From assembly GCA_013201405.1 (NCBI GenBank), contig JABMJC010000011.1, positions 1 to 34,526 on the forward strand: DNA of 34,526 bases, written 5' to 3'. Positions 1-34,526 of the stretch are shown in pieces (position 1 is the stretch's first letter; the number at the start of each line of letters is the position of its first letter). Under the pieces are notes generated by a model that made no database searches, was not told where the DNA came from, and saw nothing but the letters and a program-made list of their open reading frames with translations. This DNA comes from Desulfobulbaceae bacterium (lineage in GTDB: Bacteria; Desulfobacterota; Desulfobulbia; Desulfobulbales; Desulfobulbaceae). A program made the translations under genes and the position numbers.

Positions 1-2
1 AG

Positions 3-68
3 TATGAGCGAGTCTACCTGAGGGCTTATGAATCAGGGAGTGAACTTTTCAAAGATCTGGATGACTGA
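3..68 (+). pseudogene. Relic of IS3-family transposase C-terminus (partial)
   Basis: The first bases, read from position 3, encode YERVYLRAYESGSELFKDLD and then a stop at 66-68. The opening resembles the C-terminal part of the IS3-family (OrfB, integrase-core) transposase, where a 'KYE-VYL-AY' segment precedes the final FYN..RPH region. Here the reading frame stops before that FYN segment, so the element is truncated or frameshifted, and the rest lies outside the window. The call rests on about ten recognisable residues, so it is tentative. It suggests that the left edge of the window is mobile or recently rearranged DNA. Confidence 0.4.
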
Positions 69-141
69 ACAAGCAAATCGGATCATTGCTTATTCTACCT
101 CTCAGGCTGTCTCACAAAACCCGACCAGCTTAAACTTATTG

Positions 142-483
142 TTACGCGTCCCAAATTCTATTCTTTTTTATTTTCTGTCCTCTCTTGCCGTTGGGCACTA
201 TTTCGGTCCATGTCTCTGTTATAGTGTGGGTATCTCTGTCGGCCTGGATCACATTGCTCCATCCATCGCCCTTGTTGTGCAGACCTACCGAATAGAGAGA
301 TTTGAGGAGAATACGCCAGTTACTATATTCGTAGCTGATCCAAAAGTTGGCCTTATTGATAGAGAGAATAGATTTGATGGCGCGGTCAGCATTAGGATTT
401 TTGCCAAGCAGTGGCTTTGCATTCGAAACGAATTTTGCACGGATATCCTTGGCCAAAGCGACTTGTTTTTTTGATCCTTTCAC
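142..483 (-). CDS. Small hypothetical protein (113 aa)
   Basis: The protein starts at a GTG (481-483) with an AGGTG-type ribosome site just upstream on the minus strand. It opens MKGSKKQVALAKDIRAKF, like the small basic proteins beginning 'MKGSEKQ..WAE.IK' that I associate with phage, plasmid and integrated-element genomes; no function is known to me. It is basic, has no signal peptide or membrane segment, and contains a central Trp-rich stretch (FWISYEYSNWRILLKSL). A plus-strand frame covers most of the same bases, but this strand gives the more protein-like composition and has a ribosome site. It stands alone between the transposase relic and a strong terminator, consistent with an accessory gene. 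Confidence 0.5.
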   Translation of the reverse strand: MKGSKKQVALAKDIRAKFVSNAKPLLGKNPNADRAIKSILSINKANFWISYEYSNWRILLKSLYSVGLHNKGDGWSNVIQADRDTHTITETWTEIVPNGKRGQKIKKNRIWDA

Positions 484-570
484 TTTTTCACCTATTATTT
501 TTATTCTTCAAAATCAGATAATTATAACCCTTATAAACACATATGTCAAGTAACTATATGATTTTATAAA

Positions 571-601
571 AAAACCCCGGCAGTCGGGCTACCGGGGTTT
601 T
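571..601 (-). terminator. Rho-independent terminator
   Basis: AAAACCCCGG (571-580) pairs perfectly with CCGGGGTTTT (592-601) around an 11-nt loop. On the minus strand the stem is followed by a run of T residues, so it ends transcripts coming from nfo and the small frame behind it. The T-run is shorter on the plus strand. Confidence 0.85.
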
Positions 602-618
602 GTTTGTTGGTTATATTT

Positions 619-863
619 TTAGCGTTTTTTGTATCTAGCAAACTGAACTGGTATGACTTTTCGGTACACATGGCCAACTTCATCTATGATCTTGGCTGAG
701 GCAGGGTCTCTCGCCTTGAGATGGGCGATTTCCCGTTCATTATATTCAGTATTGACGATTTTTAAATGGTTACCAAATAAACAATAACCCAACACGCCTC
801 TTGCAAGTTTTGTCTTGTTTACAAACTCACGCGGTCAGCTTTCTCAAACAGAAGCGATGTCAT
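619..863 (-). pseudogene. Frameshifted small gene downstream of nfo
   Basis: An open minus-strand frame of 71 codons (834 to 619) has no good start but reads as real protein: it contains LARGVLGYCLFGNHLKIVN, then EREIAHLKARDPASAKIIDE, and ends VYRKVIPVQFARYKKR. In the next frame upstream an ATG (863-861), 3 nt after AGGGTGA, begins MTSLLFEKADRVSL and stops at 819. One base gained or lost between about 819 and 837 would fuse the two into an 80-residue protein starting right after the nfo stop. I do not recognise the family. It may be a pseudogene, a sequencing error, or two independent small frames. Confidence 0.45.
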
Positions 864-866
864 TGT

Positions 867-1703
867 TCACCCTGGATTACGATATTGCTGCAGCAACCTG
901 ATTTCAACAGCATACCCTAGCCCACCAGCGGGAGTCTCCAGGTAAAAGGGCAGATCGCGAAGTACCGGATGGTTGATAATGCGCTTAAAGGCCTCTTCTC
1001 CGAGATGTCCCTGACCGATGGACTCATGCCGGTCTTTGCGGCTTCCAAGGGGGTTTTTACTGTCGTTTAAGTGAACAGCCTTGAGTCGCTCCAGGCCGAT
1101 TACGCGGTCAAAAAGTTCCAAAACCCCATTGAGGTCATTAACGATATCGTATCCACCATCAAAAACGTGGCAGGTGTCGAGACAGACGCCGATGCGTTCT
1201 TGTATCTCCACACCGTTGATAATGGCACGCAGTTCCTCAAAGGTTCGCCCGATTTCACTACCCTTGCCGGCCATGGTCTCCAAAAGCACAACTGTGGACT
1301 GCTCCGGCCTGATGACCGCATTCAGCATGTCTACGATTAAGGCAATACCGGCCTCAACACCCTGACCTACGTGGCTGCCCGGATGAAAGACGTACAAACT
1401 TGCAGGGATATGCTCCAGGCGGGCAAGATCATCGGCCATGGTCTCTTTGGCAAAAGCCCGGATATTGGCCTTGGCTGAGCAGGCATTGAGGGTATATGGT
1501 GCGTGGGCGACAAGGGGCAACAGGCCCTGTTCCCGGGCAAAAACCAAAAAAGCCGCGATATCGGCTTCATCAAGGGGTTTGGCTGCGCCGCCCCGCGGGT
1601 TGCGGGTAAAAAACTGAAACGTGTTCGCGCCCAGTTCCACGGCTTCCTTGCCCATGGCGAGAAAACCCTTTGCTGAAGACAGGTGGCAGCCGAGCTTAAA
1701 CAT
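867..1703 (-). CDS. nfo: Endonuclease IV (AP endonuclease)
   Basis: This 278-residue protein is a full-length endonuclease IV, the zinc-dependent TIM-barrel enzyme that cuts 5' of abasic sites in base-excision repair. Visible family motifs include FKLGCHLSS at the N-terminus, HAPYTLN, YVFHPGSH, LETMAGKGSEIG, GVCLDTCHVFDGGYD, HLNDSKNPLGS..DRHESIG and the terminal LETP. These carry the His, Glu and Asp ligands of the trinuclear zinc site, all of which appear intact. The ATG is preceded by ACGGAGG. It follows ogt on the same strand by about 107 bases, so the two repair genes may be cotranscribed. The frameshifted small gene and the terminator at 571-601 lie downstream. Confidence 0.96.
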   Translation of the reverse strand: MFKLGCHLSSAKGFLAMGKEAVELGANTFQFFTRNPRGGAAKPLDEADIAAFLVFAREQGLLPLVAHAPYTLNACSAKANIRAFAKETMADDLARLEHIPASLYVFHPGSHVGQGVEAGIALIVDMLNAVIRPEQSTVVLLETMAGKGSEIGRTFEELRAIINGVEIQERIGVCLDTCHVFDGGYDIVNDLNGVLELFDRVIGLERLKAVHLNDSKNPLGSRKDRHESIGQGHLGEEAFKRIINHPVLRDLPFYLETPAGGLGYAVEIRLLQQYRNPG

Positions 1704-1810
1704 GCACAGGCCTCCGTATGATTTGTAACCAACTTATTTTATGCGGTTTTTTCAAATAGGCGTTCACTGTTATATCCGCACCTTTACATATCCAGTAATC
1801 ATGACTGCAG

Positions 1811-2362
1811 TTAAAAAGAGGAAAAATTCGCTGCCTTGCTCGGAATAAAGAAACGGGTTGTATCCACGCCTTCGAGTTCCAGTAATTTTACTTTCCTGTT
1901 GATGCCTCCAGCGTATCCGGTCAGATTGCCGTTGGCACCAACGACCCGGTGGCATGGGATGATGATGGCTATGGGGTTGTGACCAACCGCACCGCCCACC
2001 GCCTGGCTGGACATGCTTTTTATGCTCATTCGGGCAGCCATCTCTTTTGCGACTTCCCCATAGGTTGTCCATTGCCCGCAGGGAATTTTACAGAGGATTT
2101 CCCAAACAGCTTTCCTGAATTCGCTGCCCAAAGGAGCCAGGGGCAAATCCACAATTGCGGGTTTTTTGCCGGCAAAATACGCGTCCAACCACGTTGTTGT
2201 TCTAGTAAAAACCGGCAGATCCGATCGCCCTGCAACGTGTTCACCCTGTAGGGTTGCGGCAAAGTATTTCTGCCCATCGAGCCAGAGACCGACAAGATTT
2301 TCACCATCGCTGGCCAGGGTAATCGCACCCAAGAGGGATGCATATCCGGTGGTGTACAACAT
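1811..2362 (-). CDS. ogt: Methylated-DNA--protein-cysteine methyltransferase
   Basis: The protein (183 residues) is an O6-alkylguanine-DNA alkyltransferase, which moves the methyl group from damaged guanine to its own cysteine in a suicide reaction. The active-site motif IIIPCHRVVGANG is present, followed by LTGYAGG and a Leu-rich stretch (KVKLLELEG). Upstream is the helix-turn-helix part: GSEFRKAVWEIL..IPCGQWTTYGEVA. Length and layout fit Ogt/MGMT proteins without an AdaA domain. The ATG has GGGGAGGGT just upstream. It lies ahead of nfo in the same direction, forming a small DNA-repair group. The C-terminal tail after LELEGVDT is not conserved. Confidence 0.95.
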   Translation of the reverse strand: MLYTTGYASLLGAITLASDGENLVGLWLDGQKYFAATLQGEHVAGRSDLPVFTRTTTWLDAYFAGKKPAIVDLPLAPLGSEFRKAVWEILCKIPCGQWTTYGEVAKEMAARMSIKSMSSQAVGGAVGHNPIAIIIPCHRVVGANGNLTGYAGGINRKVKLLELEGVDTTRFFIPSKAANFSSF

Positions 2363-2810
2363 ACTACCCTCCCCAAGTTAGTACTATCCGTAAATAGAGA
2401 CTTCTTTGGGTAAATTTTTTATGAAGAACTGATCCTATTCGGTGGTGGTGGAATTGTTGTCACGGAAACAACTACCGGCACCCTGGGGGAAAGGGAGCGC
2501 TGGTAGGCAATCTATCATAAAAAAGAAGTAGCTCTCCATTTGCAGTAATTTATCAACACCTTATCCACACCCTCAGCCAAGGACATTTTCAGGCGACCAA
2601 CACCTTGTATGGGCGTTATTTTTTCTTCGAGCAACTCTGCAATCAAGAAAAGACTGTACCCAGGCAACAGGGAAAAGCACTTTTACCTTGCCAAATTTCT
2701 CCCCATCGGTGATTCTTTTTTTAGTTTGATATTTTTGAATCTTCTTATTGTATTGTCGAGGATGTTGTACCACGCTGTTCCCGCTTCTTGCAACCTGAGG
2801 AGGACATCTC
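2363..2810. other. 448-nt non-coding gap with tandem DnaA-box-like 9-mers
   Basis: No convincing gene lies between ogt and icmF. The gap contains TTATCAACA (2550-2558) and a perfect TTATCCACA (2561-2569), two DnaA-box-like 9-mers in the same orientation spaced 11 bases start to start. No dnaA, dnaN or AT-rich unwinding element is nearby, so this is not claimed as an origin. The gap should hold the promoters of both divergent genes. Confidence 0.3.
2726..2754 (+). promoter_or_regulatory. Possible sigma70 promoter of icmF
   Basis: TTGATA (2726-2731) and TGTATT (2749-2754) are separated by 17 bases, about 55 bases ahead of the icmF start. The -35 is good and the -10 matches consensus at four of six positions. 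The icmF ribosome site (GAGGAGGA) follows. Confidence 0.35.
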
Positions 2811-5800
2811 ATGGAACACCTGGCCAGCCAGCACCCCCCATACAAACCTACGAATAAAGTCCGCTTTATTACCGCGGCTTCTCTTTTTGACGGCCATGAT
2901 GCCACCATCAATATCATGCGCCGTATTCTCCAGACAACCGGCGTAGAGGTCATTCATCTCGGCCATAACCGTTCGGTGCAGGAAATTGTCAATGCTGCTC
3001 TGCAGGAAGACGTGCAGGGTGTTGCCATTACTTCGTACCAGGGCGGCCATGTCGAATATTTTAAATACATGATCGACTTGTTAAAAGAGGGTGATGGAGA
3101 AAACATCAAAGTCTTTGGTGGCGGTGGCGGCGTGATTGTGGCCGAGGAGTTGCAAGACCTCCATGCCTATGGGGTGTCCCGCATCTACACGCCGGAAGAT
3201 GGCCAAAGCATGGGACTGCAGGGGATGATCAACGAGGTGGTTACACTCGCGGATACAGATCTTGCTCCTCTGGCGCCTCAAGGCAGGGAGGTTGTTCTCT
3301 CAGCCCTGCACAGCGGCAACCGCCGGATGCTGGCACAGGTTATCACCTCGCTGGAAAATGGCGCCTATCCTGAAGAGCTGCGCCAGGCTATCAGGGAGGC
3401 GGCCAGCGCGAAAAAAACACCGGTTTTAGGCATTACCGGCACGGGCGGAGCGGGGAAATCATCGCTCACCGATGAGCTGGTGCGGCGCTTTCGCCTGGAT
3501 CAGGATGATACCCTGCAACTGGCCATCATCAGTATTGATCCCTCGCGCCAGCGAACCGGAGGAGCACTTTTGGGCGACCGCATCCGCATGAATGCCATTG
3601 AGCACCCCAATATTTATATGCGCTCACTTGCCACCCGCGAAACAGGCAGTGAAATTTCTGCAGCCCTGCCCGAAGTTATTGCCGCCTGCAAACTTTCCGG
3701 CTTTGATTTGATTATTGTCGAAACCTCGGGTATTGGTCAGGGCAATGCCGCCATTGTACCGCATGTGGATGTTTCTTTGTATGTGATGACGCCCGAGTTC
3801 GGCGCAGCCTCGCAGCTTGAGAAAATCGACATGCTTGATTTTGCGCATTTTGTGGCGATCAACAAGTTTGATCGGAGCGGCGCTGAAGATGCGCTGCGAG
3901 ATGTGCGCAAGCAGTATCAGCGCAACCAGTCTACCTTTTCCACTCCGCCCGAGCAAATGCCGGTATTCCCCACCATAGCTTCCCGCTTCAACGATGACGG
4001 GGTGACCGCACTTTTTCAGGCTATTCTGCCCAAGCTCTGCGAATTTGGACTTGAACTCAAACCGGGCAAACTCCCGCAAATCCAGATGCCGGCCTCTTCC
4101 GGGCATCGGGCCATTGTCCCAGCGGCAAGAACACGCTATTTGGCTGAAATTGCAGATGAAATACGCGGCTACCATGCCAAGACAGAGCGTCGGGTGAAAA
4201 AAGTACGCGAGTTGCAGGCCTTGGAGACAGCCAGGGAGGTACTTGCTGCTGAAGGCAAAAATACCGACCATTTTGCCGAACTCATTGCCAACAGGAAAAA
4301 CGACCTGGCACCAGGGGCCAAAAAGCTGCTGGCAGACTGGCCTGAGTTGGCCGACCAGTACGGCGGCGAGGAGCATGTGGTCAAGATCCGCGACCGGGAA
4401 ATTCGCACCAAGCTCACCCGCACTTCATTGTCAGGTTCCGTTATCCGCAAGGTCTACCTGCCACGTTTTGATGACCAGGGCGAACTGCTGCGTTTTCTTC
4501 GCAAGGAGCATCTGCCCGGCTATTTCCCCTTTACTGCGGGCGTGTTCCCCTTCAAGCGCGAAAATGAAGACCCGACTCGCATGTTTGCCGGTGAAGGAGA
4601 CGCCTTCCGCACCAACCGCCGCTTCAAAACAGTAAGCGAGGGCATGCCTGCGCACCGGTTATCCACAGCCTTTGACTCAGCCACCCTTTACGGCTGCGAT
4701 CCGGACGAGCGGCCTGATATTTACGGCAAGATCGGCAACTCCGGGGTCTCCATTGCCACCTTGGACGACATGAAGGTGCTCTACGATGGCTTTGACCTCT
4801 GCGCACCCAGCACCTCGGTATCCATGACTATTAATGGGCCTGCCCCCATCATTCTGGCCTGTTTTTTCAATACCGCCCTGGATCAACAGCTCAAACAATT
4901 TGCCGCCCAGCATGGCCGCGAGCCCAACAGCGAGGAAGCCGCCGACATCCGCTGCCGGGTCTTTTCCACCGTACGCGGCACGGTGCAGGCCGATATCCTT
5001 AAAGAAGATCAGGGCCAGAATACCTGCATCTTTTCCACCGAATTCGCCCTCAAGATGATGGGCGACATTCAGGAATATTTTGTGCAGCATCAGGTGCGCA
5101 ACTTCTACTCCGTCTCCATCTCCGGCTACCACATTGCCGAGGCTGGGGCCAACCCGATCTCGCAGCTCGCCTTTACCCTGGCCAACGGCTTCACCTATGT
5201 GGAGGCCTACCTGGCGCGCGGCATGCACATTGACGATTTTGCGCCCAATCTGAGCTTCTTTTTCTCAAACGGCATGGAGCCCGAATATTCGGTGATAGGT
5301 AGGGTGGCGCGGCGCATCTGGGCTGTAGCCATGAAGTACAAGTACGGAGGCAACGAACGCTCCCAGAAGCTAAAATACCACATCCAAACTTCAGGTCGCT
5401 CCCTGCACGCCCAGGAAATGGCCTTCAACGATATCCGCACCACCCTGCAAGCCTTGATAGCCATTTATGACAACTGCAACAGCCTGCACACCAATGCCTA
5501 TGACGAGGCCATCACCACACCCAGCGAGGAGTCGGTGCGCAGGGCCATGGCCATCCAGTTGATCATCAACCGAGAATGGGGTCTGGCCATGAACGAGAAT
5601 CCCAACCAGGGCGCTTTTATCATTGATGAATTGACCGATCTGGTTGAGGAAGCAGTACTCAGGGAATTCGAGGCCATTGCCGCGCGCGGCGGAGTGCTGG
5701 GCGCGATGGAAACCGGATATCAACGCAGCAAGATCCAGGAAGAATCGCTTTATTACGAGCATAAGAAGCACGATGGCTCCTACCCGATCATCGGGGTCAA

Positions 5801-6071
5801 CACCTTCCGTAATCCCAAGGGCGAAATTCCCATTGAAATTGAGCTGGCCCGCTCCACCGAAGAGGAAAAACAATCGCAGATCAAACGGTTGCGCGATTTT
5901 CAGGAACGCAACAAAGAGGCGAGTGGCCCCATGCTGGAGCAGCTCCGCCAAACCGTTATCAATAACGGCAATGTCTTTGAAGTGCTGATCGACGCGGTTC
6001 GAGTATGTTCATTGGGCCAGATCACCACTGCACTCTATGAGGTGGGCGGACAGTACCGGCGTTCCATGTAG
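2811..6071 (+). CDS. icmF: Fused isobutyryl-CoA mutase (B12, G-protein chaperone and mutase in one chain)
   Basis: This 1086-residue protein matches the IcmF architecture and length. Residues about 15-150 form the cobalamin-binding domain, with SLFDGHDA (His29, the predicted cobalt ligand) and FGGGGGVI. Residues about 205-420 form a MeaI-type GTPase with a Walker [10 protein letters not shown] (Lys216), VETSGIGQG and the NKFD guanine motif. The remainder is the acyl-CoA mutase barrel, including [12 protein letters not shown] and MFAGEGDAF. The enzyme interconverts isobutyryl-CoA and butyryl-CoA. By eye, Phe579 and Gln736 fall where methylmalonyl-CoA mutase has Tyr and Arg, which favours an isobutyryl-type substrate. 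The ATG follows GAGGAGGA. The CoA-transferase-like gene begins 13 bases after the stop, so the two probably form one operon. Confidence 0.95.
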
Positions 6072-6084
6072 GAATGGAGAAAAC

Positions 6085-7374
6085 TTGCCCAAAGAACTCT
6101 CCAATTTTTCTGAAATAGTTGCCCGGCTTGGACCATCACCCACGGTGGTGGTCCAGTCGGCCTTTGCCGAACCGCAAACCCTGCTGCGGCACTTGACCGA
6201 GGCAGCCCCGCTTTTGCATGGGGCACGGCTCTATTGCCTCATGCCCATGGTTATTCCTCCCTATATCCACGCTGATGCAGCCAGGCATTTTGAGGTAGTC
6301 ACCTTCATGCCCGGAGCTGGCTTGCGACGAGCGGTTAATGACAATCAAGCCCAGGTAGAACGCTGCACCTTCTCGGCAATCCCGCAACTCTTTTCCACAG
6401 GAAAGATTGCAGTGCATCTGCTGGTGCTGCAGGTTTCCTCACCAGATGATACCGGCCACGTATCTTTAGGCGTCTCGGTTGATTACATGACAGCTGTGCT
6501 GGTACAAAAGCCGCTGGTAGTGGCCCAGATCAATCCGCACATGCCCTTTACCTCGGGGGATACACGTCTGCCTTTAACGGCACTTGACTATGTACTACAC
6601 CACGAAGAGAACTTGGTACAAACAGGGTCGCCAACAGAGGCCGAGGCCGCCGACCAGGCCATTGCCAAACATGTGGCCGGGCTGGTGGAGCCGGGAGATG
6701 TGCTGCAGGTGGGTATTGGCACCCTGCCGGACTTGGTGCTCGGTCATCTGGGGCATTTGTATAACTTGGGTGCCCATACCGGTATCCTTTCCGCAGGCTG
6801 GCAAAGGCTGATAGAAAGCGGAGTGGTCAACAACAGCACCAAGAAACAGTTTCGCGGCACAACCATTGCCACCATGGCTGGTGGAGATCGTCCCTTTTAT
6901 CAGTTTCTGCACCGCAACCCGCTCGTCGAGTTTTACCCCTGTTCGTTGACCCACAGCCTGGAAACGCTCGTGGCCATTGATCGACTCTGCGCCATCAACA
7001 GTGTCTTACAAATGGATGTAGCTGGCAACTGTAATGCCGAGGGTGTGGCTGGCCGTATTATTGCTGCACCGGGAGGCTTGCCGGATTTTGCTCGTGGGGC
7101 TTCCTTAGCTGTGCGCGGCAAAAGCATTGTCGCATTGCGCTCAAGCTTTGTTGCTAGGCAAACAGGCAAGCGGGTCAGCAATATTGTGGCGGATTTTTAT
7201 GATAAGGCGCCTATTTCCTTAAGTGACAAGTATGTTGATTTTGCGGTCACTGAATATGGCGTGGCCGCACTTGAGGGACTCTCTGCAAACCAACGGGCAA
7301 AGGCGCTCATTGCCCTTGCCCATCCTGAACATCAGCAGCAACTTCACCAACAGCTGAGAAGAAAAACTCTTTGA
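6085..7374 (+). CDS. Acetyl-CoA hydrolase/transferase family protein, catalytic Glu replaced
   Basis: A TTG start at 6085 is chosen because GGAATGGAG lies five bases upstream and the frame ahead of it lies inside icmF; this gives 429 residues. Family features of class I CoA-transferases/acetyl-CoA hydrolases (4-hydroxybutyrate CoA-transferase/Cat type) are clear: VGIGTLPDLVL, SGVVNNSTKK, LQMDVAGNCNAEG, APGGLPDFARGAS and VTEYGVAAL. However, the 'H-T/S-E-M' segment carrying the glutamate that forms the CoA thioester reads HTGILSAG, with Gly233 in its place. It may be a hydrolase/transferase subfamily with other chemistry, or a protein without transferase activity. Position after icmF suggests acyl-CoA activation or release in branched-chain acyl-CoA metabolism. 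The exact substrate cannot be read from the sequence. Confidence 0.85.
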   Translation: MPKELSNFSEIVARLGPSPTVVVQSAFAEPQTLLRHLTEAAPLLHGARLYCLMPMVIPPYIHADAARHFEVVTFMPGAGLRRAVNDNQAQVERCTFSAIPQLFSTGKIAVHLLVLQVSSPDDTGHVSLGVSVDYMTAVLVQKPLVVAQINPHMPFTSGDTRLPLTALDYVLHHEENLVQTGSPTEAEAADQAIAKHVAGLVEPGDVLQVGIGTLPDLVLGHLGHLYNLGAHTGILSAGWQRLIESGVVNNSTKKQFRGTTIATMAGGDRPFYQFLHRNPLVEFYPCSLTHSLETLVAIDRLCAINSVLQMDVAGNCNAEGVAGRIIAAPGGLPDFARGASLAVRGKSIVALRSSFVARQTGKRVSNIVADFYDKAPISLSDKYVDFAVTEYGVAALEGLSANQRAKALIALAHPEHQQQLHQQLRRKTL

Positions 7375-7614
7375 ATCGGGCCTTCCATGCGGCAAAATGC
7401 CCGTTGTCAGTTGTCACTTCGTGTAGTGATGGATGGGATTAAAATCCAGCTTGATCAAAGGCTGTAAAAATAAAAGTATCCATCCCACCGGACAGGTGGC
7501 AAACTCTAAGGGTATAAGGATATAAAAACGGTGGGTTATGGGCACGGCCATAACGGCCAATGAACGTACCTTGCGGGAAACTGGGCAGGATGTATTGACC
7601 TTGCGGTTCACCTC

Positions 7615-8814
7615 CTAGAAAAACAGCCAACCGCCCAGAGCGCAGACCAGCACCACCAGCCAGGGCGGTACCTTCCAAAAAACAAGGGCAATAAAGGCCA
7701 AAAGTGCCAGGGCAAAATCTCGGGGCGCGTGGATGGCACTGGTCCATACCGGATGATAGAGTGCAGAGAGCAGGATGCCCACCACTGCGGCGTTGATACC
7801 GGTCAGTGCTGCCTGCATACGGCCATTGTGTCGCCACTCCTCCCAAAAGGGCAAGGCACCTGCCACCAGCAAAAAAGATGGCGCAAAGATGGCCAGCAAA
7901 CAGATGGAACTGCCCAGCCAGCCATTGGGGGCGCTGTGCATGGAGGCCCCTAAAAATGAGGCAAAGGTGAACAGTGGGCCTGGCACTGCCTGGGCTGCAC
8001 CGTAACCGGCAAGGAAGGTGCTGTTATCCACCCAGCCAGGCGGCACCACTTCGGCCTGCAGCAAGGGCAAGACCACATGACCACCGCCAAAGACCAAAGA
8101 GCCAGCCCGGTAAAAGGCATCGAACAGGGCAAGGGATTGGCTGGGCAACACCCGCACCACAAGCGGCAAGGCGACCAGCCCAACAAAAAAAAGACTAAGC
8201 CACATGAGCCCGCCTTGGCGTGAAATACCAAGTGGCAAAGCCTCCCGGCCAATCTTGCCTTGTGGTTTGAACAAAAACAGCCCTGCCACACCCGCAGCAA
8301 CAATAACTCCCACCTGGGTCCACACATAGGGGGCAAGCAGGACAAAACAGGCACACATGGCCATAAGGGTGGCACGGAGGGCGTCTGGGCACAGGTTTTT
8401 GGCCATACCCCACACTGCCTGTGCCACCACTGCCACAGCCACAATTTTCAAACCCTGCAGCACACCTGGCAAAAACGCTTGGTCAAGGTTGGCCAAGCTG
8501 ATGGCAAAAAGGGTGAGTGCCAGGGCTGAAGGTAAAGTAAAGCCTGCCCATGCAGCAAATGCACCCCTATAGCCTGCACGAAGAATCCCTATGGCTAAAC
8601 CCACCTGACTACTGGCTGGGCCGGGCAAAAACTGGCACAGAGCCACGATATCAGCATAGCTCTGTTCACTCAGCCATTTTTTACGCACCACAAATTCTTC
8701 TCTGAAATAGCCCAAATGCGCAACCGGCCCACCAAAGGAAGTGAGGCCAAGACGCAAAAAAACCAGAAACACATGCCAAGGTTTTGAAGTGCTGTTTGTT
8801 GCCATTGGTCTCAT
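7615..8814 (-). CDS. chrA: Chromate transporter, long-chain CHR family
   Basis: This is an integral membrane protein of the ChrA family, which exports chromate. It has the two homologous CHR halves: the first has LRLGLTSFGGPVAHLGYFRE followed by LCQFLPGPASSQVG, the second has GSLVFGGGHVVLPLLQAEVV followed by GAAQAVPGPLFTFA. About ten hydrophobic segments are visible. The start is uncertain. ATG at 8814 gives 399 residues and ATG at 8805 starts MATNSTSKPW; both lack a strong ribosome site. An in-frame GTG at 8883 would add a polar, unconserved extension. No chrB-type regulator is adjacent. It is alone, convergent with the CoA-transferase-like gene and divergent from the flavin oxidoreductase. 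Confidence 0.9.
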   Translation of the reverse strand: MRPMATNSTSKPWHVFLVFLRLGLTSFGGPVAHLGYFREEFVVRKKWLSEQSYADIVALCQFLPGPASSQVGLAIGILRAGYRGAFAAWAGFTLPSALALTLFAISLANLDQAFLPGVLQGLKIVAVAVVAQAVWGMAKNLCPDALRATLMAMCACFVLLAPYVWTQVGVIVAAGVAGLFLFKPQGKIGREALPLGISRQGGLMWLSLFFVGLVALPLVVRVLPSQSLALFDAFYRAGSLVFGGGHVVLPLLQAEVVPPGWVDNSTFLAGYGAAQAVPGPLFTFASFLGASMHSAPNGWLGSSICLLAIFAPSFLLVAGALPFWEEWRHNGRMQAALTGINAAVVGILLSALYHPVWTSAIHAPRDFALALLAFIALVFWKVPPWLVVLVCALGGWLFF

Positions 8815-9047
8815 TGGTGTCTGCTGCAGTTGTTGCCCTTGGGCTGTTATACCCAGTTGATCTGCCGGGCAGTTTCTCTGCACGCTTTACTGCAGGTTTC
8901 TTAGGTACAGATTGTGGGTTTGTTATACAGTCTACAGTCTCTTGAGTTGAGGAACAATTGCGATCAGTAGCACTGTCAAAACCCAAGCTGCTTCTACCTG
9001 CTCCGCGTGCCATCTACTCGGCACCACCCTGCACACCGTCGTCTATC

Positions 9048-9082
9048 AAGGTACACCTTACCCATGATTGGGTACCTTTTTT
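9048..9082 (+). repeat. Terminator-like inverted repeats upstream of the flavin oxidoreductase
   Basis: TACCCA (9059-9064) and TGGGTA (9069-9074) pair around TGAT. Alternatively AAGGTAC (9048-9054) pairs with GTACCTT (9072-9078). A run of six T follows. The two pairings are mutually exclusive and lie 70-100 bases before the gene start, so they could act as an attenuator or simply be a terminator with no recognised gene in front. Confidence 0.4.
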
Positions 9083-9151
9083 CCTGATCAACAGCTATGA
9101 TGAACGTGTGCAATACGTATACACAGAAAAATAGAAAAGGAGGTTTGTCTC

Positions 9152-10288
9152 ATGTATCCTAATCTCTTTTCGGAAATTCAAATTCAGGAACTGAGGTTGA
9201 AAAATCGTCTGATCATGGCGCCACTCTACCTGGCCTGGGCCAATGAGGGCGGGTTGGTCAACGATGTCCTTTTGGAACATTATCAGCTTATGGCAAAAAG
9301 TGGTGTTGCCATGGTAGTGGTGGAAAACGCTTCGGTGGATCATCCCCTTGGCAGCGGTTCCAACCGCACCCTCCGGGCCGATACCGATGAGGCAATCCCC
9401 GGTCTTGCCCGCCTGGCCGAGACCATCAAGGCAGAAGGGGCACTCGCCTGTCTGCAGATTAACCATGCGGGCCGTTTTGCCTATGCAAGCGAAGATTCCC
9501 TTGCACCTTCAGACATTACTACCTTTGGTCGGCCGTCAAGGAGCATGACAACAGACGAAATCAACCAAGTAATTGCCCAATTCGCTGCTGCTGCGGGCAG
9601 GGTCAAGGCAGCTGGCTTTGATATGGTGGAAGTCCATGGCGGCACCGGCTATCTGCTTTCCCAATTTTTCTCGCCCCGAACCAATCAGCGCGATGATGCC
9701 TATGGCGGCAGTCTGGAAAAACGGCAGCGCTTGCCCCTTGAAGTGGTGGAAAAGGTGCAGGAAGCAGTGGGCAACATGCCGGTGGGTTACCGCTTTCTTG
9801 CCGATGAACTCTTGCCCGATGGCCTGCAACTGGAGGACTCCTGCCGGTTCGCTCGAAAGCTTTCCGAAAGAGGCATTGCCTATATTTCGGTGATGGGCGG
9901 CACCTACGAATCCTGGGCCTTGCCCGAGATTATCCAACAGTGCAAACAGCCGGGGCATATGCTTAATTTGGCAGCCGGAATTCGAAAAGAGGTGCAGGTA
10001 CCGGTGGTGGGAGCGGGCCGCATTGCCACGGGTGCTCTTGCCGAAGAGGCGATTGTCACAGGAAAAGCCGACCTGATTGGTCTTGCCCGGGTACTGTGGG
10101 CAGATCCACAATGGCCAGAGAAGGTGCGCACAGGCCGGGAAGATACTATCAATCACTGCAAACCAGCCTGCGGCGATTCCTGCATCCGGATGATCACCAA
10201 GGTGCGACCAGCTCTTTGTGCCAGCTGGCCCTTTGAAAAGAAGAAGGCATGGCGGGCAAAATTGACTAAACCGCAGCTCAGCCGCTGA
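9152..10288 (+). CDS. NADH:flavin oxidoreductase, old-yellow-enzyme family
   Basis: This 378-residue protein is a single FMN-binding TIM barrel of the OYE / 2,4-dienoyl-CoA reductase group. It shows LKNRLIMAPLYLAWANEGG at the N-terminus, QINHAGR, SQFFSPRTNQRDDAYGGS, VVGAGRI and GLARVLWADP. It ends with a cysteine set C-x3-C-x3-C-x11-C (HCKPACGDSC..ALC), like the [4Fe-4S] site of dienoyl-CoA reductases, but lacks their C-terminal FAD/NAD domain, so electrons must come from a partner or directly from NAD(P)H. The usual H-x-x-H-G-Y active-site motif reads HGGTGYL, with Thr for the second His. An AAAGGAGG ribosome site precedes the ATG. The substrate is not predictable; it stands alone as a transcription unit. 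Confidence 0.9.
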   Translation: MYPNLFSEIQIQELRLKNRLIMAPLYLAWANEGGLVNDVLLEHYQLMAKSGVAMVVVENASVDHPLGSGSNRTLRADTDEAIPGLARLAETIKAEGALACLQINHAGRFAYASEDSLAPSDITTFGRPSRSMTTDEINQVIAQFAAAAGRVKAAGFDMVEVHGGTGYLLSQFFSPRTNQRDDAYGGSLEKRQRLPLEVVEKVQEAVGNMPVGYRFLADELLPDGLQLEDSCRFARKLSERGIAYISVMGGTYESWALPEIIQQCKQPGHMLNLAAGIRKEVQVPVVGAGRIATGALAEEAIVTGKADLIGLARVLWADPQWPEKVRTGREDTINHCKPACGDSCIRMITKVRPALCASWPFEKKKAWRAKLTKPQLSR

Positions 10289-10310
10289 CTATCTTTCCAT
10301 CTTGATACGC

Positions 10311-10343
10311 ATAACGCCAGGATACTCCCTGGCGTTATTCATT
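10311..10343. terminator. Rho-independent terminator, probably shared by convergent genes
   Basis: ATAACGCCAGG (10311-10321) pairs perfectly with CCTGGCGTTAT (10328-10338) around a six-base loop, followed by TCATTTT. It lies between the convergent oxidoreductase and methyltransferase genes. Confidence 0.8.
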
Positions 10344-10400
10344 TTCTGTATCTTTACAAATCTTTTCCCATCAATTTTTTGACCAGTTTTGATCAAACAC

Positions 10401-11381
10401 TTACTTTGTCCCGGCCATGATACCTGCTCCATTGGGCAGCGTGATGGCAAGCCGGTGGATAGTGTGCAGCCCTGCCTGCTGCATCATCTCGGTGATATCC
10501 TTTTGCGAATAGGCCTGCCCTTCTGGTGTGCCAATGAGCATGTTAAGGGAGAAAAGAGCAGAGTGCAGGGGTGCGGTTCGGCTGTCATCCAGAAGAAAGT
10601 CTTGAACAAGTAGCATGCCACCCGCCTCAAGGGCTTGGGCTGCCTTGGCCACAATAGTCCGACACGCTGCCGGCCCCTTGCTGTGGAGAAGATGCGACAT
10701 CCACACCACATCAAAACCTGCATCAATGGCATCAACCGTTATATCACCGGCCACAAAGGCAATGCGATCCGAAAGGTCAAAACGGGCCACGGTGTTTTCG
10801 GCAAAGGGTCGAGTGGTGGGATAGTCAAAGATCACCGCAGACAGGCTTGGGTTTTCCTTGCAAAAGTGGATGGCATAGGTGCCGGGCCCGCCTGCCAGAT
10901 CCAGCAGGTGCTTGCGGCCGTTCAGGTCAGTTTCTCTGGCCACATGGGGTGCAAGCTGCATGGCCAGATTGAACATACCCATGAGAAAGCTCTCCCGTAC
11001 CTTGTCATCTGCATAGGTCGAACTGGTGCGTACCGGCTTGCCAGTAGTCACCGCCAGATCAAGCTTACTCCATCCTTCCACCAAATAATGATGGTGCATA
11101 ATGATATGACCCATGTAATCTGGCGAATTTTTGGATAAATACTGGCAGCTGAAAGGAGTTATCGTAAATGTTTCGCCATTTTTTTCCAAAAGCTCAAGCG
11201 CGGTGAGTGCATTGAGAAGCATACCCATGCCCCGGGCGTCTGTCTGCAGCGCACTCGCCAGTTCAGCTGCTGTCGCTGATCCCCGCGTCAGGGTTGAGAA
11301 GACATCCAGTTTCACTCCAGCATGAATGGTACACGTAGTCCAGAAAGCTCCGGATAATTTCAATAATTCAGGTACATTCAT
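10401..11381 (-). CDS. SAM-dependent O-methyltransferase, family 2 type
   Basis: The 326-residue protein has the layout of plant-type/acetylserotonin O-methyltransferases. An N-terminal helical dimerisation region (about 1-100, including LKLSGAFWTTCTIHAGVKLD) precedes a Rossmann SAM-binding domain with the glycine motif LLDLAGGPGTYAIHF. It also has VIFDYPTT and the segment SHLLHSKGP, where the catalytic His of this family normally sits. It ends LPNGAGIMAGTK. Such enzymes methylate hydroxyl groups of small molecules; the substrate is unknown here. It is divergent from the metallo-hydrolase gene, and the shared upstream region carries two dyads, which hints at common regulation. Confidence 0.85.
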   Translation of the reverse strand: MNVPELLKLSGAFWTTCTIHAGVKLDVFSTLTRGSATAAELASALQTDARGMGMLLNALTALELLEKNGETFTITPFSCQYLSKNSPDYMGHIIMHHHYLVEGWSKLDLAVTTGKPVRTSSTYADDKVRESFLMGMFNLAMQLAPHVARETDLNGRKHLLDLAGGPGTYAIHFCKENPSLSAVIFDYPTTRPFAENTVARFDLSDRIAFVAGDITVDAIDAGFDVVWMSHLLHSKGPAACRTIVAKAAQALEAGGMLLVQDFLLDDSRTAPLHSALFSLNMLIGTPEGQAYSQKDITEMMQQAGLHTIHRLAITLPNGAGIMAGTK

Positions 11382-11454
11382 TGTTGCATCCCTTGATCTT
11401 TTTTAAATTTTCCTGGGCAGGCAGATTTCAATTGCCAAGGATTCGATCTATACT

Positions 11455-11469
11455 GTCATATATTATGAC
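11455..11469. promoter_or_regulatory. Perfect dyad GTCATA-TAT-TATGAC, candidate operator
   Basis: GTCATA (11455-11460) and TATGAC (11464-11469) are exact inverted repeats around three bases. They lie between the divergent methyltransferase and metallo-hydrolase starts, a usual place for a repressor or activator site. No regulator gene is adjacent. Confidence 0.45.
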
Positions 11470-11486
11470 TCTTACGTCGCAGGGCA

Positions 11487-11510
11487 ATGTGTACATTTAA
11501 CAGTGCACAT
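11487..11510. promoter_or_regulatory. CRP-like dyad ATGTGTAC-N8-GTGCACAT
   Basis: The arms 11487-11494 and 11503-11510 are inverted repeats with one mismatch. The outer TGTG...CACA resembles CRP/FNR-family sites only loosely, because the spacing (14 bases between TGTG and CACA) is longer than the TGTGA-N6-TCACA consensus allows. Confidence 0.3.
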
Positions 11511-11586
11511 CAGCGCGTGCCGCGCCTGTGAAGACCATTAGTTAGGGATGTTTTTACCAAAAAACTACAGTTTGCGGAGGTGTACC

Positions 11587-12555
11587 GTGATTCGCCAAGT
11601 TACTTTTGTTCTGGCCATGTTCGTCTTTGGATGTCTTGCGTCGCCCACGTATGCGCAGGCACCCATGATCCAGACCCAAGTGCCGGGGTACTATCGTCTT
11701 CAATTAGGCCAGTTTGAAATTACAGCATTGCATGACGGCCCAACCGCGATGGATGCCCAACTCCTGAGCAATATTGATGCAGCAGAAATTAAACGTCTGG
11801 CCGCGCGTATGTTTGCTGCCTATCCTGCAATGCAGGGTACTGTTAACGCCTACCTCGTCAACACTGGTACCCACCTGGTGCTGGTGGATGCGGGCGCGAC
11901 CAAGGCGTTCAATCCCAACTTGGGCAACCTGCTGGAAAACATGCAGGCAGCGGGCTATACGCCTGCCCAGGTGGACACTATCCTTCTTACCCATCTCCAT
12001 CCGGATCATATCGGCGCACTGACCGATGCTGACGGCAAGGCTGTTTTTGTCAATGCGCAGGTATTCACAGCCAAACGCGAAAGTGACTACTGGCTTGGCA
12101 AAGATAACGCTCAGGCTGCACCGGCAAACAGACAGCCGATGTTCAAAGCCGCAGAGGCAGTTGCAACCCCGTATCTCTCCAGCGGACAGTGGCAGACATT
12201 TTCAAAAGAAACTGCGTTGGTGCCGGGCATCAAACCTGTTGCCGCCTATGGACATACCCCTGGCCACACCGCATATGAAATTGAATCAGAGGGCCAAACC
12301 CTGTTTATCTGGGGCGATGTGGTGCACGTGCATGCGGTGCAGTTTGCCAATCCTGGTGCAGCTATTGCCTTTGATGTTGACCAAACAATGGCTGTGGAAA
12401 CAAGACGCAACATTATGCACAAGGTGGCCACCGACAAGGTGCTGGTGGCTGGCATGCACCTCCCCTTCCCAGGAATTGGCCATGTGCGCATGGATGAGCC
12501 TGAGCAGTACTCCTGGGTGCCGGTGGAATTTCAGCCCTATGCACAAAACAAGTAG
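11587..12555 (+). CDS. Exported metallo-beta-lactamase-fold hydrolase
   Basis: A GTG at 11587 is chosen as start because GGAGG (11576-11580) sits six bases upstream and it begins a clean signal peptide, MIRQVTFVLAMFVFGCLASP, ending TYAQA; an upstream ATG at 11548 lacks both. The mature protein carries the metal-binding motif THLHPDH, then GHTPGHT, WGDVVH and AGMHLPFPGIGHV, so all zinc ligands of the MBL fold look intact. This form (322 residues) matches periplasmic MBL hydrolases annotated as lactonase or quorum-quenching-like, but the substrate cannot be assigned from sequence. It is divergent from the O-methyltransferase. Confidence 0.88.
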   Translation: MIRQVTFVLAMFVFGCLASPTYAQAPMIQTQVPGYYRLQLGQFEITALHDGPTAMDAQLLSNIDAAEIKRLAARMFAAYPAMQGTVNAYLVNTGTHLVLVDAGATKAFNPNLGNLLENMQAAGYTPAQVDTILLTHLHPDHIGALTDADGKAVFVNAQVFTAKRESDYWLGKDNAQAAPANRQPMFKAAEAVATPYLSSGQWQTFSKETALVPGIKPVAAYGHTPGHTAYEIESEGQTLFIWGDVVHVHAVQFANPGAAIAFDVDQTMAVETRRNIMHKVATDKVLVAGMHLPFPGIGHVRMDEPEQYSWVPVEFQPYAQNK

Positions 12556-12570
12556 ATTTTATAACACAAT

Positions 12571-12628
12571 GTCCCTGTTTGCTTCAAAACAGGGACTCAA
12601 ATTCGCCTGCCGTAGTGCACTGCTACGG
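12571..12628 (+). other. Two hairpins between the MBL hydrolase and the cls leader
   Basis: GTCCCTGTTT (12571-12580) pairs perfectly with AAACAGGGAC (12587-12596) around GCTTCA, without a T-run behind it. A second stem, CCGTAG (12610-12615) with CTACGG (12623-12628), follows. They may terminate the hydrolase transcript inefficiently or form part of the leader of the cardiolipin synthase gene. Confidence 0.5.
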
Positions 12629-12665
12629 TGTACATCATAGACATACCATAGAAAGGAGGCGCTGC

Positions 12666-12731
12666 ATGATGCGATTGTGGGGCGTCATGTTTGGCCGACG
12701 CCGTACCTGCTCAAAGGAAGGTGGGTTATGA
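12666..12731 (+). CDS. 21-residue leader ORF overlapping the cls start
   Basis: AAGGAGG (12653-12659) with six-base spacing precedes an ATG that opens a 21-codon frame, MMRLWGVMFGRRRTCSKEGG plus a final Leu. Its TGA (12729-12731) overlaps the ATG of the cardiolipin synthase gene in an ATGA arrangement. This ribosome site is the best in the region, better than that of the downstream gene, so translational coupling is likely. The peptide is basic, with no recognised family. It is either a leader peptide or a short unannotated protein. Confidence 0.45.
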   Translation: MMRLWGVMFGRRRTCSKEGGL

Positions 12732-13993
12732 TCTGGACCATTGTCATCACTGCTTTGCTCTCAATCCTGCTGACCTTTATTGGTATGAATTTTGCCCTGC
12801 CAGAAAAAAAGTTGCAGCACAAATTGTCTCGGCTCTACGGGATGTCTGATCCACAATTCTCCCGGGAAATGGGGGTTATGCTTGGGCCAGCGGTTACGAC
12901 CGGTAATCGTATAGAAAGCCTGAACAATGGTGATGAAATCTTTCCGGCCATGCTAGAGGCTATCCACACGGCTCAAAAAACCATTACCTTTGAAACCTAT
13001 ATCTACTGGACGGGTGAAATAGGTAGGCAATTTGCCGAGGCTCTGGCTGAACGCGCCCAAGCCGGGGTACGTGTACAGGTACTGCTGGACTGGGTTGGTA
13101 GCCTGAAAATGGATGACGATCTATTGGATTTAATCGAAAAAAATGGGGTGCACGTATACCGTTACCGTCCCTTGCGTTGGTACCATCTCAACCGGCTCAA
13201 CAATCGCACCCACCGAAAGCTCTTGGTGGTGGACGGTAAAATTGCCTTTACCGGAGGTGTTGGCATTGCTGACCAGTGGCTGGGCAATGCTGAAAACGAA
13301 GACTACTGGCGCGATATCCACTTCCGTATGGAAGGACCAGTGGTATCCCAGGTACAGGCGGCCTTTAACGACAACTGGATTAAGGCAACGGGTGAGGTTC
13401 TGCATGGTGAGAATTTTTTTCCAGCGCAGGAAGAACAGGGTGAGACCTCAGCACACATGTTCATCAGTTCGCCTGCTGGTGGCAGCGAAAACATGCAGCT
13501 TATGTACATGCTAGCCATTACCGCGGCAGAAAAAAGCATTGACCTGCAGGCAGTCTATTTTGTTCCAGATGAACTTATCACCAAAGCCCTGCTGGCTGCA
13601 GTGGAACGCGGGGTGCACGTACGCATCATGGTGCCGGGCAAACATATTGATCAGCAAATGGTCCGCTTTGTCTCCAAGGCGCTCTGGGGGGATTTTCTAA
13701 AAAAAGGAGTGGAAATCTATATTTTTGAGCCAACCATGATGCACAACAAGATGCTAATCATCGATCAGCGCATGGTCTCGGTGGGCTCCACCAACTTTGA
13801 TATGCGTTCCTTCCACCTAAACGATGAAGCTAGCTTGAATATCTATGATACTGATTTTGCCAAGGCCACAACCAGGATTTTTGAGCAGGACATAGATCGC
13901 TGTCGCCACTACGACTATGCCATGTGGCATAAACGGCCATTCAGGCAAAAAGTCCTCGAAAAAATATTTTTACCATTTAAATCACAACTTTAA
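12728..13993 (+). CDS. cls: Cardiolipin synthase, phospholipase D family
   Basis: The chosen ATG (12728) gives 421 residues and starts with one membrane anchor (MIWTIVITALLSILLTFIG). Two PLD/HKD motifs are intact: THRKLLVVDGKIAFTGG and MHNKMLIIDQRMVSVGSTNFD, each with His, Lys and Asp in place. The enzyme joins phosphatidyl groups to make cardiolipin at the inner membrane. Only one N-terminal transmembrane segment is visible, whereas ClsA types usually have two, so it may be closer to the shorter cls variants. The ribosome site GGAAGG lies inside the leader frame whose stop overlaps this start. An in-frame GTG at 12677 is possible but less likely. No clear terminator follows. Confidence 0.92.
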   Translation: MIWTIVITALLSILLTFIGMNFALPEKKLQHKLSRLYGMSDPQFSREMGVMLGPAVTTGNRIESLNNGDEIFPAMLEAIHTAQKTITFETYIYWTGEIGRQFAEALAERAQAGVRVQVLLDWVGSLKMDDDLLDLIEKNGVHVYRYRPLRWYHLNRLNNRTHRKLLVVDGKIAFTGGVGIADQWLGNAENEDYWRDIHFRMEGPVVSQVQAAFNDNWIKATGEVLHGENFFPAQEEQGETSAHMFISSPAGGSENMQLMYMLAITAAEKSIDLQAVYFVPDELITKALLAAVERGVHVRIMVPGKHIDQQMVRFVSKALWGDFLKKGVEIYIFEPTMMHNKMLIIDQRMVSVGSTNFDMRSFHLNDEASLNIYDTDFAKATTRIFEQDIDRCRHYDYAMWHKRPFRQKVLEKIFLPFKSQL

Positions 13994-14194
13994 AAAATAT
14001 TCGCCTATAAGTACCACTTGGTAAACAGGGAGCTCCACAATTATCCTTTGCTTTTCTTTTTTTTGTGAGTAGAGTGCTCCACTCAGCAATTCATAGCATT
14101 TTCTTTTTCGATATCCAGTGCTAACTGGTTTATCCCTTGATACCTGAAAAGTTCATGCTGAAAACAAACTCCATCGCAAAAGGAGGGGGAAGGC

Positions 14195-14461
14195 ATGAAA
14201 CTTTTTATCGGTAACCTGCCATACATTATCACTGAATCTGATCTATCCCAGCTCTGCTCCGGTTTTGGCGAGGTTGTCAGCGCCAAACTCGTGCGGGATC
14301 CTTTCAGCGGTCAGCCAAAGGGTTTTGCTTTTGTTGAAATGCTGAACCGTTCCATGGGCCATAAAGTTATGGAAGGCCTGAACGGCAAGGAATACAAGCA
14401 CCGGGAGCTGGTCTGCAGCGAGGCAAAACCTCAAAAGAAACGGGGCCAAAACAGACGCTAG
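14195..14461 (+). CDS. RNA-binding protein, single RRM domain
   Basis: An 88-residue protein with one RNA recognition motif: RNP2 is KLFIGNLP (residues 2-9) and RNP1 is KGFAFVEM, followed by a short basic tail (KPQKKRGQNRR). It belongs to the small glycine-poor bacterial RRM proteins, often cold-induced and thought to bind single-stranded RNA. AAAGGAGGGGG precedes the ATG. The DEAD-box helicase lies 135 bases downstream on the same strand and a CspA-type gene follows, so the three form a plausible RNA-remodelling group. No terminator with a T-run separates it from the helicase. Confidence 0.93.
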   Translation: MKLFIGNLPYIITESDLSQLCSGFGEVVSAKLVRDPFSGQPKGFAFVEMLNRSMGHKVMEGLNGKEYKHRELVCSEAKPQKKRGQNRR

Positions 14462-14596
14462 CCATACCTGTATGCTTAGCCCATTATACAGCCACCGTCT
14501 TTCCTGCATTATTTACTTTTCAAGCAGTAGCCCAAACCGGCACAGACCATTGCATGCATGCAAGGCCGGCAATGTGACACTGCAATGAGGACATCT

Positions 14597-15880
14597 GTGA
14601 ATTTTTCGAATTTTTCTTTACACCACCGGATTGCATCGGCAATCCAGCGCTGTGGCTTTACCCAAGCTACTCCTATTCAAGCGCAAGCCATACCACCCAT
14701 CCTGGCTGGCCATGATGTTGTTGGCCTGGCTCAAACCGGCACAGGCAAGACAGCAGCCTACATGCTGCCGCTTCTACATAGGCTTATCCAGGCAAAAGCC
14801 AGAGAGCCGCGGGCCTTGGTGCTCGCACCGACCAGGGAACTGGCCGAACAGATCACCGCTTTCACCAACAGCATTATCCAGGGTACGCCCTTACGGGCCA
14901 TGGCCATCTATGGCGGGGTGAGCAAACAGGCCCAGATCGAGTGCATCAAACGCGGGGTTGATATTGTTGTTGCCTGCCCGGGCCGTATGCTCGACATCAT
15001 GCATGATCGCGCCATCAGCCTCAAGCAGGTGAAATGCCTGGTGCTCGACGAGGCAGATCACATGTTCGATCAGGGCTTTTTACCAGATCTGCGACGCATC
15101 GTCCGGCAACTGCCGATCAAGAAACAGACCCTCCTGTTCTCTGCCACCATGCCGGATGGTATCAGTACACTGGCAGAAGAAATCTTGCAGGAACCGGTGC
15201 GGGTGCAGATCCGTCCGAATCGCTCGGTGGAGGCCATTTCTCATCGTCTCTATGCCCTCAGGCAAACCGAAAAAACGCCGCTTCTAATGCAGCTTTTACG
15301 CGATGAATCCATGCATTCAGCCCTGGTCTTTACCCGCACCAAGCACAAGGCCAAGAGCCTTGCGGCCAAACTGGCCTTTGCCGGTTTCGACGCCACCTCT
15401 TTGCAGGGCAATCTTTCCCAAAACATGCGCAAGCAGGCGGTGGCTGGTTTCAAGAGCGGCAAATTCAAGGTGCTGGTGGCAACAGATATCGCAGCCCGGG
15501 GTATTGATATTGCCGGTATCTCCCATGTAATTAACTACGACATGCCAGATACTACGGAAGCCTACATCCATCGTACCGGCCGCACTGGCCGCGCCAGCCT
15601 GACTGGTGAAGCAGTGAGCTTTGCCACCAGCGCTGATCTGTATTTGGTAAAGCGTATCGAGCGAAATTTGCCCAAGGCCATGCAGCGCTGCGAGACCGGC
15701 GAACTGATTGCAGACGAATCGGGCCAGGCTGAAATGCAGGAACCGGCCCGTGCGTCCAGGCCGTCGCGCACACGTCATGCGGGCAATGCCAGCAGAAAAG
15801 GCTACCAGCCCAAAAGAGGCACGCACAGTAACGGCAGGAGGCATTCTTCTGGCCGGGCAGCAGCTCAGGATAAACGTTAA
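14597..15880 (+). CDS. DEAD-box ATP-dependent RNA helicase, RhlE-like
   Basis: A GTG at 14597 is preferred: TGAGGA sits upstream at usual spacing and the protein then begins MNFSNFSLHHRIASAIQRCG, which matches the usual 'F-NFSLHP.I..AI...GF' start of this family; the ATG at 14585 lacks a ribosome site. The 427-residue protein has every helicase motif: FTQATPIQ (Q), AQTGTGKTAAY (I), PTRELAEQ (Ia), CPGRMLD, DEAD (II), SAT (III), LVFTRTKH, VATDIAARGIDI (V) and HRTGRTGRA (VI). A basic, Arg/Ser-rich tail of about 50 residues follows. It unwinds structured RNA, with likely roles in ribosome assembly or mRNA decay, especially in the cold given its neighbours. Confidence 0.95.
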   Translation: MNFSNFSLHHRIASAIQRCGFTQATPIQAQAIPPILAGHDVVGLAQTGTGKTAAYMLPLLHRLIQAKAREPRALVLAPTRELAEQITAFTNSIIQGTPLRAMAIYGGVSKQAQIECIKRGVDIVVACPGRMLDIMHDRAISLKQVKCLVLDEADHMFDQGFLPDLRRIVRQLPIKKQTLLFSATMPDGISTLAEEILQEPVRVQIRPNRSVEAISHRLYALRQTEKTPLLMQLLRDESMHSALVFTRTKHKAKSLAAKLAFAGFDATSLQGNLSQNMRKQAVAGFKSGKFKVLVATDIAARGIDIAGISHVINYDMPDTTEAYIHRTGRTGRASLTGEAVSFATSADLYLVKRIERNLPKAMQRCETGELIADESGQAEMQEPARASRPSRTRHAGNASRKGYQPKRGTHSNGRRHSSGRAAAQDKR

Positions 15881-15917
15881 ATTTTAATGATATTGAGCGC
15901 AAGCCGTGCTCAAGAAA

Positions 15918-15965
15918 TCTGTCTTCATGGCGAAGACGGATAGTACACTCACGCGCCAAAGGCGC
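15918..15965 (+). promoter_or_regulatory. Hairpins in the cold-shock gene leader
   Basis: TCTGTCTTC (15918-15926) pairs with GAAGACGGA (15932-15940), nine pairs with one G-T, around ATGGC. GCGCC (15953-15957) pairs with GGCGC (15961-15965) around AAA. Both lie in the 108-base stretch ahead of the cold-shock gene. Structured leaders regulate cspA-type mRNAs in other bacteria; that role here is inference. Confidence 0.45.
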
Positions 15966-15988
15966 ATTTGCACACAAGGTAAAGCAAC

Positions 15989-16189
15989 ATGATGAATGGA
16001 ACAGTTAAGTGGTTTAATGATGCAAAAGGTTTTGGATTTATCGCCCGTGATGATGGCCAGGATGTCTTCGTGCATCATTCAGCGATTCAAGGCCATGGCT
16101 TTAAATCACTCAGTGAAGGGGAACGGGTTAGCTTTGACGTGGTTGACGGGCCCAAAGGGCCGTCTGCTGCTCATGTGGCCAGGCAGTAA
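15989..16189 (+). CDS. Cold-shock domain protein, CspA type
   Basis: A 66-residue OB-fold protein with the cold-shock signature: [20 protein letters not shown] (RNP1-like KGFGFI) and DVFVHHSAI (RNP2-like). It ends [13 protein letters not shown]. The length is typical for CspA-like RNA chaperones. Two adjacent ATGs exist (15989, 15992), with AAGG upstream; the first is used. It is the last gene of the RRM-helicase-Csp group. The preceding 108 bases hold two hairpins. No terminator is found directly behind the stop; the nearest strong one is at 16344-16379. Confidence 0.95.
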
Positions 16190-16343
16190 ACAAAACTCGG
16201 CTCCTTTCCTCTCTTTGAAATTCCAATTTTAAATATAAGGCGGAATCAAACAGGCAAAGGGAATGCAACGCAGGTGTATTTTAGCGTACACCCTACGAGC
16301 ACTTTCCCAAGCCGGCACAGATAGCGTTTTGCTCTGGAATTGG

Positions 16344-16379
16344 AAAAGGGGTTCTGCTGATGGCAGAGCCCCTTTTTTT
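16344..16379 (+). terminator. Strong Rho-independent terminator
   Basis: AAAAGGGG (16344-16351) pairs with CCCCTTTT (16369-16376), and TCTGC (16353-16357) with GCAGA (16363-16367), leaving one T-G opposition. Seven T residues follow. It ends a plus-strand transcript, but lies 155 bases after the cold-shock gene stop. Confidence 0.85.
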
Positions 16380-16633
16380 GTCTCTATCTTTCCTTTTAGC
16401 GAAGGGGTGTTTTGGCCAAAAAACAAAGCACCAGCAGGAAAAGCGGCGGTGTGGGCTGGGAAACAAAAAAACCGGAAAAAAATTGAAAGCAAAACCGCCA
16501 AGAGTCAAAAGAGGGAACAGTAAAGCTGTGGACAAAGTAAGGAGCGGCATAAATAATATTTTTCATTTAAAATTAACCAGTATTTCACGCCTAAATACAC
16601 CCTCACCTCTATGGTAATAATTACTGTTTGCAG

Positions 16634-16662
16634 TTGACATATGGTTTCTCATTCCTTATATT
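16634..16662 (+). promoter_or_regulatory. Near-consensus sigma70 promoter of the catalase gene
   Basis: TTGACA (16634-16639) and TATATT (16657-16662) are spaced by exactly 17 bases. Transcription from here would give a leader of about 110 bases. The palindrome GTAATAATTAC (16614-16624) ends ten bases upstream of the -35 and might bind a regulator. Confidence 0.75.
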
Positions 16663-16777
16663 TGCTGCAGGTAAGTCAATGTGCATGGCTGTAAAACGTG
16701 GTAATATAAGACAACAATATACCACTCCGGGTATAAGTGGCCCTCGCATTATCTCAAACACCATCCAGGAGGCGACA

Positions 16778-18493
16778 ATGGAAAAAATGCAGTGTCCCAT
16801 GGACAAAAACGGCCTGGGCGAACCGTTACCCAGCAAAAACGACACCAAGGGTGCAGAACCCAAAATGACTTCCGCCGCAGGCGCACCGGTGGAGAGTAAC
16901 CAGGATTCCATGACCGTTGGTCCGCGTGGACCCATGCTCCTGCAGGATGTGTGGTTTCTGGAAAAACTGGCCCATTTTGACCGTGAAGTTATTCCGGAGC
17001 GGCGCATGCATGCCAAGGGTTCAGGCGCGCATGGGGTGTTCACCGTTACCCATGACATCACCCAGTACACCAAGGCAAAAATATTTTCTGAAATTGGCAA
17101 AAAAACAGAAATGTTCGCCCGTTTTTCTACGGTGGCCGGTGAGCGCGGCGCTGCCGATGCCGAGCGCGATATCCGCGGCTTTGCTCTCAAGTTCTACACC
17201 GAGGAAGGTAACTGGGACATGGTCGGCAACAATACGCCGGTCTTCTTTTTCCGTGATCCGCTCAAATTTCCGGACCTGAACCACGCAGTCAAGCGCGACC
17301 CGCGCACCAATCTGCGCAGCCCCAACAACAACTGGGACTTTTGGAGTTCCCTGCCGGAAACGCTCCACCAGGTGACCATCATTATGAGTGACCGGGGCAT
17401 CCCCTCTTCTTACCGCTTCATGCACGGCTTCAGCAGCCACGCCTACAGCATGATCAATGCCGACAACAAGCGGGTCTGGGTGAAATTTCATTTCCGCTCC
17501 CAGCAAGGTATCCTCAACCTCACTGATCAGGAAGCCGCCAAGGTGGTGGGCAGTGACCGCGAAAGCCACCAGCGCGACCTCTATACCGCCATTGAAAAGG
17601 GACAGTTCCCCAAGTGGACAATGTACATTCAGGTGATGAGCGAAGAGCAGGCCAAGGCCATGCCCTACAATCCCTTTGATTTAACCAAGGTGTGGTATAA
17701 AGACGAATATCCGCTTATCCAAGTGGGTGAGTTCGAATTGAACCGCAACCCGGCCAACTACTTTGCCGAGGTGGAGCAGGCTGCCTTTAACCCGGTCAAT
17801 GTGGTGCCGGGCATCAGTTTTTCTCCAGACCGCATGCTTCAGGGCCGCCTGTTCTCCTACGGCGATGCGCAGCGCTACCGCCTAGGTGTGAACCACCATC
17901 AAATTCCGGTGAATGCGCCGCGCGGGGTCAAGTGCCCGCACAGCTATCACCGCGACGGCCAGATGCGGGTGGATGGCAACGCAGGCAGCGAAAACCACTA
18001 TGAACCCAACAGCTACGGCAACTGGGACGATCACATCAACCATTTGCAACCGCCGGAAAAGACTGATGGCGACATCTACCGCTACGATTTCCGCGAGGAT
18101 GACCACGACTACTACAGCCAGCCAGGCAAACTCTTCCGGGCCATGACTGCAGATCAGCAGCAGGTGCTTTTTGAAAACACTGCCCGCAATATGGGCGATG
18201 CCACCCTGCAGATCAAACACCGCTGGATCAACCACTGCTATCAGGCAGATCCTGCCTATGGCGAGGGTCTGGCCAAGGCGCTTGAAATTGATATCAAGGA
18301 TGTGGATCTCAACCTGCCACAGCGCACCTCGCGCGAGGCCAACTACGAGGCAAACCTCAAGCACCCGGAACTTGACAAAGCTTCAATAGATATCAGCAAG
18401 AAGCCGCCAAAAGAATGCTGCGATATGGGCATTGATACCAACAGTGGCCCCAAGGCTTTTTCTGAACCGATGGATGATCCCTATCTGCTGTAA
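16778..18493 (+). CDS. katA: Heme catalase
   Basis: ATG 16778 is chosen because CAGGAGGCGACA directly precedes it; an in-frame start at 16628 would overlap the promoter. The 571-residue protein is a monofunctional heme catalase degrading hydrogen peroxide. The catalytic His78 lies in [12 protein letters not shown], the Asn in [17 protein letters not shown], and the heme-ligand Tyr361 in [15 protein letters not shown]. The N-terminal ~40 residues and the C-terminal tail ([11 protein letters not shown], ending DDPYLL) extend beyond the core. The tail carries a Cys-Cys pair. It has its own promoter and a terminator, so it is a single-gene unit. Its presence points to aerotolerance in an otherwise anaerobic-looking gene set. 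Confidence 0.95.
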
Positions 18494-18525
18494 AACAAAT
18501 ACATTGCGCAACAACGCACCGTAAA

Positions 18526-18566
18526 CGAAACAGGCTGTCGGGAATTCCGGACAGCCTGTTTCGTTT
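18526..18566. terminator. Long-stem terminator between catalase and the ORP-type operon
   Basis: CGAAACAGGCTGTC (18526-18539) pairs perfectly with GACAGCCTGTTTCG (18550-18563), 14 pairs, with a self-complementary GGAATTCC inside the loop. TTTCG and an AT stretch follow. It can serve both convergent units. Confidence 0.8.
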
Positions 18567-18657
18567 CGTAATTTTTAGTTACAATCTATTGATCTGATGC
18601 AGCGGACCAATTGTCATTAAAGCCGCAGCGCAAAAACGCTTTAAAATAGAATTAAAG

Positions 18658-19017
18658 TTACCAGTGGGCCTCAACATTGGCACTATCGGTATAGGCAAGC
18701 TTTCCTGCACGGTGCGCAGCCACGGCTTCCCGTACTGTACCACTGACCTCTGCAGCCACTTTGATACCGGCAGCTTCAAGAATTTGAAAGGCCTTGGGTC
18801 CGCAATAACCGGTCAGCAAGGCCTGGGCCCCTTTGTCACTGATCATGGTGGCAGCCTGGATGCCCGCACCCTTGAAGGCATTGGCATTGGCACTGTTATC
18901 CACCGCCTCAAAGGCCAACGTATCCTCATCAACCAGGACAATATATTTTGCCCGACCAAAGCGTGGATCCACCTCGCTATCGAGTTCCGGCCCTTTGGCT
19001 GTTACGGCAAGTTTCAT
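18658..19017 (-). CDS. NifX/MTH1175-like iron-molybdenum cofactor domain protein
   Basis: A 119-residue single-domain protein of the NifB/NifX/MTH1175 type, a fold that carries Mo/Fe/S clusters or their precursors. Signature parts are DPRFGRAKYIVLVD near the N-terminus, NAFKGAGIQAA and LLTGYCGPKAFQIL. The orange protein (ORP) of Desulfovibrio belongs to this family and binds a Mo-Cu-S cluster. Here it is the last gene of a minus-strand operon that also codes for a second NifX-like protein and two ferredoxin-bearing ATPases, which matches the ORP gene context. No nif structural gene is present in the window, so a nitrogenase role is not supported. Confidence 0.85.
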   Translation of the reverse strand: MKLAVTAKGPELDSEVDPRFGRAKYIVLVDEDTLAFEAVDNSANANAFKGAGIQAATMISDKGAQALLTGYCGPKAFQILEAAGIKVAAEVSGTVREAVAAHRAGKLAYTDSANVEAHW

Positions 19018-19033
19018 GGTTTACCTCCCCGGC

Positions 19034-19414
19034 TTAACGGCCGCCACCACCACATACCTGCTGATCGGTAATGAGCGCCAGTTTGCTAGCGGCAAAATCT
19101 TCCACAACCGGGCGTATCGCCGGCTGCTCAGCCTCGTGGTACACTGCAATGCCCATTTGTTTGAAGCCCATCAGCGGTCGCATGCCAATGCCACCAACCA
19201 CAATGGCATTCACTTTCTCCTGAACCAAGAGCTGCACCGGGACCATGCAGCCTCCCTGCACATGCTCCTTGTTGGCCACAATCCGCACAGCGCCGATTTG
19301 GCCATCTTCAATGTCAATACAGGTAAAAACATCGCAGTGGCCGAAATGGCCCGCCCGCACACCATCCAAACCACCTTCGCCCTGCGAAGGAATTGCCACA
19401 CGTACTACAGCCAT
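19034..19414 (-). CDS. Second NifX/MTH1175-like protein
   Basis: ATG 19414 is chosen because AAAGGAGTAGTT lies just ahead; a start at 19456 would overlap the upstream gene. The 126-residue protein has the same fold: IPSQGEGGLDGVRAGHFGHC, CMVPVQLLVQEKVNAIVVGG, IGMRPLMGF. It differs from the neighbouring copy by a His/Cys-rich start of the fold (GHFGHC), an EHVQGGC segment and a C-terminal VCGGGGR, possible metal ligands. It lies 14 bases after the ATPase gene and 16 bases before the other NifX-like gene. A paired function as cluster carriers is likely but inferred. Confidence 0.83.
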   Translation of the reverse strand: MAVVRVAIPSQGEGGLDGVRAGHFGHCDVFTCIDIEDGQIGAVRIVANKEHVQGGCMVPVQLLVQEKVNAIVVGGIGMRPLMGFKQMGIAVYHEAEQPAIRPVVEDFAASKLALITDQQVCGGGGR

Positions 19415-19428
19415 AACTACTCCTTTTC

Positions 19429-20331
19429 TCAAGTATACATCTTCAACGTCAAGCACTGCTCGCTGTCCTTGGGCAGTGCCGCCAAAACTCTTGTCCAGAT
19501 AATGCGCAGTTCCTGCTGGTGCTCCTCTGCACCGGCATATTCAAAAATGGTCTGCCCCTGAACCATGGCCCTGGTGAACACAGGGTCAAAGGGGATGCGA
19601 CCAATACAAAGCGCGCCGCGCTCACTGGCAGCTGCTTCGATTGTTTGCGCCATATCGGCATTCAAATCGTACTTGTTGATGAGCAGCCTGGCCGGCACCT
19701 TGAAATGAGCAGCCAAATCCAGCACCCGCTCCAAATCATGTCTGCCTGAAAGGGTGGGCTCCACCACGACCAGTAGCAGGGATGCCCCGCCTATGGCGGC
19801 AATCACCGGACAACCGATGCCTGGCGGGCCATCAGTGATGATCAATTTTTTGTTTTCCTCTTCAGCCAGTTGCATGGCCTCCTTGCGGACCAGATGCACC
19901 AGCCTGCCGGAATTTTCTTCAGCAATACCCAGGCGAGCATGCACCAATGGGCCAAACCGGGTGTCGGAATGGAACCAGTGACCACACACTTGTTCCGGAA
20001 AATCAATGGCTCTTTCCGGACAGAGATCCACACAAACACCGCAACCTTCACAAAGAATCTGATCGACCATCAGTTCTGTGCTGATGGCTGCAAAGCGGCA
20101 CAACTCCCTGCAAACGCCGCACTGGTTGCAGCGCTCTGCCACAATAACTGCTTTAGAGCCACCAATAAACTCATGCTGCTCTTTGATGGTGGGCTGAAGC
20201 AACAGATGCAGGTCGGCGGCATCCACATCGGCATCACAAAAAACTGCATCAGCAGCCAAGGCACAAAAGGCAGCGGTGAGCGTGGTTTTACCCGTACCCC
20301 CCTTGCCGCTGATGATGACTATCTCATGCAT
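19429..20331 (-). CDS. MinD/CooC-like ATPase with two [4Fe-4S] sites (ORP operon type)
   Basis: A 300-residue P-loop ATPase of the MinD/Mrp/CooC superfamily with an inserted double ferredoxin. The deviant Walker A is ISGKGGTGKTTLT (about residues 8-20). The insert has two C-x2-C-x2-C-x3-C sets: Cys68/71/74/78 and Cys94/97/100/104. TDGPPGIGCPVIAA forms the Walker B/switch region. Such proteins form pairs encoded next to NifX-like genes, for example in the ORP operon of Desulfovibrio, and are thought to assemble or deliver metal clusters. Its start overlaps the end of the sister ATPase gene by eight bases, so the two are translated together. Confidence 0.88.
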   Translation of the reverse strand: MHEIVIISGKGGTGKTTLTAAFCALAADAVFCDADVDAADLHLLLQPTIKEQHEFIGGSKAVIVAERCNQCGVCRELCRFAAISTELMVDQILCEGCGVCVDLCPERAIDFPEQVCGHWFHSDTRFGPLVHARLGIAEENSGRLVHLVRKEAMQLAEEENKKLIITDGPPGIGCPVIAAIGGASLLLVVVEPTLSGRHDLERVLDLAAHFKVPARLLINKYDLNADMAQTIEAAASERGALCIGRIPFDPVFTRAMVQGQTIFEYAGAEEHQQELRIIWTRVLAALPKDSEQCLTLKMYT

Positions 20332-21184
20332 GCACCTTCTCCTTATGCGCCTGCGTCAGCTGGTCAATATCTTCATAGAGTTGTAAAAAGGTCTCCCTCC
20401 ATACCGGCAAGGCCTCAATCAGTGGTTTCCCCTCGGAATAGAGTTCTGCAATCCGGCGATCAAAGGGAATGCTGAGCAAAACCGGCAGATTTTCCTGCTG
20501 GGCATACCTATACACCTCGTCTGTACCAATATCTGCCCGGTTGATGACCAAACCGCAGGGGATATCCAAGAGCCGCACTGCCTCCACTGCCAGCTTGAGA
20601 TCATGCAAGCCAAAGGGCGTTGGTTCGGTCACCAGCACTATACAATCAACCCCACTCATGGCGGCAATCACCGGGCAGGAGGTCCCGGGCGGTGCATCAA
20701 TGATGCTAATTTTACGCGAGTCGGCCTGAGCGCGCACCTGTCGAATAAGCGGCGGGGCCATGGTTTCGCCGATGCGCATGCGGCCGGATAGAAATGAGAG
20801 GCCATTTTTGTGGCCTGCACTAACCTCGCCGAGCTGCCGTTTGCCTTCGCTGAGCGCTCCGGTTGGACAAACCAAGGTGCAGCCGCCACAGCTGTGGCAC
20901 AAGTCCTGAAAAATCAGCACCTTCTTCGCCACCATGGTGATGGCGCTGAAGCGGCAAATCTGCGCGCATTGACCACAAAACGTGCACAAAGATAAATCAA
21001 CCAGGGGTATTGGGGTATAGATTTCCTTGCTGCCGGATATCTCTGGTCGGAGAAAGATATGCGCGTTGGGCTCTTCCACATCGCAATCCAACAGTTCTGC
21101 CCGCTCTCCCAAGGCCAAAGCCAGGTTGACGGCTATGGTGGTTTTGCCGGTGCCGCCCTTCCCACTCGCTATGCAAAGCTTCAT
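20324..21184 (-). CDS. MinD/CooC-like ATPase with two [4Fe-4S] sites, sister copy
   Basis: A 286-residue paralogue of the next gene. Walker A SGKGGTGKTTIA (residues 7-18), Cys67/70/73/77 and Cys96/99/102/106 as two [4Fe-4S] ligand sets, and DAPPGTSCPVIAA are all present. It overlaps the downstream sister by eight bases and follows the receiver-like gene by ten, so it sits inside the operon. Two paralogues encoded together suggest a heterodimer, as proposed for the homologous pair of the Desulfovibrio ORP complex. The substrate cluster is not known. Confidence 0.88.
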   Translation of the reverse strand: MKLCIASGKGGTGKTTIAVNLALALGERAELLDCDVEEPNAHIFLRPEISGSKEIYTPIPLVDLSLCTFCGQCAQICRFSAITMVAKKVLIFQDLCHSCGGCTLVCPTGALSEGKRQLGEVSAGHKNGLSFLSGRMRIGETMAPPLIRQVRAQADSRKISIIDAPPGTSCPVIAAMSGVDCIVLVTEPTPFGLHDLKLAVEAVRLLDIPCGLVINRADIGTDEVYRYAQQENLPVLLSIPFDRRIAELYSEGKPLIEALPVWRETFLQLYEDIDQLTQAHKEKVHA

Positions 21185-21194
21185 AATTTTTCAA

Positions 21195-21599
21195 CTACTG
21201 GTTTGGTGCGTTTGCTGTGGTATTGTTCAGCAAGCCACTGATATGTGCCATGCGCTGCAAAATTTGCTCTGCATCGCTGTGGTCTGGTTGGAGTGGCAAC
21301 TGCATGAGTACCCCAAGCCCTTCGGTGAACTCATGGAAATCTTCGGGCGCAAGAGCACTGCACAGGGCTGTGTGCACTAGGGGAAATTGTGTGGCCACCT
21401 GACGCACACAGGCAACACCCGAGCTATCTTCCAGAAGCTCCGCGGCAATAAGCAACTGCACGTTCTTTTCTGCAAGGGTTTGCAAAGCAGCAGAGGCTGA
21501 ACTCACTGGAATCAATTCGGTTTTTGGCTCCTGCCGCAACCGGTCCACCAGGGAGACAAAACCAGAATAATTTTTGGCCGCAAAAACAATACGCAGCAT
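21195..21599 (-). CDS. Degenerate receiver-domain protein (134 aa)
   Basis: The 134 residues follow a CheY-like receiver pattern: MLRIVFAA strand 1, VQLLIAAELLEDSSG where the phospho-acceptor strand lies, TALCSALAPEDFHEF and GVLMQLPLQ. The key residues are missing: strand 1 has no acidic pair, Ala-Glu replace the phosphorylated Asp, and Gln replaces the conserved Lys. It is therefore a pseudo-receiver, if a receiver at all, and probably a protein-protein module. No DNA-binding or catalytic domain is attached. It lies between the Gly/Arg/Gln-rich gene and the ATPase pair, so a scaffold role for the complex is plausible. I cannot name it further. Confidence 0.6.
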   Translation of the reverse strand: MLRIVFAAKNYSGFVSLVDRLRQEPKTELIPVSSASAALQTLAEKNVQLLIAAELLEDSSGVACVRQVATQFPLVHTALCSALAPEDFHEFTEGLGVLMQLPLQPDHSDAEQILQRMAHISGLLNNTTANAPNQ

Positions 21600-21607
21600 C
21601 TCAACCT

Positions 21608-21814
21608 TTACCCTCTGAGTCCGCCCTTGCCTGCAGCGCCTCTGCCACGCCCGCGACTGCAGCGATTACGGCCCATTCCTCTGCCCTGCCCCTGGCCTTG
21701 CCGCAAACCCTGGCCGCAAGGACCTCGCCCTTTGCCCATACCTGGCTGGTTTGTCTGGCCCTGCCGGGAAGCGGTTTGATTGTTTTGTTCCAATTCCTGA
21801 TTAGTCCTATTCAT
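21608..21814 (-). CDS. Gly/Gln/Arg-rich small protein, first gene of the ORP-type operon
   Basis: ATG 21814 is chosen because AAGGAGGAACAC precedes it. A longer frame to 21898 would run through the inverted repeat. The 68 residues have a polar Gln/Asn-rich start (MNRTNQELEQNNQTA) and then GMGKGRGPCGQGLRQGQGQG, continuing as Gly-Arg repeats with two Cys. It is similar in style to small Gly/Met/Arg-rich proteins (DUF5320 type) seen beside NifX-like and Mrp-like genes; this is a resemblance only. Likely intrinsically disordered. The function is unknown. It heads the minus-strand operon, nine bases ahead of the receiver-like gene. Confidence 0.65.
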   Translation of the reverse strand: MNRTNQELEQNNQTASRQGQTNQPGMGKGRGPCGQGLRQGQGQGRGMGRNRCSRGRGRGAAGKGGLRG

Positions 21815-21848
21815 GTGTTCCTCCTTGATCAGGTTACAAGCGAGCATC

Positions 21849-21882
21849 TTTTTTGTCCGATATTCGTACATCGAACAAAAAA
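21849..21882 (-). repeat. 13-base inverted repeat in the leader of the ORP-type operon
   Basis: TTTTTTGTCCGAT (21849-21861) and ATCGAACAAAAAA (21870-21882) are inverted repeats with one mismatch (a G-T pair in RNA), spaced by eight bases. It lies between the promoter and the first ribosome site. It may act as an operator or as a leader hairpin ending in T residues. Confidence 0.6.
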
Positions 21883-21908
21883 ATGTTGCCCGCTTCATTA
21901 TGTGTTAC

Positions 21909-21936
21909 ATTATAAGGAGTGCATACACAATTGCAA
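21909..21936 (-). promoter_or_regulatory. Sigma70-type promoter of the ORP-type operon
   Basis: On the minus strand TTGCAA (21936-21931) and a perfect TATAAT (21914-21909) are spaced by 16 bases. No sigma54-type GG-N10-GC element was recognised in the intergenic stretch, in contrast to the Desulfovibrio operons. Confidence 0.55.
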
Positions 21937-22074
21937 TATTTTTTCTGTAAAAAATTTTGAAAAACATAATACACGCAACAAGGCTTGATCTAGATACAAT
22001 GGGTAGCCATGGTGCGTGAATGTGCATGCTCTACCCAAGACACTATATCATATAACTTAAAAAGGTGCACAGTC

Positions 22075-23763
22075 ATGAATAAAATTGTGGTGATTGGCGG
22101 TTCTGCCGCAGGGGCCAAGGCAGCAGCAAGGGCAAAAAGAATGGATGAGTCTGCAGAGGTGACCATCATTCAAAAAGATCCGGATCTTTCCATGGCCACT
22201 TGCGGGTATCCGTACTATGTGGGTGGTGTTTTCGATAATCGGGCAGCTTTGATCAGCGCACCCACGGGAGTGGTGCGCGATGCCACCTATTTCCGCAACG
22301 ACAAAGGCATTACTGCTCTGATCAATACTGAGGCGACCAGCATTGACATCGATAAGAAAATCGTGCACTGCCGCTCTGTACAAGGAGACAGTGAACGTGA
22401 GATTCCCTATGATCGGCTTATTCTGGCCATGGGTGCACATGCAAACATTCCGCCCATTACCGGTCGAGAAGCCTCGGGTATCACTACCCTCACCTCCATG
22501 GCTGACACCGACTACCTGCGTCGTCTCCGCGATGAGAAAAAAGTACAGCGGGTGCTGGTGGTCGGCGGTGGTTTGATCGGAGTGGAGGTTTGTGAAGCGC
22601 TGCAGCATTCTGGTATTCAGGTCACTTTGGTGGAAGCACTCGACCAGATACTGCCTTTTCTTGATTGGCAGTTGGCCAAACTGGTGGAACAGCACATGCA
22701 TTCCCAGGGCGTTGAGGTGATCTGCGGTGTGGCTGTGCAGGAATTTCTCACGGATAAGGGGGCGGTATGCGGCGCACGCCTGCAGGATGGTCGGGAGATT
22801 GACTGTGGTGCGGTGGTGCTGGCCGTGGGGGTACGGCCCAACACGGCACTGGCGAAAAACGCCGGCCTTGAATTGGGAGATTTTGGCGGCATTCGCGTCA
22901 ACGAGTTCATGCAAAGCTCCCATTCAGATATTTATGCTGCCGGCGACTGCGTGGAGATTCCCAGTCGTTTGACTGGCAAACCTGTTTTTGCACCCATGGG
23001 TGATCTGGCCAACCTGGAAGGACGGGTGGCCGGAGAAAATGCGGCCCTTGGTAATCACGCCACCTTTCCGGGCACGATCCATTCAGGTATCTGCAAGGTT
23101 TTCGCTTTTCAGGCGGGCTCTACAGGCATGTCGGAAAAAATGGCACAAAAGGCCGGTATACAGGGCTATACCGCAGTGATGCATGCCAGCCCGGACAAGC
23201 CAGGTTTCATGGGGGCCAAACTGCTTATCTCGAAATTACTAGTGGATGCCGACCAGCGCATCATTGGTTATCAGTGCGTCGGCCCCGGTGATGTCAGCCG
23301 GCAAATCGCCACAGCAGCCATGGCTATTCAGGGCAAGCTGACGGTGACAGAACTGGTCAACAGCGACTTGCCCTACGCGCCACCCTTTTCCCTGGCCATT
23401 GACCATTTTATCGCAGCAGCGCATGTGATGCAGAACAAACTGGCCGGGTTGTTCACCGGTATCAGCGCTCAAGATGTTTGGGAAATGGTTCAAAAAAGTG
23501 AGAATGTGCACTTTCTGGATGGTCGTAGCCCGCAGGAGTTTGCAGAGATGCGCCTGGGTATCGGCGAAAAGTTGCTACCCATTGGTGCCCTGCGCTCCCG
23601 CCTGGCAGAACTGCCCCAGGATAAGGCCACACCCATTGTCTGCTTTTGCAAGATTTCCATGCGCGGCTATGAATCGGCCCGCGTGCTCCAGGCCAATGGG
23701 TATACCAATGTGCGGGTCATGGAAGGCGGCATCATGGCTTGGCCCTATGCCCGGGAAAAATAA
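22075..23763 (+). CDS. CoA-disulfide/polysulfide reductase with C-terminal rhodanese domain
   Basis: ATG 22075 has AAGGTG upstream and begins at the FAD motif; an in-frame start at 22009 lacks a ribosome site. The 562-residue flavoprotein shows KIVVIGGSAAGAKAAARAKR for FAD, SMATCGYPYYVGG with the redox Cys43 typical of CoA-disulfide reductases, VLVVGGGLIGVEVCEAL for NAD(P)H and YAAGDCVEI. The last ~100 residues are a rhodanese domain with CKISMRGYE (Cys525 as sulfur carrier). The layout matches NADH-dependent persulfide/polysulfide reductases of the CoADR-Rhd/Npsr type, which reduce zero-valent sulfur. It is divergent from the ORP-type operon and ends at a clear terminator. Confidence 0.92.
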   Translation: MNKIVVIGGSAAGAKAAARAKRMDESAEVTIIQKDPDLSMATCGYPYYVGGVFDNRAALISAPTGVVRDATYFRNDKGITALINTEATSIDIDKKIVHCRSVQGDSEREIPYDRLILAMGAHANIPPITGREASGITTLTSMADTDYLRRLRDEKKVQRVLVVGGGLIGVEVCEALQHSGIQVTLVEALDQILPFLDWQLAKLVEQHMHSQGVEVICGVAVQEFLTDKGAVCGARLQDGREIDCGAVVLAVGVRPNTALAKNAGLELGDFGGIRVNEFMQSSHSDIYAAGDCVEIPSRLTGKPVFAPMGDLANLEGRVAGENAALGNHATFPGTIHSGICKVFAFQAGSTGMSEKMAQKAGIQGYTAVMHASPDKPGFMGAKLLISKLLVDADQRIIGYQCVGPGDVSRQIATAAMAIQGKLTVTELVNSDLPYAPPFSLAIDHFIAAAHVMQNKLAGLFTGISAQDVWEMVQKSENVHFLDGRSPQEFAEMRLGIGEKLLPIGALRSRLAELPQDKATPIVCFCKISMRGYESARVLQANGYTNVRVMEGGIMAWPYAREK

Positions 23764-23810
23764 CAAGTTTTTGTAGAACACTCTAAACTCTATCTTTACA
23801 CACAAACAAG

Positions 23811-23846
23811 AATCCCCGGCTACTAACCGCTAACCGGGGATTTTTT
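23811..23846 (+). terminator. Rho-independent terminator of the CoADR-rhodanese gene
   Basis: AATCCCCGG (23811-23819) pairs with CCGGGGATT (23834-23842) around a 14-base loop, followed by six T residues. Confidence 0.85.
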
Positions 23847-23892
23847 ATCTTGTATCAGGATCTATCCTGCCGCACGGGCAGGGCTTTGCTCA

Positions 23893-24183
23893 TCACCCCT
23901 GATATACACAACTGATTAAATCCGCCGTAGCCACATCCAAGCCCTGGCCCTGCAACAGGCTCACAACTTGTTGAATTTGTGCCGGCACATCACCTTCGGC
24001 AGCAATATACAATTCACACTCACCAGTTTCTAACTGATAGCCCGCTTTAGCCAGGAGTCTGTCTACCCGACTCAGATCATCCACCAAAAGTCCAAAACGG
24101 GAAAAATCGTTCATGTAAAAAAGCGGCCAGTTGCGGGTGCACTGTGTCAGGCTCCCCTTTTGCCGTACAATAATCTGCGCCAT
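23893..24183 (-). CDS. Small hypothetical protein with possible ACT-like fold
   Basis: A 96-residue protein following the HxlR-type gene by 11 bases, with GTAGGAGGATACAGG ahead of its ATG, so the two are cotranscribed. It has alternating strand/helix segments (RFGLLVDDLSRVDRLLAKAG, then CELYIAAEGDVPAQIQQVVS) that suggest an ACT-type or similar ferredoxin-like alpha-beta fold, with no catalytic motif. It has three Cys and no membrane segment. I do not recognise a named family. A role as an effector-binding partner of the regulator is conceivable but unproven. Confidence 0.6.
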   Translation of the reverse strand: MAQIIVRQKGSLTQCTRNWPLFYMNDFSRFGLLVDDLSRVDRLLAKAGYQLETGECELYIAAEGDVPAQIQQVVSLLQGQGLDVATADLISCVYQG

Positions 24184-24194
24184 CCTGTATCCTC

Positions 24195-24500
24195 CTACTG
24201 ATGTTGTCTGCCCCAGGCCTCCATGGCATCAAGAATGGGAAAGAGGCTGGTACCGTATTCGCTTATTCGATACTCCACCCGGGGTGGCACTTCGGCATAC
24301 ACCTTCCGATGAACAATACCATCGCCTTCCAGTTCCCTGAGTTGCTGGGCCAGCATTTTCTGGGTGATACCAGGAATCATTCGCATTAATTCCCCAAAAC
24401 GCAAGACCTTATTGCGCAAGCAATGTAAAATTACTGGTTTCCACTTGCCACCAATAACCGATAAGGTTGTCGTCACCGCGCATGGACTTTTTTTAAACAC
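24195..24500 (-). CDS. HxlR-family transcriptional regulator
   Basis: A GTG at 24500 is chosen as start: CGGAGG lies just ahead and the protein then reads MFKKSPCAVTTTLSVIGGKW, the typical N-terminus of HxlR (DUF24) winged-helix regulators. The 101-residue form has FGELMRMIPGITQKMLAQQL as the recognition region, LEGDGIVHRKVY and PPRVEYRISEYGTSL. Cys7 corresponds to the redox-sensing cysteine of HypR/QorR/YodB-type members, which respond to quinones, aldehydes or disulfide stress. It is divergent from the NAD(P)-binding oxidoreductase gene, the usual target arrangement for this family, and shares a transcript with the 96-residue protein. Confidence 0.93.
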   Translation of the reverse strand: MFKKSPCAVTTTLSVIGGKWKPVILHCLRNKVLRFGELMRMIPGITQKMLAQQLRELEGDGIVHRKVYAEVPPRVEYRISEYGTSLFPILDAMEAWGRQHQ

Positions 24501-24522
24501 AAATCCTCCGTAAAAACACAAA

Positions 24523-24562
24523 AGTATCTTTTTTGACAGTATGTGCTAAAAAAGTGCATACT
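24523..24562 (+). promoter_or_regulatory. Promoter with overlapping AGTAT/ATACT operator, HxlR target candidate
   Basis: TTGACA (24533-24538) and CATACT (24557-24562, four of six matches) are spaced by 18 bases. AGTATG (24538-24543) and CATACT form an inverted repeat across the spacer and -10, and a further AGTATC (24523-24528) lies 15 bases upstream of the first arm. Binding here would block the oxidoreductase promoter. Confidence 0.5.
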
Positions 24563-24653
24563 TGCCAATACACATGGCAGGATACAAAATACAGAAATCA
24601 TACGCTGCCTTCAAGCAGTCTACACAATTGCTCTTCATCTCAGGAGAAAACTC

Positions 24654-25292
24654 ATGAAAATAGCTTTGATTGGGGCGAGCGGCTTTATTGGCTCTGCCCT
24701 TTTGCACGAAGCCCTGGAACGTGGCCACAATCTGAGTGCAGTGGTCACCAGACCGGAAAAGTTAACACCGCACGCGCACTTACAAATCTTAGCCTGCGAC
24801 GTGTTTGACACCCAAAAACTGGCCGAAATACTACGCGAACATGATGCGATACTAAGTGCATTCAGCGGCCACGCCCAACCCAATGTGCAGGAATACTACG
24901 AACAGGGTATTCGCTCTATAATCAACGCAAGCAAAGAGGCAGGCGTGTCGCGTCTGTTGGTAGTGGGTGGCGCGGGTTCGCTTGAAGTGGCACCGGGCAA
25001 GCTTCTCCTGGATACAGACACCTTTCCCAAGGAGTACCAACCCACGGCACAGGGGGCCTACACTGCTTTACGCCTGCTACGGGAGGAAAAGGGCTTGGAC
25101 TGGACCATGCTCTCCCCTGCCGCTGAAATTTTCCCTGGAGAAAGAACAGGAATTTTCCGCCTGGGAACAGATCAACTCCTGCAGGATGCAAAGGGACAGA
25201 GCAGGATTTCGACCGCCGACTATGCTGTTGCGATGCTCAACGAACTGGAGCAACCCGCCCATATCCGCAGGCGCTTCACCGTTGCCTATTAA
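24654..25292 (+). CDS. NAD(P)-binding oxidoreductase, NmrA/YwnB-like
   Basis: ATG 24654 follows TCAGGAGAAAACTC; an in-frame start at 24543 lies inside the promoter. The 212-residue protein is an atypical short-chain dehydrogenase: KIALIGASGFIGSALLHEAL gives the GxxGxxG Rossmann motif. DAILSAFSGH, VVGGAGSLEVAPG and DWTMLSPAAEIFPGERTG follow the YwnB/NmrA pattern of small NAD(P)H-binding proteins. The reaction is unknown; homologues next to HxlR genes are induced by electrophile or quinone stress. Divergent transcription from the regulator and the dyad over its promoter suggest direct repression. Confidence 0.88.
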   Translation: MKIALIGASGFIGSALLHEALERGHNLSAVVTRPEKLTPHAHLQILACDVFDTQKLAEILREHDAILSAFSGHAQPNVQEYYEQGIRSIINASKEAGVSRLLVVGGAGSLEVAPGKLLLDTDTFPKEYQPTAQGAYTALRLLREEKGLDWTMLSPAAEIFPGERTGIFRLGTDQLLQDAKGQSRISTADYAVAMLNELEQPAHIRRRFTVAY

Positions 25293-25906
25293 TGCTGGCC
25301 GATTGATCTGGTCACGACGGCATGACAGTATCCAGCAGCGCAAGAGCGCTATGATCTGAGTCTGGAAAAATCACATGAGAAAATTGCATCTTTAGTATGC
25401 CAAACACACTCAGCAGGCCAGGCCAACCAGCAAGTGCTGCAACTGCTCAATCAATTGAGCACAAAGACCCGCAATGCAGACCGGAAAAGCTATTACAAAA
25501 ACCTTTCTGGCCTGGCCAAACACAACATTAGCGCTACCCTGTTTTTTCATGCCATTATGCGGCCAACTTTTCCCAAGGCCAGCCCATGGGAGACAGAAAT
25601 CCTTTTCGGCTGTAGTGGCACAGTGTCGTTGGGCACTGTCTGCCCTGCAGCCGTATTTTTTTGACACTTCGCTTGCCGTCTGCGGCCTGCATATCCGTCT
25701 TTCCCCTGACGAACCGCTTTGTACCGTACTCCCCTGGGCTGCAATGGTCTGCACAAATCCTCTTGGCCAAGCCGGTTGCTTGGAGTATATTGGCGCAATA
25801 CAAAATAGATACTCCCAAAAAAAACATGGGCCCATCAAGCTGGCTGCCAGCCCAACCCGCTGAACTTTTGTATCCGGCGCCACTCCTGTTTATCATCCAA
25901 AACATT
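25293..25906. other. 614-nt stretch without a credible gene
   Basis: Several overlapping frames exist on both strands but none has a ribosome site or recognisable family. One plus-strand frame from about 25333 to 25665 reads moderately protein-like (QQVLQLLNQLSTKTRNADRK) and then stops; another continues to 25863. This could be a decayed gene. An inverted repeat GGAGTAT (25782-25788) / ATACTCC (25809-25815) encloses the palindrome TATTG-GCG-CAATA (25788-25800) shortly before the next gene. Confidence 0.3.
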
Positions 25907-26527
25907 ATGCCTATATTCCGTCGTATATACACATGGTCGGCTCTTTCCCTCGGCTGCTGCATGGCTGCGGTGTTGCTGTATGGTACCCCTTCCGTGCAGG
26001 CCGAAGACAGTGTACTCAGCACCATCAAGGAGGCCATGAAGCAGTATGAAAAAGGCGATTATACCGCTGCTGCCTCCAACCTGAACTATGCCTCTCAGTT
26101 GGTGTTGCAAAAGAAAAGTGAACAAATGAAGACTATCCTGCCTGATGCACCTCCTGGCTGGCTGGCCGAAGAGGCAAGTTCCCAGACCATTGGTGCCGAG
26201 GTACTGGGGGGCGGTATTACCATCAGCCGTGTCTACACCAAGGATGAGGCAAGGGTACAGATGGATATCATGACGGATTCACCGGTTTTGCAATCTGTCT
26301 TGATGATGACCAGCAATGCAGTTTTTGCCGGTGCAGGCGGTGGCAAGCTCGAAACGGTCAAAGGCAACAAGGCAATTGTGAAGTATGACGATGACAGCCA
26401 GAACGGTGAAATCTATATTGCCGCTAATTCGCGTTTTGTGGTGCTCATTAAGGGACGCCATGTCAGCCGCGAAGAGATGATTCTTTTTGCCAACATTCTG
26501 GATTACAGCAAGCTGGCAAAAAATTGA
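25907..26527 (+). CDS. Exported conserved hypothetical protein
   Basis: The 206-residue form starting at 25907 begins with a signal peptide (MPIFRRIYTWSALSLGCCMA, then VLLYGTPSVQA) and is chosen over a longer frame from 25661 that adds unrelated sequence. No ribosome site is obvious. The mature part starts with a TPR-like helix pair (IKEAMKQYEKGDYTAAASNL, NYASQLVLQKK). PPGWLAEEAS, GGGITISRVYTKD, TDSPVLQSVLMM and GNKAIVKYDDDSQNGEI follow. I know this arrangement as a conserved proteobacterial periplasmic protein without assigned function. It ends before two consecutive terminators and stands alone. Confidence 0.75.
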   Translation: MPIFRRIYTWSALSLGCCMAAVLLYGTPSVQAEDSVLSTIKEAMKQYEKGDYTAAASNLNYASQLVLQKKSEQMKTILPDAPPGWLAEEASSQTIGAEVLGGGITISRVYTKDEARVQMDIMTDSPVLQSVLMMTSNAVFAGAGGGKLETVKGNKAIVKYDDDSQNGEIYIAANSRFVVLIKGRHVSREEMILFANILDYSKLAKN

Positions 26528-26532
26528 GTCCC

Positions 26533-26602
26533 GCGTCCGAAGAACTGGACGCAAACACGAACGAACAAAAACCTTTCCCGGGAAATGCTGACGAGGTTTT
26601 TT
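26533..26602 (+). terminator. Terminator of the exported protein gene
   Basis: GCGTCC (26533-26538) pairs with GGACGC (26547-26552). A second stem, AAAACCT (26567-26573) with AGGTTTT (26594-26600), has an inner CCCGGG and ends in a T-run, making it the likely terminator. Confidence 0.6.
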
Positions 26603-26620
26603 CCGTGCGCACAAGGTTCT

Positions 26621-26674
26621 CCCCTGTTACAAACGGACTAGAATTGGCCTTCTTCCAGTAACAGGGGTTTTTTT
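26621..26674 (+). terminator. Second strong terminator with long loop
   Basis: CCCCTGTTAC (26621-26630) pairs perfectly with GTAACAGGGG (26658-26667) around a 27-base loop, followed by seven T residues. It is only 19 bases behind the previous terminator and 25 bases ahead of the next gene, so attenuation of that gene is also possible. Confidence 0.75.
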
Positions 26675-26698
26675 GACGTTATTGACAAGGGGAAACTG

Positions 26699-26881
26699 GT
26701 GGCCACACAAGAAACACGCAATCAAAAAGATACCGATCTCATCAGCAACGAAACCATCTTCAAGGTAACCAAGGAAATCGTGGTCAAATTCATTGAGGTT
26801 GGCAAACTCTCCCCCTCTGGTTTTGACGAAACATTCACCCGAGTGTACCAGACCATCGAACGCACGGTGCGGTCCAAGTGA
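26699..26881 (+). CDS. Conserved small protein upstream of mpl (60 aa)
   Basis: A GTG start at 26699 follows AAGGGGAAACT. The 60-residue protein (NETIFKVTKEIVVKFIEVGK, then SPSGFDETFTRVYQTIERTV) is predicted to be all-helical, charged and soluble. Its TGA overlaps the GTG start of mpl in a GTGA arrangement, so it is translationally coupled to mpl. I recognise this pattern from deltaproteobacterial genomes but know of no function. Confidence 0.75.
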   Translation: MATQETRNQKDTDLISNETIFKVTKEIVVKFIEVGKLSPSGFDETFTRVYQTIERTVRSK

Positions 26882-28326
26882 ACAGCGCCTGTCTCGACCC
26901 AGCCAACAACCAGGCCCCGCCTGCGCCAGAACATATCCATTTGATCGGCATCTGCGGCACAGCCATGGCCGCACTGGCCGGCATGCTCAAGGAGCGCGGA
27001 TTTTTGGTTAGCGGATCAGACCAAAACGTCTATCCGCCCATGTCTGATTTTCTGGCTGCTCAGCACATCCCGGTGCTGCAGGGTTTCCGCGCCGAACACC
27101 TGCATCCCAGGCCAGACTTGGTACTTATCGGCAATGTGGTGCGGGCAACAAACCCCGAGGCAATCGCAACTGCCCGCCTGGGTCTCCCCTATCTTTCTAT
27201 GCCCCAGGCCCTTGCCCATTTTTTTCTTCAAGGCAAGATACCGCTGGTGGTCAGCGGCACCCATGGCAAGACCACTACTGCCTCGCTGCTGGCCTCTACC
27301 CTGTTGCGTATGGGTGAGGCCCCTGGCTTCATGATCGGTGGCATTGTCGAGGCCTTTGGCCGCAACTACAATGTCAATGACAGCCGTTTTTTTGTGGTGG
27401 AGGGTGACGAATACGACACCGCTTTTTTCAACAAGGTGTCCAAATTCCACCACTATCGCCCACAATGTGCCATCTGCACCTCGGTGGAATTCGATCACGC
27501 CGATATTTTTCCCGACCTGGCCAGCATTGAGCGCACCTTTGCAGAATTCTTTGGCCGTATTCCCCCTGATGGTTCCCTGATCGCCAATGGGGATGATCCG
27601 GTGCTTGGGAAGTTGCTCACAGCAGCGCAGTGCAGGCTCATCTCTTATGGCACGGGCAAACATTGTCTTTGGCAACTGCATGATGTGCGCGCACAGGATT
27701 TGCACAGCGAGTTCAGCTTTTCCTATCAAGGGGAAATACAGGGCAGCTGTCAGCTCCCCATGCCTGGCCAACACAACTGCTTGAACGCCCTGGCAGTGAT
27801 TGCCCTGCTGCACCACTTGGGCTTTCCGCTGGCACGCATTCTGCCGGCCATGGCCAGCTTTGAAGGGGTAAAAAGGCGACAGCAGATTCGCGGTGTTGTT
27901 CGCGATATCACCGTGGTCGATGACTTTGCCCACCACCCCACAGCAGTACGGGCCACTCTTGATGCGCTCCGGCAAACCTGGCCCAACAGTCGCCTGCTGG
28001 TGGTCTTTGAACCGCGCACCAACTCCAGCAGACGGGCCGTGTTCCAACAGGATTATGCCCAGTCCTTTGTCCTGGCCGATCAAATACTCATTCGTCAGGC
28101 CCAACCCCTGGAAGGGTTTGCGGCAACAGAGCAATTTTCCTCTGCACGTCTGGCCGAGGATCTGCGTACCCAGGGCTTAAGTGCCCAGGATTTTGCCACG
28201 ACCGATGAGATCATCGACCATCTGGCAGCACAGTGCCAGAGCGGCGATAAGGTGGTTATTTTGTCCAACGGTGGCTTTGACAATATCCATACTCGGCTCC
28301 TGCAACGCCTCCAGGATGGTACTTGA
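26878..28326 (+). CDS. mpl: UDP-N-acetylmuramate:tripeptide ligase
   Basis: This 482-residue Mur-ligase-family enzyme attaches recycled L-Ala-gamma-D-Glu-meso-DAP to UDP-MurNAc in murein recycling. The MurC-like N-terminal domain has HIHLIGICGTAMAALAGMLK and SGSDQNVYPPMSDFL. The ATP site is VVSGTHGKTTTASLLAS, followed by VEGDEYDTAFFNKVSKF and VEFDHADIF. C-terminal VVDDFAHHPTAV and FEPRTNSSRR are typical of Mpl rather than MurC. The GTG start overlaps the stop of the preceding 60-residue gene by four bases. Presence of Mpl implies meso-DAP peptidoglycan. Confidence 0.95.
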   Translation: MNSACLDPANNQAPPAPEHIHLIGICGTAMAALAGMLKERGFLVSGSDQNVYPPMSDFLAAQHIPVLQGFRAEHLHPRPDLVLIGNVVRATNPEAIATARLGLPYLSMPQALAHFFLQGKIPLVVSGTHGKTTTASLLASTLLRMGEAPGFMIGGIVEAFGRNYNVNDSRFFVVEGDEYDTAFFNKVSKFHHYRPQCAICTSVEFDHADIFPDLASIERTFAEFFGRIPPDGSLIANGDDPVLGKLLTAAQCRLISYGTGKHCLWQLHDVRAQDLHSEFSFSYQGEIQGSCQLPMPGQHNCLNALAVIALLHHLGFPLARILPAMASFEGVKRRQQIRGVVRDITVVDDFAHHPTAVRATLDALRQTWPNSRLLVVFEPRTNSSRRAVFQQDYAQSFVLADQILIRQAQPLEGFAATEQFSSARLAEDLRTQGLSAQDFATTDEIIDHLAAQCQSGDKVVILSNGGFDNIHTRLLQRLQDGT

Positions 28327-28455
28327 CAAGGGCCGCACACCCATAGACCAGGAATGCCATGACCAAGCTGTCGACTTGGCGCATTTTTTATATTTTTTTG
28401 TTAGCATATATACAAGACAAACTCGATCTTTTCCCTTGCAGCAAAGGAGTCTTCA

Positions 28456-29592
28456 ATGAAAATAGCTGTGCTCAAAGAGACACATCCAGGTGAAACCAGA
28501 GTGCCGCTGGTGCCTGCCACAGCGGAAAAACTGGTCAAGCTTGGCGCTGAACTGCTTGTAGAGGCAGAAACAGGAGCCGGTTGCCGTTTCACCGATGACC
28601 ACTACAGCGCCGTGGGTGCCCGGATAGAGACATCGCGGGAAACGCTCTTGCGTGAGGCGGATATCATTCTGCGCCTGCGTAAGCCACCACTTGAAGAGGT
28701 GGCGCTCATGCGCCAGGGTGCCATCCATGTAAGCTATCTTGATCCCTTCAACGAGTTGGAACTCGTTGATGCGCTCCAACAGGCTGGGGTCAGCGCCATT
28801 AGTCTGGAGATGATTCCCCGTAGCACCATTGCCCAGAAAATGGATGTGCTCAGTTCGCAGGCCAACTTGGGCGGCTATATTTCCGTAATCTTGGGCATCT
28901 CCGAGATGCAGAAAATTCTGCCCATGATGACCACTCCAGCCGGCACTATCAAGCCAGCCAAGGTGTTCATCATTGGCGTGGGTGTTGCTGGGTTGCAAGC
29001 CATTGCCACGGCCAAACGACTTGGCGCGCGGGTGGAAGCCTTTGACACCCGGCCAGTGGTGGAGGAGCAGGTGAAATCGCTGGGGGCGAAGTTTGTCAAG
29101 ATTGATTTGGGAGAAACCGGCCAAACCAAGGATGGCTACGCCACCCAACTGACACCTGAGCAGGTGCAACTGCAAAAGGAGGGGATGGCCAAGGCCTGCG
29201 CCCAGGCTGATCTGGTTATCACCACTGCCCAACTCTTTGGCCGCAAGGCACCACGTCTTGTGGATCAGGCCATGATCAGCCAGATGCGGCCAGGCTCGGT
29301 GATCGTGGATATGGCCGTGGAAAGCGGTGGCAATGTGGAAGGCTCAGTTCTGGACGAAGTGGTGGAGATTGCAGGGGTAAAGATCATTGGCTGGGGCAAC
29401 TTGCCCGGCAAGGTGGCACTCACGGCCAGCGAAATGTATTCTGCCAACCTGGGTAACTTCATCACCCACTTTTGGGACAAGGACACACAACAGTTTCAGC
29501 TCAACCTGGAAGACGATATCATCAAGGGTGCCCTCATCACCCACCAAGGAGCACTGTTTAGTGAAATGTATAAAAACATCATGAAAAAGTGA
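28456..29592 (+). CDS. pntAA: Proton-translocating NAD(P) transhydrogenase, subunit alpha 1
   Basis: A 378-residue soluble NAD(H)-binding subunit (domain I) of the Re/Si-specific transhydrogenase. It shows MKIAVLKETHPGETRVPLVP at the start, SYLDPF, RSTIAQKMDVLSSQANLGGY, then VFIIGVGVAGLQAIATAKRL with the NAD glycine motif, and GSVIVDMAVESGGNVEGS. AAAGGAGT precedes the ATG. The complex moves hydride from NADH to NADP+ using proton entry. The subunit is split from the membrane part of alpha, as in Rhodospirillum and many deltaproteobacteria. pntAB follows after seven bases. Confidence 0.96.
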   Translation: MKIAVLKETHPGETRVPLVPATAEKLVKLGAELLVEAETGAGCRFTDDHYSAVGARIETSRETLLREADIILRLRKPPLEEVALMRQGAIHVSYLDPFNELELVDALQQAGVSAISLEMIPRSTIAQKMDVLSSQANLGGYISVILGISEMQKILPMMTTPAGTIKPAKVFIIGVGVAGLQAIATAKRLGARVEAFDTRPVVEEQVKSLGAKFVKIDLGETGQTKDGYATQLTPEQVQLQKEGMAKACAQADLVITTAQLFGRKAPRLVDQAMISQMRPGSVIVDMAVESGGNVEGSVLDEVVEIAGVKIIGWGNLPGKVALTASEMYSANLGNFITHFWDKDTQQFQLNLEDDIIKGALITHQGALFSEMYKNIMKK

Positions 29593-29599
29593 GGCTGTC

Positions 29600-29893
29600 A
29601 TGACCGCCGTTTTTCTCACCTTTATCTTTGTACTCTCCATTTTTCTGGGATTCGAGGTAATCTCCAAGGTGCCCTCCACCTTGCACACTCCCCTGATGAG
29701 TGGCTCCAACGCCATCTCCGGCATCACCCTGATTGGTGCCTTGGCCTCCCTGCAAACATCATATCATGGGCTGACTGTTTTTCTGGCCTTTCTGGCGGTG
29801 GTCTTTGCCACCATCAATGTGACAGGCGGATATGCGGTCACTGATCGTATGCTGGCCATGTTCAAAAAGAAGGACAGGGGGGATGCGGCATGA
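29600..29893 (+). CDS. pntAB: NAD(P) transhydrogenase, subunit alpha 2 (membrane)
   Basis: A 97-residue membrane protein corresponding to the C-terminal membrane part (domain II) of PntA. Three to four hydrophobic segments are visible, with GFEVISKVPSTLHTPLMSGS and NAISGITLIGAL as family motifs. It starts seven bases after pntAA and its stop overlaps the pntB start (ATGA), so the three subunits are coupled. Confidence 0.95.
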   Translation: MTAVFLTFIFVLSIFLGFEVISKVPSTLHTPLMSGSNAISGITLIGALASLQTSYHGLTVFLAFLAVVFATINVTGGYAVTDRMLAMFKKKDRGDAA

Positions 29894-31284
29894 GTCTGGG
29901 ACAAGTTGAGATCAACTTCGCCTATGTGGTGTCAACGGCACTGTTTATTTTTGGCTTAAAGATGCTCAGTTCGCCGGCCACAGCTCGGCGGGGCAACATG
30001 CTCTCGGGTGTGGGCATGCTGTTGGCCATTGTTGTTACCCTGTTGGCAGCGGGCATTGCCTACCACTGGGTTTTCTTGGGCATACTCGTTGGTTCTGTGG
30101 CCGGGCTCATTGGTGCCTACCGGGTCAAGATGACCGCCATGCCGGAAATGGTGGCACTGTTCAATGGATTTGGCGGTTTGGCCAGCATGCTGTTGTCCTG
30201 GAGTGAATACCACCAGGTTCAGCAGCTGAGCACCTTCATTGCCCTGGTTACTGTGCTTTCCGTATTTATCGGTAGTATCACTTTTACTGGCTCCATGGTG
30301 GCCTGGGGCAAGCTCAGTGGCAAAATTTCGCAGAAACCGGTGATCTTTCAGGGCCAGCACCTGATCAATGCAGCTGCATTTGCCCTGGCCCTGCTCGCTG
30401 CCCTCTTCTTCATCCTTTCACCTGCACCACCATTGGGCTATCTGGTCTTTTTAGCCGTGCTCCTGGTGGCCCTGGCCATAGGTGTCACCTCCACCATCCC
30501 CATTGGTGGTGCTGATATGCCGGTGGTGATTTCACTGTTAAATAGCTATTCGGGCCTGGCCGCCTGCGCCGCCGGCTTTGTGGTATCCAACAACATCCTC
30601 ATCGTGGCCGGTGCCCTGGTGGGAGCAAGCGGTATCATCCTTACCCGAATCATGTGTAAGGCCATGAACCGCTCTTTGGCCAACGTGCTCTTTTCCGGTT
30701 TTGGCAAGGCAATTGCCAAAGATGCTGGTGGAGAAGGCCCCAAGGGCGAGGTGCGGCCGGCCTCTGCGGAAGACGTTTTCTATATTCTGGAAGCGGCTGA
30801 CAGTGTGGCCTTTGTGCCAGGATACGGCCTGGCCGTTGCCCAGGCCCAGCATGTGGTACGGGAATTGGGGGATATTCTCGAGGCCAATGGTACGGAGGTA
30901 GCCTATGCCATCCATCCGGTGGCAGGCCGTATGCCTGGCCACATGAACGTGCTGTTGGCCGAGGCCAATGTCTCCTATGATCAACTGGTGGAGATGGACG
31001 ACATCAATCCGCGCATGGATTCGGTGGATGTCTGCGTGGTCATTGGTGCCAACGACGTGGTCAACCCGGCGGCAGTGCATGAACAGGGCAGCCCCATTTA
31101 TGGTATGCCCATTATTGAAACATACCGCGCCAAAACAGTTATCGTGATGAAACGCTCCATGAATCCGGGCTTTGCCGGTATAGAAAATGCCCTGTTCTAC
31201 GAAGAAAATACCCGCATGTTCTTTGGCGATGCCAAGGCATCTATTCAGGCTCTGATTGCGGAGTTCAAGAGTGTGAATGCCTGA
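29890..31284 (+). CDS. pntB: NAD(P) transhydrogenase, subunit beta
   Basis: The 464-residue beta subunit holds about eight to nine membrane segments (residues 1-260) and the soluble NADP(H)-binding domain III. That domain has VPGYGLAVAQAQHVVRELGD, YAIHPVAGRMPGHMNVLLAE, VIGANDVVNPAA and VIVMKRSMNPGFAGIEN, all typical of PntB. It ends 11 bases before a long perfect inverted repeat. With pntAA and pntAB it forms a complete enzyme supplying NADPH at the expense of the proton gradient. Confidence 0.96.
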   Translation: MSLGQVEINFAYVVSTALFIFGLKMLSSPATARRGNMLSGVGMLLAIVVTLLAAGIAYHWVFLGILVGSVAGLIGAYRVKMTAMPEMVALFNGFGGLASMLLSWSEYHQVQQLSTFIALVTVLSVFIGSITFTGSMVAWGKLSGKISQKPVIFQGQHLINAAAFALALLAALFFILSPAPPLGYLVFLAVLLVALAIGVTSTIPIGGADMPVVISLLNSYSGLAACAAGFVVSNNILIVAGALVGASGIILTRIMCKAMNRSLANVLFSGFGKAIAKDAGGEGPKGEVRPASAEDVFYILEAADSVAFVPGYGLAVAQAQHVVRELGDILEANGTEVAYAIHPVAGRMPGHMNVLLAEANVSYDQLVEMDDINPRMDSVDVCVVIGANDVVNPAAVHEQGSPIYGMPIIETYRAKTVIVMKRSMNPGFAGIENALFYEENTRMFFGDAKASIQALIAEFKSVNA

Positions 31285-31294
31285 TAAGCAACTG

Positions 31295-31337
31295 CTTCAC
31301 ATAGAGGCAGGCCAACGCACCCTGCCTCTATGTGAAG
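31295..31337. repeat. Perfect 17-bp inverted repeat between convergent pntB and HPt genes
   Basis: CTTCACATAGAGGCAGG (31295-31311) is the exact reverse complement of CCTGCCTCTATGTGAAG (31321-31337), with a nine-base loop. No T-run follows on either strand, so it is not a standard Rho-independent terminator, though its place between convergent genes suggests transcript ending or 3' protection. Confidence 0.7.
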
Positions 31338-31341
31338 AATG

Positions 31342-31698
31342 CTATGGCAACAAGTCCTTGTCTGCCAGCTCTTTTAACGATTCAAGCTGTTGTTTGAGCT
31401 CCCCGAGCAGGTGACAACAAACAGGCAGCCCGGAAGGATCAGCGCAATGCTCTTCCACCTGGCGGGCAAAATCGGCAAGATCCAACAGGCCCAGGTTGAG
31501 CAGGGCCCCACGCACTGCATGGCTGGCCTTGCCAAGGGCCGCAGGGTCGCCTGCCTGCTGTAACATCTCAAGATTGTGCATATACTGAAACAGCGTGACC
31601 AAAAAACGGGGCAAAATTTCTGCCACCTGGCCGCTGTCTAGCAGATAGGATTCCTGCAAATGCCGTCGCATGATTTCAAGATAGCGTTGCTGCTCCAT
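31342..31698 (-). CDS. Stand-alone HPt (histidine phosphotransfer) domain protein
   Basis: ATG 31698 gives 118 residues with AGAAAGG upstream; longer frames run toward tilS. The protein is all-helical and contains KASHAVRGALLNLGLLDLAD, the HPt signature with His60 as the likely phospho-acceptor and a downstream Asn-Leu-Gly turn. Stand-alone HPt proteins shuttle phosphate between hybrid kinases and response regulators. No kinase or regulator lies nearby, so partners must be elsewhere. It is divergent from tilS and convergent with pntB. Confidence 0.75.
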   Translation of the reverse strand: MEQQRYLEIMRRHLQESYLLDSGQVAEILPRFLVTLFQYMHNLEMLQQAGDPAALGKASHAVRGALLNLGLLDLADFARQVEEHCADPSGLPVCCHLLGELKQQLESLKELADKDLLP

Positions 31699-31793
31699 GG
31701 AATTCGACCTTTCTATGCAAGGAGGTTTTGCTTCCTTCCTGATAGCCCATATAATCTTTTTTACCACGTGCATCAATGAATAGGGAAAATACT

Positions 31794-32843
31794 ATGCATC
31801 CTCTGGCCTACAAGCTGCGCCGGGTTTTGCTGGAGGATATTGGGCTAAACCAAGGAGATTCTATCCTGATCGCGGTTTCCGGCGGACCGGATTCCATGGC
31901 TTTGCTCCACCTGTTGGCCTCGATCCGGCCGTGGCTGCCACTGAAATTGACAGCCGCCTACATCGACCATGGTCTGCGGCCCGATGAAAGTCCACAGGAA
32001 TGGGCCTTGGTACAGGCAGTCTGCAAACAGTTGCAGGTTGCCAGCACGTGTTCACAGGTGGATGTACACGCAGCAGCGGCCCAGCGAAAACTTTCCCTTG
32101 AACATGCTGCCCGGGATTGCCGCTATTCAGCCCTGGAACACATCCAGCAAGAAATATCCGCGAAGTGGCTGGCGCTTGCACATACTGCAGACGACCAGAT
32201 GGAAGAGTTGTTGCTGCGCCTGCTCCGGGGAGGCAGCCGTGGAGCACTCGCCGGTATGCGGCTGCGCAGCGGCAAGCGTATCCGCCCCGTTTTGGGAGTA
32301 CACAAAAAAGAATTGTTGACTTACCTGGCACAGAATTCGCTCAGCTTTTGCCATGATTCCAGCAACGATGAGCTGCGTTTTCTCCGCAATCGAATCCGGC
32401 ACCACCTCTTGCCCCTCTTGGAGCAGGAGTATGATGCGGGCATCCGCTCAGCCTTGCTCAAATGTGCAGCCAATCTCGGTGAAGATGAAGCGTTGTTGGA
32501 AAGCTTGCAGGAACAGGCCTGGTACAGGTGCATCAGCAGCCAGGTGATGATTAAAGGAAATGGTATCAGTCAGCCGGTGTGGCGCCTGGATTTGCCGGTC
32601 TTTACTGATCTAGCCCCTGCCCTGCAGCGCAGGGTTCTGGAGCGCCTGCTCTACACTTCCCAGGGCCAGGCCAGCTACAGGCACATCATGGCCCTGTTGC
32701 AACTGGCCGCAACTGGGACGCCCGGTAAGGAACTGCACCTGCGCAATGGCCTGCGGGCCGTAGTGCAGCAAGACAGTATTGCGTTCACCTTTCCCTGGGG
32801 AAAGGGCGCAACCCGGCGTACCTGCAAAAAAATTGAATATTAG
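31794..32843 (+). CDS. tilS: tRNA(Ile)-lysidine synthase
   Basis: The enzyme modifies C34 of tRNA-Ile(CAU) to lysidine with ATP and lysine, making it read AUA. The N-type PP-loop ILIAVSGGPDSMALLHLLAS is intact, followed by AAYIDHGLRP, RDCRYSALEHI, ALAHTADDQMEELLLRLLRG, and FCHDSSNDELRFLRNRIRHH. ATG 31794 (349 residues) is preferred over ATG 31776 because AGGGAAA precedes it. The C-terminal domain after the linker is present but shorter than in E. coli. It is an essential housekeeping gene, transcribed away from the HPt gene. Confidence 0.95.
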   Translation: MHPLAYKLRRVLLEDIGLNQGDSILIAVSGGPDSMALLHLLASIRPWLPLKLTAAYIDHGLRPDESPQEWALVQAVCKQLQVASTCSQVDVHAAAAQRKLSLEHAARDCRYSALEHIQQEISAKWLALAHTADDQMEELLLRLLRGGSRGALAGMRLRSGKRIRPVLGVHKKELLTYLAQNSLSFCHDSSNDELRFLRNRIRHHLLPLLEQEYDAGIRSALLKCAANLGEDEALLESLQEQAWYRCISSQVMIKGNGISQPVWRLDLPVFTDLAPALQRRVLERLLYTSQGQASYRHIMALLQLAATGTPGKELHLRNGLRAVVQQDSIAFTFPWGKGATRRTCKKIEY

Positions 32844-32947
32844 CTTTGTTAAGTCTGCGTGGTGGATAAGACTCATTGGCTGCTGATGCTGCTGATTACG
32901 TACAACAGCCAGCAGTTGGGCGGTGCCGAGATGGCAAAAGATGGTGG

Positions 32948-33472
32948 TCAGGCGTCGGGTGCATCTTGGGGCAGGTGCACCTGGTCCAGCAGGGCTTGAT
33001 CGTAGCGCTTGCGGATACGGCGAATAGCGGCATAAATTTGTTGGGAAGGGGCCGCGGTCAGTATGTTCTCCTGATTATTTTCGTAACTGGTGAGCACAAA
33101 CTGCTTGTCTTGCAGCTTGAAGGTATGACTCCAGTTGATAGCAATGGTCTGCTCGTTTTCTTCGATGGGCAGCTCAATGGCTTCTCCATTCCGAGCCACC
33201 TGTGCAGCATCTGTCTCTGTGATTTCCAAAAGCCAAGCATCACCTGCTGTGGTGCTGAAAAACAAAAAGACTCCGAGTTCCCAAAAACTTGCTTCTTTGC
33301 GTTGGGCGGTTTGCTGTAATTTTGCGATTTCAGCTTTCAGCGTGGGAACAATGGTAGGTGCATCCTGCGCCTGCACAGCGGGTTTGGCAAACTGTTCAGC
33401 TGTTAGGCAACAGCGCTTGTATTTTTTACCTGACCCACATGGGCACGGGTGATTTCTACCAATTTTGACCAT
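32948..33472 (-). CDS. SEC-C motif protein
   Basis: A 174-residue protein with an N-terminal SEC-C zinc motif, MVKIGRNHPCPCGSGKKYKR followed by CC (C-x-C-x8-C-C), as found at the SecA C-terminus and in many unlinked proteins. The remaining ~145 residues contain no recognised domain; a helical linker (LKAEIAKLQQTAQRKE) is followed by a mixed alpha-beta region. SEC-C motifs bind zinc and often contact ribosomes or SecB. The ribosome site is weak. The exact role is unknown. Confidence 0.8.
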   Translation of the reverse strand: MVKIGRNHPCPCGSGKKYKRCCLTAEQFAKPAVQAQDAPTIVPTLKAEIAKLQQTAQRKEASFWELGVFLFFSTTAGDAWLLEITETDAAQVARNGEAIELPIEENEQTIAINWSHTFKLQDKQFVLTSYENNQENILTAAPSQQIYAAIRRIRKRYDQALLDQVHLPQDAPDA

Positions 33473-33577
33473 GGCTATACGTGCAGAATATAAGTCTGCA
33501 GACTATGTGGCAACAGAAAGAGAGATGCGAAACATTCCGCCAGTGGACAGCAAAGCCAGGTAATGTATTGTCTCTAT

Positions 33578-33654
33578 TGGTCGGGAAGAGAGGATTTGAA
33601 CCTCCGACCCCAGCGTCCCGAACGCTGTGCTCTACCAGACTGAGCCACTTCCCG
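33578..33654 (-). tRNA. tRNA-Pro (anticodon CGG)
   Basis: On the minus strand the gene reads 5'-CGGGAAG acceptor, a D-arm with GCTCAGTCTGGTAGAGC, an anticodon stem CAGCG/CGCTG around TTCGGGA (anticodon CGG), a T-arm with GGTTCAAATCC and 3' CTTCCCG, discriminator A and an encoded CCA. All seven acceptor pairs match; 77 bases including CCA. Confidence 0.97.
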
Positions 33655-34011
33655 ACAATATTTTTCTTTTAGCGTATGCGTCGCCAGAACAATCCGACAA
33701 TCTCAACAGTCAAACTCAACAAACTGCGAAAAATTTAAATTATGATTGTCATCCCTTATTATGGCTGAACAAATACAAGACAATACAAAGGAACATTCTA
33801 TAACCTGTTCGTCTAACACATGTCCCCAGGTATGTCCAGCATATTTTAAATTTACCCTGTATTGCAAACAAGACGATCAGCCTGTGCATCTTGTCTGCAA
33901 TGCAATGGAGGATAGACTTCGTTTACTGCATATCCCATTGCTGAGGATAAAAAAACAGCTGACCTCAAGGCCAGCTGTTGGACTTTCTTGTGCAGTTCTA
34001 AAAGAACACAA
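33655..34011. other. 357-nt gap before the HU gene
   Basis: Apart from the HU terminator at 33949-33979, nothing is assigned. A plus-strand frame from 33761 to 34015 has no ribosome site and runs through that terminator, so it is not called. Confidence 0.4.
33949..33979 (-). terminator. Rho-independent terminator of the HU gene
   Basis: AACAGCTG (33954-33961) pairs with CAGCTGTT (33972-33979). CC/GG pairs inside extend it with one mismatch and a TCAA loop. On the minus strand seven T residues follow, 33 bases after the HU stop. Confidence 0.8.
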
Positions 34012-34284
34012 TTAGTTGACAGCCTCTGCAAGCTTGCTACCCGGCTTAAACTTGGCAACTGTTTTAGCTGGAATAAGAATAGGAGCACCGGTACGTGGGT
34101 TTTTTGCCTGACGTTCACTGCGCTGCACCGTTGAAAAGGTACCAAAACCAACCAAGGTTACCTTGTCGCCTTTTGCCAAGGTAGCGGATACCGCCATCAA
34201 CATACCGTTGAGCGCCTTCTCCGCTTCAGCCTTGCTAATGCCGGCGGCATCCGCCATGACATCGACCAATTCTTTTTTGTTCAT
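34012..34284 (-). CDS. hup: HU-type DNA-binding protein
   Basis: ATG 34284 follows GAGGGAGGGAAGA and gives the standard 90 residues: MNKKELVDVMADAAGISKAE, VTLVGFGTFSTVQR, then RQAKNPRTGAPILIPA and KFKPGSKLAEAV. The RNPRTG-type beta arm (here KNPRTG) with its intercalating Pro is intact. HU bends and compacts DNA as a homodimer or heterodimer. It has its own promoter and terminator, so it is a single-gene unit. Confidence 0.96.
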   Translation of the reverse strand: MNKKELVDVMADAAGISKAEAEKALNGMLMAVSATLAKGDKVTLVGFGTFSTVQRSERQAKNPRTGAPILIPAKTVAKFKPGSKLAEAVN

Positions 34285-34355
34285 TCTTCCCTCCCTCGTG
34301 GGTGAATCTTGCACTGTGGCGCTTCTCGCTTCGCTACAGCATTGCTATACGCCGG

Positions 34356-34384
34356 ACTAAAATAGAAAATACCCCCTTTGTCAA
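34356..34384 (-). promoter_or_regulatory. Sigma70-type promoter of the HU gene
   Basis: On the minus strand TTGACA (34384-34379) and TTTAGT (34361-34356, four of six matches) are spaced by 17 bases, about 70 bases before the HU start. Confidence 0.5.
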
Positions 34385-34434
34385 AGAAAAAAGCAGCACT
34401 CCCAAGAAAACACAAGGGGTACAGCCAAAACCGA

Positions 34435-34526
34435 TTAGCAGCTGCTCCCGCTTTGGACGGGTCGAGCTGTTAATTTCGTCACATCCGGCTCAGGCTGGCC
34501 TTTTTTCCACTCGCCCCGGGGAAAAT
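34435..34526 (-). CDS. 3' end of an unidentified gene (partial, runs off the window)
   Basis: A minus-strand frame open from the window edge to TAA at 34437-34435 encodes FPRGEWKKGQPEPDV, continuing TKLTARPVQSGSSC and a stop. The composition and the lack of stops suggest a real C-terminus ending in Cys, about 50 bases upstream of the HU promoter in the same direction. Only 29 residues are visible; I cannot assign a family. Confidence 0.4.
   Translation of the reverse strand, partial: FPRGEWKKGQPEPDVTKLTARPVQSGSSC

Follow-up and report, generated by a model that had tools for sequence, protein, structure and literature searches.

We found that the window, the whole 34,526-nucleotide stretch of Desulfobulbaceae DNA analysed here, carries a six-gene operon which, to judge from its predicted proteins, is an operon of the orange-protein (ORP) family, and which probably encodes machinery for making, holding or delivering metal-sulfur clusters. 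Comparison of predicted proteins, together with a model of one fold, shows a conserved unit made up of two ATPases, two NifX-type proteins (NifX1 and NifX2), a basic Gly-rich protein and a receiver-fold protein lacking the phosphorylation residues. The lineage of the window is marked, as far as its predicted genes and sites go, by loss of a sigma54 activator, a third NifX-like gene and a -24/-12 promoter. To our knowledge, the role of the orange protein and of its Mo-Cu cluster is still unclear. The genes of the operon and their divergent neighbour, which is not claimed as part of it, are as follows:

21814-21608, minus strand: gly, 68-aa Gly/Gln/Arg-rich protein, DUF5320-like by position and composition
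21599-21195, minus strand: rec, 134-aa pseudo-receiver
21184-20324, minus strand: atpA, MinD/Mrp-type ATPase with a deviant Walker A (GKGGTGKT) and two [4Fe-4S] motifs
20331-19429, minus strand: atpB, second MinD/Mrp-type ATPase with two [4Fe-4S] motifs
19414-19034, minus strand: nifX2, NifX-fold protein with HFGHC and a C-terminal VCGGGGR
19017-18658, minus strand: nifX1, orange-protein (ORP/Orp8-type) homologue
22075..23763, plus strand: CoA-disulfide-reductase-like gene with a rhodanese domain, divergent neighbour

All six minus-strand genes listed in the initial annotation are present, with correct coordinates and with spacings from an 8-base overlap to 16-base gaps; from gly to nifX1, the coordinates give gaps of 8 and 10 bases, an overlap of 8, and gaps of 14 and 16. 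Between loci L051 and L052, dN was well under dS in the five genes with computable dS (gly being excluded), which, together with the conserved gene order, suggests that the operon is more than a product of chance. The order rec-atpA-atpB-nifX2-nifX1 is kept in 18 of 20 relative loci and in 58 of 64 testable named loci, so that the neighbourhood comparison upholds the conservation of the receiver gene with the ATPases; for the Gly-rich gene it does so more weakly, with positional equivalents of gly in 14 of the 20 relative loci. These two genes had at first been regarded as extras peculiar to this operon, a view that has to be given up: both belong to the regular gene content of the Desulfobulbales-type locus, and rec also occurs in the locus of a genome whose ORP matches 2WFB. 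The CoA-disulfide-reductase-like neighbour recurs less widely (9/20 relative loci; 16/80 named loci).

Both NifX1 and NifX2 exceeded the Pfam cut-off for Nitro_FeMo-Co (1.1e-16 for NifX2), in agreement with their description as NifX-like. The closest solved structure to NifX1 was the D. gigas ORP, 2WFB (E 9e-29), followed by MTH1175 (E 3.7e-14), and NifX1 clusters with ORP in the tree; it is on these two results that we assign the locus to the ORP family. The idea of a variant ORP complex had been made to depend on the NifX-like proteins not grouping away from ORP, and NifX1 indeed falls within ORP, whereas NifX2 forms a separate clade of 17 rows beside it (support 99/84). The C-terminal VCGGG of NifX2 was seen in 14 of 14 tails among the matches listed, of 65 found. 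The NF041136 scores, 48 bits for NifX2 and 20.5 for NifX1, raised the possibility that NifX2 is a split-off C-terminal domain of MrpORP; this was unsupported by the tree, which has few columns and long branches and which places NifX2 and the ORP clade as sisters (99/99), with the MrpORP domains outside.

AtpA and AtpB each matched CbiA and two Fer4 stretches in Pfam, bearing out their description as double-[4Fe-4S] ATPases. Orthologues of AtpA in 18 relatives were 57-77% identical, and a search of solved structures with AtpA returned ferredoxin-domain proteins and MinD/ParA/Mrp/ArsA-type proteins. The Gly-rich protein, whose ATG is preceded by AAGGAGG, contains 13 K+R, 2 D+E, 19 G and 2 C in its 68 residues and matched no Pfam family up to E 1, the DUF5320 (PF17253) profile included. 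Most of the relatives' Gly-rich proteins resemble DUF5320 in beginning like MPGxDGxGPxGxGP..GRGxGxC, and of two that were tested one scored 24.7 bits against a cut-off of 27 and the other nothing, whereas the window protein has neither a start of the MPGxDGxGPxGxGP type nor a match. A true DUF5320 is present in one MrpORP locus (L143).

The window rec gave no match in a Pfam search, but its description as a degenerate receiver was borne out by the predicted model (AlphaFold2 pLDDT 96, pTM 0.88), which has a receiver fold when compared with the PDB (Foldseek E 1.2e-6 to 3hv2; VIA Z 16.8 to 3crn), and by the rec proteins of two tested relatives, which narrowly passed the Response_reg cut-off of 30.2 bits (30.9 and 33.3). 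A canonical response-regulator receiver carries an acidic pair, a phospho-Asp and a Lys. The window rec has the fold and none of these residues, with A-K-N following strand 1, and with Ala and Gln at the acceptor (phospho-Asp) and Lys places, respectively. Gln occupies the Lys place in 67 of 80 aligned rec rows, and Asp is found at the acceptor place in 49 of 78 readable rows, so that some lineages may still be phosphorylated. CheY-type receivers thus have the fold in common with rec, but rec has neither their acidic pair nor their Lys nor, in the window, the Asp, and carries a conserved FHExTEGLG...QLP region instead. HEx[TS]EGxG was present in the rec of all 20 loci found using the window protein; among the 80 named loci, the invariance of FHExTEGLG is partly by construction, the pattern itself having been used for scanning. 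Since rec is modelled as a receiver fold without the canonical phosphorylation residues, a docking subunit would be its likeliest role.

This docking role is inferred from gene neighbourhoods and from two open reading frames, in loci L181 and L207, in each of which a NifU_N domain and rec share one frame. A re-start within these frames is possible. Of 25 further places in the phylum, 23 have rec together with nifX2, other gene orders included, and the two are kept together across many families. A NifU_N-type gene lies downstream in 27 of 60 named loci; none adjoins the window operon, and the docking partner there would therefore be NifX2, an ATPase or a scaffold encoded elsewhere. No MrpORP above the NF041136 cut-off was found in 55 genomes up to the order level, including that of the window. 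Among 20 MrpORP loci, homologues of each ATPase were present in 16, a NifU_N-like gene in 10 and rec in none, indicating that a scaffold in an ORP locus needs no rec. Strict mutual exclusion of rec and MrpORP was rejected, as three of the 27 genomes with rec in the phylum sample (G086, G239 and G283) also have MrpORP above the cut-off, on other contigs.

The relatives of the window differ from it in control. A PAS-sigma54 activator and a third NifX gene, nifX3, are present in 40 of the 59 named loci with enough upstream sequence, and a -24/-12 site precedes 47 of 51 scanned nifX3 genes (0.49 expected from shuffles; 0/71, 5/77 and 0/70 in controls). Genome-wide searches of the window genome and the two genomes nearest to it (G000, G004 and G013) revealed no nifX3, and the best matches to the activator were only 50-52% identical, that of the window genome (50%) being located elsewhere; RpoN is present in G000. 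The gap at 21815-22075 contains no sigma54-type site on the operon strand, and the best on the other strand matched 6 of 11 positions of the consensus. The initial annotation was therefore right in seeing neither a sigma54 activator nor a recognised sigma54 promoter and, NifX1 being an ORP homologue, in proposing a variant ORP-type operon with different control. In L022 and L052, a -24/-12-like site (10/11) falls within the coding region of the divergent reductase and was regarded as a chance match. Two features were located upstream of gly:

21936-21909, minus strand: sigma70-like promoter TTGCAA-16-TATAAT, 10/12 consensus match, with a GAAAAAATATTGC block common to L022
21849..21882, no strand assigned: operator-like palindrome lying downstream of the -10 box, with arms of 13 nt (92% complementary) around an 8-nt spacer

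The sigma70-like promoter proposed earlier is thus present as a consensus match, but the pair is weak by itself, the scan having found 4 promoter-like sites against 2.7 (sd 1.8) in shuffles; parts of it are kept in the relative locus L022. The palindrome was rejected as the mark of a regulon, its core occurring once genome-wide and not being kept in L022. The window lineage appears to be a clean case of an operon without its relatives' sigma54 control in a cell that retains RpoN.

In the cluster machine that we consider probable, AtpA and AtpB would work together as an ATP-driven heteromeric carrier of clusters; clusters would also be carried by NifX1 and NifX2; the basic Gly-rich protein, like the tail of IssA, would balance the charge of anionic thiometallates or store them; the pseudo-receiver would provide phosphorylation-independent docking, linking a NifU_N (IscU-like) scaffold with NifX2 and the ATPases; and in the window lineage the operon would be run from the sigma70-type promoter, a step suggested by consensus match only. 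A broader reading, offered tentatively and at somewhat below an even chance, is that a phosphorylation-stripped receiver fold serves across Desulfobacterota as a structural subunit of an anaerobic metal-sulfur cluster machine, where it would dock an IscU-type (NifU_N) scaffold to the module of NifX2 and the double-ferredoxin ATPases, and that it is an as yet unrecognised partner of the founding orange protein. The locus might instead be a Mo/Cu (thiometallate) buffer or detoxification system like the D. gigas ORP, its ATPases loading for storage and not for delivery to enzymes. That NifX1 is an ORP homologue, that a basic Gly-rich protein is encoded alongside and that an S2MoS2CuS2MoS2 cluster is described on ORP in a passage of PMC6345978 would all fit such a buffer, which we nevertheless consider rather unlikely, the NifU_N scaffolds in the loci suggesting Fe-S assembly.

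The D. vulgaris ORP proteins have been proposed to act in cell division, with MrpORP being polar, and the best NCBIfam match of AtpA was archaeal MinD, at 65.7 bits far under the cut-off of 201.75; from this it could be argued that the ATPases are a MinD-like system for positioning the complex or the septum, with rec as a localisation or signalling adaptor, as CheY-like or DivK-like proteins can be. However, the double [4Fe-4S] insets, the NifX partners and the recurring NifU_N scaffolds indicate cluster chemistry, and we judge such positioning improbable. It is more improbable still that rec is a remnant or regulator, a phosphorelay relic that has been decaying in the window lineage since the sigma54 activator was lost. 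It would fit such decay that the window and its two nearest relatives, none of which has the activator, carry Ala where the acceptor Asp would stand, and that identity is lower for rec (60-65%) than for the ATPases (74-76%). Nevertheless, of the 42 readable named loci in which the activator is retained, 19 lack Asp (a count leaving out the gapped row L107), and Asp is present in 11 of 16 without the activator, so that its loss does not track the activator and was rejected as a consequence of activator loss; in addition, rec shows a dN of 0.117 against a dS of 1.087 (L051-L052), stands in one frame with a scaffold and accompanies nifX2 in other gene orders.

We took a D. vulgaris-type ORP system to comprise two double-[4Fe-4S] ATPases (Orp3 and Orp4), Orp8, MrpORP (Orp9, an Mrp fused to a Di-Nase domain, tested by the NF041136 cut-off) and also Orp5, controlled by a cognate sigma54 activator through -24/-12 promoters in two divergent operons; D. 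vulgaris was not among the compared genomes by name. With that system (orp1/orp2, DVU2103-2109) the window has in common two double-[4Fe-4S] MinD/Mrp ATPases and an ORP protein, but it lacks MrpORP, which according to a passage of PMC6345978 transfers Fe-S to Orp3-Orp4-Orp8, as well as the cognate activator, the sigma54 promoter and the divergent operon pair, being a single operon whose divergent gene is CoA-disulfide-reductase-like; it additionally has rec, a free NifX2 and the Gly-rich protein. No small [2Fe-2S] Orp5-like gene was recognised in the window operon in a search made without the DVU2105 reference sequence. Without MrpORP and sigma54 control, the window is, on its sequence, outside the D. 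vulgaris-type definition. A further likeness to D. vulgaris is confined to the relatives of the window, namely the PAS-sigma54 activator, whose GAFTGA loop is altered in 39 of 63; the published DVU2106 carries GAFTDA.

IssA, the thioferrate store of Pyrococcus furiosus, resembles the window in having a NifX-type domain and a basic Gly-rich segment, a tail proposed in a passage of PMC5524996 to bind thioferrate; in the window, however, the Gly-rich basic protein has a gene of its own, and the likeness is one of description. In genome G308, taken as D. gigas because the ORP of its locus L207 is identical to 2WFB at 107/107 residues, the locus contains ORP, two ATPases, NifX2 and rec as in the window, and a Gly/Gln/Arg-rich ORF upstream of ORP like gly, whereas its order is ORP-atpA-atpB-nifX2-NifU_N/rec, with DUF134 in frame with ORP and NifU_N in frame with rec. 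The words "orange", "ORP" and "MinD" do not occur in the main text of the D. gigas genome paper, and no receiver in ORP loci was described in the titles and abstract beginnings searched, a scope that does not extend to the text of the 2011 J Bacteriol paper defining the complex, so that we make no claim that none has been published. The ORP locus of the 2WFB-matching genome, with rec in frame with NifU_N, would give the orange protein a concrete set of partners, one that ties it to cluster assembly.

The window is the complete contig C155 of a genome of 2.46 Mb, and it carries a real, conserved operon of the orange-protein (ORP) family, of the type defined by a receiver-like gene (rec) and nifX2, which lacks the sigma54 control found in its relatives. 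The features concerned are as follows.

21814 to 18658, minus strand: six-gene operon, comprising gly (basic Gly-rich protein), rec (receiver-like protein), atpA and atpB (ATPases), and nifX2 and nifX1 (NifX-like proteins)
21936-21909, minus strand: sigma70-like pair matching the consensus, with the surrounding stretch partly kept in locus L022

Pfam searches revealed CbiA and two Fer4 stretches in AtpA and likewise in AtpB, and Nitro_FeMo-Co in both NifX2 and NifX1, and matched no family to the window's rec or gly products.

Among 55 related genomes, rec was present in 21, including the window's own. Apart from L039 and L040, the 20 loci outside the window (18 of 20) share the order rec-atpA-atpB-nifX2-nifX1. 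Judged by eye from the gene list, a Gly-rich gene lies upstream in 14 of these 20 loci (L033 begins at a contig end); most of the 14 proteins have a DUF5320-like N-terminal pattern (unreadable in L021, where the protein is cut before its start), which is absent from the window protein and from L022. Scanning named genomes yielded 80 loci, mostly with Desulfobulbaceae- or Desulfocapsaceae-type names and including Desulfobulbus rhabdoformis, D. alkaliphilus and D. elongatus; this set overlaps the first, several contigs being common to both, so the two cannot be treated as independent. Where 3.3 kb or more was available downstream, the exact order recurred in 58 of 64 named loci, and a NifU_N-like (IscU-like) gene was located downstream in 27 of the 60 with at least 4.2 kb, two of these proteins being confirmed by Pfam. 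One frame holds a NifU_N-like domain and an Mrp-type protein in L150 (6929-8626) and in L029 (387-1658). A CoA-disulfide-reductase-like protein with a rhodanese domain, encoded at 22075-23763 in the window and near the operon in 9/20 relative and 16/80 named loci, possibly serves in sulfur supply. At 23893-24183, a 96-aa protein without a Pfam or NCBIfam match is encoded beside a gene labelled HxlR-like on visual inspection, a pair also kept in L022.

The initial annotation suggested that the operon is under different control, with no sigma54 activator or promoter visible, and our analyses support this as a loss in the lineage. Where at least 3 kb was available upstream, 47 of 59 named loci had nifX3, a third NifX-like gene, and in 40 it was accompanied by a PAS-sigma54 activator in the same orientation. 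A -24/-12 site was located ahead of 47 of the 51 nifX3 genes scanned, compared with 0.49 in shuffled sequence (nifX3 exceeded 100 bits in 58 loci, those unscanned having no anchor motif or no 150 nt upstream); the same scan at control positions gave 0/71 for atpA, 5/77 for rec and 0/70 for atpB. The window gap upstream of the operon had no such site on the operon strand, the best on the other strand being 6/11. Genome-wide searches found no nifX3 in the window's own genome or in its nearest relatives, G004 and G013, all draft assemblies that are 99-100% complete. The best activator matches in these three shared 50-52% identity and had open frames of 834-851 residues; proteins of this kind also occur in genomes retaining the cognate activator (e.g. 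G001 and G015). RpoN is encoded in the window's own genome. Loss of sigma54 control is not unique to this lineage, since the activator and nifX3 are also missing upstream in other loci, e.g. L058, L090, L103, L106 and L123. An operator-like palindrome, TTTTTTGTCCGAT-N8-ATCGAACAAAAAA, its core unique in the genome, lies at 21849-21882 between the -10 box and gly. Most printed copies of the NifX3 proteins of L023-L037 (e.g. L024) contain a Cys/Arg-rich stretch like MPGCGKNICCRGKIRRGR, suggestive of a metal site.

The rec product is predicted to be a receiver fold by a model of high confidence (pLDDT 96, pTM 0.88). At the acceptor position, 49 of the 78 readable rows carry Asp, 13 carry Ala and 11 carry Gly. 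Gln occupies the Lys position in 67 of 80, and the acidic pair is not conserved. Because the Asp is missing in 19/42 loci with an activator versus 5/16 without, it is not linked to the activator. Judging from dN of 0.117 versus dS of 1.087 between L051 and L052, rec is maintained by selection despite the absent Asp. On this basis, docking is a likelier role for rec than phosphotransfer.

A 40-row profile located rec in 27 of 247 genomes of the phylum (28 matches), and 25 of these places were newly examined, the other three having been studied already. In 23 of the 25, nifX2 was in the same stretch; the remaining two were L180, where the contig breaks off with 340 bases left upstream of the gene, and L193, a second copy in genome G168. 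Gene order differs between these loci, yet rec and nifX2 remain together. Genome G308, of the family of G093, encodes the segment of the D. gigas ORP structure 2WFB with 107/107 identities, from which we infer that it is D. gigas. Its locus, L207, has the order Gly/Gln/Arg-rich ORF, DUF134+ORP, atpA, atpB, nifX2 and NifU_N+rec. NifU_N and rec share a single frame with no intervening stop in L207 and L181, and may be made as one protein. Single frames also join DUF134 to the orange protein in L207 (6886-7635, 249 aa), in the genome matching 2WFB exactly, and DUF134 to a Response_reg-matching rec in L103 (8590-9261, 223 aa). Of the 129 matching genomes, the loci of 12 were examined, and rec was present in 8 of them. 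In one of these, L214, it is encoded on the opposite strand at a distance of about 5 kb from nifX1. Among the four that lack rec, L208 and L218 are truncated at contig ends and L209 and L217 are uncut.

NifX1 matched 2WFB with an E value of 9e-29, versus 3.7e-14 for MTH1175. In a 98-row tree of 131 columns, with 27 of 95 inner branches open, NifX1 was placed with 2WFB inside a starred set of 30 rows, together with 12 of the 18 NifX1 proteins of loci encoding MrpORP (Mrp fused to a Di-Nase domain), and NifX2 and NifX3 each formed a clade of their own. MrpORP exceeded its cut-off in none of the 55 related genomes searched and in 36 of the 247 sampled across the phylum. Loci from 20 of those 36 genomes contained atpA in 16, atpB in 16, nifX1 in 18, nifX3 in 12, the activator in 10, a NifU_N-like gene in 10 and rec in none. 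Since MrpORP and sigma54 control were both tested and neither was found, the window operon is kept apart from the D. vulgaris-type ORP complex.

In D. vulgaris, the Orp3-Orp4-Orp8 complex receives Fe-S from MrpORP in vitro (PMC6345978); in IssA (PMC5524996), a NifX-type domain is accompanied by a basic Gly-rich tail proposed to hold thioferrate. By analogy, loading or moving clusters would fall to the AtpA/AtpB pair of the window operon and carrying them to NifX1 and NifX2, rec may dock the scaffold, and the basic Gly-rich protein might offset the charge of, or store, an anionic thiometallate.
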